Shown: one piece after another, positions 1-64,000 of the stretch
Position numbering within the stretch: the stretch's first letter is position 1
Layout: each line of letters opens with the position of its first letter
Assembly: GCF_030908405.1 (NCBI RefSeq)
Contig: NZ_CP133089.1
Span: forward strand, 1,116,001-1,180,000
Origin: Aminobacterium sp. MB27-C1
Lineage (GTDB): Bacteria; Synergistota; Synergistia; Synergistales; Aminobacteriaceae
Direction: 5' to 3'
Length of the DNA: 64,000 bases
The notes under the pieces: generated by a model
Databases searched by the model: none
Told to the model about the DNA's origin: nothing
What the model saw: only the letters and a program-made list of their open reading frames with translations
Position numbers and translations under genes: made by a program

Positions 1-3000
1 GCGGTTCATTCGAATCAGAACGTTATTGTATCAACGGGAACCGGGAGCGGGAAGACAGAATCTTTTCTGCTGCCGATTCTGCTTCACCTCTATCAGGAAT
101 ATGAAATGGGAACTCTGGCTCCTGGAGTCAGGGCCCTTATCCTTTATCCAATGAATGCCCTCGCAAATGATCAGAGAGATCGTCTTGGGGAGATATCAGA
201 AATTATTTATCAAAGTGATTCCTCCTTTAGATTCACCTTTGGACAATACATTGGGGAAACCCCCCAAAACATAAAAGATCATCACAGAGGTGGCGAGACA
301 AGGGCAAGAGAACGCCGACCTGGAGAACTTGTTTTTCGCGAGGAAATGAGACAAACTCCTCCACACATACTTCTTACCAATTTTTCAATGCTTGAATACC
401 TGCTTCTTCGCCCGGATGATCATCCATTGTTCTCAGGAGAATCAGCGAGGAAGTGGAAATTTATCGTCTTAGATGAAGTTCATCAATATCGTGGATCTAT
501 CGGCATCGAGATGTCAATGCTTCTCAGACGTCTTAAACAGAGGCTTTTTGAAGAAGGGAAAACGAGTTCCTTTACGTGTATCGGTACCAGTGCAACCCTA
601 GCGGACGGTGAAAAGGGATTTCCTGCCGTTGCTGAATTTGCTTCAACCCTCTATGGTGAACCATTCTTGAAAGAAAACATAATTGAGGGCGCAACTCAGA
701 AAATACAAGATAAATCTACATATACTTTGACGGCTGAAGATTATCTTAAAATTGCTTCTAAGATTTATGAAGAGGACCAACTTCAGAAAACTCTTGATGA
801 TACAGTTGGCAAGTACAATATTGTTCCCTTGGATGAAGGTAAACCGCTGGAAATACAGTTAGGCCATCTGTTACTGCACGATAACAGGAGTTTTAGAATA
901 AGGACTTTGGTCGAAGGAAATCCTACAGATGTCCAGGAACTTGCTGATGTTGTGTTTGATGACATTCCCGTAGATGAGAGAAACAAAGCCCTCTATGCTC
1001 TTATTGAATGCCTTTCCTGGGCAAAAGATCCCCAGAATGAGGAACCCTTTGGTTCTCCCCGGTACCATTTTTTCTTGAGAGCGCTTGAGGGCGCTTTTAT
1101 CAGTTATCTGCCGGAGAAAAAAGTTTCAATTGACAGGTCTTTCGGATCCTCGGAGGGTATGATGTTTGAAACTGCTGTGTGCAGAGAATGTGGTCAGGCT
1201 TATTTTGTAGGCAGACTTATTTCTGATGGATCTATGCAGTATTTTAAAGAAGCAGTAAAAGATCCTGGCGATAGCAAGTACCAAATCGACTACTTAAGAC
1301 CCCTCGAAAAGGATTTTGAAGAAGAAATGGAAGAGAACCACCCGAATGAAGATTTGGATATTGGATATCTATGCCCTGTCTGCGGCGCTTATGGAGAGTT
1401 TACTCCTCCCGACTGTGGCCACAAAGAAAATATTATGCTACGAGTAATTCTTGAAGCGTCTTCTGATGATCCAAGATCTCAAGACAGGCCCTTTAAGTGT
1501 CAGGCATGCGGAGCTTCCTCTCCCAATACGCCTATAAGGAACGTGGTCTCCGGAAGCGATGCCCCACATTCTGTAATTGCAACAACACTCCATGAATGTT
1601 TGCCGGAAGATAGAAGAAAACTATTAGCCTTTGCTGATGGTAGGCAAGAAGCCGCATTCTTCGCATGGTACCTGGAGAATACTTATGATGGGTTTTTCCA
1701 GAGACATCTTATCCATGTTGCCTTGAAAAAACTTAGCGATATTGACACCGAAGAAATATCGGTGGAAGACCTGGTATCTCAACTGATGAAAGTGTCTTCG
1801 GGCTATAAACTCTTTGGTAAGAATGTAACAATAACCAAGAAGAAAGAACAGTGCTGGACTTGGATTCTGAAAGAATTCTTCGAGACAAGCAGGAGGGTTT
1901 CCCTTGAAGGAGTTGGCTTGCTTCAGTGGAATTTAAAACTTCCCGAAGATTTTCCTGTTCCGACAGAGCTGCTTGAGTTACCCTTTGAATTTACACACGA
2001 AGAAGTTCTGGAGCTTATCCGTTTTCTACTTGATTATTCAAGGCGACAGCATGCTGTGGAGTTCTCAGATCCTTCTGAAGATCTCGTCAACTGGGACCAG
2101 TTTGGATTTGGAACACATCAAGATCAGATCATCCTTGGAAAGCCCAACAGGATGGTATCTACCCACAGTTGGACCGGGAGAGGCAACAGAAGGCAATTCC
2201 TCAAGAAAATACTGGTTGCCCGCGGTATGGGAAAGGATTTTGCCGATAGATGCGCCGAACGATTTCTAAATCTTATATGGGATGCAATTCTGGAGTGGGA
2301 TACCACATGTACGGAAGATGACAATGACAAGTTGTTCATACCTTCCGGTCGCGATGGTTTTAGACTGAATCTAAGGTGGTATAGAGTCAAATCAACGGAA
2401 AAAGAAAAGCTCTATAAATGCTCCCTCTGCAATCAAATACAGCCTTACCCATTGCTTGGGTACTGTCAAAAACCAAACTGCAAAGGAATCATATTCCAAG
2501 TTCCAAGTTCAGTATTGTCTTTTAACCATTATCGGAGGCTATATCTTGGTGGGCTTCCTAGCAAAATGAGAGTGGAAGAACATACGGCCCAGTTAAATCA
2601 TGAAAAAGCACGGTCTTTCCAGAAAGATTTTAAGGAAGGGAAGATCCATGTACTGAGCTGTTCTACTACTTTTGAACTAGGCGTTGACCTGGGAACCCTG
2701 GACAACGTCTTTTTGAGAAACGTCCCCCCAGAGTCATTTAACTATGCTCAAAGGGTAGGAAGGGCCGGAAGACGAAGGGGATACCCCGGGTTTGCCATAA
2801 CCTTTTGCAAAAGATCCCCTCATGATCTTTATCACTTTTCGGAACCGTTAAATATAATCAGGGGTACCATAAAACCACCCGTGATTAATATCGTAAATAA
2901 GAAGATCCTTATTCGCCATGCTACTGCTTTGGTCCTTTCTCATTATTTCAGGAAATATCCAGAACGTTTTAAAAACGTTGAAGCTTTATTCGGCCTGGAT

Positions 3001-4419
3001 CTACTGGAGCCTAAGACAGTAGAAGAGCTTGTAAAACATGTGAAAAACAATCTTGCCGAGCTTCACTCTTCACTCGCAAGAATTATCCCCAAAGGTTACA
3101 CAGAGGATATGGGGATAGATGAAAACGATACTTGGATAGATTATGTTTGTGGTGGAAGCAGTCGTATTGCAGAAGCTGAGAAGATTTTTCAGTCCGATTA
3201 TAAGGAAACTTGGGAATTTGAGAAAAAATCTTCCAGCAAAGGAAACTATGATGCTGCAAAGTGGGCAAAAAGAATGCTTGCGACAATGAAATCAGAAGAT
3301 ACTCTTTCCTTCCTGTCAAAAACAACAGTTATTCCAAAATATGGATTCCCTGTAGATGTAGTTGATCTTGATACACGGGGCGCTAGGGGAGTTTCAGCGG
3401 GCCAAGAAATTCAGCTCCAGAGGGATCTTTCCATAGCTATATCTGAATTTGCCCCGACAAGCTCTGTTATCGCAAACAAAAAAGAATGGAAATCCTATGG
3501 TCTTAAGAAAGTGGCAAGCAAGGAATGGGAAAAGAGATATTATAAGAGATGTCCGGAACATAACTGCTTTGTCCAATGGAGAGAGGGTCAACCAGAACCA
3601 GAACTGGAGTGTGGATGCGACTGGGAGAAGAAAACGTATATTATCCCCTCTTTTGGTTTCGTTGTTTCAAGTAAGGAGATAATTAAGGAACCTAAAGTCA
3701 GACCCGGCAGGATGTTCTCAACAAAACCTTATTTTGCAGGGGCACTTCCCGATAGCTTAAATAAACCGGATATTCATCTTTTTACCGAAACAGATCCGTT
3801 AATCAAGCTAAAACCTGCACAGCCAGGATTAATGGCTGTGCTATGTGAAGGTAAAAAAGAAAATGCTTTCTACATATGTGAAAAGTGTGGGTATGGAACC
3901 ACCAAATTACCTTCCGATCCGTCACATACAAATGCAAGGGGAGAAAAGTGTAACGGAAAACTGAGCGTATATTCTCTCGGACATGAATTTATTACAGACG
4001 TTCTGGAACTTCGTCTTTTGCTTCCGGCATCACCCGGAACACATATCCTCTCATTAGGTATGTCATTGGCATATGCTATTGCAGAAGGAGCAGCACAGGC
4101 TCTTGGGATCCCTTCTAATGATCTGAATACTGCCATCGGGGAAATACCAAGTGTGACTAGAGAAGTACCTCCCATACTTCTTTACGATGCGGTTCCAGGA
4201 GGGGCCGGTATTGTGAGTAGTCTGGAAAAACCCGAAATTATTGTTGATACTCTGAGGTTTGCTCTGAAAAGAGTATCTGGTTCTTGTGGGTGTGATCCAG
4301 ATACAAGCTGTTACGGCTGTTTAAGAAGTTATAAAAACCAGTTTGCCCATCATTTCCTCAAAAGAGGTCTTGCAAAAGAATATCTTGAGAGGTTGCTTGT
4401 TTTAATTGATGAGTTTTAA
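1..4419 (+). CDS. Large SF2 DEAD/DEAH-type helicase with C-terminal DUF1998-type Cys motif (5' partial)
   Basis: The frame is open from base 1, so the gene starts outside the window; the first internal ATG (106) lies after the Walker A motif (STGTGSGKTE, bases 31-60) and cannot be the start. 1,472 codons are present. Motifs in order: Walker A; YPMNALANDQ (motif Ia region, about 150-180); DEVH box (472-483); GTSATL (motif III, about 583-600); a helicase C-terminal half with ELGVDLGTLDN and QRVGRAGRRRG (motifs V and VI, about 2670-2780). Several CxxC pairs (near 1180, 1373, 1499, 2419, 3880) suggest zinc ribbons. The tail carries CGCDPDTSCYGCLRSY, typical of DUF1998 helicases. Families with this architecture include DrmA (DISARM), DruE (Druantia), DpdJ and MrfA; I cannot decide among them without the N-terminus and upstream genes. 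It probably acts on DNA in defence or repair, which fits an island location. The gene appears intact as far as visible. Confidence 0.85.
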   Translation, partial: AVHSNQNVIVSTGTGSGKTESFLLPILLHLYQEYEMGTLAPGVRALILYPMNALANDQRDRLGEISEIIYQSDSSFRFTFGQYIGETPQNIKDHHRGGETRARERRPGELVFREEMRQTPPHILLTNFSMLEYLLLRPDDHPLFSGESARKWKFIVLDEVHQYRGSIGIEMSMLLRRLKQRLFEEGKTSSFTCIGTSATLADGEKGFPAVAEFASTLYGEPFLKENIIEGATQKIQDKSTYTLTAEDYLKIASKIYEEDQLQKTLDDTVGKYNIVPLDEGKPLEIQLGHLLLHDNRSFRIRTLVEGNPTDVQELADVVFDDIPVDERNKALYALIECLSWAKDPQNEEPFGSPRYHFFLRALEGAFISYLPEKKVSIDRSFGSSEGMMFETAVCRECGQAYFVGRLISDGSMQYFKEAVKDPGDSKYQIDYLRPLEKDFEEEMEENHPNEDLDIGYLCPVCGAYGEFTPPDCGHKENIMLRVILEASSDDPRSQDRPFKCQACGASSPNTPIRNVVSGSDAPHSVIATTLHECLPEDRRKLLAFADGRQEAAFFAWYLENTYDGFFQRHLIHVALKKLSDIDTEEISVEDLVSQLMKVSSGYKLFGKNVTITKKKEQCWTWILKEFFETSRRVSLEGVGLLQWNLKLPEDFPVPTELLELPFEFTHEEVLELIRFLLDYSRRQHAVEFSDPSEDLVNWDQFGFGTHQDQIILGKPNRMVSTHSWTGRGNRRQFLKKILVARGMGKDFADRCAERFLNLIWDAILEWDTTCTEDDNDKLFIPSGRDGFRLNLRWYRVKSTEKEKLYKCSLCNQIQPYPLLGYCQKPNCKGIIFQVPSSVLSFNHYRRLYLGGLPSKMRVEEHTAQLNHEKARSFQKDFKEGKIHVLSCSTTFELGVDLGTLDNVFLRNVPPESFNYAQRVGRAGRRRGYPGFAITFCKRSPHDLYHFSEPLNIIRGTIKPPVINIVNKKILIRHATALVLSHYFRKYPERFKNVEALFGLDLLEPKTVEELVKHVKNNLAELHSSLARIIPKGYTEDMGIDENDTWIDYVCGGSSRIAEAEKIFQSDYKETWEFEKKSSSKGNYDAAKWAKRMLATMKSEDTLSFLSKTTVIPKYGFPVDVVDLDTRGARGVSAGQEIQLQRDLSIAISEFAPTSSVIANKKEWKSYGLKKVASKEWEKRYYKRCPEHNCFVQWREGQPEPELECGCDWEKKTYIIPSFGFVVSSKEIIKEPKVRPGRMFSTKPYFAGALPDSLNKPDIHLFTETDPLIKLKPAQPGLMAVLCEGKKENAFYICEKCGYGTTKLPSDPSHTNARGEKCNGKLSVYSLGHEFITDVLELRLLLPASPGTHILSLGMSLAYAIAEGAAQALGIPSNDLNTAIGEIPSVTREVPPILLYDAVPGGAGIVSSLEKPEIIVDTLRFALKRVSGSCGCDPDTSCYGCLRSYKNQFAHHFLKRGLAKEYLERLLVLIDEF

Positions 4420-4973
4420 ACAAACATGTCCAGGGGGTATTTATGAATACCAAATTAAATATTTGCCATCTTCGCCGAAACTATCTGCAGAAGTATCAAC
4501 AACATTGGGCCAAATAAGCTTATTTATTCTCACTTCAAAGAATAAGGTCAGTTTTATAAAGAGATTATGGAGCTTGGGGAAGAGATTGATGCTTATGAAT
4601 ATATAAAACATTTTTTAAGAAAGGAGTAGATCATATCTATTCTTAAAGAAAACGAAACTGGGATACCAATATTGAAAATGACTAGAATGTAAACACCTTT
4701 GTGAGAATCTTTAACAATGCAATAACATTCCAGTCTGGCCATCGATATTAACAACTTTCTTTTTTCTGATATGTGTTCTTGGAAGAAGATGCCAGATTGA
4801 ATCAAAAGTTTGGAGGCATATCTTTGGGCGTATTTTCCAGACTTACGGAACTTTGGAAAAGCAAAGATAAAAAGAGATATGATGCAGAAATAAAGCAAGA
4901 TATAGGGAGCTTAAAGCATCTCGAAGCAGACCCTATATATTATATATAGAGATTCTGTAATCTAAGATCGGCT
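4420..4973 (+). other. Degraded gap with broken coding traces
   Basis: No intact gene is visible between the big helicase and the MrfB-like remnant. Short coding-looking stretches remain: a 24-codon frame from ATG 4442, a 20-codon frame from ATG 4567 (MELGEEIDAYEYIKHFLRKE), and a lysine/glutamate-rich frame ending at a TAG near 4950. They lie in different frames and are each closed by a stop. I read this as the remains of one or two small genes, but I cannot name a family. Confidence 0.4.
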
Positions 4974-5919
4974 GTGTCTTCCCATGAAAAGGAAGAAGAG
5001 CAGACGAAACACCTTCTGCTAAAGTTACTTGATAAATATGGGGGAGCGACTCTCGAACAGCTCTTTCCCCAAGGTCTGCAAAATGTTATTGACGGAGAGA
5101 GCTGTTTCCATATACAATTAAAAAATGAAGGTCTCTTTACGAGACCCTGTAGTGAATTGTGCCGCGATTATATAATGTCTAACCTTAAGCTCGTCCGAGG
5201 AATAGGCCCCCACTATGAAATGAAGCTTAAAAAAAGGGATATAACACACTTTCAAATCTCATTGAACATTCCCGTTATGGCAATTGCGCTCAAGAGATTA
5301 TGTCACTCTTTGATGAAGATCCATGCGAACTGGTAGATTGTGTCAGTGGCCTGTTCGGATCCTTCTCTCTTGGCCCTATCCGGACTGTTTGAAGAAGAAG
5401 ATCTCTTTTTCATGGACATCGAGACTCTTGAACTGTCCGGAGTTCCCCTGATACTTATCGGTGTAGGCGAGATGTCCGAGGGGATCATAACTGTAAATCA
5501 GTATCTCCTGAGAGACATCAAGGAAGAATACGCAGCCCTTCAGTCGTACCTGGTTCACCTTAGATCAAAAAAGGCACTTTTCACATATAATGGTAACCTT
5601 CATAGACGGACGTTTTACCTATAATGGAATCCCTGAGGCTCATGACATAACCCATTTCGACCTCATGCATTTCTGCAGGCGAAGATGGAAGAACTTCCTT
5701 CCCAACTGCAAGCTTAAGACCATCGAAACGCACCTGGTGGGTGCTGAAAGGGACGATGATGTTCCCGGAGCCTATGTTCCTCACTTCTACGATACCTATT
5801 TGAGGGAGGGCAATCCTGGGCCCCTGGTACCCATTATTAAGCATAATCGACTTGATGTTGTACATCTTGCCAATATATATTCCTACCTATGCGGAGAGTG
5901 GTTCGATGCCAAAAATTAA
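4974..5919 (+). pseudogene. MrfB/YprB-like RNase H-fold exonuclease, broken
   Basis: Pieces in two frames read like one YprB/MrfB family protein, the metal-dependent 3'-5' exonuclease that works with MrfA in mitomycin C lesion repair in Bacillus subtilis. The first part (4974-5336) has the N-terminal region with KLVRGIGPHYEMKL, a helix-hairpin-helix-like 'GIGP' signature. An in-frame TAG at 5334-5336 interrupts it. The second part (from 5337 on in the same frame) has FFMDIETLELSG, the DEDD-type first acidic motif. Around 5590-5620 the frame changes and a few residues appear lost. The last part (to 5919) carries HFDLMHFCRRRW and HNRLDVVHLA, the remaining exonuclease motifs. At least one stop and one frameshift or deletion are needed to explain it, so it is probably non-functional unless the assembly is wrong. 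It lies directly upstream of an MrfA-like remnant. Confidence 0.75.
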
Positions 5920-7869
5920 AGCTATGCTGAAATCCCTAAAAATAAACAAACATTTCTCCCAAAGGATCTGTCATGTCTGGCAGAACAGTCCTATAGATGC
6001 GGAGTATGGGCCCGTTCCTCAGGATCTCGACCCCAAGATAGTATCCTATCTCCAGAAAAACAGCATAAGCCTCTACTCACATCAGGCGGAAGGAATAAAG
6101 AGATGCCTGGCTGGCGAAAACGTAATCGTCACCACTCCGACTGCAAGCGGAAAAACCATGATCTTCAACCTTTCAGTTCTAAATAGTATGATCAAGAACA
6201 AGAAATCCCGGGCCATGTACATCTATCCGAGAAAAGCCCTTGCTAACGATCAGATGAAGTCTCTCCTTGTCCTGGAGAGGGATCTGGCAATAAGGATCAA
6301 CCCAGCTATATACGACGGAGATACGCCCCAGTCTCAGAAGGGGACCATAAGAACCAGATCAAGGCTCATAATGACAAACCCGCACGAGCTTCATTATTGT
6401 CTGGGAAACCATTATAAATGGAAGAAAGAATTCTGGGAGAACCTTGAATATATAATCATTGACGAAGCCCATATGTACAGGGGGATCTTCGGATCTCACA
6501 TCGCACTTCTTTTGCGAAGGATAAAGAGGATATGCAACTGGTACGGGTGTAACCCAAAGTTAATTCTGTCCTCGGCTACCATCGCAAACGCCGTCGAATT
6601 TGCAGAAAAACTCACGCAGGAAGATTCGTTCTGCCTCATCGATAAGAGTGGAGCTCCAGAATCTTTGAAGCATTTTGTCCTTTACAATCCCTTCATGGAG
6701 GGCCTAGGATACTACCTGTCTCCAGCAAATGAAACCCTAAGACTCTTTCATCTATTTGTAACTAAGGGCCTTCAGACTCTTTCTTTTGTTGGCAGCAGAA
6801 AAATGGCAGAACTAATTGCCTTCTTTTCCAAAGGTTCTCTAAATAAAAAGAACTTTGCCGATCTTGCAGACAAGGTAATAGTCTATAAGGCAGGCTATAC
6901 TCCTGGTTAACGTAGAGAGATAGAGCAGGGTCTTAAACAGGGAAATTTACGGGGTGTGGTTTCCACCAATGCTCTCAAACTCGGAATTGATATTGGATCT
7001 CTGGATGCTGTAATCCTGGAAGCTCTCCACCATCAGTACTGGTAAGTCCCACGCCCAGGGGATGGGTCTACTCCGGAAAGAGCAGGGCTCCAGAGCTTGT
7101 CTCTCTTACCGACTCTGATATGAACAGTTCCTTCAAGATCCTCTGTAATGGTGTAGTTCTTGAAACTATAGAACGTGACAAGATATATGATGAAGCACAC
7201 CCAAATGCAGTATGGATCCACATGGGACAACAGTATCTTGTCAAAGAGGTCAATGAAAATCTCCAGACCATCACAGTAATTAGAAAAGACATGGACTACT
7301 ACACCAAGACCATGAAAGAAATCAACGTTTCAAACATCAAAGAAGAAGAAAGGATAGTCTATTCGGACAATCATTGTTCACTGTGCAAGGGAGCACTTAC
7401 CGTCACCAGGCATATTTGGGGATATAAGGTTATGAAGGATGACCAGGTTCTGGAAATACATAACGAAGAGTTTCCCTCCACATCCATCAATACAAAAGGA
7501 TGAATCCGTTTTTTATTCTGGTTTGGTCGGGATTGAGCATGCCCAATTGGGGATTTCCCCCCCCTTTTCATAATGTGTGACCAACGACGAAACATCGATG
7601 GAAAGACCTTTGCCATGCACCCTGAGACCCAAACCCCCGCCATTTTCATATTTGACAACTTTGACGGAGGACTTGGCCTTACAGATGCCCTTTTCATTGC
7701 TTTCGATGATATCTTTGAGAAAGCAGCTTATATCGTAAATCACTGTAATTGCAAAGAAGGTTGTCCTGGATGTATTTATCTACCGCGTAGGAAGGAAGAG
7801 AATATGTCCATCAACAAGGAAGTTAAAAAGGAGTTTATGAATTTTATGTTGAAGCCATCTGTTCATTAG
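5906..7869 (+). pseudogene. MrfA/YprA-like DEAD/DEAH helicase, broken
   Basis: The first piece (5906-6910) is the N-terminal helicase half of a YprA/MrfA-type protein: SHQAEGIKRCLAG (Q-motif region), TPTASGKT (Walker A), YPRKALANDQ, IDEAHMYRG (DEAH box) and SSATIAN (motif III). A TAA at 6908-6910 sits inside a continuous family-like reading (GYTPG[12 protein letters not shown]), followed by [17 protein letters not shown], the motif V region. Frame is then lost near 7035, where the motif VI region is missing. A further piece (about 7062-7503) has a CSLCKG-type motif, and another frame (7573-7869) holds DNFDGGLGLTD and CNCKEGCPGC, the DUF1998 C-terminal signature. One stop, at least two frameshifts and internal deletions make it a pseudogene. 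The start at 5906 (ATG, MPKIKAML) overlaps the end of the MrfB-like remnant, as in a coupled pair. Gene order is B then A, opposite to Bacillus yprAB. Confidence 0.8.
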
Positions 7870-7971
7870 CTATTGTTGAATCTGGGCGAAAGAGTCTCCA
7901 GTTATGCTTTGCCATGGAGATTTCTCAAATTACAACTCAAACTATCATCGGATTTGCAAGGCCTTAATTGG

Positions 7972-7999
7972 AGGGGTTCGAGTCCCCTCTCTCGCACCA
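7972..7999 (+). mobile_element. Orphan tRNA 3' end (T-arm, acceptor strand, CCA): probable attachment-site scar
   Basis: A perfect T-arm is present: stem AGGGG / CCCCT around loop TTCGAGT (7972-7988). It is followed by CTCTCGC, A and CCA (to 7999), which read as the 3' acceptor strand, discriminator and terminal CCA. The matching 5' acceptor strand (GCGAGAG) and the D- and anticodon arms are not found in the roughly 90 bases upstream, so this is not a complete tRNA. Discriminator A and this acceptor sequence would suit a tRNA-Leu (inference). Integrases of the tyrosine family often recombine into tRNA 3' ends and leave such a duplicate at the far end of the element. The element would then occupy the sequence to the left. 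Confidence 0.75.
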
Positions 8000-8010
8000 T
8001 TCTGGGAATA

Positions 8011-8042
8011 AAAATAGGCGGCTTTAAAGCCGCCTATTTTTT
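8011..8042. terminator. Bidirectional rho-independent terminator
   Basis: A stem of about 11-12 bp (ATAGGCGGCTTT / AAAGCCGCCTAT) has a U-run on both sides (TTTTTT to the right; AAAAA, read as U on the minus strand, to the left). It lies 32 bases beyond the stop codon of the minus-strand TRAP permease, so it most likely ends that operon. On the plus strand it would have terminated the tRNA whose 3' end lies just upstream. Confidence 0.85.
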
Positions 8043-8073
8043 ATCTCTTTCAATCTGAATAAACTCTATACGT

Positions 8074-9948
8074 TTAAGATATCTTTAGTTTTTTCTGCTC
8101 TGAAAAGAAAAAGAGCAAGAAAGTCAGTCCAACACTGACTAAAGATATGATTGGCTGGCTATGAAGAGCCGCTAAGGCAGTGAGCACAAAAAGCCCTCTG
8201 TACCACTTTGGCAAAGGAGCACGTGCAAAACCTGTCAGGGCAAAGGCCATACCAGTAAGAGCACCTATTCCACTAATTATAGCTAACAAATTTTCTGTTA
8301 ATGTCCCCTGAAGTATCAACCCGGGATCATAACAAAACGCAAAAGGAACAACAAAAGCTAATATGCCAAGTTTACTGGCAGTGAAGCCTGTTTTATTCGG
8401 TGGCGATCCCGCAATAGAAGCTGCGGCATAGGCAGCTAATGCTACAGGAGGAGTGATGTTAGACACGATGGCATAGTAAAATACAAAAAGATGCGCCGCG
8501 ATAGGAAGGAATCCTATCTTTGCAAGGGCTGGAACGCCTAATGCAGCCCCAAGAATATAAGCACTGGTAGTAGGCAATCCCATACCAAGAATAAGAGAGA
8601 CTAATGCTATCAAGACCAATGCCAAGAATGAATTACCACGGGCAAGTTGAAGAACAGCACCTACAAATTTAAACCCAATACCAGATAGAGCTACTGAACC
8701 AACAACTAAACCAGCCGACGCACATGCAGTACAGATAATAGGGATATTTTGTGATCCATCGTGAATGGCCGCAAGTATTTGTTTTGGCCCCATACGTCGA
8801 GCAGGGTTAGGAAGTGAAATGGCCCAAGCAAGAATAATGCCAGCAATAGCTCCGTACATAGGGGTATATCCAGCAAGAAGCATATAGACAAGCAATACAA
8901 TGGGTGACATCATATATAAACGTTTGATAACGACTTTTTTTGAAGGCAATTCGCTAGCCGGTAGCCCTTTAAGTCCATCTCTAATAGCAGTAAGGTGTAC
9001 CATCAAAAGCACAGCCCCGTAGTAGAAGAAAGATGGGAGAATCGCCGCTATTATTATCTTGTTAAATGGAACCCCTAAAAGAGCAGCCATAACAAATGCG
9101 CCGGCTCCCATAATCGGAGGCATGAGCTGCCCTCCAGCACTCGCAACAGCTTCTACTGCTCCGGCAAAATGAGGTTGATATCCAATACGTTTCATTAAAG
9201 GAATTGTAAAAGATCCTGTGCCATAGACATTTGCTACTGCAGATCCTGAAATTGATCCAAATAGAGCAGAACTCACGACCGCAATTTTTGCCGGTCCCCC
9301 AGCGGCAGTACCTGTGAAGGCTTGTGCAAATTCCATAAAATATTCACCTACACCACTTTTTTCTAGAAAGCCGCCAAAAATAAGAAAAATCATAACGAAC
9401 GTCGCTGAAACACCCAACGACGAAGAAAAGATTCCTTCATCGGTAAGAAACATTCCTTCAATAATTCTTTCAAATTCTGTGGGTACACCACGAAGAGCTG
9501 CAGGAAGAAAGCTAGCGTCGCATACGTATGTATAAACTGTAAAAGCCACAGCTACGATAACTAGAGGAAGCCCTACAATGCGACGAGTTGCTTCTAAAAG
9601 CAATATAATCAACAATGTACCGAGTACAAGTTGAATCATTGTCAACTCGTCAACTCCCTGCATACGCATCATAATTTGATCATAATTAAGCATAATATAG
9701 AGTCCAGGAGTTGCTGAGACTGCTGCAAGAATCCAATCGTACCAAGGAACTCTCGTTTCTGGATTTAAAACTTTTTTCGAAGAAATGGGGTAAAGGACAA
9801 AGGTCATCGGCAAAACCCAAGTTAGGTGGATTGCCCTTTGTAGATATGCCTCAAAGGAACCAAAAACAGCTGTGTAGAGATGAAAAATTCCCATCGCTAG
9901 AATATAGACATAAAGTACCTTTGCGACATTACCGTCAAGTTTTCTCAT
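8074..9948 (-). CDS. TRAP transporter fused 4TM/12TM permease (TAXI type)
   Basis: 624 residues. This is the fused DctQ-DctM form of a tripartite ATP-independent periplasmic transporter, which imports organic acids or amino acids using an ion gradient. Many hydrophobic helices run through the protein. The N-terminal roughly 150 residues resemble the small permease, and the rest the large permease, with GGFLEKSGVGEYF, GSISGSAVANVYGTG, GGQLMPPIMGAGAF and GLPTTSAYILGA, all typical of the family. The ATG has an AAGGAGG site upstream. It is the second gene of an operon behind the TAXI solute receptor (10086-11072), as usual for this class. Substrate is not predictable; characterised TAXI systems take glutamate/glutamine or 2-oxoglutarate-like compounds. 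Confidence 0.93.
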   Translation of the reverse strand: MRKLDGNVAKVLYVYILAMGIFHLYTAVFGSFEAYLQRAIHLTWVLPMTFVLYPISSKKVLNPETRVPWYDWILAAVSATPGLYIMLNYDQIMMRMQGVDELTMIQLVLGTLLIILLLEATRRIVGLPLVIVAVAFTVYTYVCDASFLPAALRGVPTEFERIIEGMFLTDEGIFSSSLGVSATFVMIFLIFGGFLEKSGVGEYFMEFAQAFTGTAAGGPAKIAVVSSALFGSISGSAVANVYGTGSFTIPLMKRIGYQPHFAGAVEAVASAGGQLMPPIMGAGAFVMAALLGVPFNKIIIAAILPSFFYYGAVLLMVHLTAIRDGLKGLPASELPSKKVVIKRLYMMSPIVLLVYMLLAGYTPMYGAIAGIILAWAISLPNPARRMGPKQILAAIHDGSQNIPIICTACASAGLVVGSVALSGIGFKFVGAVLQLARGNSFLALVLIALVSLILGMGLPTTSAYILGAALGVPALAKIGFLPIAAHLFVFYYAIVSNITPPVALAAYAAASIAGSPPNKTGFTASKLGILAFVVPFAFCYDPGLILQGTLTENLLAIISGIGALTGMAFALTGFARAPLPKWYRGLFVLTALAALHSQPIISLVSVGLTFLLFFFSEQKKLKIS

Positions 9949-10029
9949 TACATAAAAAACCTCCTTGGCTAAAAATCGGGATATCGTTCTCCCTACAAGG
10001 AATAAAGGAAAAAAGAAAACAGAAAAGAA

Positions 10030-10058
10030 CCTAGAAAGCGAAAATTTCGCTTTCTAGG
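10030..10058 (-). terminator. Intercistronic hairpin between receptor and permease (attenuator-like)
   Basis: CCTAGAAAGCGAAA pairs with TTTCGCTTTCTAGG (about 13 bp, one-base loop). It lies in the 137-base gap between the solute-receptor gene and the permease gene; on the minus strand a U-rich tract follows. It probably stops part of the transcripts or protects the receptor mRNA, giving more receptor than permease. Confidence 0.6.
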
Positions 10059-10085
10059 TGTTTAGTTTACGTGGATATTACTGCA

Positions 10086-11072
10086 TTACTTGGCGGCAAC
10101 CTCATCCCAATATTTAACAGCCCCAGGGTGACTCTTAATAGGAGCAGTAGGAACTGCCGTAGCAGGATTCAGTTCTTTCATATCAACTACAGCTTTTGCA
10201 AGAGTATCCTGGTTTTCATACATAGTTTTACAAAGGTCATAAACAACCTGCTCGTCAAGATCGCTGCGAACAACTATACATGTATAGTCACCGACAACTT
10301 TAACAGGAGTATCTGTCACTGACTTATAAATACCAGGGTCAACGGTGAAAGTTACCGTACCATAGTCAGCGCCGATTTTATCAAGAGTATTCTGTTCCAT
10401 CCCGAGAATAACGATGTCCGTCTGGCTTTCAATCTGCATAACGATTGAAGCAACTTTACCGACAGAGAAGGCAAAAACGTCAAGATGGTTATCTGCAATT
10501 AGGTCTGCTCCGCCAGAGTAAGAGGCATACTCCACAGAACCGCCCCATTCTTTCAAAGTTTCGCGATAATCGACTCCAAAACCAGACTTAAATATACCGT
10601 TAACGATAAACTCGGAACCTGTTCCTGTCTTAAGAGTGGCAAAGCGCGTTGGAATTTTACGTGCAACCAAATCGTCAAGAGACTTAATATCATTCTTTTC
10701 AACAAAATCTTTGCGAGCTATAAAATAAGTATACTGAGTATAGAGATTGGCAAGAATCGATGCATTCCCTACAGCGTCTTTGAAAGGTGCCATTCCACCT
10801 TTTTGAGCCACTGCTACCATTGAAGTATTAGAGAACCCCAAGTCTCCCTTCCCTTTGTCCGCATTGATAATGTTGGCAACTGCACCCCCGGTAATACTTG
10901 TCGTGGGGATTGTTTTCTGAGACCAGAGTTCTGCAAGAGCTCCACCTAACGCAAACCAGTTCCCGCCAGGAGGCCCCGCCATAAAGCGAAGCTGCGATGG
11001 GGTGTCCGCAGCAACGACAGATGCTGTAAACACACAGGTTAAGGTAAGAAGAAAAATGATGAACTTTTTCAA
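10086..11072 (-). CDS. TAXI-family TRAP transporter solute-binding protein
   Basis: 328 residues with a clear signal peptide (KKFIIFLLTLTCVFTASVVAAD, cut after about residue 22). The mature part starts with LRFMAGPPGGNWFALGGALA, the 'TAXI' family N-terminal motif (GxxxGxWxxLGxxLA). The middle has GTGSEFIVNGIF and the end PTAPIKSHPGAVKYWDE, both typical. It captures the substrate in the periplasm for the permease at 8074-9948. The start codon is TTG (11070-11072), placed 7 bases after a GGGAGGG ribosome site; no better start exists. A good sigma-70-type promoter lies about 75 bases upstream. Confidence 0.93.
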   Translation of the reverse strand: MKKFIIFLLTLTCVFTASVVAADTPSQLRFMAGPPGGNWFALGGALAELWSQKTIPTTSITGGAVANIINADKGKGDLGFSNTSMVAVAQKGGMAPFKDAVGNASILANLYTQYTYFIARKDFVEKNDIKSLDDLVARKIPTRFATLKTGTGSEFIVNGIFKSGFGVDYRETLKEWGGSVEYASYSGGADLIADNHLDVFAFSVGKVASIVMQIESQTDIVILGMEQNTLDKIGADYGTVTFTVDPGIYKSVTDTPVKVVGDYTCIVVRSDLDEQVVYDLCKTMYENQDTLAKAVVDMKELNPATAVPTAPIKSHPGAVKYWDEVAAK

Positions 11073-11148
11073 ACAAAAACCCTCCCTTTCAAATACTTAA
11101 TTAAGATAGAACAAATTCGAAAACTTTTATTTCTATCTTTTGGAAAGT

Positions 11149-11177
11149 AATATATATACCTATGAGGGCATTGTCAA
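11149..11177 (-). promoter_or_regulatory. Sigma-70-type promoter of the TAXI TRAP operon
   Basis: On the minus strand a perfect TTGACA (-35, 11172-11177) is followed after 17 bases by TATATT (-10, 11149-11154). The next gene downstream is the TAXI receptor, with a leader of about 70 bases. The gap 11073-11398 otherwise holds only this promoter and the divergent marR control region. Confidence 0.75.
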
Positions 11178-11284
11178 TTCCAGTATTTTAGATATTAAAC
11201 ACTAAGCAGATTATTTGTAGTATATTTCTCCCACAAATTTTAATTTAGCACTGAGCAGACTTAAAACATTTATGAAATTCGTAT

Positions 11285-11327
11285 TGTAGGCGATATAGTT
11301 GACAACATCAACTATATCGCCTACATT
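11285..11327 (+). promoter_or_regulatory. Promoter of the marR gene overlapped by a perfect 18-bp inverted repeat (operator)
   Basis: TGTAGGCGATATAGTTGA (11285-11302) is repeated in inverted form at 11308-11325 around a 5-base loop. The same stretch contains TTGACA (-35, 11299-11304) and, 17 bases on, TACATT (-10, 11322-11327). A dyad covering the -35 and spacer is the classic layout of a repressor site, and its core (ATAGTTGA-N5-TCAACTAT) resembles MarR-family operators. The marR gene starts 72 bases downstream, so autoregulation is likely (inference). Confidence 0.7.
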
Positions 11328-11398
11328 ATTGTTAATATTTAAAAGAAACATCAAAAAGAGTTCTACTGTAATTAATCTACTGTAATTTTGGAGGTTGT

Positions 11399-11827
11399 AT
11401 GAGACAATCTACGATTTCGGAGATAAGCAGATCGTTAATAGAAATTGCTTGGTATTTTGGCCCCAGAGGATTGAATGGCGAATGCTGTGAAAACCTTACT
11501 ATGCCGGAATTCATAGCATTAGATAAAGTTGCCTCCGCACCGAATTGTCCTGTGCAAGATGTCGGTTATTCACTTGGTTTTACGAAAAGTGGCGCAACAA
11601 GGATTGTGAATCGGCTCGAAAAAAAAGGATATGTCGAAAAAGTTAAATCACATAAAGATGCAAGAGTCTGCTGTTTAGAAATAACAAAATCTGGAGAACA
11701 GGTTTTGGTATCCATCGATTTACGCTACATGGAACAATTTCATGCTCTTGTTTCAAAAATGCCGGAGCATTCCTTTGTCGATATAGTTGAGATGCTTAGT
11801 GCAATGGCAAAAGCACTAAAGAGCTAA
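11399..11827 (+). CDS. MarR-family transcriptional regulator, cysteine-rich
   Basis: 142 residues, the normal MarR length. A winged-helix DNA-binding domain is seen in the middle: VQDVGYSLGFTKSGATRIVNRLEKKGYVEK, then the wing with KSHKDARVCCLEITKSGEQ. MarR dimers repress nearby genes and let go on binding a ligand or on thiol or metal modification. Six cysteines are present, including CC pairs near residue 28 (GECCEN) and in the wing (VCCLEI), unusual for the family. With an ArsP-like permease as the next gene (44 bases on) and an ars operon beyond, a metalloid- or thiol-reactive sensor role is plausible but unproven. The ATG follows GGAGGTTGT. A strong dyad overlaps its promoter. Confidence 0.88.
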   Translation: MRQSTISEISRSLIEIAWYFGPRGLNGECCENLTMPEFIALDKVASAPNCPVQDVGYSLGFTKSGATRIVNRLEKKGYVEKVKSHKDARVCCLEITKSGEQVLVSIDLRYMEQFHALVSKMPEHSFVDIVEMLSAMAKALKS

Positions 11828-11870
11828 TATCTAGGTCTTTATGATTAACTATGTCAAGGAGGATTTCAAA

Positions 11871-12773
11871 ATGAACAATTTTGTCAGTGTTATTCAATTT
11901 TTTTTGTTTGTTACCGCAGAGCTGACGGTGCTATTTCTAGGAATCAGCACAGTTGTTACCATAATATTAATGTATATGCCGCAAGACAAGCTCAAAAACT
12001 GGCTCGCTCATCGTGGAATATGGGGTAATTTTCTGGGTGCTACTGTTGGCTCTCTAACTCCTTTTTGTGCTTGCTCAACCATACCAATGACCTTAGGTAT
12101 GTTGAGCGCTGGGGCACCTTTTGGGTCGGTTATGTCATTTATCATCGCTTCGCCTCTGCTGAATCCAATCATTATAAGCATGGTTTGGGTTCTTATGGGA
12201 ACGAAAGCTAGCTTAATTTATTTCTTCGTCACTTTTTTCGGATCGATTCTTTTCGGTGTTTTTCTTGAAAAAATAGGGGGGGCAAAATATGTGAAAAAGG
12301 TGAGGATCCAATCTAAATGCTGTTGTGCAAATAACGAGTCAGTAAATATTCCAATAAATTTTTCGAAAAAATTAAAGGCGTCATTTATTTCTGCCTGGAG
12401 TGATTTCAGAGCCATCCTTATTTACCTTCTTATTGGTATTAGCATCGGCGCAGTAATTTATGGCTACATTCCTCAAAATTTCGTAACAAAGATAGCTGGG
12501 CCTAATAATCCGTTTGCAATTCCAATTGCGGCCATTATTGGTGTTCCGCTTTATATACGGGCAGAAACAGCGATCCCGATTGGATTGGCGTTGTCTCAAA
12601 AAGGGATGAGTATGGGAGCCGTTATTGCTTTGATCATTGGCGGTGCAGGCATGGCAATACCCGAAATGATCATGCTCGCGGGTATCTTCAAAAAACGTTT
12701 AGTCAGCGCAATAGTTATCGTCATATGGGCTACAGCAGTTATAGGCGGATATGTATTTAACTCAATGCTTTAA
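11871..12773 (+). CDS. ArsP/UPF0718-type permease
   Basis: 300 residues with about eight hydrophobic segments. The motif TPFCACSTIPMTLGML near residue 57 matches the (F/T)PFC-C-S signature of the ArsP/DUF318 permease family, whose characterised member exports trivalent organoarsenicals; other members have unknown substrates. A cytoplasmic loop holds a three-cysteine run (SKCCCANNE) that could bind thiophilic metal or metalloid. The start is ATG 11871, preceded by AAGGAGG; an in-frame ATG at 11841 has no ribosome site. It is probably co-transcribed with the MarR gene and converges on the acr3-arsC-arsR operon, so it may form a second metalloid-resistance unit. Confidence 0.8.
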   Translation: MNNFVSVIQFFLFVTAELTVLFLGISTVVTIILMYMPQDKLKNWLAHRGIWGNFLGATVGSLTPFCACSTIPMTLGMLSAGAPFGSVMSFIIASPLLNPIIISMVWVLMGTKASLIYFFVTFFGSILFGVFLEKIGGAKYVKKVRIQSKCCCANNESVNIPINFSKKLKASFISAWSDFRAILIYLLIGISIGAVIYGYIPQNFVTKIAGPNNPFAIPIAAIIGVPLYIRAETAIPIGLALSQKGMSMGAVIALIIGGAGMAIPEMIMLAGIFKKRLVSAIVIVIWATAVIGGYVFNSML

Positions 12774-12799
12774 TATAAAAATAGATTAACTGTTGGCTA

Positions 12800-13981
12800 T
12801 TATGAAAACCAGCTAGACGTTCGCTTACAGATACCTACAAGCATCAGCATCACCGGTACTTCTATCAGTACACCAACTACTGTGGCAAGAGCAGCACCCG
12901 ATGAAAGGCCGAATAACATAACGGCAGTGGCAATGGCCACTTCAAAATGGTTGGAAGCACCTATCATGGCAGCCGGAGCGGCATCTTCGTATTTTAGTTT
13001 GAGGATATTTGCTGCACCGTAGCCTAGTCCAAAAATGAGAACGGTTTGTAAAAACAACGGTATGGAAATCCACAAAATGGTCAGCGGGTTGGCTAGAATA
13101 GTTTCGCCTTTGAAGCTGAACAGCAGAATTAGAGTCAGCAACAGTGCACTGATGGTTACCGGTGTTAGAACATGTAGAAATTTTTCTTTGAACCACTCTT
13201 CACCTTTGTATCTGATGATCCATTTGCGGGAGAAATATCCGGCAATCAGAGGCAATGCCACGTAAATAGCCACGGAAAGGAGTAGAGCCTGCCACGGCAC
13301 CGGCAGCTTACCGACACCTAGTAGGAATCCACCCAACACGCCATAGAGAACCAGCATAGTCAAAGAGTTAATGGCAACCATGACGAGAGTGAGACCATCA
13401 TTGCCACGAGCCAGATATCCCCAGACCAAAACCATGGCAGTACAAGGGGCGATTCCCAACAAGATACATCCGGCAAAATAACTTCGCCATAGCGGAATTT
13501 GAAGCATCTTTATGCCATTCTGCAAGACTACGGTTCCCACGCCGTGCACCGCTCCAACCGGAAGGTGAAGACCAAACGGCATTTTTACCAGGTCCACAGC
13601 TTCGGCCCCTATCAATCCCTTAAGCAGGATGCCAAGAAATAACATGGCGATGGCGTACATGGTAAACGGCTTGACGCACCAGTTGATAAACAGGGTTAGA
13701 AAAACCGGCTTTCCGCTTTTCCCTGCTTTGACCACGCTGGCAAAATCAATCTTGACCATGATCGGATACATCATGAAAAACAGGCAAATGGCAATCGGAA
13801 TGGATACTACAGGCGCTCCATTAACATTGATACTCATGCCATCCAACATTTGTGCCAGCCCCGGCGCGATTTTGCCGAGAAGAATCCCGGCCACAATACA
13901 TAACCCGACCCAGACAGTCAGGTATTTTTCAAAGTTGCTGGTCATATGCCGGTCGTTTACAGGAGAAATTTCATTGCTCAT
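12800..13981 (-). CDS. acr3: ACR3-family arsenite efflux permease
   Basis: 393 residues, ten predicted membrane helices. It exports arsenite or antimonite from the cytoplasm, driven by the proton motive force. Family features seen: [17 protein letters not shown] near the N-terminus, [13 protein letters not shown], the segment [19 protein letters not shown] containing the conserved membrane cysteine needed in ACR3, and [18 protein letters not shown] near the C-terminus. It is the last gene of the minus-strand arsR-arsC-acr3 operon, 57 bases after arsC. An AAGAGAGG-like ribosome site precedes the ATG. Confidence 0.95.
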
Positions 13982-14038
13982 AATGATAAACCTCTCTTAT
14001 GCTAGAACCACCCCGCTGCGCACCCACAGAATTGTCCG

Positions 14039-14485
14039 CTACTTATTCAATGCTTCGGGCAGGGTTTCGATAAATCTTTTGATTTCGTCACGCACTTTAC
14101 GATAGCACTCCAGTTGCTCTTCCTCCGATGCGTCTTGCTCCGCGAGTTCCTTTGCCATCTTTGGAGGATCGTCAAAACCGACATGTAGAACTTTGCAATT
14201 ACCCGGAAAGAACGGGCAGGTCTCGTGGGCATTGCCACATACAGTGATCACTACGTCTAGTTCGACATCCTTGAATTCGTCAATATGTTTGGGTTTGTGC
14301 CCCGAAATATTCACTCCGGCTTCGGCCATCACTTTTACAGCGTTTTGATTAAGGCTACCATTTTCGACCCCGGCTGAATAAGCCTCGATAACATCATCTT
14401 TCAGATGACGGGCCCAGCCTTCTGCCATCTGGCTGCGGCAGGAATTCCGGGTACACAGAAATAATACTTTCAGTTTTTTACTCAT
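14039..14485 (-). CDS. arsC: Arsenate reductase, thioredoxin-coupled (low-molecular-weight phosphatase fold)
   Basis: 148 residues. It reduces arsenate to arsenite, which the neighbouring Acr3 then exports. The P-loop LFLCTRNSCRSQMAEG carries the nucleophilic cysteine (residue 11) and a second cysteine at 16. The partner cysteines of the thioredoxin-type mechanism are in VCGNAHETCPFFPG (residues about 82 and 89). The motif DDPP follows. Middle gene of the ars operon; a TTAGGAGA site stands before the ATG. Confidence 0.95.
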   Translation of the reverse strand: MSKKLKVLFLCTRNSCRSQMAEGWARHLKDDVIEAYSAGVENGSLNQNAVKVMAEAGVNISGHKPKHIDEFKDVELDVVITVCGNAHETCPFFPGNCKVLHVGFDDPPKMAKELAEQDASEEEQLECYRKVRDEIKRFIETLPEALNK

Positions 14486-14514
14486 GATCTATCTCCTAAA
14501 TTTGTTAAATCCCC

Positions 14515-14892
14515 TTATTCGGAACAGCATTTCTCGTCGCACTGTTTTCTGCAAAGATCCTCTGGCTCTCGCGAAGTGATTCTCTCAAGTGTTTTTGCGT
14601 CGAGAGCGACATCCGGGTCATTGCTTAATTGTGCTTCAACCCAATCAATCAACGTAGCAAGATCATTTTGTTCCCGGCGAAGCCGGTAATAAACCCATCG
14701 GCCGTCTTTTCGGCTGTCCACTAGCCCTGATGAAATCAGAACTCCCATGTGTCGGGAGGCCGTCGCACCTGTAACTTGAATCAACTCCGTCAGTCGACAG
14801 GCACACAACTCGTTGCACCTCATGAGTGCTGACACAATCCGTAGCCGATTCCGGTCGGACAGTGCTTTAAATATTGCAGTCAGTTTACCCAT
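14515..14892 (-). CDS. arsR: ArsR-family metalloid-responsive repressor
   Basis: 125 residues from ATG 14892; an upstream in-frame ATG (14904) would add four residues, but GAGGG lies between the two and favours the inner start. A small winged-helix repressor: KALSDRNRLRIVSAL at the N-terminus, then ELCACRLTEL with the vicinal cysteine pair of As(III)-sensing ArsR proteins, then the recognition helix (TGATASRHMGVLISSGLV) and wing (RKDGRWVYYRL). A second cysteine group sits at the C-terminus (CRKQCDEKCCSE), which may add metal-binding sites. First gene of the minus-strand arsR-arsC-acr3 operon; repression is relieved by arsenite or antimonite. Confidence 0.94.
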   Translation of the reverse strand: MGKLTAIFKALSDRNRLRIVSALMRCNELCACRLTELIQVTGATASRHMGVLISSGLVDSRKDGRWVYYRLRREQNDLATLIDWVEAQLSNDPDVALDAKTLERITSREPEDLCRKQCDEKCCSE

Positions 14893-14909
14893 TTTAGCCC
14901 TCATTGTAT

Positions 14910-14937
14910 TTACTCAGTTAGCCAAGCATCTAAGTAA
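14910..14937. promoter_or_regulatory. Imperfect inverted repeat upstream of arsR (candidate operator)
   Basis: TTACTCAG (14910-14917) and CTAAGTAA (14930-14937) form an 8-bp dyad with one mismatch and a 12-base spacer, just before arsR. Position and form suit an ArsR autorepression site. Supported by pattern and location only. Confidence 0.45.
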
Positions 14938-15096
14938 TATTATGTAAAAAAAGAAACTCAGTCAAGTTTCTTTCTCACCAGAAGTCCTTCCTTTTCAACA
15001 ACAGCTATAAGGAAAACAGAAAAAGGTCTCAGACCAACCAATTTAGAAAAGTTATCGGCTTCCTTTCCATATATTCCTCTGAGATCAAAAAACTTC

Positions 15097-16062
15097 TTAC
15101 CTAAAGACTTGCGACGTTCCAATTTTGGGAAAAGGAACCGGGTCATAAGGGATTCCGTTCATTTGTGCTAATTTCTTTACATTTAGAAGATGAATTACAG
15201 GTATGCCTTTGTCTATAAAGTAAAAAATAAGCCCCTTACGCGGCCCATTGGGTAGAGAAGGAATATCTTGTACAAGTCCATTCGGAAATGATACCGAATC
15301 GTCACCATCTCCAAAATTAGCTGACGCGCCGCCTATATTTACAAAACATTGAATAGTTTCCCCTTTCGAAGCCTCTTTATAAATAGAAAGTCTCCTCTTT
15401 ATGCTTTCATCCATTTTTTGCTCACTAATAAGATAGAGCCTTGATCGCTTAGCTATTTCCAGTATTTCTTTTTGAGCTTCAGGGAAGAACATTCCTTCAG
15501 CCAGATCATTATGCCCCCCCATAGAGACAGCAACAATACTAAAAGGAAGTATTCCCCGTTTCGATATCTCTTTTAACATATCTAAAAATGTGAACTGTGG
15601 GAGGTTGGCTCCATACATTGAAGCCCCTATAGAATATATAACTAATGGATGAAGATCCAGCGCCTGCGCAGCAGAAAGAGTTGCGAGTATAAGTGCGGGG
15701 AATGAGCCACTAGCACCAATACAAACAATATCTCCCTTTTTTAAGCCTGCTTGATTTAAGTATGTTACCATCATAGCGGCGAAATCAGGATTAGCAGAGC
15801 TGCGCTTATCTTCAACTTCCCCAAGAGTCGTTGTAAGGGGCGTAAATTCTTCCCCTATAATGCCTGTCATATTAGGATCTAAAACATGATCTATAGGAAT
15901 ATTCATTGAAAGACGCTTTTCTTTGATAACAGACAAAGAATTTTTCATAATTTCAGCTGCTTCAATCTGTTTATTGTGCAATCCTGGCTTAAAAAACCCT
16001 TGAAGGGCAACAAAAAGTAAAATAAAAGCAAGAATATGAAAACGCACGTCTAGTTTTTTCAT
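15097..16062 (-). CDS. Poly-gamma-glutamate system protein (PgsW-like, function unknown)
   Basis: 321 residues with one N-terminal membrane segment (FHILAFILLFVALQGFF, residues 8-25), so anchored with the bulk outside. The rest matches, from memory, proteins named 'poly-gamma-glutamate system protein', a family found beside capsule-type genes but without a proven activity. Visible conserved-looking stretches: IGEEFTPLTTTLGEVEDKR, CIGASGSFPALILATLSAAQ (a nucleophile-elbow-like GxSGS), VSMGGHNDLAEGMF and NIGGASANFG. The GASGS and GGxxxxxG motifs hint at a ligand or nucleotide pocket (inference). It is the last gene of a six-gene minus-strand operon that also encodes two hydrolases and a permease. 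Confidence 0.75.
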   Translation of the reverse strand: MKKLDVRFHILAFILLFVALQGFFKPGLHNKQIEAAEIMKNSLSVIKEKRLSMNIPIDHVLDPNMTGIIGEEFTPLTTTLGEVEDKRSSANPDFAAMMVTYLNQAGLKKGDIVCIGASGSFPALILATLSAAQALDLHPLVIYSIGASMYGANLPQFTFLDMLKEISKRGILPFSIVAVSMGGHNDLAEGMFFPEAQKEILEIAKRSRLYLISEQKMDESIKRRLSIYKEASKGETIQCFVNIGGASANFGDGDDSVSFPNGLVQDIPSLPNGPRKGLIFYFIDKGIPVIHLLNVKKLAQMNGIPYDPVPFPKIGTSQVFR

Positions 16063-16168
16063 ATATACCCATTCTTCCTTGATAAAAAATAAAGTATAAA
16101 ATTGGCTGCAGCATAATCGCCGCAGCCATAAGGATACAAACTGTTAACAAAATGTACGTATTTTAGGC

Positions 16169-17746
16169 CTATCTCTTAAGAGGACCATACCCAATGAAGT
16201 TGTTCCATTCTTCAGGATATCCAGTTGTTTTAAAGTTACGATATCCAAGGGCATAGTTTCCAAGTAAATGATCACCAAGTTTAAGCCAATCCTGGTTCCA
16301 GCGAACAGCCCTATTATAAGCAAAATCTGTTATATGCTGTATTGCTTGTGTCTTTTTGCCAGCATTCCAAAGTTTTGCCGCATCTCTTTGAACTTGTGCA
16401 GTTTCACTATATTGATACTTAAGTTTAGGATCACGGAAATCATAAATTTCTTTAATTGCTTCGCAATAACGAAGTGTTGCCATTTCCTGAACGTAGGAAT
16501 TAACCCACCAGCCAGAATCTCTTCGGAAATCCTCAAATCTAGAACCTACTTCATAAAATTTGGGGAGTTTTGTCATAATGGGCCAAAGTGGGGTAATGTA
16601 CGTCGTATCAGGAGCACCGTATCCAAACCAGCTAATGCCCTTTAATCTACTTGGCATTCCAGGATGAACCTGTCCTATATGGATGTAGCACGTTCTATGC
16701 ATGTTAATTGATCGTTCCCAATCACCTTTTCCCTTATTAGCATGGCGAATAGGGTTCCCCCAGGGACCAGCTGCCGGCCCTTTTGTAAGATCATATTTTG
16801 TTCCCTGATAATAGTCGCCCTTAAGTTTAAAGATATCGTGAACAGAGAGCTTCTTGTCGGGTTTTACAAAGAGAGGGTAATTGTGCTCGCTTGGACTCTG
16901 TTTCAGAGAAGGAGTTACAAGTTCCTGGGCTCTCCATACTCTTCGTGTGGAGTAGAGTCGTTCCCAATAAGGAGCATATACTTCAGCTGGGCTGAATTTT
17001 TTTACATTGACTTCCGTAGGCTTAATCCATTTCATCTTTACGCCAAAAGATACGATATTGGGGGAGTGCATGACATTTTTCTTATCGGTAATGTCTATGT
17101 CACGAAGACGAGCACGGTTAGCAGCAACAAAGAACATATCATCTGGCATACGAACTGCGCACCAAACATCGCGTCCGTAAAATTCTGCAATCCATACCTC
17201 ATCGCCATCAGTTATATTAATCGTTTCACCAGGGCCAGCCCATCCATATTTTTCAACAAGGTCGCCCATAATTCTGACAGCTTCTCGCGCTGTTTTAGCT
17301 CGTTCAAGAGCAATATCCTGAGCAAACCAGCAGTCGATTATTCCGTCGCTTTCAGTCTCCATAACTCTTTCAACTTCTGGGTTATCTGTTCCAAATGTTG
17401 ATTCTCCCATAGCTAAACCCATTTCGTTCATGAAAGAATAACGAGATTTGAAATAACGATAAGTATGTTTAGCCTGTGGCATTTCCCCCATAACTTCACC
17501 TGGCTCATATCCATGATCGTTCATAATTATTTTACGAACAGATCCTGCGGGCCAGTCTTTTTCAGGAATAATCCAAAGTTTGAAGTTGGCACTTGTCGAG
17601 TCATCGTTGTGAGTGATCATTGCCGTTCCATCAATAGATGCCTTATTACCTACAGCAACAATGGTACACGCGAAGGAAACAGATGCCACGAGAAGAACGA
17701 GAGCAAAAGCTACAAAAACCGATAGTAATCTTTTTCTTTTCTCCAT
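16169..17746 (-). CDS. Secreted C69-family peptidase
   Basis: 525 residues. N-terminal signal peptide (LLSVFVAFALVLLVASVSFA) ends exactly before Cys27, which becomes the N-terminal nucleophile of the mature enzyme (CTIVAVGNKASIDG), as in Ntn-type C69 dipeptidases. GTAMITHNDDS, ESTFGTDN, EAVRIMGDLVEKYGWAG and DGDEVWIAEFYG are typical of the family. It should cleave short peptides in the periplasm or outside the cell. Ribosome site AAAGGGGAGG. It lies 44 bases after the aspartoacylase-like gene, in the same operon; together they suggest breakdown of an extracellular peptide or poly-amino acid. Confidence 0.9.
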   Translation of the reverse strand: MEKRKRLLSVFVAFALVLLVASVSFACTIVAVGNKASIDGTAMITHNDDSTSANFKLWIIPEKDWPAGSVRKIIMNDHGYEPGEVMGEMPQAKHTYRYFKSRYSFMNEMGLAMGESTFGTDNPEVERVMETESDGIIDCWFAQDIALERAKTAREAVRIMGDLVEKYGWAGPGETINITDGDEVWIAEFYGRDVWCAVRMPDDMFFVAANRARLRDIDITDKKNVMHSPNIVSFGVKMKWIKPTEVNVKKFSPAEVYAPYWERLYSTRRVWRAQELVTPSLKQSPSEHNYPLFVKPDKKLSVHDIFKLKGDYYQGTKYDLTKGPAAGPWGNPIRHANKGKGDWERSINMHRTCYIHIGQVHPGMPSRLKGISWFGYGAPDTTYITPLWPIMTKLPKFYEVGSRFEDFRRDSGWWVNSYVQEMATLRYCEAIKEIYDFRDPKLKYQYSETAQVQRDAAKLWNAGKKTQAIQHITDFAYNRAVRWNQDWLKLGDHLLGNYALGYRNFKTTGYPEEWNNFIGYGPLKR

Positions 17747-17790
17747 TCTTGTACCTCCCCTTTGTTATGAGCCACTTTTATTTGATTTTG

Positions 17791-18999
17791 TTAATTTAAA
17801 AACACCTTTTGTGGATCCGCTCTTGAAGGGTCGTGATAGTAATGTCCAACATCATTTTCCATAAGATCGTTAAAATCTGGCCAACTTAGAATAATTTCTT
17901 TTTCTGGATAGAAATCATTCATTTGTCGAACGAGTTCTAAAATACTTGACAGATGTCTTCCAACTCTGTATTTCATCGGAGCTCCTCGCTCAATGTCATA
18001 TTCAGGAGCACAGAAAAGCAGCCCGTGTTCTGAAGCAGTCTGCAAAAACTCATCTTTTCCTTCAAGCATGAGTTCTTCAGTTATTTTGCCTGCAACACGA
18101 TCAATAAAAGGTTCCTGTGTTTCCATCAGTACGGCAAGAACCCCTTCGTAATTTTCTTCTGGTACTGGAGAAAAATCTCCAACCTCTCTATGGGTAAGCC
18201 CACGAAGTTTCTTAGGACTTGCCTCGCATTTCATAGGAAAATCTCTGGCACTCAATTCCATAGAGGCCATCATTGCAATATCCATTGCGTTGTCATGAGC
18301 AACATAGGTGCTCACAACTGGATACATGAGAGATGCTTCGTGTGTATCACAAAAGAGATCTGCTTTTTCCTTTCGTATAAGCTCCATAATGGCGAAAGCA
18401 AGTTTTTCAGTTAGATTGCCGTCTGGTCTGCCAGGGAAGGTTCTGTTGAGGTTCCTGGCATCTGTATAGGCTAAATTTTGCTTTGAAGGATAGTGTACGT
18501 ACGTAAAAGGATCTGGCCATTGATGGAGAGGGTCCGTTGAACGATCTCCTATTCGAAATCTTTTGGGACCAAATGCCGTTTCAATATGGAAAAACTTAGG
18601 GTATGCATTACCAAGCATTCCCACATATGATGCACTCATATTTGCATGAGGAATGATAAAAGCTCTCCCTTTTTCAATTTCAATGTTTTCCATAGCTACA
18701 TAAGCAGATTGTGTTGTTGCTGGTTCGTAAGGATGGGTTCCTCCCAAAAAGACGAGGGTCCCACCAGAAACTCCAGAATCGAAAATGTAAACCGGAGTAT
18801 CTACAGGGGTATCTTTAATTCCTTCAAAATAATCGCTCAACATTACTTTTTTTGTAAAATCATTTGACACTACGATGGTTTCTTGGAAATTTCGTAGATC
18901 AAGAAATTCTCTCGCGCCGAGAAAAGCAACAAGAAGAGCGACACCGAGTATTATTATTTTTTTGATAATTTCTTTTTGAGATAACTTTTCTATACTCAC
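17791..18999 (-). CDS. Membrane-anchored succinylglutamate desuccinylase/aspartoacylase-family zinc hydrolase
   Basis: 402 residues from GTG 18999, which has an AGGTGG site 5 bases upstream; an in-frame GTG at 19008 directly abuts the preceding stop. One N-terminal membrane helix (IIKKIIILGVALLVAFLG) then an M14-like domain. Candidate zinc ligands are His and Glu in LGGTHPYEPAT (residues about 89 and 92) and His in FCDTHEASL (about 220); ARNLNRTFPG is the substrate carboxylate-binding NxxR-like motif. The family removes acyl groups or C-terminal residues from amino-acid conjugates. Being outside the membrane next to a C69 peptidase and a poly-gamma-glutamate system protein, it may trim gamma- or alpha-linked glutamate peptides (inference). 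Confidence 0.82.
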   Translation of the reverse strand: MSIEKLSQKEIIKKIIILGVALLVAFLGAREFLDLRNFQETIVVSNDFTKKVMLSDYFEGIKDTPVDTPVYIFDSGVSGGTLVFLGGTHPYEPATTQSAYVAMENIEIEKGRAFIIPHANMSASYVGMLGNAYPKFFHIETAFGPKRFRIGDRSTDPLHQWPDPFTYVHYPSKQNLAYTDARNLNRTFPGRPDGNLTEKLAFAIMELIRKEKADLFCDTHEASLMYPVVSTYVAHDNAMDIAMMASMELSARDFPMKCEASPKKLRGLTHREVGDFSPVPEENYEGVLAVLMETQEPFIDRVAGKITEELMLEGKDEFLQTASEHGLLFCAPEYDIERGAPMKYRVGRHLSSILELVRQMNDFYPEKEIILSWPDFNDLMENDVGHYYHDPSRADPQKVFLN

Positions 19000-19008
19000 G
19001 ATGCCCAC

Positions 19009-19185
19009 CTACTTTATATGTAAAACCCTTAGGAGAAAGGGTATCAAGGTGTAAGCATAAACGATGTCATAAATAATGCTTCTCCGTGTCTTTCTGAAAA
19101 AAAGACTTCTAAGTAGTAACAATCCGAGGAAAGCTGCAATGAGGTAATAAATGGAATGTATTATGGAATTTAAAAAAGTTAGCAA
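19009..19185 (-). CDS. Small membrane protein, 58 residues, TTG start
   Basis: An open frame begins at TTG (19185-19183), 6 bases after an AAGGAGG ribosome site, and ends with TAG at 19011-19009. The product starts MLTFLNSIIHSIYYLIAAFL and continues with a leucine-rich run and basic residues (FFRKTRRSIIYD), then a second hydrophobic stretch. One or two membrane segments are likely. It fills the gap between the permease (stop at 19198) and the hydrolase (GTG starts at 19008 and 18999), with almost no spare bases on either side, so it is most likely a real gene of this operon. I recognise no family; a small subunit or helper of the neighbouring permease is one possibility. Confidence 0.7.
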   Translation of the reverse strand: MLTFLNSIIHSIYYLIAAFLGLLLLRSLFFRKTRRSIIYDIVYAYTLIPFLLRVLHIK

Positions 19186-19197
19186 ATCAATCCCTCC

Positions 19198-20499
19198 TTA
19201 TCTCATTACAAGGAAGCTAAAAAAGTTAGCATTCATCAGAATTATGAGAGCGGTAATTCCCATGAAAAGAGCAGGGATGGCAATAGCCCGTAGGAAAGAC
19301 ATATAGCTTCCCTCATAACCTGAAACCTCAATAGCAACTCTTCCCGAAATTCTGGAGGGAGGCATACAATCCCCCAGAGGAAATATTAAGCTAAGAGCGG
19401 CAGCAACAATTGTTACATTGAATCCGATAGAATTGAAAAGGAAAATAAGAGGTGTTCCTAAAATAATGGCGCTTCCATAACTTAGTGAACCTTGTGCCAT
19501 CGGCAAGAAAAATATAGCAGTAAGATATATAAAGGTAACTGGCAAAGTTACAAAAGTTATGGCAATAAGGCCTCTCACACCAGTTGCTGTCATTATATTA
19601 ACCAAAACCCCGACGCTAATAACTGTTGCCAAAAGGGGGAAGACCTGTTCGATTGTATTAACAAGGACTTCATACCAATGGGAAAATGGCTTTTTCTGAG
19701 GATCGCAAAGGATAGAAATTCCACCACATATAAGAAAATTTAAAGGCAATCCTACTGTTGGCATATTAAAAGCAGCATATTTTGATAAAAGGACAATAAC
19801 AAGGAAAGTCCCCATGGGGAAAATTATTCTGAACCAGTTCATTCCGTCAACTATAGGAGGTAATTCAGAAAGCACCTTAGCTTTAGGTTGAGGAGTTCCT
19901 CCACGAAGAAGAAAAATAACGGCAAAGGCAGTAATAAATAGTATGGGAACCAATAGGGGAATCGTAAAACCTACATAGGGCATATTAGCTTGGGCCGCCA
20001 TGAGCATGGCCCATAAATTAATGGGAGGAGCTACAGCTGCCAGCATTGATGTTACGTAAATAAATGCAGTAGTTTTAACAGAAGTGATCCCCATATAATG
20101 GAGAACAGTAGCTATCATCCCGCCGACAACAAACATAGAAACACTTCCAGCACCAGTTAAAGCGCCTGGAATGAGCATGATCACTGCTAGAATAGAGAAA
20201 AGAACCCACTTGGTATCGTAAAATCGATCGACCATTTTTCTGACCAGAGCATTCATCGCACCAGTATCAGAATAAAGGTTAACAAAAATAGACGCTGTTA
20301 CGAAGATAAGACCTACATCAAAATAAGTGAAGGTTCCTTCTACAAGAAGGCGAACTGGAAAGCCTAATTTCCCAGCAAAAGCCCCTGCAATAGCAGTGAT
20401 AACCATAGAAATTTCAGGCGACTTCAACTTCCAGCTGCACAGGGCAAACACAACAACCATGACAGCCAGTACAATGGATGTTTCAGCATACATAGACAT
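19198..20499 (-). CDS. DctM-like / ion-transporter-superfamily permease
   Basis: 433 residues with about eleven hydrophobic helices and two repeat-like halves. LIPGALTGAGSVSMFVVGG and VAAVAPPINLWAML-like segments (residues about 110-165), and a second GSLSYGSAIILGTPLIF plus LGDCMPPSRISG near the end, resemble the large subunit of TRAP carriers and related anion importers. It probably takes up an organic anion or short acidic peptide. No DctQ or receptor of normal type is adjacent; instead it is flanked by the secreted DUF6305-like protein and a 58-residue membrane protein, which may serve as partners (inference). Confidence 0.8.
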   Translation of the reverse strand: MSMYAETSIVLAVMVVVFALCSWKLKSPEISMVITAIAGAFAGKLGFPVRLLVEGTFTYFDVGLIFVTASIFVNLYSDTGAMNALVRKMVDRFYDTKWVLFSILAVIMLIPGALTGAGSVSMFVVGGMIATVLHYMGITSVKTTAFIYVTSMLAAVAPPINLWAMLMAAQANMPYVGFTIPLLVPILFITAFAVIFLLRGGTPQPKAKVLSELPPIVDGMNWFRIIFPMGTFLVIVLLSKYAAFNMPTVGLPLNFLICGGISILCDPQKKPFSHWYEVLVNTIEQVFPLLATVISVGVLVNIMTATGVRGLIAITFVTLPVTFIYLTAIFFLPMAQGSLSYGSAIILGTPLIFLFNSIGFNVTIVAAALSLIFPLGDCMPPSRISGRVAIEVSGYEGSYMSFLRAIAIPALFMGITALIILMNANFFSFLVMR

Positions 20500-20520
20500 A
20501 TTATAGATGCCTACTATTGT

Positions 20521-21111
20521 TTACTGATACATTTCCTGGACAACTTTCATAAAATCCAGGGTTTCGTCAATAATTGTTAAAGGGACTCCGTTTGTTTTGG
20601 CTAATTCAGTAAAACGACCGTCTTCGTTACTATCTTTCTTTACAATAAATGCATGTGCAAAAGGAGCTATTGCATCTATAGATCGCTCATCAGCACTTCC
20701 AGGCTTACCTCTTCGAGTGTTTCCCTCAATGTGGCAAGCTATGATTTGAAGTCCATCGGCCTTTGCTGATTCCATTATTTTATTAAGTCTGGCTATTTCC
20801 TCATCAATTGTTATGCCAGAAGCGCCCAATCCCTTAGCCGAAGAACCTATAATCACCATTATCGTTTTAAATCCGCCAGCCTTAATATCTTCTGGCCATG
20901 GTTCAGAGAGATATTTAAAATCTGTAACAGCTTTAGACCTTGTTACTAAAAGCCTTCCCATTTTTCCGCCAGGACCCTGCCCAGCATTAGTAATTAAAAG
21001 AGGAACATTTCCCTTCATTGGAGCGTCACCAGTAACAGCTGCATTCGATGGAATGGGGGATAGAGAGAGGAAGAGAGAAAGAATACAAAGGCAGATTATA
21101 ACTTTTTTCAT
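20521..21111 (-). CDS. Secreted DUF6305-like protein
   Basis: 196 residues from ATG 21111, chosen because AAGGGGAG stands 9 bases upstream; the longer frame would need a TTG at 21132 without a site. Signal peptide (VIICLCILSLFLSLSPIPSNA). The mature protein begins with PLLITNAGQGPGGKMGRLLV and has GGFKTIMVIIGSSAKGLGASG and ACHIEGNTRRGKPGSADERSI, features I associate with DUF6305. The GxGPGG and SSAKGLGASG loops could bind a small anionic ligand. As the first gene of an operon with a permease it may be an atypical solute receptor, which would be new for this family (inference). Confidence 0.7.
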   Translation of the reverse strand: MKKVIICLCILSLFLSLSPIPSNAAVTGDAPMKGNVPLLITNAGQGPGGKMGRLLVTRSKAVTDFKYLSEPWPEDIKAGGFKTIMVIIGSSAKGLGASGITIDEEIARLNKIMESAKADGLQIIACHIEGNTRRGKPGSADERSIDAIAPFAHAFIVKKDSNEDGRFTELAKTNGVPLTIIDETLDFMKVVQEMYQ

Positions 21112-21167
21112 CCAGATTTTCTCCCCTTTCAAAATTTAAAATATTTCGATTTAACTGCTTCTGTTTC

Positions 21168-21196
21168 AGTGTATGAAAACTTAATAACCGTGTCAA
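21168..21196 (-). promoter_or_regulatory. Sigma-70-type promoter of the six-gene poly-gamma-glutamate/peptidase operon
   Basis: On the minus strand TTGACA (-35, 21191-21196), 17-base spacer, TACACT (-10, 21168-21173). The DUF6305-like start codon follows about 57 bases downstream. Confidence 0.7.
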
Positions 21197-21224
21197 GCTG
21201 TATACTACATTCTTTTCAATAGGG

Positions 21225-21255
21225 CCAGATTACATACGATTTAGAGCCAATCTGG
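21225..21255. promoter_or_regulatory. Inverted repeat between divergent operons
   Basis: CCAGATT (21225-21231) and AATCTGG (21249-21255) form a 7-bp perfect dyad, centre-to-centre 24 bases, upstream of the -35 of the minus-strand operon and before the ABC transporter genes. It may be an operator serving either side. Pattern only. Confidence 0.3.
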
Positions 21256-21341
21256 TTATAGTTATAACTACAAATAACGAGTATATTTAATTTGTTCGGC
21301 GAGATAATTCGGTGAAATAATAAAGAGGGAGTGTGCAAAAT

Positions 21342-22355
21342 ATGACTACGTTTAAATTCGGGAGTAAAGTTTTGTTTCTTACTCTATTAAGTTCCATCCT
21401 TTTAGGGGGCATTTCTTTTGCTGCTCAACCTGAACTTAATGCATATACAATATGGTCAGAGCGTTATGCGAATGCTGTTTTTAGCGCCTTTACCGAAGAA
21501 ACTGGCATCAAAGTAAATTGGATGAGATTTTCTTCAGGAGAAGTACAAGCACGTCTTGAAGCAGAAAAAAAGAACCCTCAAGTTGACGTTGTATTTGGAA
21601 ATATGGCTGAGGCTTTCATTAATGGAATCCCCAAAGGGCTTTTCGAACCATATATGCCAGAAGGAAGCAATCAGATACCAGAAAAGTTCAGAGATAAAAA
21701 TGGTTATTGGACAGGAGTAGCTATTGATCCTATCTGTTTTATGTTCAACGCTAAATTTTTAAAAGATCATGGTCTGGAAGCTCCAACATCGTGGAAAGAT
21801 TTGTTGAATCCAGCCTATAAGAGTCAATTGCAAATGGCCGATGCACGAACGTCGGGAACAGCAATGTATCGTATTCTCAGTCTTGTTGAAGCCATGGGAG
21901 AAGATGAGGCATATTCCTATCAAAGAGACTTAAACAAAAATGTTCAAGTCTACACCAAAAGTGGGGCAGGCGGCGCTTTACCAATAGCAAGAGGACAAGC
22001 AGCAGGAGGAATCTTCTTTCTCGTTGATGCGCTGGAGATGCAGCAAAAAGGATATGACATAGCAATTAGTTATCCCGTAGATGGTGTTGTTGCAGGTATT
22101 GAAGCTATGGCTTTGGTTTCTGGAGCTAAACATCCGGATCTTGCTAAAAAGTTTTTAGATTGGGCATCTACTGAACGAATGCAACGAATTTACGAAGAGA
22201 GCCAAATAAATCTAATTCCTAGTAATCCTAATGTAAAGATTTCTAACCCTGGGCTCGACATGTCTAAGGTCAATGTATTACCACTGGACATTAAATGGGC
22301 TGGAGAAAATCGTGAACGCTTAGTAGAACGTTGGATCAATGAAGTACTTAAGTAG
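21342..22355 (+). CDS. ABC transporter solute-binding protein (iron/polyamine-type fold)
   Basis: 337 residues from ATG 21342; an in-frame GTG at 21333 touches the GAGGGAG site and is too close. Signal peptide (KVLFLTLLSSILLGGISFAA). The mature part (ELNAYTIWSERYANAVFSAFTEETGIKVNW, split here by family convention) matches the AfuA/FbpA-PotD class of receptors: DVVFGNMAEAF, GYWTGVAIDPICFMFN, LNPAYKSQLQMADARTSGT. These bind ferric iron, phosphonates, polyamines, thiamine or other small ions. The run of tyrosines that binds iron in FbpA is not clearly present. The gene overlaps the permease gene by 17 bases. Confidence 0.85.
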   Translation: MTTFKFGSKVLFLTLLSSILLGGISFAAQPELNAYTIWSERYANAVFSAFTEETGIKVNWMRFSSGEVQARLEAEKKNPQVDVVFGNMAEAFINGIPKGLFEPYMPEGSNQIPEKFRDKNGYWTGVAIDPICFMFNAKFLKDHGLEAPTSWKDLLNPAYKSQLQMADARTSGTAMYRILSLVEAMGEDEAYSYQRDLNKNVQVYTKSGAGGALPIARGQAAGGIFFLVDALEMQQKGYDIAISYPVDGVVAGIEAMALVSGAKHPDLAKKFLDWASTERMQRIYEESQINLIPSNPNVKISNPGLDMSKVNVLPLDIKWAGENRERLVERWINEVLK

Positions 22356-24009
22356 CAACAACACGAAAAGGCTTGATAGATCGCTCATACCTGTCTTAGC
22401 TGTATTATGGGCCCTATTGGGCCTTTTCGTTTTATATCCGCTTATGCGGCTTCTTTATATCGTTTTTATTGTCGAAGGAAGTTTTACACTAAGTAATTTA
22501 AGTGAAGTTTTCACAAATTGGTATAACAGGAAGGCACTTTTAGATAGCCTTATTCTGGCAACATCAGTTGCTATTAGTGGAACTTTTTTGGGTTTTATTT
22601 TTGCTTTTGCGGAAACACGGATATCTTTGCCACGAATTGTGAAGTGGTTTATTGGAGCCATAGTCGTTTTACCCTTTGTTTCACCTCCATTTACCAGTAG
22701 TATCGCTTTAACTTTGGCAATAGGCCCCAATGGGCTACTTTTAAAGCTATTAGGGATTCCAGATTTCAATATTTACGGATTTTGGGGAACATGGCTTGCG
22801 GAAACCCTCACATATTTTCCTATAGCCTTTCTGACACTTGCCGCTGTTCTTAACGCAATCGATCAAAATCTTGAAGATGCAGCTATGAGTATGGGAAGCT
22901 CTAGATGGCGTACATTTCATACCATTACATTGCCGTTGAGCGCACCTGGTATTGCTAATGCTTTTTTACTTCTTTTTGGCTGTTCTCTAGCAGATTTTGC
23001 TACACCCCTTGTTATGGCGGGGCACACATTTCCCGTTCTTACAACGCAAGCTTATCTTCAAATTACTGGGATGTATGATCTTCAAGGAGGAGCAACTCTT
23101 TCATTTATCTTGCTCATACCTGCACTTTTAGTCTATCTTCTTCAACATTACTGGATTGAAAAACGCAGCTATGTAACAGTAACAGGCAAATCAGGAGGTC
23201 GGGGATCTGCACGAGGAGCAGGAACTGTACTTGAAACGCTCATCTTACTTCTTATATCTATTATTTCGCTCTTTATAATTTTCCTCTACTCAATGATTTT
23301 CTTCGGATCCCTCGTAAAGGTATGGGGAGTTGATAATTCATTTACTCTTGAAAACTATGTCTACGTTTTTACTGTTGGGAAAGAAGCAATAAAAGACACA
23401 CTACTCATAGCAGTAACTTCAACCTTTTTGGGCAGTGTAATAGGCATATGTATAGGCTATTTAGTCAGTCGCCCAGACCTTCCATGGCGTAAAACTCTAG
23501 AATTTACTTCTCTGCTAAACTATGTTTTGCCAGGGACAGTCGTAGGTATAGCATATGTTGTTGCTTTCAATTCAGGACCTCTCGTACTCACAGGCACTAT
23601 GTTTATTATTGTTGCACTTTGTGCTTTTCGTTACGATGCCGCGGGGATACGGGCAATAGTTGCGTCAATGCAACAAATAGATACGTCTATTGAAGAAGCT
23701 TCACTTAGCTTGGGAGCCTCTCGCGCAACAACATTTTTCAGAGTGACACTTCCTCTTATTGCTCCTGCCGTAACAACTGGCATGCGATATCTTTTTGTTG
23801 TTTCTATGACAGCTGTAAGTGCTATCATCTTTTTAGTCTCTGTGCGATGGAGTTTATTGACAGTACGTATTTTGGAGTGCATTACAGAACTCCTTTTTGC
23901 GCAGGCCGCTGCTTTTTCGGTTGTTTTGGTTTTGATCGTTTTTGCAGCGATGGGGATTATAGCCCTTATGTTCCGATTGATATACCCTAATTACATGCGA
24001 GCTAGATAG
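22339..24009 (+). CDS. ABC transporter permease, two fused MetI-like domains
   Basis: 556 residues, about twelve helices in two homologous halves, as in FbpB-type permeases that need no separate second permease. Each half has an EAA loop for contact with the ATPase: LEDAAMSMGSSRWRTFHTITLPLSAPG (residues about 178-204) and IEEASLSLGASRATTFFRVTLPLIAP (about 450-475), divided here only for quoting by position. The start overlaps the end of the receptor gene, which suggests translational coupling. The ATPase follows 14 bases later. Confidence 0.92.
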   Translation: MKYLSSNNTKRLDRSLIPVLAVLWALLGLFVLYPLMRLLYIVFIVEGSFTLSNLSEVFTNWYNRKALLDSLILATSVAISGTFLGFIFAFAETRISLPRIVKWFIGAIVVLPFVSPPFTSSIALTLAIGPNGLLLKLLGIPDFNIYGFWGTWLAETLTYFPIAFLTLAAVLNAIDQNLEDAAMSMGSSRWRTFHTITLPLSAPGIANAFLLLFGCSLADFATPLVMAGHTFPVLTTQAYLQITGMYDLQGGATLSFILLIPALLVYLLQHYWIEKRSYVTVTGKSGGRGSARGAGTVLETLILLLISIISLFIIFLYSMIFFGSLVKVWGVDNSFTLENYVYVFTVGKEAIKDTLLIAVTSTFLGSVIGICIGYLVSRPDLPWRKTLEFTSLLNYVLPGTVVGIAYVVAFNSGPLVLTGTMFIIVALCAFRYDAAGIRAIVASMQQIDTSIEEASLSLGASRATTFFRVTLPLIAPAVTTGMRYLFVVSMTAVSAIIFLVSVRWSLLTVRILECITELLFAQAAAFSVVLVLIVFAAMGIIALMFRLIYPNYMRAR

Positions 24010-24023
24010 AGGAGGCCATAAAG

Positions 24024-25106
24024 ATGTCTCTATCCATATCACTACAGCACCTAACTAAGATTTTCACAAAAGGGAAAGAAAGCTTTAAAGCTGTCGATAA
24101 CATTCATTTAGACATTAATGCGGGAGAACTCGTTACTTTCTTGGGGCCATCTGGTTGCGGGAAGACAACAATTCTACGAATGATAGCTGGCTTTGAGACT
24201 CCAACAGAGGGACACATATACTTTGATGGGAAAAATGTCACGTCTATAGACGCAAACAAACGAGATATTGGTTTCGTTTTTCAAAATTATGCTCTTTTCC
24301 CTCATATGAATGTTTTTGATAATGTAAGCTATGGTCTCAAAGTACGAGGTGCTACTCACAGGAAAATAACCGATAAGGTAGCTGAAGTTCTGGCTCTGGT
24401 AGGGCTAAAAAACGTTGAAAATCGTTTTCCGAATCAACTCTCAGGGGGAGAGCAGCAACGAGTAGCTTTAGCCCGAGTTTTTGCCATTAACCCTAATCTT
24501 CTTCTCATGGACGAGCCACTTTCCAACCTTGACGCTAAACTTCGCACCTATATGCGAACTGAAATTAGGCGCCTACAAAAGCAATTGGGAATAACGTGTA
24601 TTTACGTTACTCACGACCAAAAAGAAGCACTGACTATTGCAGATCGTATTGTCGTACTTAACAAAGGTCGAATAGAACAGGTAGCAACACCTTTTGATCT
24701 TTATGCTCATCCCCAAACTTTGTTTGTAGCTGATTTTATAGGGCAAGCCAACATCTTTAATAGCAAAGTACAAAGTTTTCATGATGAAAGTTTGGATGTT
24801 CTTACATATGGGAATTACCTTACCATACAGAATCCTATGCATACGCATTTTAGTATCGGAGAAGAGATTGCACTCGTTGTACGACCAGAATCTATACGTT
24901 TGGAACCGACTGCAAATTCAACTGTTCACGGAATTGTTCGGAGTTGTGTATTTGTAGGAGATAAGATGGAATATGAAATAGAGTTGGAACCGGGGCATCT
25001 TATTCATGCTTTTATCCCTTACTCCCACGAAACAAAAGCTTTTTCCGAAGGAGACCGTGTTGGTATTTATATTGATCCGAGAGACATTACAGCTTTGCCG
25101 TTTTAA
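24024..25106 (+). CDS. ABC transporter ATPase (PotA/FbpC-type)
   Basis: 360 residues. Walker A GPSGCGKTT (near residue 39), Q-loop VFQNYALFPHM, signature LSGGEQQRVALARV, Walker B LLLMDEPLSNLDAKLR, H-loop THDQKEAL. The C-terminal roughly 120 residues form a TOBE domain with VVRPESIRL, typical of the polyamine/iron/molybdate group. It powers the permease at 22339-24009. A GAGGAGG-type site precedes the ATG. Last gene of the transporter operon; a terminator follows. Confidence 0.95.
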   Translation: MSLSISLQHLTKIFTKGKESFKAVDNIHLDINAGELVTFLGPSGCGKTTILRMIAGFETPTEGHIYFDGKNVTSIDANKRDIGFVFQNYALFPHMNVFDNVSYGLKVRGATHRKITDKVAEVLALVGLKNVENRFPNQLSGGEQQRVALARVFAINPNLLLMDEPLSNLDAKLRTYMRTEIRRLQKQLGITCIYVTHDQKEALTIADRIVVLNKGRIEQVATPFDLYAHPQTLFVADFIGQANIFNSKVQSFHDESLDVLTYGNYLTIQNPMHTHFSIGEEIALVVRPESIRLEPTANSTVHGIVRSCVFVGDKMEYEIELEPGHLIHAFIPYSHETKAFSEGDRVGIYIDPRDITALPF

Positions 25107-25128
25107 ATTTCCTTATTTTTAGCATAGC

Positions 25129-25168
25129 TAGCTTCTTTTACAAGATATAATAAGAAGCTACTTTATTT
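25129..25168. terminator. Hairpin between convergent ABC and LysR genes
   Basis: TAGCTTCTT (25129-25137) pairs with AAGAAGCTA (25152-25160), followed by CTTTATTT. It lies between two genes whose ends face each other and may serve both. Confidence 0.6.
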
Positions 25169-25181
25169 CCGAAATAGAAAA

Positions 25182-26078
25182 TCAAATTTTGATCATGGAC
25201 TGGATTGATCTTTTGAGGTGTTTTATCAGTTGTTTTTCTCTTAAATTAAGCTGATACGATTTAGGAGATAATAGATACACTCCAAGTTTTAAATCAGTCC
25301 CGACTATAGGAAGATAGGCACATCCATTTGGGAGGACTCCAGGAATTACAATGGAAATATAATTACTGTTTCTCACTGTATCCACAAGACCACCACGGTC
25401 GAAAACAAACAATATATTGCCACTGTTTTGAATGCCCAAAGGGCCTAACCAATCGTCAAAATCAAAATTTTCATATGTAGCAAAAGGAAAATGCTGGAGT
25501 TCATCTATATTAATATTTTCCTTTTTTGATAAAGGGTTTCGGCAAGAAACTATGGCTACTACAGGAATATCTTTTCCTATAAGCTCCATCTTAAGATTAT
25601 ATTTGTTTGCATCTATTTTATGTTTGGAATACATACTATTAAAACAATACATAATAGATAGACGATATTTTTGTTCCACCACATCTCGCATTGTTTGTAT
25701 TAATCCTGTTTCTTTAAAAGCATCCTGTATTTTTCCAGCGGGACTATTTTTTTTAAAATCAAGAAAACTTTGCATCAAAGCAGAAGAATATGTGCAAGAA
25801 ACGGAAAGATTACGATTCTCTAAAAAAGCGTTTGGGATTCGTTTTATCTTTTCGACTTCACTTAAAATTAATTCAGCGCTAAGCAACAACATCCTGCCTT
25901 CAGGCGTAATCTCTATTCCTGAATTCTTTCGCATAAAAATTTGAAATCCTAGTTCGCTTTCAAAATTCCGAATCACGGTACTCAAATTCGGTTGGGACAT
26001 ACATAGATTTTGTGCTGCTTTATTAATCGAGCCGCAACGATAAATTTCTACCACATAAGCAAGGTATTGAAGGTTCAT
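25182..26078 (-). CDS. LysR-family transcriptional regulator
   Basis: 298 residues. N-terminal winged helix: LAYVVEIYRCGSINKAAQNLCMSQPNLSTVI region (residues 5-36), then FESELGFQIFMRKNSGIEITPEG. The C-terminal effector domain is weakly conserved, as usual. It is divergent from the agmatinase-family gene (132-base gap), the standard LysR arrangement with its target, and convergent with the ABC transporter. Ribosome site AAGGAGGAG. The likely job is to control the agmatinase gene and perhaps the transporter in response to an amine or guanidino compound (inference). Confidence 0.92.
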   Translation of the reverse strand: MNLQYLAYVVEIYRCGSINKAAQNLCMSQPNLSTVIRNFESELGFQIFMRKNSGIEITPEGRMLLLSAELILSEVEKIKRIPNAFLENRNLSVSCTYSSALMQSFLDFKKNSPAGKIQDAFKETGLIQTMRDVVEQKYRLSIMYCFNSMYSKHKIDANKYNLKMELIGKDIPVVAIVSCRNPLSKKENINIDELQHFPFATYENFDFDDWLGPLGIQNSGNILFVFDRGGLVDTVRNSNYISIVIPGVLPNGCAYLPIVGTDLKLGVYLLSPKSYQLNLREKQLIKHLKRSIQSMIKI

Positions 26079-26094
26079 TTACTATCTCCTCCTT

Positions 26095-26110
26095 CATATG
26101 TGATTATATG
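26095..26110. promoter_or_regulatory. Short dyad in the lysR/agmatinase gap (candidate LysR site)
   Basis: CATAT (26095-26099) and ATATG (26106-26110) form a 5-bp dyad around six bases, close to the LysR T-N11-A form, between the divergent genes. Weak evidence. Confidence 0.3.
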
Positions 26111-26210
26111 AAAATACATATAGGGTATCAAGTATTTAAATAACTACCCACACGTGCTTCATAGTATGATGCAAACAATGAATCTATATGGATTATAGGA
26201 GGGATAATGA

Positions 26211-27161
26211 ATGCTAGAAAACAATCAACCAGACAGTGCTTTATCGTCTCCTCGCTTTTGCAATACGGGAACTTTTATGCGTATGCCAAAGGTAGAGACA
26301 GCTAAAGGATTGGATTTTGTAATAGCGGGCGCCCCCTTCGATACTGCTAGCTCATATCGATCAGGAGCACGCTTTGGACCTTCGGGAATCCGTGCAATTT
26401 CGGCCATGATGAAACCTAACAATGTAATATTACAGGTTAATATTATGAATAGCCTTAAAGGTGGCGATATTGGTGACTTTAATATCGTACCAGGATATAT
26501 TCACCCTACATATATGCAGATAGAGAAAGGTGTTCAGAACATCATCAATGATAATGCTATGCCAGTAGTTCTGGGCGGTGACCATTCCATAACATTAGCA
26601 GAACTACGTGCGGTGGCAAAAAAACATGGACCTGTAGCAATCATCCATTTTGATTCCCATTCTGATTTATGCGACACGGTATTCGGTGAAAAATATAATC
26701 ATGGAACCCCTTTTCGTCGAGCTTTGGAAGAAGGGCTTATTGACGCCGCACACTCTATCCAGCTGGGAATGAGAGGATCGCTCTATGACCCCAACGAGCA
26801 CAAAATTGCCGCTGAACTTGGTATGAAATTGATTCCTGCCCATAAAATACGAGAAATCGGAATTGATAAAGTGATAGAAATAGCCTTAGAACGGATTGGG
26901 GATACTCCTGTATTTCTTACTTTCGATATTGATTTTGTAGACCCTGCCTATGCACCTGGAACTGGCACACCAGAGGTTGGTGGTTTCACTTCGTATGAAT
27001 CGTTACATATGGTACGGCAATTAAAAGACTTGAATTTTGTGGGAATGGACCTTGTGGAAGTAGCACCATGTTATGACTTTGGTGAATTAACTACTTATAT
27101 GGCGGCCAATGTTGTATATGAATTCTTATCAATTCTGGCATATCAAAAAGAAACAAAATAA
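26211..27161 (+). CDS. speB: Agmatinase-family ureohydrolase
   Basis: 316 residues. Binuclear manganese motifs are all present: GGDHSIT (near residue 122), HFDSHSDLCD (near 146; the aspartates and histidine are metal ligands), and TFDIDFVDPAYAPGTGTPE (near 238). These place it in the arginase/agmatinase superfamily, nearest the agmatinase group, which splits agmatine into putrescine and urea. Members also act on guanidinobutyrate, guanidinopropionate or proclavaminate, so the substrate is open. ATG with TAGGAGGG upstream. It stands alone between a divergent LysR gene and a terminator. Confidence 0.88.
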   Translation: MLENNQPDSALSSPRFCNTGTFMRMPKVETAKGLDFVIAGAPFDTASSYRSGARFGPSGIRAISAMMKPNNVILQVNIMNSLKGGDIGDFNIVPGYIHPTYMQIEKGVQNIINDNAMPVVLGGDHSITLAELRAVAKKHGPVAIIHFDSHSDLCDTVFGEKYNHGTPFRRALEEGLIDAAHSIQLGMRGSLYDPNEHKIAAELGMKLIPAHKIREIGIDKVIEIALERIGDTPVFLTFDIDFVDPAYAPGTGTPEVGGFTSYESLHMVRQLKDLNFVGMDLVEVAPCYDFGELTTYMAANVVYEFLSILAYQKETK

Positions 27162-27165
27162 TATA

Positions 27166-27205
27166 GACCATCCGGTGCTGTAATAACACTGGATGGTCTT
27201 ACTTT
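27166..27205. terminator. Rho-independent terminator after the agmatinase gene
   Basis: GACCATCC(g)GTG pairs with CAC(t)GGATGGTC (27166-27198), followed by TTACTTT. It lies between convergent genes and has an A/T-rich left side (TATATTATTTTG on the minus strand), so it may work in both directions. Confidence 0.75.
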
Positions 27206-27220
27206 ACTTCTAGCTGAACG

Positions 27221-29200
27221 TCACCATCCGCCTCCACCACCGCCACCGCCTCCGCCTCCAGAGGAACCGCTGCCACCTCTTCCACTCGACGATCCTGGAG
27301 CAGTTGACGCAGAGGCTATTGAATCAGAAATAGAAGAGGTTATTCCTGTCAAGGCATCTCCAGAGTAAAAACTAAAAGCATTTTTCCCTGAATACCATAC
27401 TGGGTGGTAATCATTTTCGGCTAAAATATCTGCAAATTTATTCGCCCAGGTTTCAGCGGTATCCAAAGCAAAAGCATAGGGGAGTAGACTCTCAAATACT
27501 TCAGGTGTCTCTTCTGGAGGATTAAACATCTCCAAACGATGTCGTTCCGCTGTTTTCATATACATGGCAAGTCCTTCTGCCTCAGAAAGAACAATGTTAC
27601 CCTTTTCTGTTCTCACCTTCATAAGTTTACGGAAAACAATTACAAGTACAGCAGTCATCAAGGGAGGGAGAAGCATATACCATTCACACACACACATTCC
27701 TATAACAAAACTGCCAACAAAACCTATCCCGAATATAACAACAAAAATAAAAGAAAATATTTTCTTCAGAATCCTGCCACTTTCTCGGGAAGCCCTCCAA
27801 ATAGAAAGGAAAAAGGTGCCCAAAAATAAGACTAGACCCGTCATAATCAATAAGAAAAGAGACATGTCAATTTGCCCTCCCCATCGCAGAAGCAGGCATA
27901 TAAATATGGGGATCAAAAGTCCACTTGCCCATGGCAGCGTGTTTTTGGAAAAGAGAGGTTTCGCTTTTTGCCGATAATGTTTCTCTAACTTGTCCTTAGC
28001 ATTACTAAGAATTTTATGATTATCCTGACGCAATAATAATTCATCTCTTCCATTATCAAAAAGAGTAGACATAAGAATCTCTTCTTCTTCGGTTTTACAG
28101 GGCATCTTCCCATCGGTCTCGCTATACATTCGCTTTAAACAATATTTTTTCCCTGCCAACCTAGAAGAAAAAGAAACAACTCCCCTTAGAAGAGCATTTT
28201 CTTGAAGTTGTCCGAGACGTTCCATTGCTTCTTCTAGCGTCAATTCCTCAATAACAATAAATTTTTTTACAGCGAGGTTAAGTATTTCAGCAGTAAAACA
28301 AACATTATCCATTCCCATACGTTCTACATACCGTAAGAAACCTGGGCTTACGTCTTTTGAAGGGTAAAATAGAGGAATAACAGGTTTACGATAAGGATCT
28401 TTTCCCCAACGGGACCAAATCATCACATAATAAATCAAGAGGAGAAAAGGAGTACCGAAAAGGAACCACATACCAAACTTTTCAAAAAACGTATATCTCA
28501 GTGGGTTTTCAGGCTGATTTATAATCCCTTTCGGCCACGTATAGGCCACAGTGAGGCCTTCTTTTGGAGCAAGAGGTTTTGTTGTTTCTACTGTACTATC
28601 GGAAAATACTTGGGCATTTCTTCCCTTTGCTCCCTGCAACCCCGTATAAATATCTATTGACAAAAAAGGGCTTTTCTCAGGAATAGAAACAGAGAATTTC
28701 ACCTTCTCTATTGGGAAGTCCCAGGCATTACCTGTAACATTCCAATACAATTCGTCATGTTCTTCAAAAAAACCTATCTGCCCTGTAGTTATATAGACTA
28801 AAGTATATGTTTGCTCTCCTAAAGAAACGAACTTTTCTGGATCTCCAAGATAGATACGAACCCCATTAGAGCGAGACTCTACCTTGTAAGGAATCTTTCT
28901 ACCATTAAGTAAAGCTTCTTGTACCGAAAAACCTACCTGTACAGTTCGTCCTGAAGAGTCTTTGTATATCGTGGGGAAATCGCGAAAAATCCCCCTGCGT
29001 ATTTGTTCGCCTTCAACATTCACGGTAATGTCTTCTCTCACTTCAAGGGAAGAATCAACATTCACTTTAGCTTGAGAAGAGAACATAATAATTTTTTCTT
29101 CCGCTTGCACATAAGAAGGAAGGATGAAGATCAAAATTGGCAATACGAAAAGAAGAAAAGAAAGTTTTTTTCGATATAGCATAAAGTTAAAAAGAGACAT
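27221..29200 (-). CDS. DUF2207 membrane protein with glycine-rich tail
   Basis: About 659 residues. An N-terminal signal or anchor (KLSFLLFVLPILIFILPSYVQA), then an external DUF2207 domain (VNVDSSLEVREDITVNVEG, RRGIFRDFPTIYKD), a membrane helix (FLFGTPFLLLIYYVMIW), a cytoplasmic stretch, two more helix groups (residues about 440-540) and a tail of glycines ending in W. The start is uncertain: ATG 29200 overlaps the end of lemA, ATG 29182 lies just past its stop, and neither has a clear ribosome site, so translation is likely coupled to lemA. LemA plus DUF2207 pairs are common and thought to act at the cell envelope; the function is unknown. Confidence 0.85.
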   Translation of the reverse strand: MSLFNFMLYRKKLSFLLFVLPILIFILPSYVQAEEKIIMFSSQAKVNVDSSLEVREDITVNVEGEQIRRGIFRDFPTIYKDSSGRTVQVGFSVQEALLNGRKIPYKVESRSNGVRIYLGDPEKFVSLGEQTYTLVYITTGQIGFFEEHDELYWNVTGNAWDFPIEKVKFSVSIPEKSPFLSIDIYTGLQGAKGRNAQVFSDSTVETTKPLAPKEGLTVAYTWPKGIINQPENPLRYTFFEKFGMWFLFGTPFLLLIYYVMIWSRWGKDPYRKPVIPLFYPSKDVSPGFLRYVERMGMDNVCFTAEILNLAVKKFIVIEELTLEEAMERLGQLQENALLRGVVSFSSRLAGKKYCLKRMYSETDGKMPCKTEEEEILMSTLFDNGRDELLLRQDNHKILSNAKDKLEKHYRQKAKPLFSKNTLPWASGLLIPIFICLLLRWGGQIDMSLFLLIMTGLVLFLGTFFLSIWRASRESGRILKKIFSFIFVVIFGIGFVGSFVIGMCVCEWYMLLPPLMTAVLVIVFRKLMKVRTEKGNIVLSEAEGLAMYMKTAERHRLEMFNPPEETPEVFESLLPYAFALDTAETWANKFADILAENDYHPVWYSGKNAFSFYSGDALTGITSSISDSIASASTAPGSSSGRGGSGSSGGGGGGGGGGGW

Positions 29201-29735
29201 GTGGTGTCGTACGTGCTTCTTCTGTTGCTTCAAAGTAGTCTGCCTTCTCATAACCAAAATTTCGGGCTATGAGCACAGCCGGAAAAGTCGATATGGCAAT
29301 ATTAAAATCTCTCGCAGCGCCGTTATAGTAGCGACGAGACATTTGTATGTCATTCTCAAGAGAGGAAAGCTCTTCCTGAAGTTGAAGAAAATTAGAATTA
29401 GCCTGTAACGCCGGGTAATTTTCAGCTACAGCAAAGAGAGATTTCAAAGCGCCAGATAGCATATTTTCAGAATCGGCACGCTCTTGTAAAGAGTGTGCTT
29501 TCGTAATTGCTGAACGAGCCTCGGTAACACGTTGAAAAACCTCTTTTTCATGAGCAGCATAACCTTTTACAGTTTCGACAAGATTAGGAATGAGATCAAA
29601 TCTACGTTTGAGCTGAACGTCAATACCACTCCAAGCCTCATCTTTCAAATTAACCATACGAACAAGATGGTTATAAATCGATATAGCCCAGAAAATTAAT
29701 GCAGCAATAACAGCAAGAATAATAAATATGGGCAT
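29187..29735 (-). CDS. lemA: LemA family protein
   Basis: 182 residues. One N-terminal membrane helix (IFIILAVIAALIFWAIS) with a short outside end, then a helical bundle with the family signatures NLKDEAWSGIDVQLKRRFDLIPNLVETVKGY (residues about 28-58) and the closing FNIAISTFPAVLIARNFGYEKADYF region. Coiled-coil character throughout. The function is not established. It precedes the DUF2207 gene with overlap, so the two make one operon. Confidence 0.93.
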   Translation of the reverse strand: MPIFIILAVIAALIFWAISIYNHLVRMVNLKDEAWSGIDVQLKRRFDLIPNLVETVKGYAAHEKEVFQRVTEARSAITKAHSLQERADSENMLSGALKSLFAVAENYPALQANSNFLQLQEELSSLENDIQMSRRYYNGAARDFNIAISTFPAVLIARNFGYEKADYFEATEEARTTPHVSF

Positions 29736-29844
29736 TGTCTTTATTCCTCCTCTGTCGCTGAAATGTATTTATTTTACCTCAAAAATTTTTTCTTATAACA
29801 TCCTCTTACAAGATGCAATTTAATAAAAAGGCAGAATTGTGCTA

Positions 29845-29873
29845 TTGAGTTCCCCCTAATGGCTACGTATAAT
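29845..29873 (+). promoter_or_regulatory. Sigma-70-type promoter of the molybdenum-hydroxylase operon
   Basis: TTGAGT (-35, 29845-29850), 17-base spacer, perfect TATAAT (-10, 29868-29873). The first gene starts at 29908. No further strong promoter or terminator is seen until 41347, so one long transcript is likely. Confidence 0.75.
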
Positions 29874-29907
29874 GATAAGTAAATTTAAACCTTTCAGGAG
29901 GGGATGC

Positions 29908-31008
29908 ATGCCTAAGAAAGTCCCTGTATTTGCAGCGATTATTTTAGCAGCAGGATCTTCAACTCGAATGGGGCAATGTAAACCTTTACTCTCTATAAAT
30001 AAGCAAAGCTTGTTAAGCCATCTTGTTACAACATATATAAATGCTGGTGTTTCTCATATTATTGTTGTTACAGGAGCCTATAGAGAGCTAGTTGAACGTG
30101 AGTGCCGGTATCTGCATTGTAAAATAGCATATAACAAAAATCACGACACCGGCGGCATGTTCAGTTCCGTTATTTGTGGCGTACAGACTCTTCCTTCTGA
30201 AGTATCCGCTTTTTTTGTTCATCCATGCGATATTCCTCTTGTACGATCTAGTACAATTCACTCTCTCTTACACCATTGGGACACGTCTATGCCTGTCTTA
30301 ACTCCTGTCTTTAAAGGGAAGAAAGGACATCCGCCCCTCTTATCAAAGCATCTTCTTCCGTATATCTTGTCATGGTCAGGCGAAGACGGACTGGCTGGAT
30401 TTTTAAGAAAATATACTTCTACTTCGTTGCTTTCTGTTCCTGATCAATTTATTCTTTATGATATAGACACTCCTGAAGATTATCGTAAAGCTCTTCATGC
30501 TTGGAATACGCACACCATACCTACAGAAGAAGAGTGTGAAGAACTCTTCTCCATTGCACGAACTCCCGAGAAAGTCATTCGCCATTGCCGCGTCGTTCAG
30601 AAAGTAGCCCGTCATATAGCGCTTTCCGTCTCTTCCTTTCATCCGTGTCATTTCCTTTTGGTAGATAAAGCAGCTCTTTTGCATGACATCTGCAGAACAT
30701 CGCCACATCACGCCAATGCAGGCTATTTTTTCCTTAAAAATTGGGGATTTGATGCCGTAGCAGAGTTAGTAAAAAACCATATGGACATTCCTGAAGATGC
30801 CACAACTGAAACTAAAATTCTCTATCTGGCCGATAAGATAGTAAAAGATTTCAATATTGTATCTCTTCAAGAAAGGATCGACGACGTCTTGAGCAAATGG
30901 AAGGGAGGACAGGCATCAAAACAGGGCTTAAGGCGTCTCCATAAAGCTCTCGATATACAAAATGAATTCGAGAAACTGACAGATGGAAATCTTGATGTAG
31001 GAGAATAA
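29908..31008 (+). CDS. MobA-like nucleotidyltransferase fused to an HD domain
   Basis: 366 residues from ATG 29908, which follows AGGAGGGG; the open frame upstream has no site. The N-terminal domain (residues 1-200) is a MobA/MocA-like transferase: FAAIILAAGSSTRMGQCKPLL, AYRELVERE, NHDTGGMFSSVICG, HPCDIPLVR. Such domains attach CMP to molybdopterin (MocA) for xanthine-oxidase-family enzymes. The C-terminal domain (about 235-350) has the HD signature: LLHDICRTSPHHANAG and VKNHMDI, with LADKIVKDF, a metal-dependent phosphohydrolase fold. The first gene of the hydroxylase operon, so it should mature the cofactor of the two enzymes downstream; the HD part might hydrolyse a nucleotide by-product (inference). 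Confidence 0.85.
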   Translation: MPKKVPVFAAIILAAGSSTRMGQCKPLLSINKQSLLSHLVTTYINAGVSHIIVVTGAYRELVERECRYLHCKIAYNKNHDTGGMFSSVICGVQTLPSEVSAFFVHPCDIPLVRSSTIHSLLHHWDTSMPVLTPVFKGKKGHPPLLSKHLLPYILSWSGEDGLAGFLRKYTSTSLLSVPDQFILYDIDTPEDYRKALHAWNTHTIPTEEECEELFSIARTPEKVIRHCRVVQKVARHIALSVSSFHPCHFLLVDKAALLHDICRTSPHHANAGYFFLKNWGFDAVAELVKNHMDIPEDATTETKILYLADKIVKDFNIVSLQERIDDVLSKWKGGQASKQGLRRLHKALDIQNEFEKLTDGNLDVGE

Positions 31009-31011
31009 AGA

Positions 31012-31845
31012 ATGACTGCCTATATATTAAAAGAGATTTACGAACGAATAGAGCGAGGCGAAGAGGGCATTTTATGCACCATCATAGAAAGCAAAGGATC
31101 AACACCGCAAAAACCTGGAACTCGCATGTTTGTCTTTCCAAATGGGAATATTTTAGGAACTATCGGAGGAGGAATATTTGAACATAGAGTTATAAAAAGA
31201 GCGCTGGCTCTATTTAATGAAACTGAAAAAACAGCCCTCTACTCTGAAAAATTTGAAGCGAAAAATCCTGACGATGCTATATGCGGCGGAGAAGCAACAG
31301 TCTTTATGGAGTACCTGACAGGAAAACCTCATCTCATTATTTTAGGTGCTGGCCATGTAGGAAAAGCATTGGCACAAATAGCTACCTTTTGTGGATTTAA
31401 AGTGACATTATGGGACGATAGATTAAAATTTTTGCCACAAACGGAAAATTCAGAAATACAAATTGTCTGTTCTTCTCTCGACGATGCTATTCATAAACGG
31501 CTTCCGTTTTTACCTCCTCCCTTTGTTGTAGTTGTAACGAGAGGTCACGCTCTTGATGGTGAAGCAATCAAGTTACTCGAAAATCAAAACACAGCATATC
31601 TAGGAGTAATAGGATCGACCAAAAAGGTAACGCAGCTGCGACAAGAATTAGTTGCACAGGGAATATCACTTTCGTATCTTGACTCAATATATACGCCAAT
31701 TGGCCTTTCTATCAAAGCAGAGACCCCATCTGAAATAGCGATCTCCATCATGGCTGAAATTATTGCAATTTACAGAAACGCCCCTATTAATAAGCTGCGT
31801 TTATGGCATAAGGAAACTGAGATAAACGAAGTAAAAAGGAGATGA
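31012..31845 (+). CDS. xdhC: XdhC-family molybdenum cofactor insertion/sulfuration protein
   Basis: 277 residues. The N-terminal XdhC/CoxI domain has TIIESKGSTPQKPGTRMFV and GTIGGGIFE; the C-terminal Rossmann part has LIILGAGHVGKALAQIATFCGF and VTRGHALDGEA. XdhC proteins bind the molybdenum cofactor and help its sulfuration and insertion into xanthine dehydrogenase-type enzymes. It starts 3 bases after the MobA-HD gene stop, and the next gene begins at its own stop, so translation is likely coupled. Confidence 0.92.
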   Translation: MTAYILKEIYERIERGEEGILCTIIESKGSTPQKPGTRMFVFPNGNILGTIGGGIFEHRVIKRALALFNETEKTALYSEKFEAKNPDDAICGGEATVFMEYLTGKPHLIILGAGHVGKALAQIATFCGFKVTLWDDRLKFLPQTENSEIQIVCSSLDDAIHKRLPFLPPPFVVVVTRGHALDGEAIKLLENQNTAYLGVIGSTKKVTQLRQELVAQGISLSYLDSIYTPIGLSIKAETPSEIAISIMAEIIAIYRNAPINKLRLWHKETEINEVKRR

Positions 31846-31853
31846 TGGCAGCC

Positions 31854-32666
31854 ATGAAATGGTTTTATCCAACTTCTATTGAAGAAGCTATGCAACTGCT
31901 GTCTCAAGAAGAAGTTTTTCTTCATGGAGGAGGAACGGGACTTCTTCGACGTGGCTTACAAGGAATCAACGGTTTGATCGATATGTCTTCTCTCCCATTT
32001 AATACTATTAAAAGAGAGGATAGTACAGTTATTATTGGTTCACAATGTACATATGCTCAAGCAAGCGATGCTTTGCTTCAAATTGATCCTGAAAATGTAT
32101 TGGGAAAAGCACTTGCTCTTGCTGCATCCACGCCTCTCAGAAATAGAATAACAATAGGAGGAAGTCTTGCTTTTTTACCACCGTGGTCAGATTTACTTGG
32201 CCCACTCGTAGCTCTTGATGCCAGAATAGCTGTAGCATGGCCACAAAAACGGACTTTTTCCTTATCTGAATTTATATCTACCTTTTCACAACAAAATAAA
32301 TGCCTTATTACACATATTATTGTACCTGCGATAAAAACTCTGAATTTCTATTATAGGGAAACGCGTGTTTCCTTTGACTATCCTTCGTTCACATTAACAA
32401 TCATCCTCAAAATTTCTGAAGGCTCTATAGAAAAAGCTCGCATCATCTTTACTGGAAACAAAACTCGTTTTTATGAAGCAAAAGAGATAGAAGAAAAACT
32501 TCTGGGGCTCCATATCAATACAATAACGCCTGAAGACTACGCTCAAGAATTACCAGAAATAGACTTTATCGATAAACAGTCAGGCTCGGCTCACTACCTC
32601 AATGAAATATCAAAGGTCTGGCTAGAGAGAGGTCTCCGTTCTTTAAAGGAGGGGGAGAGCCAATGA
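31854..32666 (+). CDS. FAD-binding subunit of a molybdenum hydroxylase (XdhB-like)
   Basis: 270 residues from ATG 31854; ATGs at 31842 and 31845 are too near the AAGGAG site, while MKWFYPTSIEEA is the usual family N-terminus. FAD-binding signature LHGGGTGLLRRG near residue 25 and TPLRNRITIGGSLAF near 95 (the NxxTIGGN-type motif, here with S). A C-terminal CO-dehydrogenase flavoprotein-like domain follows. It passes electrons from the FeS subunit to NAD or another acceptor. Four-base overlap with the FeS gene. Confidence 0.88.
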   Translation: MKWFYPTSIEEAMQLLSQEEVFLHGGGTGLLRRGLQGINGLIDMSSLPFNTIKREDSTVIIGSQCTYAQASDALLQIDPENVLGKALALAASTPLRNRITIGGSLAFLPPWSDLLGPLVALDARIAVAWPQKRTFSLSEFISTFSQQNKCLITHIIVPAIKTLNFYYRETRVSFDYPSFTLTIILKISEGSIEKARIIFTGNKTRFYEAKEIEEKLLGLHINTITPEDYAQELPEIDFIDKQSGSAHYLNEISKVWLERGLRSLKEGESQ

Positions 32667-33130
32667 AAAAATTTTTCGTTATCAACGGCAAAGAAAGAGA
32701 ACTTGAATTTGAAGAAGACGCTCTTCTTTTAGACCTTTTACGGTCTTCTGGTTATACGGAAGTACACTGTGGCTGCAAAGAGGGGAGTTGTGGATGTTGC
32801 ACAATTCTTCTTGACGAAGTTCCGGTAAACTCATGTCAGATATTGGCAGCGACAGTTAACAATAAAAAAATAACTACGGTTTCTGGGCTAGGAACTATCC
32901 ATTCGCCTCATCCCATACAGGATGCTTTTGTTGAAGCAGGCGCTGTTCAATGCGGTTTCTGCACACCTGGCATGGTTTTAGCAACATATGCCCTTTTGAA
33001 AAAAAATCCTTCTCCCTCAGACGAAGAAATTATAAACGCCCTTGACGGTAATTACTGTAGATGTACGGGGTATATAAAGATTTTGAAAGCAGTACATCTA
33101 GCAGCAAAGAAGGTGAAGAATAATGTCTGA
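32663..33130 (+). CDS. 2Fe-2S subunit of a molybdenum hydroxylase
   Basis: 155 residues, the usual size. The N-terminal plant-type [2Fe-2S] ligands are in CGCKEGSCGCCTILLD plus a later NSC; the C-terminal cluster ligands in QCGFCTPGM and NYCRCTGYIK. It carries electrons from the molybdenum subunit to the FAD subunit. GGAGGGGGAG site; overlaps the FAD gene by 4 bases and the next gene by 8. Confidence 0.95.
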   Translation: MKKFFVINGKERELEFEEDALLLDLLRSSGYTEVHCGCKEGSCGCCTILLDEVPVNSCQILAATVNNKKITTVSGLGTIHSPHPIQDAFVEAGAVQCGFCTPGMVLATYALLKKNPSPSDEEIINALDGNYCRCTGYIKILKAVHLAAKKVKNNV

Positions 33131-35450
33131 ATATAATGTCATCGGGAAATCCTTTGATAAAGTTGATGGAATATCTTTGGCAACTGGCTCAGCCCTTTAT
33201 ACGGATGATTGGAAAGTCAACAACCCCCTCATCATTCGGTTACTTTATTCTACTGAAGCTTTTGCTGAAATAATCGACATTGATATTGAAGAAGCTTCTA
33301 AGATGCCAGGCATTGTAGATATTCTTTCATTTATGAACACACCAGACACTTTATTTACAACGGCAGGGCAAGGATTTCCAGAACCTTCCCCTTACGACTG
33401 TCGCATTTTCGATAAAACAGTAAGATATGTTGGAGATAGAGTAGCAGCAGTTGTTGCAGAAACAGAAAAACAAGCCGAAGATGCTTTAAAAAAAATAAGA
33501 GTAACGTATCGTAGCCTCCAAACAAATTTTGATGCAGAAAAAGCCATGGATGAAAATATGCCTCATATTCACGGGAAAGAAGCGTTTTCTCCTATCTCGG
33601 CTCCTTATAACCCAGAAAAAAATCTGGCTGGACAATCTGACTTTTCCTATGGGGATATTGAAAAAGGATACGCAGAATCTGCCCATGTCACAGAGCATAC
33701 ATATACAACCCAATATGTGAGTCATTGCGCCATGGAACCCCATTCGGCACAAGCCTCATTCGATGAAAAAGGGCGTCTTATCATTGTTTCGTCTACCCAA
33801 GTTCCTTTCCATGCACGCCGTATAGTCAGCCACGTAACTGGCCTACCCATACGCCGAATCCGAGTAATAAAACCCCGAATTGGAGGGGGATTTGGCACAA
33901 AACAGGAAGTTTTTCTCGAACCTCTTGTCGCTTTGGTAAGTTTGCGAACCAAGAGATCTTCAAAACTGGTTTTGAGCCGTAAAGAAGTTTTTGTTTCTTC
34001 CCGAACGCGACATCCCTTTAGACTGAAACTACGTACTGGATTTAAAGAAGATGGGCAAATTATGACATTAGAAATGGATGCCCTAATGAATGCGGGAGCA
34101 TATGGCCCCCACGCACTCACTGTTCTATCAAATGCAGGGTCAAAGGTGCTTCCTCTTCTGAACAAAATACCGAACATGAAATTTTCGGGCAAATCTGTTT
34201 ACACAAACCTCCCCATCGCAGGTGCATATAGAGGATATGGAGCTACTCAGGGCTATTTTGCTCTCAATCAACATCTAGACATAATTTGCAGAGAAACTAA
34301 TCAAGATATTCTTGAGTATATAAAAAAATGGCATATTAAAGAACAAGAAACATCTGCTGTCTTCGAAGCACTTGGTGAAGGAAAAGAAGGAGTTGCACAA
34401 GTAGTAAAAAGTTGCAAACTCTCTGAGTGTATCGATAAGGGAGCTAAAGCCATAGGTTGGTATCAGAAACGGGATAAAAAAATAGAGACTCAAAAAGATG
34501 TTGTTAGAGGAGTAGGAGTTGCTGTCGCAATGCAAGGTTCCGGCATCCCTCTCATAGATATGGGAAGCGCATATATGAAAATGAATGATGACGGATCCTT
34601 CTTCCTCTTTGTGGGAGCTACCGATATTGGCACTGGCTCCGATACAGTATTATCTCAAATAGCAGCAGAAACACTTCAAGTTCCTCTCGACTATATTCAT
34701 ATTCTTTCGTCAGACACTGATATGACACCTTTCGATGTAGGAGCTTATGCATCTTCAACTACATATATTTCTGGTGGAGCTGTGCTTCGTTGCGCACAAG
34801 ACATTGTCAAACAGATTATTGAACACGGAGCACTAATGCTAGATTGTCCCAAAGAAGAACTCTCTCTTCACGAAGCTTGCGTTATCAATGAAAAGACAGG
34901 AAAGAGCATTTCTTTCGAACAAATTGGCCAACATTCTTTTTATACTAGTAAACAAATACAGATTCAATCAGGCGCATCTCATGTTTCCCCTCAATCGCCG
35001 CCTCCATTTATTGCTCAATTTGCGGAAGTAGAAGTAGATAAAAAAACTGGCAAAGTTCATGTTGTTAAATTTGTTTCAGCTATCGATTGTGGACAGCCGC
35101 TAAATCCCAAATTAGTGGAAGGACAAATTGAAGGTGCTGTTGTGAACGGCATAAGTTTTGCACTTACAGAGGAACTTCGTTTTGATAAAAGCGGAAGAGC
35201 TCTAAATTCCACCTTCTGGGATTACAAAATTTTCACTGCTGCAGATATTCCTGAAATGCAAACTATTATTGTAAATTCCTCAGATGAAGATGGCCCTTAC
35301 GGAGCCAAGTCAGTAGCGGAAATTGGAATCAATGGTCCTGCTCCAGCTATTGCCAATGCTATTTATGATGCGGTAAACATTCGACTTTTCGACCTCCCCT
35401 TTACCCCCACTAAAATTATGAATGCCCTCAAAGCCACAGGAAGAGGGTGA
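33123..35450 (+). CDS. Molybdopterin-binding catalytic subunit of hydroxylase 1 (xanthine dehydrogenase family)
   Basis: 775 residues. N-terminal aldehyde oxidase/xanthine dehydrogenase a/b hammerhead domain (VIGKSFDKVDGISLATGSALYTDD region), then the cofactor-binding domain: RIGGGFGTKQE, AGAYRGYGATQGYFALN, ATDIGTGSDTVLSQIAAETL. The catalytic base glutamate is expected in KSVAEIGINGPAPAI near the C-terminus. It hydroxylates an aromatic N-heterocycle or aldehyde using water as oxygen source. The FeS and FAD subunits are encoded just upstream. Which substrate (purine, nicotinate or other) cannot be read from the sequence. Confidence 0.93.
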   Translation: MSEYNVIGKSFDKVDGISLATGSALYTDDWKVNNPLIIRLLYSTEAFAEIIDIDIEEASKMPGIVDILSFMNTPDTLFTTAGQGFPEPSPYDCRIFDKTVRYVGDRVAAVVAETEKQAEDALKKIRVTYRSLQTNFDAEKAMDENMPHIHGKEAFSPISAPYNPEKNLAGQSDFSYGDIEKGYAESAHVTEHTYTTQYVSHCAMEPHSAQASFDEKGRLIIVSSTQVPFHARRIVSHVTGLPIRRIRVIKPRIGGGFGTKQEVFLEPLVALVSLRTKRSSKLVLSRKEVFVSSRTRHPFRLKLRTGFKEDGQIMTLEMDALMNAGAYGPHALTVLSNAGSKVLPLLNKIPNMKFSGKSVYTNLPIAGAYRGYGATQGYFALNQHLDIICRETNQDILEYIKKWHIKEQETSAVFEALGEGKEGVAQVVKSCKLSECIDKGAKAIGWYQKRDKKIETQKDVVRGVGVAVAMQGSGIPLIDMGSAYMKMNDDGSFFLFVGATDIGTGSDTVLSQIAAETLQVPLDYIHILSSDTDMTPFDVGAYASSTTYISGGAVLRCAQDIVKQIIEHGALMLDCPKEELSLHEACVINEKTGKSISFEQIGQHSFYTSKQIQIQSGASHVSPQSPPPFIAQFAEVEVDKKTGKVHVVKFVSAIDCGQPLNPKLVEGQIEGAVVNGISFALTEELRFDKSGRALNSTFWDYKIFTAADIPEMQTIIVNSSDEDGPYGAKSVAEIGINGPAPAIANAIYDAVNIRLFDLPFTPTKIMNALKATGRG

Positions 35451-35454
35451 TATC

Positions 35455-36777
35455 GTGACAAAACAAATTATAGCGAACGGCCCTTTAACCGATGGCGATA
35501 TTTTTTATCCGTGTGGTGCAATTCTTATAGAAGACAGGAAAATTATGGAAGTAGGCTCCTGCGAGACCTTGCGTCGCAAGTGGCCTGATACTCCTGTGGT
35601 TGATGTGGAAGGGCGCTTAATAATACCTGGACTGACAAACTTTCATCATCATCTTTATTCATCATTAGCAACAGGGCTTACACCTCGTGGAGAAACAATA
35701 TCGTTCTCTGATATTTTAAAAAATTTATGGTGGCCTCTTGACTTTCTGCTCGACGAGGAAGCAATATATTTTTCAGCCCTATATGGCATTATACGTTCCG
35801 TACAATGTGGCGTTACATCTATATTTGATCACCATGCCTCACTGGGTTCTGATAAAGGCAGCCTTGAACTTATAGCTCATGCATTCAAAGAAGTTGGAAT
35901 TCGCGGCGTTCTATGTTTTGAAGTTTCTGATCGAGCAGGAGAAGAAAAGGTCAATGAGCAAATTGAAGAAAATATCAGGTTCTGGCAAGAACACCAACGA
36001 GATGCCTTCATTCACGGAATGCTAGGCCTCCATGCTAATTTTACACTTTCAGAAAAGACACTTTATAAAATACGAGAGCTAAAACCTAAAAATCTTCCCA
36101 TACATATTCATTGTGGAGAAGGAGAAGATGATCTTATCTATTGCCAGAAATTAGGATATAAGGGACCCGTTCATCGTCTTGATTCCTTTGGCCTATTAAA
36201 TAAAGACTCCTTTCTTATTCACTGTATTCATTTATCTGAAGAAGACTACAAGATTCTTTCAAATAAATCTCCATGGGTTGTAACAAATCCCGAATCAAAC
36301 GCTAATAACAGGGTTGGGCAAATGGATCGTCAAAGAATTACTAAATTCGTCATAGGAACTGATGGCATGTCTTCCGACATTATTGCCTCTCTAAGAAATT
36401 ATGCCATTACTTCAAAAGAGTTTCCTGAACCATTTGAACGTCTTGAACGAACATTTTGGGGATGGCCCCGACTCATAAGAAGAAATACGTGGGGGTTTCA
36501 GGGAATATTCGCATTTGGTGAACCTGCTGATATTACAGTTCTAGACTATAAACCAGTCACCCCAATTCATGAATCAAATATTATGGGACATTTGATTTTT
36601 GGGGCACGGCAAGGCAATGCTTTTCTTACAATGTGCAATGGGAAAATTATATGGCAAAATGGCTCATTTGTTTCCCTGCATGAAGAAGCAGTCTTTCACG
36701 ATATACGAAGAGTTGCAGGTAAGCTACACAAACGTTTTTCCTCGGGGAAAAAGGAGGGATTTCCATGGTCGGATTAG
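35455..36777 (+). CDS. SsnA-like metal-dependent amidohydrolase
   Basis: 440 residues from GTG 35455 (GAGGG upstream). Metallo-amidohydrolase fold: PGLTNFHHHLYSSLATG gives the HxH pair near residue 64, HIHCGEG the next histidine near 217, LIHCIHLSEED the next, and FVIGTDGMSSD the aspartate near 302. NPESNANNRVG matches the SsnA/chlorohydrolase-guanine deaminase group, which deaminates ring amines. SsnA is found in selenium-dependent molybdenum hydroxylase clusters, in line with the genes around it. Likely a deaminase in purine or related catabolism. It overlaps the next gene start by 13 bases. Confidence 0.85.
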   Translation: MTKQIIANGPLTDGDIFYPCGAILIEDRKIMEVGSCETLRRKWPDTPVVDVEGRLIIPGLTNFHHHLYSSLATGLTPRGETISFSDILKNLWWPLDFLLDEEAIYFSALYGIIRSVQCGVTSIFDHHASLGSDKGSLELIAHAFKEVGIRGVLCFEVSDRAGEEKVNEQIEENIRFWQEHQRDAFIHGMLGLHANFTLSEKTLYKIRELKPKNLPIHIHCGEGEDDLIYCQKLGYKGPVHRLDSFGLLNKDSFLIHCIHLSEEDYKILSNKSPWVVTNPESNANNRVGQMDRQRITKFVIGTDGMSSDIIASLRNYAITSKEFPEPFERLERTFWGWPRLIRRNTWGFQGIFAFGEPADITVLDYKPVTPIHESNIMGHLIFGARQGNAFLTMCNGKIIWQNGSFVSLHEEAVFHDIRRVAGKLHKRFSSGKKEGFPWSD

Positions 36778-37673
36778 CAAGAACCATATGCGGAGTAACC
36801 TTTAAAAGCCCAGTTCTTACTGCTGCCGGACCTAACGTAGCCACAAAAGATCATGTACTAGCAGCTATTTCAGGAGGAGCAGGAGGCATTGTTACCAAAA
36901 CCATTTCTGTCTCTCCAGCTCAAGACCCCAGGCCAACAATACGAAAGGGACCTCTTGGAAGTTTAATTAACTGCGAAACATGGTCTGAAAAACCCGTTGA
37001 AGATTCGTTGCCGATTTTTAATGCTATAAAAGAAAAAGGGTTACCCCTTATTGTTTCAATAGGTTACAAACCTCAAGAAGTGACGTTTCTCGGAAAACTT
37101 TTAGAACGTGATGTACATCCTGACATTATTGAATTCTCAACGCATTATGTGGGACATGAAATCAGCCCACTTATAGATGTAGCAAAAAGTTTGAGAGATG
37201 TTGTATCTGTTCCCATCTGGATGAAAATTTCTCCAAACATCCTTGACGTTCAAAATCTTGCAAAAGCCGCATCTCCATTTGTTGATGGCTTCGTAGCTAT
37301 TAACTCTCTGGGGCCTGTTTTAGATTTTGATGTTGAAAAACCGTCACCTTTATTAGGTTCAACTTTTGGACAAGGATGGATGTCAGGCCCTCCAATTCTT
37401 CCAATAGCTCTACGTATTGTCTATGAAACATCAATAAGTCAACCCAAACCTGTTATAGGCGTCGGCGGAATAGAAAAGGGCGAAGATGCCATTAAGTTTT
37501 TCATGGCAGGAGCCTCTCTTGTGCAAATTTGTAGTGGTGCTCTCAAAAAAGGTTCAGCAATATATGGGACAGTCTCTCAAGAAATTGAAGAGTGGCTTGA
37601 GAAACATGGCTATTCATCTATAGATGATGTACAAAATAAATATATCGACGCAGTAAAACACCTTCGCCATTAA
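36765..37673 (+). CDS. Dihydroorotate dehydrogenase-fold FMN protein with altered active site
   Basis: 302 residues. Class 1 DHOD/PreA-like TIM barrel: GVTFKSPVLTAAGPN at the N-terminus, KTISVSPAQDPRP, GLPLIVSIG, PIWMKISPN, and the FMN phosphate loop GVGGIEKGEDAIKFFMAGASLVQICSG by position near 230-258. In DHOD and PreA the catalytic cysteine sits in a SCPN/SCPH motif after the fourth strand; here the equivalent stretch is FSTHYVG (residues 124-130), without cysteine. It may use another base or not act as a dehydrogenase. In this operon it might reduce a ring double bond of a pyrimidine- or purine-derived product (inference). Confidence 0.8.
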   Translation: MVGLARTICGVTFKSPVLTAAGPNVATKDHVLAAISGGAGGIVTKTISVSPAQDPRPTIRKGPLGSLINCETWSEKPVEDSLPIFNAIKEKGLPLIVSIGYKPQEVTFLGKLLERDVHPDIIEFSTHYVGHEISPLIDVAKSLRDVVSVPIWMKISPNILDVQNLAKAASPFVDGFVAINSLGPVLDFDVEKPSPLLGSTFGQGWMSGPPILPIALRIVYETSISQPKPVIGVGGIEKGEDAIKFFMAGASLVQICSGALKKGSAIYGTVSQEIEEWLEKHGYSSIDDVQNKYIDAVKHLRH

Positions 37674-37689
37674 GGAGGTGCCTTAATTA

Positions 37690-39990
37690 ATGACCATCGT
37701 TGGGAAAACATTCTCCAGAAAAGATGGAGTCGATAAAGTTACTGGGAAAGCTCTTTATGTCAATGACATATCTATCCCTGGAATGTGGGTTGGGGGAACC
37801 CTCCGCTCTTCAGAAGTTCGAGGAGTTATTAATAAGATAACATTCAGTTCTTCTTTTGATTGGACACAAGTAGTTGTTGTTCAAGCAACAGACCTTCCAG
37901 GGCCGAATTTTGTTGCTATGGTTAGAAATGATTTTCCTATTCTTGCGGAAAAAGAAATTTCTTACTGGAAGCAACCTATACTTCTCATTGCCGCTCCAGA
38001 TAATAACATTCTACAACAAGCGCTTACCTCAGTAGTCGTAGATATTACGCCTCTTCATCCGGTCCTTACAATTGAAGAAGCTCTACAAAAAGACACGATC
38101 ATTCATGGTGACACAAACATTATTGAAAAATATCGCATTCAAACAGGCGATACGAAAAAAGGATTTGAAAAGGCTGACTTTATAGTGGAAGGCTGTTACA
38201 GAACTGGATACCAGGAACACGTCTATCTAGAACCTCAGGGAATGATCGCACGCCCATGTGGTGAAAACTGCGTGGAAGTCATTGGTTCTCTTCAATGCCC
38301 TTATTATGTTCATAATGCTTTATGCAAGGGGCTCAATCTTACTCATGAAAAAGTCATTGTAAAACAAGCTGTTACAGGAGGCGCTTTTGGAGGAAAAGAG
38401 GACTACCCTTCAGTGCTTGCTCTTCACGCCTCTCTTCTTGCATTAAAAGCTCAACGACCAATCAAGATAATCTACGATAGAGAGGAAGATATTTTAGGAA
38501 CAACAAAACGTCATCCGTCATTGATCTATCATAGGACAGGGGTCAAAAAAGACGGAACCATAGTAGCTTCCGAAGTAGATCTCTCACTTGATGGAGGAGC
38601 TTTTACCACTCTGAGCATCGTTGTTTTGCAACGTTCTATACTGCATGCTATGGGGCCATACAGAATGGATAATTTTGCATTGGAGGGTCGAGTAGTTGCA
38701 ACAAATACTCCTCCTAACGGAGCATTTAGAGGATTTGGCGTTCCTCAAAGTGCTTTTGCCATTGAGCGTCACATGGATCGTATAGCAAAGACACTTCAAT
38801 TATCTCCCGTAGAAATTCGGAGAAAAAATATCATGAAAGATGGAGATACTTTCCCTTTCGGCCAAAAAGTGGACTCTATTCATGCATCCCTCGTTTTAGA
38901 AGAGGCGCTAAAACAATCTCATTTCTTCAAGAAAGAAAAAGAATACGCCTATTACAATAAAATAAATGATAACGGTATTAAAAAGGGTATTGGCGTAGCT
39001 CTTGCATTTCATGGCGGAGGTTTTACTGGATCTGGAGAAGAAAAAATTGCGGGAAAAGTCAAAATTTCTTATGAACCAAATGAAAAAATTGGAATATACG
39101 TCAGTAGCGTAGAGATGGGGCAAGGAGCAGCAACGGTTTTGCCCATGATTGCTGCAGAAACGTTGGAATTACCTTTCGAAAAGGTAATTCATCACCAACC
39201 GAATACGGCATACACCCCTGATAGCGGACCAACTGTTGCTTCTCGTACAACCATGTTTGTAGGGAGTGTAGTAAAAAAAACATGCCAAATGCTACTCAGG
39301 AAGCTGGAAGAATATCTTGCTCTGTGGCACAACACTTCCACCTCTTCAATTCATTACAACAATGGAGTTTTTTCTCTTCCTGATAATCATAAATTTTATT
39401 TTGACGAAATAGCACATCGATACGTTCAAGAACATGGGAAGTTAGAAATCCAAGGAGAATATACACCTCCACCTAATCTCTTATGGGATGAAGAAACATA
39501 TAGAGGAGCCGCGTATAAAGATTATTCGTGGATCGCTTATGTAGTAGAAACTAACGTTAATATGGACACATACGAAATACAGCCGACACTCTGCACAGTA
39601 GTAGCAGAAGTTGGTAAAGCTATTCATCCTGTCTTAGCTCGCGGACAAATAGAGGGAGGAGCGCTGCAAGCTCTCGGTTATAGTTACCTCGAAAATTTAC
39701 AAATTGAAGATGGCCGATATGTTTCAGGACATCTTAACGCGTATCTTATCCCTACTTCTATGGATACACCTGCATTTAATACACACATTGCTGAAGTTGA
39801 GAGTCCTACGGGGCCCTATGGAGCTAAAGGCCTTGGAGAATTGCCTATGGATGGAGGTGCTCCTGCACTTGCTTCTGCAGTATGGAATGCAACTTCTCTT
39901 TTTACCTCACAAATACCAATAACCGGTGAAATGCTTTTTGAACTTGAGAACAACCTTATTCAGAAAGGCGTGGAGAAGAATGATTATTGA
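37690..39990 (+). CDS. Molybdopterin-binding catalytic subunit of hydroxylase 2 (xanthine dehydrogenase family)
   Basis: 766 residues, a distant paralogue of the protein at 33123-35450. Motifs: VGKTFSRKDGVDKVTGKALYV at the start by position, VTGGAFGGKEDYP (cofactor), NGAFRGFGVPQSAFAIE, SVEMGQGAATVLPMIAAETL, and the C-terminal AKGLGELPMDGGAPAL, whose Glu is the expected catalytic base. GVPQ and MGQG are close to typical xanthine dehydrogenase sequences. AAGGAGGTG site. The FeS/FAD partner is the next gene, overlapping by 11 bases. Confidence 0.93.
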   Translation: MTIVGKTFSRKDGVDKVTGKALYVNDISIPGMWVGGTLRSSEVRGVINKITFSSSFDWTQVVVVQATDLPGPNFVAMVRNDFPILAEKEISYWKQPILLIAAPDNNILQQALTSVVVDITPLHPVLTIEEALQKDTIIHGDTNIIEKYRIQTGDTKKGFEKADFIVEGCYRTGYQEHVYLEPQGMIARPCGENCVEVIGSLQCPYYVHNALCKGLNLTHEKVIVKQAVTGGAFGGKEDYPSVLALHASLLALKAQRPIKIIYDREEDILGTTKRHPSLIYHRTGVKKDGTIVASEVDLSLDGGAFTTLSIVVLQRSILHAMGPYRMDNFALEGRVVATNTPPNGAFRGFGVPQSAFAIERHMDRIAKTLQLSPVEIRRKNIMKDGDTFPFGQKVDSIHASLVLEEALKQSHFFKKEKEYAYYNKINDNGIKKGIGVALAFHGGGFTGSGEEKIAGKVKISYEPNEKIGIYVSSVEMGQGAATVLPMIAAETLELPFEKVIHHQPNTAYTPDSGPTVASRTTMFVGSVVKKTCQMLLRKLEEYLALWHNTSTSSIHYNNGVFSLPDNHKFYFDEIAHRYVQEHGKLEIQGEYTPPPNLLWDEETYRGAAYKDYSWIAYVVETNVNMDTYEIQPTLCTVVAEVGKAIHPVLARGQIEGGALQALGYSYLENLQIEDGRYVSGHLNAYLIPTSMDTPAFNTHIAEVESPTGPYGAKGLGELPMDGGAPALASAVWNATSLFTSQIPITGEMLFELENNLIQKGVEKNDY

Positions 39991-41347
39991 TATTATCGTT
40001 AATCATAAAAAGTATATATTAAATGTCCACCCTTTAAAAAGGCTACTCGATATTATACGAGAGGATTTAAAACTCACTGGGACAAAAGAAGGATGTGGAG
40101 AAGGCGAGTGTGGGGCTTGTGCAGTGCTCATGGATGGAGAACTCATAAACTCATGCATGCTGCCGGCGATACAAGCCCATGGGCACCACTTCACGACAAT
40201 AGAAGGATTAGATGATCAACATGGTGAACCGGATATTCTTCAACAAGCTTTTATTGACAAAAATGGAGTTCAATGTGGATTTTGCACACCTGGTATGATC
40301 TTAGCTGCTCGAGCTTTGCTTATAAAAAATCACCATCCCAATAGGGAGAAAATAAAAGAAGCACTCGCAGGCAACTTATGTCGTTGCACTGGATATGAAG
40401 CTATCTTCAGAGCAGTGGAGAGAGCCTCCGCACAATACTACGGCGAATCTATAAAGGAAGAGATCACCTATGATAACTTTCTCTTACCATCTTTATCGGA
40501 GAGGGAAAAAGAGTGGGTTTTTATTCCTCAACATATTGAAGACACACTTCATTTTCTTACACAGCATGAAGATATAACAATATTGGCAGGAATGACAGAT
40601 ATTGCCCCTGATATGAAAAATAAAAAAACGCACCCCCGAAAGATCTTAGATATCTATTCAATTCAAGAGCTACGTTCTATCCTCCTTAGCGAGGACGAAA
40701 AGAGCTTATCCATAGGTGCTACGTGTACGAACACACAACTTATGTATCATCCCTTAATCTTAAGATACTTACCATCCCTTAGTTATGCTGCTTCTCAATG
40801 TGGAGCAGTAGCTATTCAAAACAGAGCCACAATAGGGGGAAATATTATTACAGCTTCGGGAGCAGCAGATTTGCCTGTTATTCTACTGGCATTAGGAGCA
40901 GAGCTTGTATTAAGAAGTCATAAGGGAAGTAGAGTTATTTCTCTCGAAAAGTTTTTTACCGGTTATAGAAAAACCCTTCGCCAAAGTAATGAACTTCTTA
41001 CAACAATAAAAGTGCCTCTTCCAGATCCACATGCCATACAGAAATTTTATAAAAGAGGTTCAAGAGCTATGCTTACTCTTTCCCGAATATCTTTAGGTTG
41101 TTATCTATCATATGAAAATCACAAAATTACGAAAATCAGATTTGCTGCTGGAAGTATGTCTGCGTTCCCAGAACGATTGTATAACGTAGAAAAGTCCCTG
41201 TTAGGATACCCCCTTTCTGAAGAATACATAAAAAAAGCAGCAGATGAAGCGGTAAAGAATCTACATCCGAGGAAATCCCCTGCATTCAGAAAAGAGGTTA
41301 CACGTCGCCTTATAGAACGTTTTTTAAAAAATGTTAATGTCACGTGA
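39980..41347 (+). CDS. Fused 2Fe-2S / FAD subunit of hydroxylase 2
   Basis: 455 residues from ATG 39980, next to a GGAGAAG site; the longer frame to 39926 lies inside the previous gene. Residues 1-155 are the FeS part: GCGEGECGACAVLMDG, QCGFCTPGM and LCRCTGYEA carry the ligands of two [2Fe-2S] clusters. Residues about 175-450 are the FAD part: ILAGMTDIAPD and NRATIGGNIITASGAADL. This XdhA-type fusion contrasts with the separate subunits of hydroxylase 1 in the same operon. Last gene of the operon; no clear terminator follows. Confidence 0.92.
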   Translation: MIIDIIVNHKKYILNVHPLKRLLDIIREDLKLTGTKEGCGEGECGACAVLMDGELINSCMLPAIQAHGHHFTTIEGLDDQHGEPDILQQAFIDKNGVQCGFCTPGMILAARALLIKNHHPNREKIKEALAGNLCRCTGYEAIFRAVERASAQYYGESIKEEITYDNFLLPSLSEREKEWVFIPQHIEDTLHFLTQHEDITILAGMTDIAPDMKNKKTHPRKILDIYSIQELRSILLSEDEKSLSIGATCTNTQLMYHPLILRYLPSLSYAASQCGAVAIQNRATIGGNIITASGAADLPVILLALGAELVLRSHKGSRVISLEKFFTGYRKTLRQSNELLTTIKVPLPDPHAIQKFYKRGSRAMLTLSRISLGCYLSYENHKITKIRFAAGSMSAFPERLYNVEKSLLGYPLSEEYIKKAADEAVKNLHPRKSPAFRKEVTRRLIERFLKNVNVT

Positions 41348-41366
41348 AAACTGTATCGATCGCTAC

Positions 41367-41395
41367 TTGACAGCAATTTGTAAATACTTTATTGT
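41367..41395 (+). promoter_or_regulatory. Sigma-70-type promoter of the cold-shock gene
   Basis: TTGACA (-35, 41367-41372), 17-base spacer, TATTGT (-10, 41390-41395), 58 bases before the start codon. Confidence 0.65.
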
Positions 41396-41452
41396 TGTTT
41401 TGCTGATAGGCGCCATCAGTAATACATGCAAAAGATTCTAGGAGGCAGTATT

Positions 41453-41656
41453 TTGACAACTCAGGGAACAGTCAAATGGTTTAATGCGTCAAAAGGTTAT
41501 GGCTTCATCACAACTGACGAAGGCAAAGACATTTTTGTTCATTTCAGCGCTATTCAGAGCGATGGTTTTAAAACCCTCGACGAAGGCCAGAAAGTTTCTT
41601 TTGATATTGTAGAAGGACCTAAAGGGGAACAGGCCGCTAACGTTGTAAAGCTTTAG
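41453..41656 (+). CDS. Cold-shock domain protein (CspA family)
   Basis: 67 residues from TTG 41453, chosen because TAGGAGG lies 8 bases upstream and the protein then begins right at the family N-terminus ([18 protein letters not shown]). RNP1 (KGYGFI) and RNP2 (DIFVHFSAI) motifs are intact. It is a single OB-fold RNA/ssDNA chaperone that melts mRNA structure. Own promoter upstream and own terminator downstream, so monocistronic. Confidence 0.95.
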
Positions 41657-41684
41657 TTTTTGTCTTCACAATTCTGAAGCGAAT

Positions 41685-41714
41685 AAAGGCAGCACAAAAT
41701 GTGCTGCCTTTTTA
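41685..41714 (+). terminator. Rho-independent terminator of the cold-shock gene
   Basis: AAGGCAGCAC / GTGCTGCCTT stem around a 4-base loop (AAAAT region), followed by TTTTATTTTA. Confidence 0.9.
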
Positions 41715-41792
41715 TTTTATTTATAAATTATATTTTTCTTCTACCTTTACAATTTATAAAAAAAGCATGTACAATGCTTAGCGGTTTAAGAA

Positions 41793-41855
41793 GGCAGACC
41801 TAAAAATAAAGAGAGGTCTGCCCTTATGTATTTGCATATATTGATATGTTATACT
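41793..41855 (+). promoter_or_regulatory. tig upstream region: hairpin and extended -10
   Basis: GGCAGACCT (41793-41801) pairs with AGGTCTGCC (41814-41822), followed by a short pyrimidine-rich stretch. Downstream, TGTTATACT (41847-41855) is an extended -10 element 39 bases before the trigger-factor start; no good -35 is seen. A promoter here is plausible; the role of the hairpin is unknown. Confidence 0.4.
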
Positions 41856-41893
41856 ACGGAATGTTGTCCGCCAGTTGAAAGGGGTTGCTAAGT

Positions 41894-43249
41894 ATGAGAT
41901 CCGAGCTTGTATCTCAAGAAAAGAATTTTGTAACTATAAAGGTAGAAATAGAAGCCGATGAGTTTCAAAAGGAAGTTAATAAGGCTGTAAGGAATTTATC
42001 ACAAAAAGCAAATATTCCCGGCTTCAGAAAAGGGAGAGTTCCTCGCAAAATCTTGGAGATGAGACTTGGTAAAGAGGGACTTCTTTTTGAAGCTCTTGAA
42101 TCATATATGCCTGCAGCAATAGATCAAATTGTACAAGATTACGAATTAGATCTTATTGACCAGCCAGAGTTAAAAGTTGACAAAATGGAAGAAGGAAGCG
42201 ACGTTTTAGTCACTTTGATATTTGAGGTTACACCTGAAGTAGAATTGCCTGATTTAGAAACAATAGAGATAGAAAAATTGAAAGTTAATGTTACAGACGA
42301 AATGGTTGATGAAGCCATTAAAAATATGCAAAAACAGAATGCTGAGCTAGAAAATGTTGATAGAGCCTCTGAGGATGAGGATGTTGTCGAAGTCGAATAT
42401 GTAACAAGTGTTCTTGACGAAGATGGCTCTGTCCTTAAATCTCACGACCCTGCCACTGCAGACGTAGACCTTGGTCTCCAGGAATTAAGAGCAGAGGTAA
42501 AAGAAGCATTGAAAGGTCATGTAAGTGGTGACAGCGTCTCTGCTACTGTTAATGTTGAGAAAGATTATTCTGATCCCGAAGTTGCAGGGAAACAGGTTCG
42601 GTATGATATGACTGTCAAACAGGTTAAAGTCAAGAAGTATCCTGAACTTGATGCTGCTTTCTTTGAGAAGATGCTCGGGAAAGCCGTTGATAACGAGGCA
42701 GACTTCCGTGAAGAAGTTAAGAACCGTTTAATTGATCGTATGACACAAGAAAGCGACTCTATGGCAGAGAGTGCCGCTGTTGTTAAAGTAGCTGAGCTTG
42801 CCACAGTAGAACTCCCTGAAACATTGGTCAAACGGCAAATTGAGCACATACAGAAAGAAGACGCAGAAAATGCTCAAAAAAGATTCCAGAAAAACATGGA
42901 TGATGTTTTAGCTGAATCAGGAATGACTCAGGAAGAGTATGATAATAGAGTAAAAGAACAAGCTGAAAAAACAGTTCGACAGTATCTTGTGCTTGATGCG
43001 TTATCAGAAGACTTCGAAGTTTCTATTGAAAAAGCCGACTTCGAGTCTGAAGTAGCACCTCTTGCAACAGCATACAACGTAAGCTCTGATAATATTTTAA
43101 AGGCTATCTTTAAAGATCAGAATAGAGTTATGGAGATGGGCAATAGAATCCGCTACAAAAAGACAACAAAGGCCTTGCTCGAAAAAATAAAAATTAATGA
43201 AGTAGATAAATTAACACCGGCTAAAGCTGAAGAAGAAAAAGCAGAGTAA
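41894..43249 (+). CDS. tig: Trigger factor, ribosome-bound chaperone
   Basis: 451 residues from ATG 41894 (AAAGGGG upstream; the frame also has a TTG at 41885). N-terminal ribosome-binding domain with NIPGFRKGRVPRKILE, near the GFRxGKxP signature that docks on protein L23. The middle part corresponds to the peptidyl-prolyl isomerase domain (about 150-245), which looks shortened or divergent compared with the FKBP-type consensus. The C-terminal half is helical and charged, the chaperone arms. It folds nascent chains. First of tig-clpP-clpX-lon, the common protein-quality-control order. Confidence 0.94.
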   Translation: MRSELVSQEKNFVTIKVEIEADEFQKEVNKAVRNLSQKANIPGFRKGRVPRKILEMRLGKEGLLFEALESYMPAAIDQIVQDYELDLIDQPELKVDKMEEGSDVLVTLIFEVTPEVELPDLETIEIEKLKVNVTDEMVDEAIKNMQKQNAELENVDRASEDEDVVEVEYVTSVLDEDGSVLKSHDPATADVDLGLQELRAEVKEALKGHVSGDSVSATVNVEKDYSDPEVAGKQVRYDMTVKQVKVKKYPELDAAFFEKMLGKAVDNEADFREEVKNRLIDRMTQESDSMAESAAVVKVAELATVELPETLVKRQIEHIQKEDAENAQKRFQKNMDDVLAESGMTQEEYDNRVKEQAEKTVRQYLVLDALSEDFEVSIEKADFESEVAPLATAYNVSSDNILKAIFKDQNRVMEMGNRIRYKKTTKALLEKIKINEVDKLTPAKAEEEKAE

Positions 43250-43298
43250 ACACATTATTCTTTCTTAAGGCATTAGCGAAGACAGGTGGTGAAGAATT

Positions 43299-43880
43299 AT
43301 GTTAGTGCCAATGGTTATAGAACAAACTGGCAGAGGAGAACGAGCATATGACATTTATAGTCGTCTTCTCAAAGATAGAATTGTCTTTCTAGGAACAGAA
43401 ATTGACGATACAGTAGCTAATACTGTGGTCGCACAGTTACTTTTTCTTGAAAGTGAAGATCCTGACAAAGATATACATCTTTATATAAACAGCCCGGGGG
43501 GAGTCGTCTCTAGCGGTCTCGCTATATATGATACGATGCAATACATAAAGTGCCCTGTTTCCACCATATGTATAGGACAAGCCGCTAGTATGGCTGCCGT
43601 GCTTCTTGCGGGAGGAAATGCAGGAAAACGTATAGCATTACCCAACGCAAGAGTCATGCTTCATCAACCTCTTGGTGGGACGCAAGGGCAAGCTACAGAC
43701 ATTGAAATTCACACAAAAGAAATTCTAAAGATACGTGAAAAAATCAATGATATACTTGTCAAGCACACGGGGCAGACACGGAAAAAAATAAAGGCTGATA
43801 CAGACAGAGACTTTTTTATGTCAGCGGAAGAAGCTCTTGCTTATAATGTAATTGACAAGGTTATTCAATCTAGAGCCTAG
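43299..43880 (+). CDS. clpP: ClpP ATP-dependent protease proteolytic subunit
   Basis: 193 residues. Catalytic triad visible: Ser in [14 protein letters not shown] (near residue 95), His in [10 protein letters not shown] (near 120), Asp in a later TDRD (near 170). [20 protein letters not shown] is the typical handle and oligomer region. It forms tetradecameric chambers fed by ClpX, encoded next. Confidence 0.97.
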
Positions 43881-43914
43881 AATTTCCCAGAACTGTTGGC
43901 CTAAAAATTTTGCT

Positions 43915-43945
43915 AAGGGAGCCCTTGCGTTGGTGCTCCCTTCTT
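43915..43945 (+). terminator. Hairpin between clpP and clpX
   Basis: AAGGGAGC pairs with GCTCCCTT around a 12-base loop, followed by CTTTCTGTTT, a weak U-run. It may be a partial terminator or an RNA-stability element setting the clpP:clpX ratio. Confidence 0.5.
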
Positions 43946-43981
43946 TCTGTTTCATACCCCCAGTTATAAGGAGGTCTGTGT

Positions 43982-45271
43982 ATGTTTACATACGACGACA
44001 AAGAAAAAGGAGAAAACAAAGGGAATTTACGTTGTTCCTTTTGTGGCAAAGGGCAAGATGAAGTTCGAAAACTTATAGCTGGCCCAGGTGTCTATATATG
44101 TGACGAATGCGTACATTTATGCAATCTTATTCTTAACGAAGAAGTCAGTGATGAACTCGTTAAAGAGAATAAGTCTTTTACTCTTTCATTAAAAGATACA
44201 CCTAAACCGGCTGAAGTTAAAACATTTCTTGATCAATATGTTATCGGACAAGATGATGCCAAGAAAACGCTCTCTGTAGCCGTATACAATCACTACAAAC
44301 GTATCAGTGCACGTCAAGAAGAGGATAGCGACATAGAGCTGCAAAAAAGTAATGTTTTGCTCATCGGACCTACAGGCTCGGGTAAAACACTTTTAGCGCA
44401 AAGTCTTGCCAGAAAGCTTAATGTGCCTTTTGCCATGGCTGATGCAACAACATTGACCGAAGCAGGCTATGTTGGAGAGGACGTCGAAAATATTCTTGTG
44501 CGGTTACTTCAAGCTGCGGATTATGACGTTCAGGCTGCTGAACGAGGCATTATCTATATAGACGAGCTTGATAAGATAACGCGCAAGTCTGAATCTGCAT
44601 CGATAACACGCGACGTCTCTGGTGAAGGTGTTCAGCAGGCTCTTTTAAAAATTCTTGAAGGAACTCTTTCAAACGTTCCACCTAAGGGTGGGCGTAAACA
44701 TCCCTATCAGGACTTTATACAAATCGACACGACAAATATTCTCTTTATTTGTGGCGGAGCATTTGATGGCATAGAAGAAATTATAGGACAGCGCGTCAAT
44801 AAAAAGAAGATAGGTTTTGGTGGAGAAGTCCTAAGCGTCAAAGATCGACGCAAATACGAACTCATGCGCCAAGTACAGCCCGAAGATCTTATGTCTTTTG
44901 GCTTTATCCCAGAACTTATTGGCCGTCTTCCTATTGTTGTTCCTTTAGAGGAACTTGATGAAGACGCATTGGCTCGTATCCTTGTTGAACCTAAAAATGC
45001 TCTCATTCGGCAATATCAAAAAACGTTCGAGATAGAAGGCGTTAAGCTTCTTTTTGAACAAGACGCCATTCGTGCCATAGCAGGTCAAGCTCGTAAGAAG
45101 AACACTGGAGCACGAGGTTTACGTTCCATAATGGAATACCTTATGCTTGATCTGATGTATGAAATTCCCTCTCGATCGGAAGAAGTTGAGAAAATTATTA
45201 TAACTAAAGACGTAGTAGAGAAGGGAGCCTCTCCCATTATCAAAATAAAAGGGCAAGAGGAGGTCGCCTAA
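43982..45271 (+). CDS. clpX: ClpX ATPase, specificity subunit of ClpXP
   Basis: 429 residues. N-terminal zinc finger ([15 protein letters not shown] then ICDECVHLC) that binds substrates and adaptors. AAA+ module: Walker [13 protein letters not shown], Walker [11 protein letters not shown], sensor regions, pore loop GYVGEDVE, and the ClpP-binding IGF-type loop as KKIGFGGEV (residues about 278-286). AAGGAGG site. Ends directly against the lon start. Confidence 0.97.
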
Positions 45272-47611
45272 GTGACGACGAAGGAACCAACGAACGCAGA
45301 ACATAGCTATATACTTCCTGTTCGAGATCTGGTCCTCTTTCCTGGGGTGATTGTTCCCCTCTATATTGGAAGGCCACGATCTTTGAAAACTGTTGAAAAG
45401 GCAAGTCTTGAAGAAAAACCTATATTCGTTGTTACTCAAAAAGATCATTTGACAGAAAACCCCAAATTTGAGGATCTTTACTCAGTGGGAACAATTTGTT
45501 ATATCCTTCAGATGATACGCATACCTGATGGAACTGTGAAGATTCTTGTAGAGGGAAAGCAACGTGGTTTTTTCAACGAGAGTTTAGAAGAAAAAGAAAC
45601 TTTCGAAGGACTCGTTTCGACACTATCATGGGATTCAGCTCTTCCAGAAAATATGGAAGCCCTGAAGAGAAGTGTTCTTGAACTTTTTGAAAAATATGTT
45701 TCTCTTCATACGAAGATCCCTAAGGAAATAATTGTTTCTATTTCAAATATAGAACACCCTTGTGAAGTAGCAGATATAGTAGCATCGCACCTTCGAATTC
45801 AAACCGAGAAAAAGCAGGATTTGCTTGGCATTACCAATCCTGAAAAATATATGAAGGTACTTATAAAGACCTTAATGGAAGAGATTGAGCTTCTTCAGCT
45901 AGAGCAATCGATACAGGAACAAGTTCGCCAAAAAATGGAGAAGGGGCATCGCGAATATTATCTTCGAGAGCAATTAAAGATTATCCAAACAGAACTTGGT
46001 GAAGAAGACTTCTCTTCTGAAACTGAAAACTTACTAAAAAAAATAGACGCTTCAGATATGCCTAAAGAAGTTCGGGAAAAAGCAAAGCGAGAGGTCGACA
46101 GACTTTCTAAGATGCCGCCAATTTCATCGGAAGCCAGTGTTTCAAGAACATACATTGACTGGCTTCTTGCTTTGCCATGGAATACAGTAACAGAAGAGAA
46201 CCTGGATATATCCAAAGCAAAGAAGATACTTGACGAAGATCACTATGGTCTTGTTAAAGTTAAAGAACGTATACTTGAATTTCTAGCTGTCCGTCAAATG
46301 GCAGGAAAAGATGCAAAAGGACAGGTTCTTTGTTTTGTTGGCCCCCCTGGAGTGGGTAAAACTTCTTTGGCAAAATCAATAGCACGAGCTCTTGGCCGCC
46401 GTTTTGTCAACTTCTCTCTTGGTGGAATGCGAGACGAAGCTGAAATTCGTGGACACAGAAGAACTTATGTTGGAGCCAGGCCGGGAAGAATTATCCAAAA
46501 GATAAAACAGGCAGGCACGAAAAATCCTGTTATGCTCATGGATGAAATTGATAAACTCGGTCAGGATTTTCGAGGCGACCCGGCATCAGCATTGTTAGAG
46601 GTGCTAGACCCTGCACAAAATAGTGAATTTACAGACCACTATTTAGAGGCAGCTTTTGATTTGAGTAATGTCATCTTTATTACAACTGCTAACGTTATCC
46701 ATACTATCCCTGCCCCGTTGTTAGATAGAATGGAAGTTATTAGACTTCCTGGATATGTTGCAGAAGAAAAAGTACATATAGCAAAAAAACATTTATTGCC
46801 TCGTTTATTCTCTGAGCATGGCTTAACAGAAGATATGATTCAAATAACACCTAAAGCCATCGAGAAAACAGTTCGAGACTATACTCGGGAAGCTGGGGTT
46901 AGGGGCCTGCAAAGAAATTTGGCAACATTGTGCAGAAAAACAACCCTCCATATTATTGAAGAGGGAAAAGATAATTTCCAAGAAAAGATAAAAATTGGCG
47001 TTAACGATCTAAAAGACTATTTGGGAGCACCGCGGCTTTATGACGTGCATGTTCCAAAGGAAAAACAGATAGGTACAGTTGTTGGACTCGCCTGGACTGA
47101 AAGTGGTGGTGATGTTCTAGTAATCGAAACGGTAAGCATGAGAGGAAAGGGAGACATCATCCTTACTGGCAATTTAGGGAACATTATGCAGGAATCCGCT
47201 CAAACCGCTTTAGGTTTTTTAAGGGCGCATAGTACTTCTTTGGGAATAGATCACATCAACTGGAAAAATATCGATATCCACATTCATGTTCCAGAAGGAG
47301 CGATTCCAAAAGATGGCCCATCAGCTGGAGTCACAATGGCTGTAGCCATGCTTTCTGTTTTAAGTGGAAGAAAGATTCTTCCAGGTGTTGCTATGACAGG
47401 TGAAATATCCCTACAAGGGAAGGTTCTTCCAGTTGGAGGAATACGAGAAAAGATACTGGCGGCAAAACGACAAAAAGTTTTTCAGATCATACTGCCAAGT
47501 GCAAATAAAATCGATATAGAAGAAATGGAGCAGTGGGTAACTCAAGATCTGACATTCCATTTTGCTGACTGTGCTTCTGATGTGTTCGACATTGCTTTAG
47601 AACGGAGATAA
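45272..47611 (+). CDS. lon: Lon ATP-dependent protease
   Basis: 779 residues from GTG 45272, adjoining the clpX stop; GAGGAGG ribosome site. N-terminal substrate-binding LAN domain (YILPVRDLVLFPGVIVPLYIG by position 10-30), coiled-coil centre, AAA+ module with GPPGVGKTSLAKS and MLMDEIDKLG, and C-terminal Ser-Lys protease with PKDGPSAGVTMA (Ser near 678) and the lysine about 43 residues later. It degrades misfolded and regulatory proteins. Part of the tig-clpP-clpX-lon chain. Confidence 0.97.
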   Translation: MTTKEPTNAEHSYILPVRDLVLFPGVIVPLYIGRPRSLKTVEKASLEEKPIFVVTQKDHLTENPKFEDLYSVGTICYILQMIRIPDGTVKILVEGKQRGFFNESLEEKETFEGLVSTLSWDSALPENMEALKRSVLELFEKYVSLHTKIPKEIIVSISNIEHPCEVADIVASHLRIQTEKKQDLLGITNPEKYMKVLIKTLMEEIELLQLEQSIQEQVRQKMEKGHREYYLREQLKIIQTELGEEDFSSETENLLKKIDASDMPKEVREKAKREVDRLSKMPPISSEASVSRTYIDWLLALPWNTVTEENLDISKAKKILDEDHYGLVKVKERILEFLAVRQMAGKDAKGQVLCFVGPPGVGKTSLAKSIARALGRRFVNFSLGGMRDEAEIRGHRRTYVGARPGRIIQKIKQAGTKNPVMLMDEIDKLGQDFRGDPASALLEVLDPAQNSEFTDHYLEAAFDLSNVIFITTANVIHTIPAPLLDRMEVIRLPGYVAEEKVHIAKKHLLPRLFSEHGLTEDMIQITPKAIEKTVRDYTREAGVRGLQRNLATLCRKTTLHIIEEGKDNFQEKIKIGVNDLKDYLGAPRLYDVHVPKEKQIGTVVGLAWTESGGDVLVIETVSMRGKGDIILTGNLGNIMQESAQTALGFLRAHSTSLGIDHINWKNIDIHIHVPEGAIPKDGPSAGVTMAVAMLSVLSGRKILPGVAMTGEISLQGKVLPVGGIREKILAAKRQKVFQIILPSANKIDIEEMEQWVTQDLTFHFADCASDVFDIALERR

Positions 47612-47613
47612 GA

Positions 47614-48207
47614 ATGAACATAAGATGGAAAGCAGAGTTGTCAACTACAGCCTTTAATCAAAAACAATTTCCGCCAGAAAGCCTCCCCGAAATAGCTTTT
47701 GCGGGACGATCTAATGTAGGGAAATCGATGTTGCTTAATGTCCTTATGGAGCGTAAACTCGCACATGTCGGAGGGACTCCAGGAAAAACTCGAAGTGTTA
47801 ATTTTTATAAAATCAAGGCTGATAAAGAATTTTTTCTTGTAGATTTACCTGGTTATGGTTATGCTGCTAGGGGTTATAAAGAAAAGGAACAATGGGCAGC
47901 GCTTATTGGACAATATATAACGCAAAGAGCTAGTCTACGTTTACTTGTTCATCTTGTAGATTTTCGCCACGGTTTGCTAAAAAAAGACAGAGAACTGCAA
48001 GATTGGGTTTCTCAAACAGAAGTCCCAGTGCTCGTTGTTTTCACGAAAGCAGATAAAATATCGAAGGGGCGTCATACAGGCCTGTTGCATACTTATATTA
48101 GGCAGGGGCTTAAATCTATTGAAGTTCCTTTTATTGTTTCAGCTCAATCTAAGTCAGGAATAATAGAATTGCGACAGTTCTTGACAAATTATCTCAATAG
48201 AGAGTAA
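47614..48207 (+). CDS. engB: EngB/YsxC ribosome-biogenesis GTPase
   Basis: 197 residues. G1 GRSNVGKSMLLN, G2 TPGKTRSVNF, G3 DLPGYGYA, G4 FTKADK, G5 SAQS. Needed for assembly of the large ribosomal subunit. It starts 2 bases after the lon stop; engB following lon is a frequent bacterial order. Confidence 0.96.
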   Translation: MNIRWKAELSTTAFNQKQFPPESLPEIAFAGRSNVGKSMLLNVLMERKLAHVGGTPGKTRSVNFYKIKADKEFFLVDLPGYGYAARGYKEKEQWAALIGQYITQRASLRLLVHLVDFRHGLLKKDRELQDWVSQTEVPVLVVFTKADKISKGRHTGLLHTYIRQGLKSIEVPFIVSAQSKSGIIELRQFLTNYLNRE

Positions 48208-48256
48208 ATACTTTAAATTCCGAGTACGTAAAAGATCTAACGGAGGGGGACTTTCA

Positions 48257-50923
48257 ATGGCAACTCGTACAAAAGAAATTGCAAAAAATTACGATCCAAC
48301 GCCCATTGAGGATAAATGGTATTCATGGTGGCTAAAAACGGGACTTTTTCATGCTGAAGTAGATCCATCTAAAGAGGCTTTTTCAATTGTTATACCTCCT
48401 CCTAATGTTACTGGCTCTCTTCACATGGGACATGCTTTCAACAACACATTCCAAGACATTGTTTGTCGATATAAAAGAATGAATGGTTATAACGTTTTAT
48501 GGCTGCCTGGAACAGACCATGCTGGAATCGCCACTCAGAATGTGGTAGAACGAAATCTTGCCAAAGATGGCATATCAAGACACGATCTCGGCCGTGAAGA
48601 ATTTGTAAATAAAGTTTGGGAATGGAAAGAGGAGTACGGCAATAGGATCCTTGAACAAATGAAAAAGCTTGGGAACTCTTGCGATTGGGACAGAGAAAGA
48701 TTTACCCTTGATGAAGGTCTCTCTCGTGCTGTTCGCACTGTTTTCGTTCGTCTTTACAAAAAAGGTCTTATATATAAGGGTCGTTATATTATTAACTGGT
48801 GCCCTCGCTGTCACACCGCTCTTTCTGATATCGAAGTGGAACACGAAGATGTTAAAGGACATTTTTACTATGTAAAATATCCCTTTGTTGAGGGAGAAGG
48901 CGCTCTTATTGTAGCTACAACACGCCCAGAAACCATACTGGGAGATGTAGCAATAGCTGTCCATCCAAGAGCAGAAAAATATAGTCATCTTATTGGCAAA
49001 AAAGTCCGTGTTCCTCTTACAGATCGAGAAATACCTATTATTGAAGATATTATGGTTGATCCAGAATTTGGAACAGGATGCGTAAAGATTACTCCTGCCC
49101 ACGATCCTAACGACTTCCTTGTTGGACAACGCCATAATCTTGAGCAGATTCAGGTAATCGATGCTGATGGTTTTATGAATGAAAATGCACCTTCCTATAA
49201 GGGGCTTTCAGTACTGGAAGCTAGAGAACGTGTTGTAGAAGACCTTAAATCGCAAGGATTTATAGAGAAAATTGAGGAAATGGATCATTCTGTAGGTCAC
49301 TGCTATCGCTGCCATACAGTGGTAGAACCATACCTTTCAGAGCAATGGTTCGTTAAAGCAAAACCTTTAGCCGATGCAGGAATAAAAGCTGTAGAAAATG
49401 GAGACATAAAATGGATTCCCGAGCAATGGCAAAAGATTTATTACCAGTGGATGGAAAATATCCGTGATTGGTGTATTTCAAGGCAGTTGTGGTGGGGACA
49501 TCGTATTCCCGCATGGACTTGCGATGATTGCGGACATATTACAGTGGCTGAGGAAGATCCTTCAGTTTGCGAAAAATGTGGAAGTTCTCATATCCATCAG
49601 GATGAGGATGTTCTTGATACTTGGTTCAGTAGTGCTTTATGGCCTTTCTCAACACTAGGATGGCCTGACAACACTGAAGAACTTAAATATTTCTATCCTA
49701 CATCTCTGCTCGTAACTGCATTCGATATTATTTTCTTCTGGGTTGCAAGAATGATTATGATGGGCCTTGAATTCCAAGAAAAGGAGCCTTTCAAGGAAGT
49801 ATATATTCATGCTCTTATAAGAGATGAAGACGGTCATAAAATGAGCAAATCTAAGGGCAATGTTATTGATCCTCTTACCATGATCGACAAATATGGAGCA
49901 GATGCCCTCCGTCTCACCCTCGCAGCACTGACTGTACAGGGACGCGATATACTATTAAGCACAAACAAAATCGAAACATATCGTCTCTTCATGAATAAAC
50001 TTTGGAATGCGAGCCGCTTTGCTCTCATGAATCTCGAAGATGATTGTGCAGTTAAGCCGCTTCCAAAGAAAGAAAACATGAGACTTCATGATCAGTGGAT
50101 TCTAACACGGACACAAAACGTCATCGAAGAAATCAGTAAGCTTCTTGACGGGTATTTCGTCGGAGAAGCAGCGAGAATGATGTACGATTTCATTTGGGGA
50201 GACCTTTGTGACTGGTATCTTGAAATGTCTAAACCTGCTCTTAGGGGAGACGAAGGAGAATCGAGAGTAAGGGATACTCAAGCCATTGTTGAATATGTAT
50301 TCCAAACAGTATTAAAGCTCATCCACCCCTTCATTCCCTTCGCCACTGAAGAGCTATGGCATACCTTTGGTTTCAGCGACGAATCTATAGAACGTTCTGA
50401 TTGGCCTAAAGCTTCGGATGATATGAAATTTGATAACTCTCTGGTAGAAATGGCGACTCTTCAAGAGGTTATACGCATTATCAGAAACTTGAGGGCAGAA
50501 GCTCATGTTGCTCCCCAGCAGAGAGTAGAGCGCGTTATCCTTCAAACAAATAATGAACCGTTAACGGTTCTCGTTAAAGATAATATGGATATGATCTCTC
50601 TCTTGGCCAAAGTTGAACGAGTCGACATTATTTCAGATAATGAAGAGAAACCACACGGATGTCTTGCATCTGTTATGAGCTCTGGAGAAGTTAGTTTAGA
50701 AGTGGGAAGCCTTCTTGACATAGATGCTGAAATTTTACGTCTGGAGCAAGAACTTAAAAATCTGGAAAAAGACATGCAGAAGATGGAGAAAAAGTTAGCT
50801 AATAAAAACTTCACATCTAAGGCTCCCGAAGAAGTAGTAGAAAAAGAAAGAACTCGTTTAGAAGAAAACAAAAATCACTATCAGAGAATTTTAGATAATA
50901 TAGCGAGTTTAAAAAGGTCATAA
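48257..50923 (+). CDS. valS: Valyl-tRNA synthetase
   Basis: 888 residues, usual length. Class I signatures: HMGHA (HIGH, near residue 55) and KMSKSKGN (KMSKS, near 530). The editing domain lies between (TTRPETILGDVAIAVHP). CDDCGH and CEKCGS (near 422-440) form a zinc-ribbon-like insertion. C-terminal coiled-coil arm (EILRLEQELKNLEKDMQKME) that grips tRNA-Val. CGGAGGGGG site. A T-box leader was looked for in the 49-base gap upstream and is not there. Confidence 0.97.
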   Translation: MATRTKEIAKNYDPTPIEDKWYSWWLKTGLFHAEVDPSKEAFSIVIPPPNVTGSLHMGHAFNNTFQDIVCRYKRMNGYNVLWLPGTDHAGIATQNVVERNLAKDGISRHDLGREEFVNKVWEWKEEYGNRILEQMKKLGNSCDWDRERFTLDEGLSRAVRTVFVRLYKKGLIYKGRYIINWCPRCHTALSDIEVEHEDVKGHFYYVKYPFVEGEGALIVATTRPETILGDVAIAVHPRAEKYSHLIGKKVRVPLTDREIPIIEDIMVDPEFGTGCVKITPAHDPNDFLVGQRHNLEQIQVIDADGFMNENAPSYKGLSVLEARERVVEDLKSQGFIEKIEEMDHSVGHCYRCHTVVEPYLSEQWFVKAKPLADAGIKAVENGDIKWIPEQWQKIYYQWMENIRDWCISRQLWWGHRIPAWTCDDCGHITVAEEDPSVCEKCGSSHIHQDEDVLDTWFSSALWPFSTLGWPDNTEELKYFYPTSLLVTAFDIIFFWVARMIMMGLEFQEKEPFKEVYIHALIRDEDGHKMSKSKGNVIDPLTMIDKYGADALRLTLAALTVQGRDILLSTNKIETYRLFMNKLWNASRFALMNLEDDCAVKPLPKKENMRLHDQWILTRTQNVIEEISKLLDGYFVGEAARMMYDFIWGDLCDWYLEMSKPALRGDEGESRVRDTQAIVEYVFQTVLKLIHPFIPFATEELWHTFGFSDESIERSDWPKASDDMKFDNSLVEMATLQEVIRIIRNLRAEAHVAPQQRVERVILQTNNEPLTVLVKDNMDMISLLAKVERVDIISDNEEKPHGCLASVMSSGEVSLEVGSLLDIDAEILRLEQELKNLEKDMQKMEKKLANKNFTSKAPEEVVEKERTRLEENKNHYQRILDNIASLKRS

Positions 50924-50925
50924 TA

Positions 50926-52266
50926 ATGAACGAACGATCACGTTACATTGAAATAGAAAATCAACTGGAACAAATTTCAAGCCCGGGTATTCACCCGGGC
51001 TTGGAGCGTATTTCGAGATTGTTTGAATGCTTGGGGCACCCAGAAAAAAGTTTTCCTGCTATACATATAGTAGGAACAAATGGGAAAGGATCCACTTCAG
51101 CATACATAGAATCTATTTTGCGGGAATCCGGTATGCGAACAGCGATGTATACCAGTCCGCATCTTGTTCATATGGGGGAGCGGCTCCTTATAAACGGTCA
51201 TGCACTTTCATGTGAAAAATGGGAAGAAGCTGCCCAAAAAGTAATAAGCACTGTTAAAGAAAATGCCCAATTAGCTTTAGATCCTCCTACATATTTTGAA
51301 ATTTTCACTGCAACAGCTTTTCTTTTAATCGCATCTTTTGATGTTGATATAGCCGTTATAGAAGCTGGAATGGGGGGAAGACTCGATGCAACCAATACCC
51401 TTGGCAACGTCCTTCTGACAATAATAACCCCTATCTCAAAAGATCATATGGAATATTTAGGAGATACTCTTGAAGCTATAGCTATGGAAAAATTTGCTGT
51501 TATCCGTAAAGGCGTTCCAGCTCTTTTTGCAGGAGGATCACACACTCTCTGTAGTCTTTTCAAAACTGAATGCCTAAAAAAAGAAACTCAAGGAGTAATT
51601 GTTCCTGAAACATATACAGTCTCAACAAAAAATGTATCGCTTCAAGGAGCAACGTTTACGTTGACACATAACAACGGAAACGTTTACGCAGACATTCATA
51701 CTCCATTAATTGGGACTCATCAAATAGCCAATAGTGCAGTAGCGCTTGCATCTATGGACATATTGAGAAACAAGATGGATAAGATAACGGAACAATCCAT
51801 ACGAAGGGGATTGGCTAAAACTTGTTGGCCTGGAAGAATGGAACTTATAAAACATACGCCGCCAATCATACTTGATGGAGCACACAATGATGACGGAATC
51901 ACAAAACTCGTAGAAAGTTTAAAGACACTTGGCATAAATAATGACAAAGAAAAACTTGCTATAGTATATGCCTCTATGAAAGACAAGGAACATGATATCG
52001 CTTTAAAAAAATTAAGTGGACTCAAACCTCATCTTTTCTGCACTGAAGTCCCAGAGATGGAACGTTCCGCTAAAGCAGAATTCTTAAGAAAAGAGGCATT
52101 GCAGTATACTTGGGCTTCCACACCTAAAGGTATTTCAGACCCACGTGAAGCCATTTATAATGCTTGTCAAGATAGCTCCATCGTCGTTTGTTGCGGCAGC
52201 CTTTACCTTATCGGATATATAAAGTCTTTTATTCTTCAGGAAGCTACTTTTTGCAATGAGCTCTAA
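50926..52266 (+). CDS. folC: Folylpolyglutamate/dihydrofolate synthase
   Basis: 446 residues. Mur-ligase-like fold: P-loop GTNGKGSTSAYIESIL (near residue 50), substrate segment TSPHLVHMGERLLING, EAGMGGRLDATN (metal and folate), and C-terminal domain with ILDGAHNDDG. It adds glutamates to folate and may make dihydrofolate from dihydropteroate. It begins 2 bases after valS and overlaps pgeF by 11 bases; valS-folC is a common pair. Confidence 0.95.
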   Translation: MNERSRYIEIENQLEQISSPGIHPGLERISRLFECLGHPEKSFPAIHIVGTNGKGSTSAYIESILRESGMRTAMYTSPHLVHMGERLLINGHALSCEKWEEAAQKVISTVKENAQLALDPPTYFEIFTATAFLLIASFDVDIAVIEAGMGGRLDATNTLGNVLLTIITPISKDHMEYLGDTLEAIAMEKFAVIRKGVPALFAGGSHTLCSLFKTECLKKETQGVIVPETYTVSTKNVSLQGATFTLTHNNGNVYADIHTPLIGTHQIANSAVALASMDILRNKMDKITEQSIRRGLAKTCWPGRMELIKHTPPIILDGAHNDDGITKLVESLKTLGINNDKEKLAIVYASMKDKEHDIALKKLSGLKPHLFCTEVPEMERSAKAEFLRKEALQYTWASTPKGISDPREAIYNACQDSSIVVCCGSLYLIGYIKSFILQEATFCNEL

Positions 52267-53077
52267 AGGATTTATTCTACAAGAAAAAGAAGGACATTAT
52301 ATCCTTGAATATCTATGCCCGAAAGAAAACGTATTTTTCTCTGCGCGTCTTTTTATGAGGGGAAATGGCATAACTAAAGCAATGGGAGATCCTGCGCTTT
52401 CTCGAGAAGCTGTTTATTCCCTTTTAAAAGAAAATAGCGATAAAAAATTTATAGCTCCCCAACAAGTACACGGAATCAATATCCTCACAGAGGAAGACTC
52501 TTTTTGCATTCCCAATAGACCTGCGGCCGATGGCCTGTTTTTAACAAATTCCTGTTACGAAGGAAGCCTTCGTTTTGCAGATTGTGTACCTGTCATACTT
52601 GCATCGCCGCTTCCTCGTCCGTGGGTGTTACTTCTTCATTCAGGGTATAAGGGAACCGTTCAAAACATCGCAGGAAACGGACTAGACTACGTTGCTCAAA
52701 AGATGGATCTTGACTTGAAACGTGTTTATGCATGGATAGGACCTGGAATAAGTAAAGAATTTTATTATCGTAGTCAAAATGATGATTGGACGACTTTAGG
52801 TCAGAGAGAAATTTCATCTAACCATTGGCAAAAGGTAGATGAGCGTGTATATTTTGATCTGCCTGGAGCCATAGAAACTCAGCTAAGAGAAAAGAAGCTC
52901 TTGGAAGCAAATATAACAATGATACCTTTCTGTTCATATAGAGACAGTAAATATTGTTATTCTTATCGAAAAAATGATAAGCGCGAGCGAATGTTTCTCT
53001 TGGCATCGTTGTCAGAAAAAGAATGTTCATGCCATTTTCACCATTCTTTATGTGACAATATAAAAGAAGGCTTATAG
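52256..53077 (+). CDS. pgeF: YfiH/PgeF (LACC1) family purine nucleoside phosphorylase or muramyl-editing enzyme
   Basis: 273 residues. The three zinc-site residues are visible: His in PQQVHGINI, Cys in FADCVPVILA, His in LLHSGYKGTVQN. PAADGLFLT and AWIGPGISK are also family marks. Members were shown to act as copper-independent purine nucleoside enzymes, and YfiH in Escherichia coli edits peptidoglycan precursors. The C-terminus is cysteine- and histidine-rich (ECSCHFHHSLC), longer than usual. The start overlaps folC. Confidence 0.9.
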   Translation: MSSKGFILQEKEGHYILEYLCPKENVFFSARLFMRGNGITKAMGDPALSREAVYSLLKENSDKKFIAPQQVHGINILTEEDSFCIPNRPAADGLFLTNSCYEGSLRFADCVPVILASPLPRPWVLLLHSGYKGTVQNIAGNGLDYVAQKMDLDLKRVYAWIGPGISKEFYYRSQNDDWTTLGQREISSNHWQKVDERVYFDLPGAIETQLREKKLLEANITMIPFCSYRDSKYCYSYRKNDKRERMFLLASLSEKECSCHFHHSLCDNIKEGL

Positions 53078-53113
53078 AGTAACACTGAAAAAGTTGCGAG
53101 GAGTGATCCCAAA

Positions 53114-54082
53114 ATGGACCTACAACGTGTAGGCGTAATTGGTGTGGGGCATCTGGGGCAACACCATGCTAGAGTATATACCGAGCTTCTCGGCACACAA
53201 CTGGTGGGAGTTGTTGATGAGAATGAAGCCCGAGCTGTTGCTATAGGAGATAACCTTGGTGTTCCATATTATTCAGATTTCGACGAATTTATCGAAAAAG
53301 CACGACCAGACGCTATAAGTGTAGTGGTACCCACATGTCTTCATTATGAAATAGCGAAAAAAGCGTTAGAAAATGGTATTCATGTTCTTATTGAAAAACC
53401 AGTTACTACTACTGTCAGTGAAGCTGAAGACCTTCTTAATGTCGCAGCAAAAAGAGATTTAGTTCTTCAGGTTGGACACATAGAAAGATTTAACAGCGCC
53501 GTTCAATATACATCTAAAATTGTCCATGAACCTCTTTTTCTCCAATCGCGTCGTTTAGGTCCCTTTTCTTCGCGAATTAGTGATGTAGGCGTTGTACTTG
53601 ATCTAATGATTCACGATATTGATATTATTTTGTCTATGGTTCATTCTGAAATTGCCAATATTTCAGCAACAGGACGTTGTATTCGTACGAACCATGAAGA
53701 TATAGCCTCAGCTCAAATTTCTTTTACTAATGGAGCAATGGCACATATCTTAGTAAGTCGAGTTTCAGAACGCCGTCTTAGACAGCTTGAAATCATGGAA
53801 CCGGAGCGATATTTAACGATTAACTATGAAACTCAAGATGTATCAATTAACAGATGCGTGCGACATGAAAACGGTAACCTCGTAGAAGTAATAGAGCATC
53901 CTGTATTTCCTAAGAGTGAGCCTCTTAAATTAGAACTTCAACATTTTGTAACCTGCGTAAGAGAAGGGAAACAGCCTCTGGTAGGAATAATGGACGGTAA
54001 AAGAGCTTTAGAAGTAGCTGTCTCCGTTCTCAAACAAATTCATCAAAGTACGGAACAAGAAGAATTGACTATACGTGGCTAG
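53114..54082 (+). CDS. Gfo/Idh/MocA-family NAD(P)-dependent oxidoreductase
   Basis: 322 residues. Rossmann domain with GVIGVGHLGQHHARVY, then the family motif VLIEKPVTTT (Lys of EKP is catalytic), QVGHIERFNSA, and VVLDLMIHDIDI in the C-terminal domain. These last features are those of UDP-N-acetylglucosamine 3-dehydrogenase-type (GnnA) and related sugar dehydrogenases. In bacteria with lipid A a GnnA role is possible; no gnnB partner is next to it, so substrate stays open. GAGGAGTG site; last gene before a strong terminator. Confidence 0.88.
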   Translation: MDLQRVGVIGVGHLGQHHARVYTELLGTQLVGVVDENEARAVAIGDNLGVPYYSDFDEFIEKARPDAISVVVPTCLHYEIAKKALENGIHVLIEKPVTTTVSEAEDLLNVAAKRDLVLQVGHIERFNSAVQYTSKIVHEPLFLQSRRLGPFSSRISDVGVVLDLMIHDIDIILSMVHSEIANISATGRCIRTNHEDIASAQISFTNGAMAHILVSRVSERRLRQLEIMEPERYLTINYETQDVSINRCVRHENGNLVEVIEHPVFPKSEPLKLELQHFVTCVREGKQPLVGIMDGKRALEVAVSVLKQIHQSTEQEELTIRG

Positions 54083-54096
54083 TAAAAATATCCTCG

Positions 54097-54130
54097 GGCC
54101 GAAGGTTTTTCCTTCGGCCTTTTCTTTTTT
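54097..54130 (+). terminator. Rho-independent terminator of the tig-to-oxidoreductase gene run
   Basis: GGCCGAAGG / CCTTCGGCC stem with a five-T loop, followed by TTTTCTTTTTT. The rest of the gap to 54269 is A/T-rich, with promoter-like TAAAAT but no convincing -35. Confidence 0.92.
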
Positions 54131-54269
54131 CTATTTTTATCATTTTTATTTTATAGTTAAAATTATCACAATATATTTTATTGGCGATTTTGTGGTTTCA
54201 TATGAGTTACACTTTACTTGTTTTTGATAAAATATCTTTATTCAATATTTTTATTAAAGAGGGATTCTA

Positions 54270-54470
54270 ATGCCGACTGAAAATATAAATGCACTTATGG
54301 CTCTTGGAATGTTTATTGGGGCTCTCCTTGTCGCTAGGCTCGTTGTCAAAATAGGAAGAGGGGAACTTCCTGGCGGCAAACTATGGATCTTCTATCTCCG
54401 CATGCTCTTGGGTTTTCTGCTTGCAGGTGCGATAATGTTAGGTTTCTATTCTTTCGTGGGGGTGAAGTAG
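54270..54470 (+). CDS. Small two-helix membrane protein, unknown function
   Basis: 66 residues. Two hydrophobic segments (ALMALGMFIGALLVARLVV, about 9-27, and MLLGFLLAGAIMLGFYSF, about 45-62) joined by a basic, glycine-containing loop (KIGRGELPGGK). AAAGAGGG site, ATG start. No family recognised. It ends 4 bases before the next gene's start and is surely co-transcribed with that secreted TPR protein. Confidence 0.75.
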   Translation: MPTENINALMALGMFIGALLVARLVVKIGRGELPGGKLWIFYLRMLLGFLLAGAIMLGFYSFVGVK

Positions 54471-54474
54471 AGTA

Positions 54475-56292
54475 ATGAACAAACTATCAAAATATCTTAC
54501 ACTTTTTTTTCTCTTTTTTGCATCGTTCTTTTTTTTATCTTTACCAGCTTCTGCACTTACCACGGCTAAACGCCAGGAAGCGGAAAAATATTTTTTTGAT
54601 GCATATCTATCCTATGTGCATTCAGACTATTGGAAGTCATGTATCGCCCTTGATAAAGCCTTAAATTTAAACACATATATGGTTGATTACTATTTCCTTA
54701 AGGGATTAAATCTTCAGCGAATGGGTCTTCTCGAAGAAGCAAAACGCTCTTTTCGTTACTATCTTGAAGTAAGACCTCAAGATCAAGTTGCACATCGGCT
54801 TGTTGAAGACATTACGAATGAAACAAAATACCTCGAAACGTACCTAAATGGGAAACATGAAGAAAATCAGTGGATTATTACTTCTCAAAATATAAAAGAG
54901 TCTTTCAATCTTCCTGTCTTTGAGATTTTAAATATAAAAGGTCTTGGAAAAACAATATCTTTTAACAACACTATCCTATTGACTGATCAAATAGGTAACA
55001 CTCTATCAATAGTAAACGTATCTAATGGGACAAAAGAATCTGTATCTTTGGATGAACCCGTTACATCATTATTTGCTACCCCTGACTCTTTTTTAGTTTT
55101 TAGTCGTAAGGGGGAAATTGATCAAATTACACGCAACAATAATGAAATAAAAGTTAACAAAGTTTATCAATTGTCACATATGATATCTGATGCTACTTGG
55201 ATTTCTGAAAGGGAAATTGCAATTACAGATGCAAGTAACCGTCAAATTATCTTTTTAAGCTATCCTGACTTTAAAATAAGAAAGACGTGGCAACCTTCTT
55301 TAGAGGGCCTTTTTGAGCCTGTTGCCATTGACGTTTATGGACAATTCTTAGCTATAGCAGATAGAAATAATGAGCGCATTATCATATATAATACTGAAAC
55401 AGGTGAAAATACCTGCTTTTCATCACGCCAGCCTCGAGATATTCAGTGGGGCATTGATGGAAGTCTGTTTGTCATATCTGATGAAGGTCAATTATCCAAT
55501 AACATTATTGATTTTAATCGTCTCGACCTTTCCCAAGCAACAGAATGTGGAATTTTCCCTGGAGCATGGACCTTATTCAGAATGAGAGATAAAATTGGTA
55601 TACTTGACGTTGCCGGTTATTCATATTGGGAAACATATCCGGTGCCTCTTGTTTCTGCTGCTTCTGGCTTTTTCTCTGTTTCGCACCCTGATGTCCTTCA
55701 AAGCGATGACTCTACCGTGTTAACCCTACAGGGAACATTCTTGACGCCCTTTACCAGTTATGTAAAAAACAATGTATTTGTCGCTTCTGCTATTTGGAAT
55801 GAGCAGACATTAAAACCGGTAGTCTCATATCCACTTCCTGTAGAATATGACAATATAGCAATGATTGAAGCTCCCTTGGAGCAAGACCTCGATCAAAAAT
55901 TGAATTTAATCTGGAATGATAAAAAACCTTTCCTTCGACATATTGTAGTATCGAATGCTTTTACTCTCTCTAAAGAGGATGCTTTAACACTTACATCTTT
56001 CTGCATACATAATGGCGTTACTCTTTCTTTCTTTATCTCCGATAAAAATGCAACTTTATGGATGGAGCGCGCCGCTAGCTTGACAGGTGGAATAGTAGCG
56101 CCTTCTTTGGAACTTGCACAAAGTTTTGAACCTCAAAACGATTTTCTTCAATTATCGCTAGTCTTACCACAGAGTCCGGAAATATCTGGATATCCTGATC
56201 AATCGATGCTTGCTCTTTATATGGATGTCGGCTTACTGCAAACTCGAGATTGGTTACCGCTTTGTCCAAATTTAATTCAAAATAAAAAATAA
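54475..56292 (+). CDS. Secreted TPR plus beta-propeller-like protein, unknown function
   Basis: 605 residues. Signal peptide (YLTLFFLFFASFFFLSLPASA). Residues about 30-115 form two or three TPR helices (AEKYFFDAYLSYVHSDYWKS, LKGLNLQRMGLLEEAKRSFRYYLEVRP by position). Residues about 140-370 show repeated short strands with NHL/propeller character (FLAIADRNNERIIIYNTETG, by position near 303). The last 130 residues resemble the end of a von Willebrand A-like domain (ITLSFFI-type strand and AASLTGG) but no MIDAS motif is visible. Probably an envelope protein that makes protein contacts. With the two-helix gene before it, it may form a membrane-linked pair. I do not recognise a named family. Confidence 0.7.
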   Translation: MNKLSKYLTLFFLFFASFFFLSLPASALTTAKRQEAEKYFFDAYLSYVHSDYWKSCIALDKALNLNTYMVDYYFLKGLNLQRMGLLEEAKRSFRYYLEVRPQDQVAHRLVEDITNETKYLETYLNGKHEENQWIITSQNIKESFNLPVFEILNIKGLGKTISFNNTILLTDQIGNTLSIVNVSNGTKESVSLDEPVTSLFATPDSFLVFSRKGEIDQITRNNNEIKVNKVYQLSHMISDATWISEREIAITDASNRQIIFLSYPDFKIRKTWQPSLEGLFEPVAIDVYGQFLAIADRNNERIIIYNTETGENTCFSSRQPRDIQWGIDGSLFVISDEGQLSNNIIDFNRLDLSQATECGIFPGAWTLFRMRDKIGILDVAGYSYWETYPVPLVSAASGFFSVSHPDVLQSDDSTVLTLQGTFLTPFTSYVKNNVFVASAIWNEQTLKPVVSYPLPVEYDNIAMIEAPLEQDLDQKLNLIWNDKKPFLRHIVVSNAFTLSKEDALTLTSFCIHNGVTLSFFISDKNATLWMERAASLTGGIVAPSLELAQSFEPQNDFLQLSLVLPQSPEISGYPDQSMLALYMDVGLLQTRDWLPLCPNLIQNKK

Positions 56293-56352
56293 GAACCGTA
56301 AAGGAATAAGCTTTTCGGGAGAGAGATTTTTATTTATGGGAGGCGAGTTATC

Positions 56353-58038
56353 GTGACTGATGATAAGAAAAATATCCCCGAAATAATGGAACAAAGAAAA
56401 AAATATGAAGCAAAAGTAGAAAAAGTATTGGAAAAACGGCCAGAACGCCGAAAGGAATTCCACACAGGTGGAAATTTACATTTGAAGAGGGTTTATGACC
56501 CCTCTGATCTTAAAGATTTTAACTATGTACAAGATCTCAACTATCCTGGCGAATATCCTTTTACACGAGGTGTTCAGCCCACGTTATACCGAGGACGCCT
56601 TTGGACAATGCGTCAGTATGCCGGTTTTGGAAATGCTGAAGAATCAAATGAAAGATATCGGTATCTTCTTTCACAGGGAACAACAGGACTTTCAGTAGCT
56701 TTTGATTTGCCCACACAGATCGGCTATGATTCTGACCATCCTATGGCTCAGGGAGAATGCGGAAAAGTAGGAGTGGCCATTGATAGCCTTGCCGATATGG
56801 AAGTTTTATTCAATGAAATTCCTTTAGACAAAGTGTCTACTTCCATGACAATCAACGCTCCAGCAAGCGTGCTTCTTGCTATGTATATTTGCGTTGGGGA
56901 AAAACAAGGAGTTCCTGCAAACCAATTAGCTGGAACCATTCAAAATGATATTTTGAAGGAGTATATAGCTAGAGGAACATATATATTCCCACCTAAGCCA
57001 TCCATGCGTCTTATTACGGACATCTTCGAATTCTGCAGTAAAAATGTTCCTAAATGGAATACTATTTCAATTTCCGGGTATCACATCCGAGAAGCAGGTA
57101 GTACAGCAGCACAAGAAATAGCCTTTACGTTGGCAGACGGTATTGCCTATGTTGAGGCAGCAAAGAAAAAGGGACTTGATCCTAACGTATTCGGAAAACG
57201 TCTTTCCTTCTTCTTCAACGCTCATAATGATTTCCTCGAAGAAGTGGCAAAATACCGAGCTGCACGGAGAATGTGGGCTCAAATTATGAAAGAACGTTTT
57301 GGCGTTACTGATCAAAAAGCTCAGACCCTTCGTTTCCATACTCAAACAGGTGGGTCAACCCTTACAGCACAACAGCCCGAAAACAACATAGTACGAGTAA
57401 CGTTACAGGCTCTTGCTGCAGTATTAGGTGGTACCCAGTCGCTACATACCAATAGTATGGATGAAGCATTGGCACTGCCCTCTGAAAAGAGCGTAGGCAT
57501 AGCATTGAAAACACAGCAAATCATTGCCTATGAATCAGGCGTGGCCAATACTATTGATCCTCTTGCAGGCAGCTATGTCATTGAAAGTCTGACAAATGAA
57601 ATTCAACAGAAAGCTGAAGAATATATTAATCAAATTGATGATATGGGTGGAATGCTTGTTGCCATAGAAAAAGGATATGTGCAAAAACATATACAGGATG
57701 CAGCATATGCATATCAAAGAGCTATCGAAACAAACGACGCTATTGTCGTAGGTGTAAACAAGTTCCAGATTGAAGAAAACAACAAAGATATGAAACTTCT
57801 CAAAGTCGACGAAACTGTGGGAGAGCGCCAAATTAAAAATCTGAAGAAAATGAAAGAAAATCGCGATAATATCAAAGTTCATGACACATTAGAAGCTATA
57901 CGTAAAGCCGCACGCGATGAATCTCAAAATATGATGCCCCTTATTATTGATGCTGTTCGAAATTATGCTACTGAGGGTGAAATTTGCGGGATTCTGAGGG
58001 AAGAATTTGGAGAATATACGGAAAATATCATTTTGTAA
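56353..58038 (+). CDS. Methylmalonyl-CoA mutase, large catalytic subunit (split form)
   Basis: 561 residues from GTG 56353 (GGGAGGCG upstream). The catalytic TIM barrel without the B12 domain, as in split mutases. Seen: [30 protein letters not shown] (the substrate-entry loop with the conserved Tyr and Arg, by position near 65-95), [33 protein letters not shown], and [16 protein letters not shown]. It interconverts succinyl-CoA and (R)-methylmalonyl-CoA. Its partner, the B12-binding subunit, is encoded next and MeaB after that. A shared operon with the mmd sodium pump means the succinate-to-propionate direction. Confidence 0.96.
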
Positions 58039-58053
58039 CTGGAGGAATGAGTT

Positions 58054-58473
58054 ATGGCTGAGAAAAAAATCCGAGTTGTAATAGCAAAACCAGGCCTTGA
58101 TGGTCATGATAGGGGCGCAAAAGTAGTTGCAAGAGCCCTTCGTGATGCCGGCATGGAAGTTATCTATACAGGCCTCCGCCAAACCCCTGAACAGATTGTC
58201 GATACGGCAATCCAGGAAGACGCTGACGCTATAGGTATTAGCATTCTCTCAGGAGCACATAGTTTCTATTTCTCAAAGATTATTAGCCTCTTAAAAGATA
58301 ATAACGCTAGTGACATTATTGTTTTTGGAGGAGGCGTCATACCTGAAAGTGATATCCCATCTCTTTTGGAAATGGGGGCCGGAGCAATTTTTGGACCTGG
58401 CACTCCAACTTCTGTGTGTGCTAAATGGCTTGAAAAAGCTGTAGCTGAAAAAAGGCAGAAAGAGACTGTTTAG
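58054..58473 (+). CDS. Methylmalonyl-CoA mutase, B12-binding subunit
   Basis: 139 residues. The lower-ligand motif DGHDRG (DxHxxG, residues near 15-20) holds the cobalt-binding histidine; ISILSGAH and VFGGGVIP are the other cobalamin-domain motifs. Works with the large subunit at 56353. GGAGGAATG site; 15-base gap before it and 2 bases after it. Confidence 0.96.
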   Translation: MAEKKIRVVIAKPGLDGHDRGAKVVARALRDAGMEVIYTGLRQTPEQIVDTAIQEDADAIGISILSGAHSFYFSKIISLLKDNNASDIIVFGGGVIPESDIPSLLEMGAGAIFGPGTPTSVCAKWLEKAVAEKRQKETV

Positions 58474-58475
58474 CT

Positions 58476-59420
58476 GTGAGCTTGCTTGCAGAAAAAGCTT
58501 TACATGGTGATATCAGGGCTTTAGCCAGAATAATCTCTCTCGTTGAAAACGAAGCACCAGAAACCGAAGAGATTATGAAGTATCTATATCCCCATACAGG
58601 CAAGGCGCTTGTCATAGGGATAACGGGCAGTCCAGGTGCAGGGAAAAGCACTTTAGTTGACAAACTAATATCCGAATTTAGGAAAAAGGACAAGTCAGTT
58701 GGAATTATTGCAGTTGATCCATCAAGTCCCTTTAGCGGGGGAGCCATACTTGCAGACCGAATTCGTATGCAACGCCATGCCAATGATAAAGATGTTTTTA
58801 TCCGCAGCATGGGAACACGTGGTTCTCTTGGTGGTGTCAGCCGCAGTACAAGGGAAGCTGTTAAAATTCTTGATGCCTGTGGGAAAGATGTTATTCTGAT
58901 AGAAACAGTAGGTGTGGGACAATCAGAAATAGACATCGTCAAATTGGCAGATACTGTTTGTTTGGTACTTGTCCCCGGCATGGGTGATGATATTCAAATT
59001 ATGAAAGCTGGCATTATGGAGATTGCTGATGTTTTTGTCGTTAATAAAGCAGATCGGCCAGGTGCCGAAAAGATAGTGGCAGAAGTCAAACTTATGCTTG
59101 ATCTTATTGGTAAAACAGCGTGGTACCCACCTATCAATATGACCGTAGCTGAAAAGGGAGACGGGGTAGCTGAACTTGTAGAAGGCATCGAAAAACATCA
59201 CGAATTCCTTAAAGAGAGTGCTCAAGGCTTAAGAAAACAAAAAAACAAAGTGGTTGAAGAAGTAAGAGAAATCCTCAGTCGTGATATTGCTAAAAAAGTT
59301 GAAAAAGCCTGGCAAAACCAAGGGACTAATGAACACATCGAAGCCATACTTGAAAAAGAGACAGACCCCTATACCGTTGCACATGCAATATTACACGACG
59401 TTGTAAAAAATGAAGGATAG
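58476..59420 (+). CDS. meaB: MeaB/ArgK-type GTPase, mutase chaperone
   Basis: 314 residues from GTG 58476. G1 GITGSPGAGKSTLVDKL, VDPSSPFSGGAILADRIRM (by position near 70-88), RSMGTRGSLGG, G3-like ETVGVGQSE, G4 NKADRPGA. It loads and guards the adenosylcobalamin cofactor of methylmalonyl-CoA mutase. Third gene of the propionate operon; the GC-rich mmd genes begin 23 bases later. Confidence 0.95.
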   Translation: MSLLAEKALHGDIRALARIISLVENEAPETEEIMKYLYPHTGKALVIGITGSPGAGKSTLVDKLISEFRKKDKSVGIIAVDPSSPFSGGAILADRIRMQRHANDKDVFIRSMGTRGSLGGVSRSTREAVKILDACGKDVILIETVGVGQSEIDIVKLADTVCLVLVPGMGDDIQIMKAGIMEIADVFVVNKADRPGAEKIVAEVKLMLDLIGKTAWYPPINMTVAEKGDGVAELVEGIEKHHEFLKESAQGLRKQKNKVVEEVREILSRDIAKKVEKAWQNQGTNEHIEAILEKETDPYTVAHAILHDVVKNEG

Positions 59421-59443
59421 AAAGAGAGGGGGCAACTAGAGTT

Positions 59444-61003
59444 ATGACGAATCGGAGTATCGAAGAACTTTGTGCAGAATTGGATCGCAAGCGCGCCGAG
59501 GCCCAGCAGGGCGGTGGAGCGAAGGCCATAGAGAAGCAGCGATCGAAGGGGAAGGGGACAGCGCGCGATCGTATCGCGCAGCTTCTTGATGAAGGGACCT
59601 TTATCGAACTCGACGAGCTGGTCACCCATCGTTGCCATCGTTTTGGTCTTGAGAGCAACACCATCCCTGGTGATGGCGTTGTGACGGGCTATGGAGAGAT
59701 TGACGGTCGTCGAGTCTATGTCTTCAGCCAGGACTTCACCGTCCTTGGAGGCAGTCTCGGCGAGAAACATGCAGACAAGATCTGCAAGGTTATGGATCTG
59801 GCCGTGAAGAACGGCTCGCCCGTCATCGGCATCAACGATAGCGGCGGAGCGAGGATTCAGGAAGCGGTAGACGCACTGAACGGTTACGGGAAGATTTTCT
59901 ACAGGAACACCATAGCGAGCGGCGTCGTTCCCCAGCTGTCGATCATCATGGGTCCCACGGCAGGCGGAGCGGTCTACAGCCCAGCATTGACAGACTACAT
60001 TTTCATGGTGGAGAAGACGGGGATCATGCACATAACAGGTCCGGCAGTCATCAAGGCGGTGACGGGCGAGGAAGTCAGCAGCGAATCTCTCGGCGGAGCG
60101 CTGACCCACAACGCGAAGAGCGGCAACGCCCACTTCATGGCGAAGAGTGAAGTCGAGTGCTTCTCTCAGGTGAAGAAGTTGTTGAGCTATCTTCCCAGCA
60201 ACAACGTGGACAACGCCCCGTGGAAAGAGACGAACGACAATCCCAATCGTCTTGTGCCGGAACTTCGCAACGTAGTTCCCACCAATCCGAACAAGGGATA
60301 TCGAGTTCACGACGTCATCGAGAAAGTGGTTGACGACGGAGACTTTTTTGAAGTACAGCCTTTATGGGCCAAGAACATGGTCACAGGCTACGGTCGCGTC
60401 GGTGGCGAAGTGATAGGCATCATCGCCAATCAGGCGGCCAACATGGCCGGTTGCCTCGACATAGACGCCTCAGACAAGGCGAGCCGTTTCATTCGGCATT
60501 GTGACGCCTTCAACATTCCCATCGTCACCTTTGTAGACGTTCCAGGATACCTTCCCGGCACGGAGCAGGAGTGGGGTGGCATCATCCGTCACGGAGCGAA
60601 GCTTCTCTATGCCTACAGCGAAGCCACCGTTCCCATGATCACGGTGGTATTGCGAAAGGCCTACGGCGGTGCCTATCTCGGCATGTGCTCCAAATCGTTG
60701 GGAGCCGACATGGTTCTGGCCTGGCCCCAGTCGGAGATTGCCGTAATGGGAGCGGAAGGAGCAGCGAACATCGTGTTCCGCAAAGAGATCGAAAAGGCGG
60801 AAGACCAGGTTGCGGAGCGGAACAAGAAGATAGAGGAGTACAGAGAGGCCTTTGCCAACCCCTACGTGGCGGCGGAGCGAGGCTACGTGGATCGGGTCAT
60901 ATTGCCGGAAGAGACACGCCGCGAGATCTACCTGGCATTACAGGGAACGGCGAACAAGCGCGAACTTCGACCGAGACGCAAGCACGGCGTCATGCCCCAT
61001 TAG
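59444..61003 (+). CDS. mmdA: Methylmalonyl-CoA decarboxylase alpha subunit (carboxyltransferase)
   Basis: 519 residues. Two crotonase-like halves of the acyl-CoA carboxyltransferase family: GDGVVTGYGEIDGR, GINDSGGARIQEAVDALNGYG, PTAGGAVYSPALTDYI, HDVIEKVVDDGDFFEVQP, FVDVPGYLPGTEQE, RKAYGGAYLGMCSK. It moves the carboxyl group of (S)-methylmalonyl-CoA to biotin on MmdC. The same fold occurs in propionyl-CoA carboxylase beta, but the sodium-pump subunit MmdB downstream and the absence of biotin carboxylase favour the decarboxylase. From this gene on, GC content jumps: a hand count gives 37 of 60 G+C at 60721-60780 against 24 of 60 at 57721-57780 in the mutase gene. Strong ribosome site GAGGGGG. 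Confidence 0.94.
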   Translation: MTNRSIEELCAELDRKRAEAQQGGGAKAIEKQRSKGKGTARDRIAQLLDEGTFIELDELVTHRCHRFGLESNTIPGDGVVTGYGEIDGRRVYVFSQDFTVLGGSLGEKHADKICKVMDLAVKNGSPVIGINDSGGARIQEAVDALNGYGKIFYRNTIASGVVPQLSIIMGPTAGGAVYSPALTDYIFMVEKTGIMHITGPAVIKAVTGEEVSSESLGGALTHNAKSGNAHFMAKSEVECFSQVKKLLSYLPSNNVDNAPWKETNDNPNRLVPELRNVVPTNPNKGYRVHDVIEKVVDDGDFFEVQPLWAKNMVTGYGRVGGEVIGIIANQAANMAGCLDIDASDKASRFIRHCDAFNIPIVTFVDVPGYLPGTEQEWGGIIRHGAKLLYAYSEATVPMITVVLRKAYGGAYLGMCSKSLGADMVLAWPQSEIAVMGAEGAANIVFRKEIEKAEDQVAERNKKIEEYREAFANPYVAAERGYVDRVILPEETRREIYLALQGTANKRELRPRRKHGVMPH

Positions 61004-61024
61004 TGCGAGGAAGGGGCGATAGCA

Positions 61025-61468
61025 GTGACAGATCTTCATACCTATTTTGAGACGGGAATAGGCGGGGCGATCACCTTGGCGCTCATAGCCTTTTCCACGG
61101 TTTTTCTGGTTTTGGGAGGGCTGACGGCCATCATCTATGCCATCAAGTATTTTGGTGGTGTGAAGGCGAGCCCGACGGCACCGAAGGGGAATGGCGGCAC
61201 GCCTCCGGCACCTGCAGCGAAGCCTGCATCAGCGCCTGTGGCAGCGCCAGTATCGGTACCGTCGGCATCAGGAGACCAGAAACGTCTTATAGCCGTTATC
61301 ACAGCGGCGTTAGTGGAAGCAACGGGCCGGCCCTGCCGCATCACGAGCATCGAAGCGACAGGTACCACATCATCGAAGAGACGTGGTCCACGGGTGAGCC
61401 TGTGGAGATCGAGCGCCATCATGGAAGGGCTCGAAAGCTTAAACAACCAGACCTGGTCAGGTCGGTAA
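61025..61468 (+). CDS. mmdD: Methylmalonyl-CoA decarboxylase delta subunit (OadG family)
   Basis: 147 residues from GTG 61025. One N-terminal membrane helix (GGAITLALIAFSTVFLVLGGL by position 13-35), then an alanine/proline-rich linker (residues about 58-82) and a basic C-terminal segment. OadG/MmdD subunits assemble the decarboxylase complex by holding the alpha subunit to the membrane pump. Here the soluble part is longer than the minimal OadG. Order A-D-C-B is that of known Mmd operons. Confidence 0.85.
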   Translation: MTDLHTYFETGIGGAITLALIAFSTVFLVLGGLTAIIYAIKYFGGVKASPTAPKGNGGTPPAPAAKPASAPVAAPVSVPSASGDQKRLIAVITAALVEATGRPCRITSIEATGTTSSKRRGPRVSLWRSSAIMEGLESLNNQTWSGR

Positions 61469-61504
61469 AGACAACGACAACACAGCAGTGTGGAGGGGAA
61501 AAGA

Positions 61505-61930
61505 ATGAGCAAACTCTATAAAGTGACAGTGGACGGAACAAGCTACAACGTAGAAGTGGAAGAACTCGGCAGTGGAGCGCCCGTAACCGCTCCTGTGGCA
61601 CCGGCGGCAGCGCCAGTTCAGGCGGCAGTACCAGCACCAGCGCCGGCACCAACACCGGCCCCCGCACCGGCAGCAGCTCCTGCTCCGGCACCAGTTGCAG
61701 AAGCGCCCGTAGCTGGGGGGGAAGTAGTGTCAGCCCCCATGCCTGGCAAGATCCTTCGTGTAAGTGTCAGCGTCGGCGCGACAGTCAATGCTGGAGACGT
61801 GCTTCTTATTCTCGAAGCCATGAAGATGGAGAATGAGATATCCGCCCCGTCTGCCGGTACGGTGAAAGAGATCCGGGCACGGGAAGGGGACAGCGTCAAT
61901 TCCGGAGACGCCCTGGTAGTCCTCGGCTAA
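61505..61930 (+). CDS. mmdC: Methylmalonyl-CoA decarboxylase gamma subunit (biotin carrier)
   Basis: 141 residues from ATG 61505 (GGAGGGG upstream; the longer frame uses a GTG inside the ribosome site). N-terminal TVDGTSYNVEVEEL, then a long Ala-Pro linker (residues about 25-65), then the biotinyl domain with the biotinylated lysine in EAMKMEN (near residue 107). It carries the carboxyl group from MmdA to MmdB, where it is decarboxylated. Confidence 0.95.
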   Translation: MSKLYKVTVDGTSYNVEVEELGSGAPVTAPVAPAAAPVQAAVPAPAPAPTPAPAPAAAPAPAPVAEAPVAGGEVVSAPMPGKILRVSVSVGATVNAGDVLLILEAMKMENEISAPSAGTVKEIRAREGDSVNSGDALVVLG

Positions 61931-61951
61931 GCCGAAGGGAGACAGGCGATT

Positions 61952-63073
61952 ATGGAAGTCTATCTAAACTCACTGGGAACGATCCTTCGATCCTCGGGAT
62001 TCTCGGGACTCACGTGGGGCAACGTCATCATGTTGGGGGTGGCCTTTGTTATGCTCTATCTGGCCATCGTGAAGGGGTTTGAACCCCTCTTGCTGGTCCC
62101 CATCGGATTCGGCTGCCTGCTGGTGAACCTTCCCCTCTCGGGAATCATGGACGACGGAGGCTTTTTGCGGTATATCTTTTTCGGAACGGAACATGAGATC
62201 TATCCGGTCATTATCTTTATGGGGATAGGGGCCTTGACGGACTTTGCGCCCCTTCTGGCCAATCCCATCACCTTCCTGCTCGGAGCAGCCGCACAGCTGG
62301 GCGTATTCATCGCCCTCTTCGGAGCGCTGCTCATGGGCTTCAACGTGAAGGAGGCGGCATCCATCGCCATCATTGGCGGAGCGGACGGCCCGACGAGCAT
62401 CTACCTGACGGTGAAGCTGGCTCCCCAGATTCTGGGAGCGGTGGCCGTTGCGGCGTACAGCTACATGTCGCTGGTGCCGCTCATCCAGCCGCCGGTAATC
62501 AAGCTCTTCACCAGCAAGGCTGACCGGGCTATCCGTATGGATCAGCTTCGACCAGTCTCCAAGCTGGAGCGGGTGCTCTTTCCCATCGTGTGTACTGTCT
62601 CTGCGGGATTGCTTCTCCCGTCATCGGTGCCTCTGATCGGTATCCTCATGTTCGGAAACCTGTTGCGTGAATGCGGCGTGACAGAACGACTGAGCCAGGC
62701 GGCACAGAACGAGATTCTCAACGCCACCACCATCTTCCTGGGCTTGTCAGTAGGTGCAACCATGAGCGCAGAATACTTCCTCACCTGGGGAACGATCAAG
62801 ATCATTGTTCTGGGACTCGTTGCCTTCATCTGCAGCACAGCTGGCGGCGTTTTGCTGGGGCAGGTCATGAAAGTGGTAAGCGGCGGGAAGATCAACCCCA
62901 TGATCGGAGCGGCTGGAGTCTCTGCCGTTCCCATGGCGGCACGAGTGGTACAGCGAATGTGTCAGAAAGAGAATCCTGGCAACTTCCTGCTTATGCACGC
63001 TATGGGACCCAACGTGGCTGGTGTTATCGGCACTGCCGTCGCTGCGTCCGTTATGCTTACCCTCTTGAGCTAA
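61952..63073 (+). CDS. mmdB: Methylmalonyl-CoA decarboxylase beta subunit (sodium pump)
   Basis: 373 residues, nine or so membrane helices. Signatures of OadB/MmdB: IIGGADGPTSIYLTVKLAP (with the Asp essential for sodium transport, near residue 148), MFGNLLRECGVTERLS, LGLSVGATM, GGKINPMIGAAGVSAVPMAARV (by position near 311-332), and HAMGPNVAGVIGTAVAA at the end. It decarboxylates carboxybiotin and exports sodium, saving energy from propionate formation. Last gene of the GC-rich block; a strong terminator follows. Confidence 0.96.
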   Translation: MEVYLNSLGTILRSSGFSGLTWGNVIMLGVAFVMLYLAIVKGFEPLLLVPIGFGCLLVNLPLSGIMDDGGFLRYIFFGTEHEIYPVIIFMGIGALTDFAPLLANPITFLLGAAAQLGVFIALFGALLMGFNVKEAASIAIIGGADGPTSIYLTVKLAPQILGAVAVAAYSYMSLVPLIQPPVIKLFTSKADRAIRMDQLRPVSKLERVLFPIVCTVSAGLLLPSSVPLIGILMFGNLLRECGVTERLSQAAQNEILNATTIFLGLSVGATMSAEYFLTWGTIKIIVLGLVAFICSTAGGVLLGQVMKVVSGGKINPMIGAAGVSAVPMAARVVQRMCQKENPGNFLLMHAMGPNVAGVIGTAVAASVMLTLLS

Positions 63074-63108
63074 AAATGTTTTATTCTGAAAAAGGAAGGG
63101 TATAAAAT

Positions 63109-64000
<892 letters not shown>

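What the first reader, a model, noticed from the sequence alone, without database searches (positions are those of the whole stretch)
15097..21111. Six-gene operon of unknown system: two exported hydrolases, permease, receptor-like DUF6305, mini membrane protein, poly-gamma-glutamate system protein
All six genes run in one direction behind one good promoter, and at least five products are exported or membrane bound. A C69 peptidase and an aspartoacylase-like zinc hydrolase outside the membrane, plus a DctM-like importer, could break down and take up a glutamate-rich polymer or acylated amino acids. The 'poly-gamma-glutamate' family name rests on neighbourhood only, and no PgsB or PgsC synthase is present here. 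This is the best candidate for an undescribed pathway in the window.
Basis: partly seen in the sequence, partly recalled or inferred. Interest (0 to 1): 0.65.

Follow-up and report, generated by a model that had tools for sequence, protein, structure and literature searches.

The report
Poly-glutamate recycling operon split from synthase
These six genes are a real operon, probably the breakdown-and-uptake half of a bacterial poly-gamma-glutamate system found in at least eleven phyla and here separated from the genes that make the polymer; much of it, including a conserved 58-residue membrane protein, has no described function.

Summary
The six genes are real and co-directional: exported DUF6305 (A), DctM-like permease (B), 58-aa membrane protein (C), membrane-anchored AstE/AspA-like zinc hydrolase (D), exported C69 Ntn hydrolase (E), PgsW/TIGR04332 (F). 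The order recurs in at least six relatives. Among 80 PgsW loci from many phyla, 43 carry A+B+D, 37 of these with PgsB or PgsC alongside. In three Clostridia the order is A-B-C-D-E-PgsB-PgsC-F, so the window operon looks like that locus minus its synthase; this genome keeps PgsB-PgsC with a second, distant PgsW 0.88 Mb away. In 151 phylum genomes, A co-occurs with D (57/57) and PgsC (51/57, against 3/94 without A). The slot after D holds C69 (13 loci) or gamma-glutamyltransferase (26), never both. C was found in 42 of 42 B-D gaps. Best reading: exported hydrolases trim a gamma-linked glutamate polymer and a reduced TRAP-like permease re-imports the products. Corrections: the synthase exists elsewhere in the genome, a terminator-like hairpin separates E from F, and two similar cassettes in this genome lack an adjacent synthase.

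The parts
21168..21196 (-). Candidate promoter TTGACA-17-TACACT upstream of A
   Evidence: 10 of 12 consensus matches, but promoter-like sites in the region are at chance frequency
20521..21111 (-). Gene A: exported DUF6305 protein (ATG at 21111, GGGGAG just upstream)
   Evidence: PF19823 144.9 bits; N-terminal hydrophobic signal; model pLDDT 94.7; start read from sequence
19198..20499 (-). Gene B: DctM-like (TRAP superfamily) permease
   Evidence: No Pfam hit alone; family profile hits DctM proteins of the same genome at E 2e-8 to 8e-4, two of them confirmed as DctM by Pfam, and a TRAP DctMQ structure at E 0.015 over the full length
19009..19185 (-). Gene C: 58-aa membrane protein with conserved C-terminus R-x(1-3)-[LIV]-[KRVA]
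   Evidence: Homologue in 42 of 42 B-D gaps; motif in 0 antisense and 0 shuffled controls
17791..19008 (-). Gene D: membrane-anchored AstE/AspA/DoeB-like zinc hydrolase
   Evidence: Invariant H92, E95, H223, N188, R189, E296 in 26 sequences; PDB matches to DoeB/AstE-family structures; N-terminal anchor
16169..17746 (-). Gene E: exported C69 Ntn hydrolase, nucleophile Cys27 right after the signal peptide
   Evidence: PF03577 239.8 bits; C27 invariant in 11 homologues; PDB dipeptidase 5iau E 6e-53
16103..16128 (-). Terminator-like hairpin between E and F
   Evidence: whole E-F gap z -4.35
15097..16062 (-). Gene F: PgsW (TIGR04332) of the C69-type lineage, N-terminal anchor
   Evidence: 345.3 bits; tree clade 100/98; model pLDDT 95.4
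14935..14985 (-). Hairpin with U run after F, likely terminator
   Evidence: 13-bp stem, z -4.07

Best explanation
The operon is the turnover half of a gamma-linked polyglutamate (PGA) system. Polymer or its fragments outside the inner membrane are cut from their ends by two exported hydrolases. D, an AstE/AspA-type zinc enzyme, would release the terminal glutamate, which is N-acylated by the next gamma-glutamyl residue. E, a C69 Ntn hydrolase, takes the slot that gamma-glutamyltransferase (GGT) occupies in other loci. Glutamate or short gamma-glutamyl peptides are then imported by a reduced TRAP-like permease: B (DctM-like), with C and A in place of DctQ and DctP. F (PgsW) is a membrane-anchored partner of the PgsBC synthase with unknown chemistry. 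In this genome the synthase PgsB-PgsC with a second PgsW is 0.88 Mb away, so synthesis and recycling are split between loci. Shown: gene content and order, linkage to and co-occurrence with PgsC, conservation of C, conserved zinc and nucleophile residues, exclusivity of C69 and GGT, two separate PgsW lineages. Inferred: polymer identity, cleavage specificity, import direction, and the roles of A, C and F.
For: A-B-C-D-E-F order in at least six relatives, and A-B-C-D-E-PgsB-PgsC-F in three Clostridia. 43 of 80 PgsW loci have A+B+D, 37 of them with PgsB or PgsC, in at least 11 phyla. A with PgsC 51/57 against 3/94, A with D 57/57. C69 only 13, GGT only 26, both 0, with at least 3 switches on the PgsW tree. 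D has the zinc and substrate-binding residues of the DoeB/AstE family. B profile hits DctM proteins. Six genomes carry the cassette without a PgsC match, which fits uptake better than export. Annotated Fusobacteriota example: ggt, two chromate transporters, HK, RR, ggt, DUF6305, TRAP permease, 47-aa protein, desuccinylase, pgsB, pgsC, pgsW; Fusobacterium nucleatum is reported to make PGA (Candela 2009, cited in PMC3815933).
Against: No biochemistry. PgsB and PgsC of this genome score below the NCBIfam equivalog cut-offs (124.7 against 222.7; 78.7 against 96.45), so the polymer may not be plain PGA. Two further cassettes in the genome have no PgsBC beside them, and six genomes have the cassette without PgsC, so the substrate may be wider than self-made PGA. 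Known C69 enzymes are dipeptidases of ordinary peptides (own knowledge). No regulatory motif shared with the PgsBC locus was found.
Confidence: 0.6

Rival explanations
1. Scavenging module: the cassette feeds on foreign gamma-glutamyl peptides, PGA or N-acyl amino acids from the surroundings and has no tie to self-made polymer in this organism.
For: The window genome has three such cassettes, none adjacent to its PgsBC, one of them beside a sensor kinase with SBP_bac_3 domains; six genomes have the cassette without PgsC, among them G004, scored 100% complete.
Against: Across phyla the cassette lies next to PgsB or PgsC in 37 of 43 A+B+D loci, though these loci were found through PgsW, which favours synthase-linked cases; in the phylum survey, which does not depend on linkage, A and PgsC co-occur in 51 of 57 genomes.
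Confidence: 0.22
2. Export and finishing machine: A-B-C move newly made polymer outward, while D and E trim or release it (as CapD and PgsS do in Bacillus).
For: Constant partnership with PgsB-PgsC-PgsW, and no PgsA seen in these clusters.
Against: The cassette persists in genomes without a PgsC match; DctM-type permeases are importers of small acids (established knowledge) and could hardly pass a polymer.
Confidence: 0.1
3. Same architecture but another gamma-linked or N-acylated amino acid polymer, not polyglutamate.
For: PgsB and PgsC below equivalog cut-offs; LarA-type racemase genes beside some PgsBC clusters are unexplained by polyglutamate.
Against: GGT-family enzymes in the slot after D act on gamma-glutamyl bonds (established knowledge); the CapC Pfam model is over its cut-off.
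Confidence: 0.08

Closest known systems
Bacillus PgsBCA(E) / CapBCADE poly-gamma-glutamate system
   Same: PgsB and PgsC homologues in the linked loci; a GGT-type (CapD-like) enzyme and a very small membrane protein in the cluster
   Different: The window operon has no PgsB, PgsC or PgsA; it carries DUF6305, a DctM-like permease, an AstE-like hydrolase and PgsW, which are not in the Bacillus operon as modelled in PMC5542703
Cetobacterium somerae pgs locus (NZ_CP143320)
   Same: DUF6305, TRAP permease, 47-aa protein, succinylglutamate desuccinylase and pgsW in the same order
   Different: It has pgsB-pgsC in the cluster and GGT instead of C69; the window lacks the synthase
TRAP transporters (DctPQM)
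   Same: B is a distant DctM relative; an exported protein and a small membrane protein are encoded beside it
   Different: No DctQ (about 130-200 aa) and no DctP; C is 47-65 aa and A is a single 20-kDa alpha/beta domain
AstE/AspA/DoeB zinc acylases; phage gamma-PGA hydrolase PghP
   Same: D keeps the zinc ligands, the N-R motif and the catalytic Glu; PghP is also a zinc enzyme related to carboxypeptidase A (PMC4497714)
   Different: D is membrane-anchored and outside the cytoplasm, and under Pfam's cut-off; no sequence link to PghP was shown

Membership tests
PGA synthesis/capsule system (CapB and CapC mandatory, PMC5542703) | CapB/PgsB and CapC/PgsC in the operon | tested here: not met
   Neither is in the window; the genome's only PgsC is at 2,010,545, next to PgsB
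PGA synthesis/capsule system (CapB and CapC mandatory, PMC5542703) | CapB and CapC somewhere in the same genome | tested here: met
   CapC Pfam over cut-off; PgsB and PgsC hit the NCBIfam models but below the equivalog cut-offs
TIGR04332 (PgsW) | Score over the curated cut-off | tested here: met
   345.3 bits against 100
DUF6305 (PF19823) | Score over the curated cut-off | tested here: met
   144.9 bits against 25
C69 peptidases | PF03577 over cut-off and conserved N-terminal Cys nucleophile | tested here: met
   239.8 bits; C27 invariant; but below the NCBIfam C69 dipeptidase equivalog cut-off, 222.4 against 250
AstE/AspA zinc hydrolases | Pfam catalytic-domain score over cut-off | tested here: not met
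   PF24827 21.2 bits against 25
AstE/AspA zinc hydrolases | Zinc ligands H-x-x-E and H, N-R motif, catalytic Glu | tested here: met
   H92, E95, H223, N188, R189, E296 invariant; H-x-x-E, N-R motif and second His align with DoeB/AstE-family structures
TRAP transporter | DctM subunit | tested here: inconclusive
   No PF06808 hit for B alone, but its family profile finds DctM proteins
TRAP transporter | DctQ subunit and DctP binding protein beside DctM | tested here: not met
   A is DUF6305 and C has no family hit; a true DctQ in the same genome is found by Pfam
gamma-PGA degradation and uptake system | Cleavage of gamma-Glu bonds and transport of the products | not testable with these tools
   Needs enzyme and transport assays

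The most novel reading that the evidence does not exclude
A-B-C is a new kind of reduced TRAP-like importer: a DctM-type permease that works with a 47-65-residue membrane protein and an exported DUF6305 protein instead of DctQ and DctP. It is dedicated to recovering the products of gamma-polyglutamate cut outside the inner membrane, so that in these phyla the polymer is a recyclable store or osmolyte rather than only a capsule.
Probability: 0.35. Interest if true: 0.8.

Novelty: new variant of a known kind. Interest (0 to 1): 0.6.

Why it matters
Poly-gamma-glutamate is known mainly as a Bacillus capsule and industrial polymer. CapBC genes in Synergistetes, Fusobacteria and other phyla have been noted (PMC5542703), but no turnover route was found described in the searched library. 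A conserved hydrolase-permease module in at least eleven phyla, with DUF6305 and an unclassified 47-65-aa membrane protein, would explain how these bacteria recover the polymer, give candidate functions to several unknown families, and make the question 'capsule or recyclable store' testable. It also shows C69 and gamma-glutamyltransferase exchanging in one slot, which predicts a gamma-glutamyl activity for a branch of C69.

Tried and rejected
Independent scatter of the genes: rejected by co-occurrence. A single Synergistota PgsW lineage: rejected on the sampled rows (AU p 4e-61; the group was named after seeing the tree and long branches are present). DUF6305 as an active SGNH hydrolase: Foldseek's best hits are TesA-like (E 5e-5, TM only 0.34), but the GDS serine position is not conserved (window reads N-A-G-Q-G), so no enzyme claim is made. 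PgsW fold: no Foldseek hit under 1e-3 and best VIA Z 7.5, so nothing is assigned. Shared operator between the window operon, the other two cassettes and PgsB: no shared 11-mer involves the window's promoter region. Papers: none mention DUF6305; 'poly-gamma-glutamate system protein' occurs in one Francisella paper only; 'pgsW' hits are unrelated. First attempts to read loci files and one alignment failed for clerical reasons.

Full report
What is there. Six minus-strand genes fill 21111-15097: A DUF6305, B permease, C 58-aa membrane protein, D AstE/AspA-like hydrolase, E C69 hydrolase, F PgsW/TIGR04332. The promoter is a pattern match at chance frequency. The E-F gap contains a GC-rich hairpin with a U-rich tail (z -4.35), and F is followed by another hairpin with a U run (z -4.07), so A-E may be the main transcript and F attenuated.

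Synthase elsewhere. The window lies in a 2.43-Mb genome held as one contig. Its only PgsC match is at 2,010,545, in a PgsB-PgsC-PgsW2-response regulator-LarA-like cluster.

The cassette in relatives. In the same order (Synergistota, by the named matching loci) the sequence A-B-C-D-E-F recurs in at least six genomes (L033, L034, L036, L037, L038, and L042, whose contig ends before A); in L033 and L034, and in L142, it directly follows PgsB-PgsC-PgsW2. Other relatives have A-B-D-GGT-PgsB-PgsC-PgsW with room for C, often followed by a histidine kinase, a response regulator and a LarA-like gene.

The cassette across phyla. A scan of 84,980 species genomes with a PgsW alignment gave 80 loci. 43 have A, B and D, and 37 of these also PgsB or PgsC, in at least 11 named phyla; many are metagenome bins, so single phylum labels may be wrong. 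In three Clostridia the order is A-B-C-D-E-PgsB-PgsC-F (L054, L055, L057). That is the window operon with the synthase between E and F; the simplest view is that the Synergistota form lost it. Cetobacterium somerae carries the GGT form, annotated gene by gene.

Co-occurrence. In 151 genomes of the phylum, DUF6305 is in 57, D in 59, PgsC in 54 and PgsW in 58. All 57 DUF6305 genomes have D; 51 have PgsC, against 3 of the 94 without DUF6305 (Fisher p 1e-29; genomes are not independent and one genus without the genes is heavily represented). Six genomes have the cassette without PgsC, so it can stand alone.

Two PgsW lineages. On a 96-row tree window F falls in a 22-row clade (100/98) with Halanaerobiales, Clostridia, Spirochaetales and other Synergistota, mostly C69-type loci. 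PgsW2 of the same genome falls in another clade (100/100) of mostly GGT-type loci. Holding the sampled Synergistota PgsW together as one clade is rejected.

C69 and GGT share a slot. Of the 43 A+B+D loci, 13 have C69 only, 26 GGT only, none both and 4 neither, which may reflect contig ends. The tree needs at least three switches. Both are Ntn hydrolases and GGT acts on gamma-glutamyl bonds (established knowledge), which points to a gamma-glutamyl substrate for E (inference).

D. Zinc ligands H92, E95 and H223, the N188-R189 motif and E296 are invariant in 26 sequences, and the profile finds DoeB and AstE-family structures. AstE cuts N-succinyl-glutamate. gamma-Glu-Glu is likewise a glutamate N-acylated by a carboxylated chain, so trimming glutamate from the end of gamma-PGA is chemically reasonable (inference).

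B and C. B has no Pfam hit, but its profile finds proteins of the same genome, two of which Pfam identifies as DctM. C was unclassified. Reading every B-D gap found a small hydrophobic ORF with the same C-terminal motif in 42 of 42 loci, against 5 antisense and 3 shuffled hydrophobic ORFs, none with the motif. C is therefore a real, conserved gene.

A and F. Both models are confident (pLDDT 94.7 and 95.4), but the structure searches give no assignable function.

Mechanism, shown and inferred. Shown: anatomy, linkage, co-occurrence, conserved active sites, exclusivity of C69 and GGT, conservation of C. Inferred: exported hydrolases trim a gamma-linked polymer, A-B-C imports the products, F assists the synthase. 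The main uncertainty is the substrate. PgsB and PgsC lie below the NCBIfam equivalog cut-offs, and the genome holds two more cassettes without PgsBC, so a wider gamma-glutamyl or N-acyl amino acid diet is possible.

Known and new. PGA synthesis genes in Synergistetes and Fusobacteria are published (PMC5542703), and Fusobacterium nucleatum is reported to make PGA (cited in PMC3815933). The module, DUF6305, the small protein C and the C69/GGT exchange were not found described in the searched library, which lacks most subscription papers. I therefore rate it a new variant of a known kind.

Noticed in passing
G000:C1:297-305 kb (L133) and 2049-2056 kb (L134): Two more related cassettes in the same genome without PgsBC. 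L133 has C69 genes on both sides of A-B-D. L134 has B and D with the same first 70 residues as L133 but no A, beside a sensor kinase with SBP_bac_3 domains and a response regulator.
   Followed up: partly
L133, upstream of the genes whose starts lie near 12734 and 10728: A stretch (GTTATGAACAAAAAGATACACTT) is repeated upstream of both the first C69 gene and gene A, a possible regulatory site.
   Followed up: no
L003:5482-6735 (also L043, L044, L052, L132): A LarA-family (nickel-pincer racemase) gene ends several PgsBC loci; best NCBIfam hit LarAH10 at 257 bits against a cut-off of 540. Its role beside a glutamate polymer is unexplained.
   Followed up: partly
window 21225-21290: Between A and the divergent ABC-transporter gene lie a perfect palindrome AGTTATAACT and an inverted repeat CCAGATT...AATCTGG, possible operators.
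   Followed up: no
window 41369-41714: A cspA thermoregulator RNA match just over Rfam's gathering score (79.4 bits, cut-off 78).
   Followed up: no
window 11841-14904: The downstream neighbours read like an arsenic-resistance cluster (ArsR-type regulator confirmed by Pfam; ArsC-like protein, Acr3-like transporter and permease by eye only); no sign of a tie to the finding.
   Followed up: no
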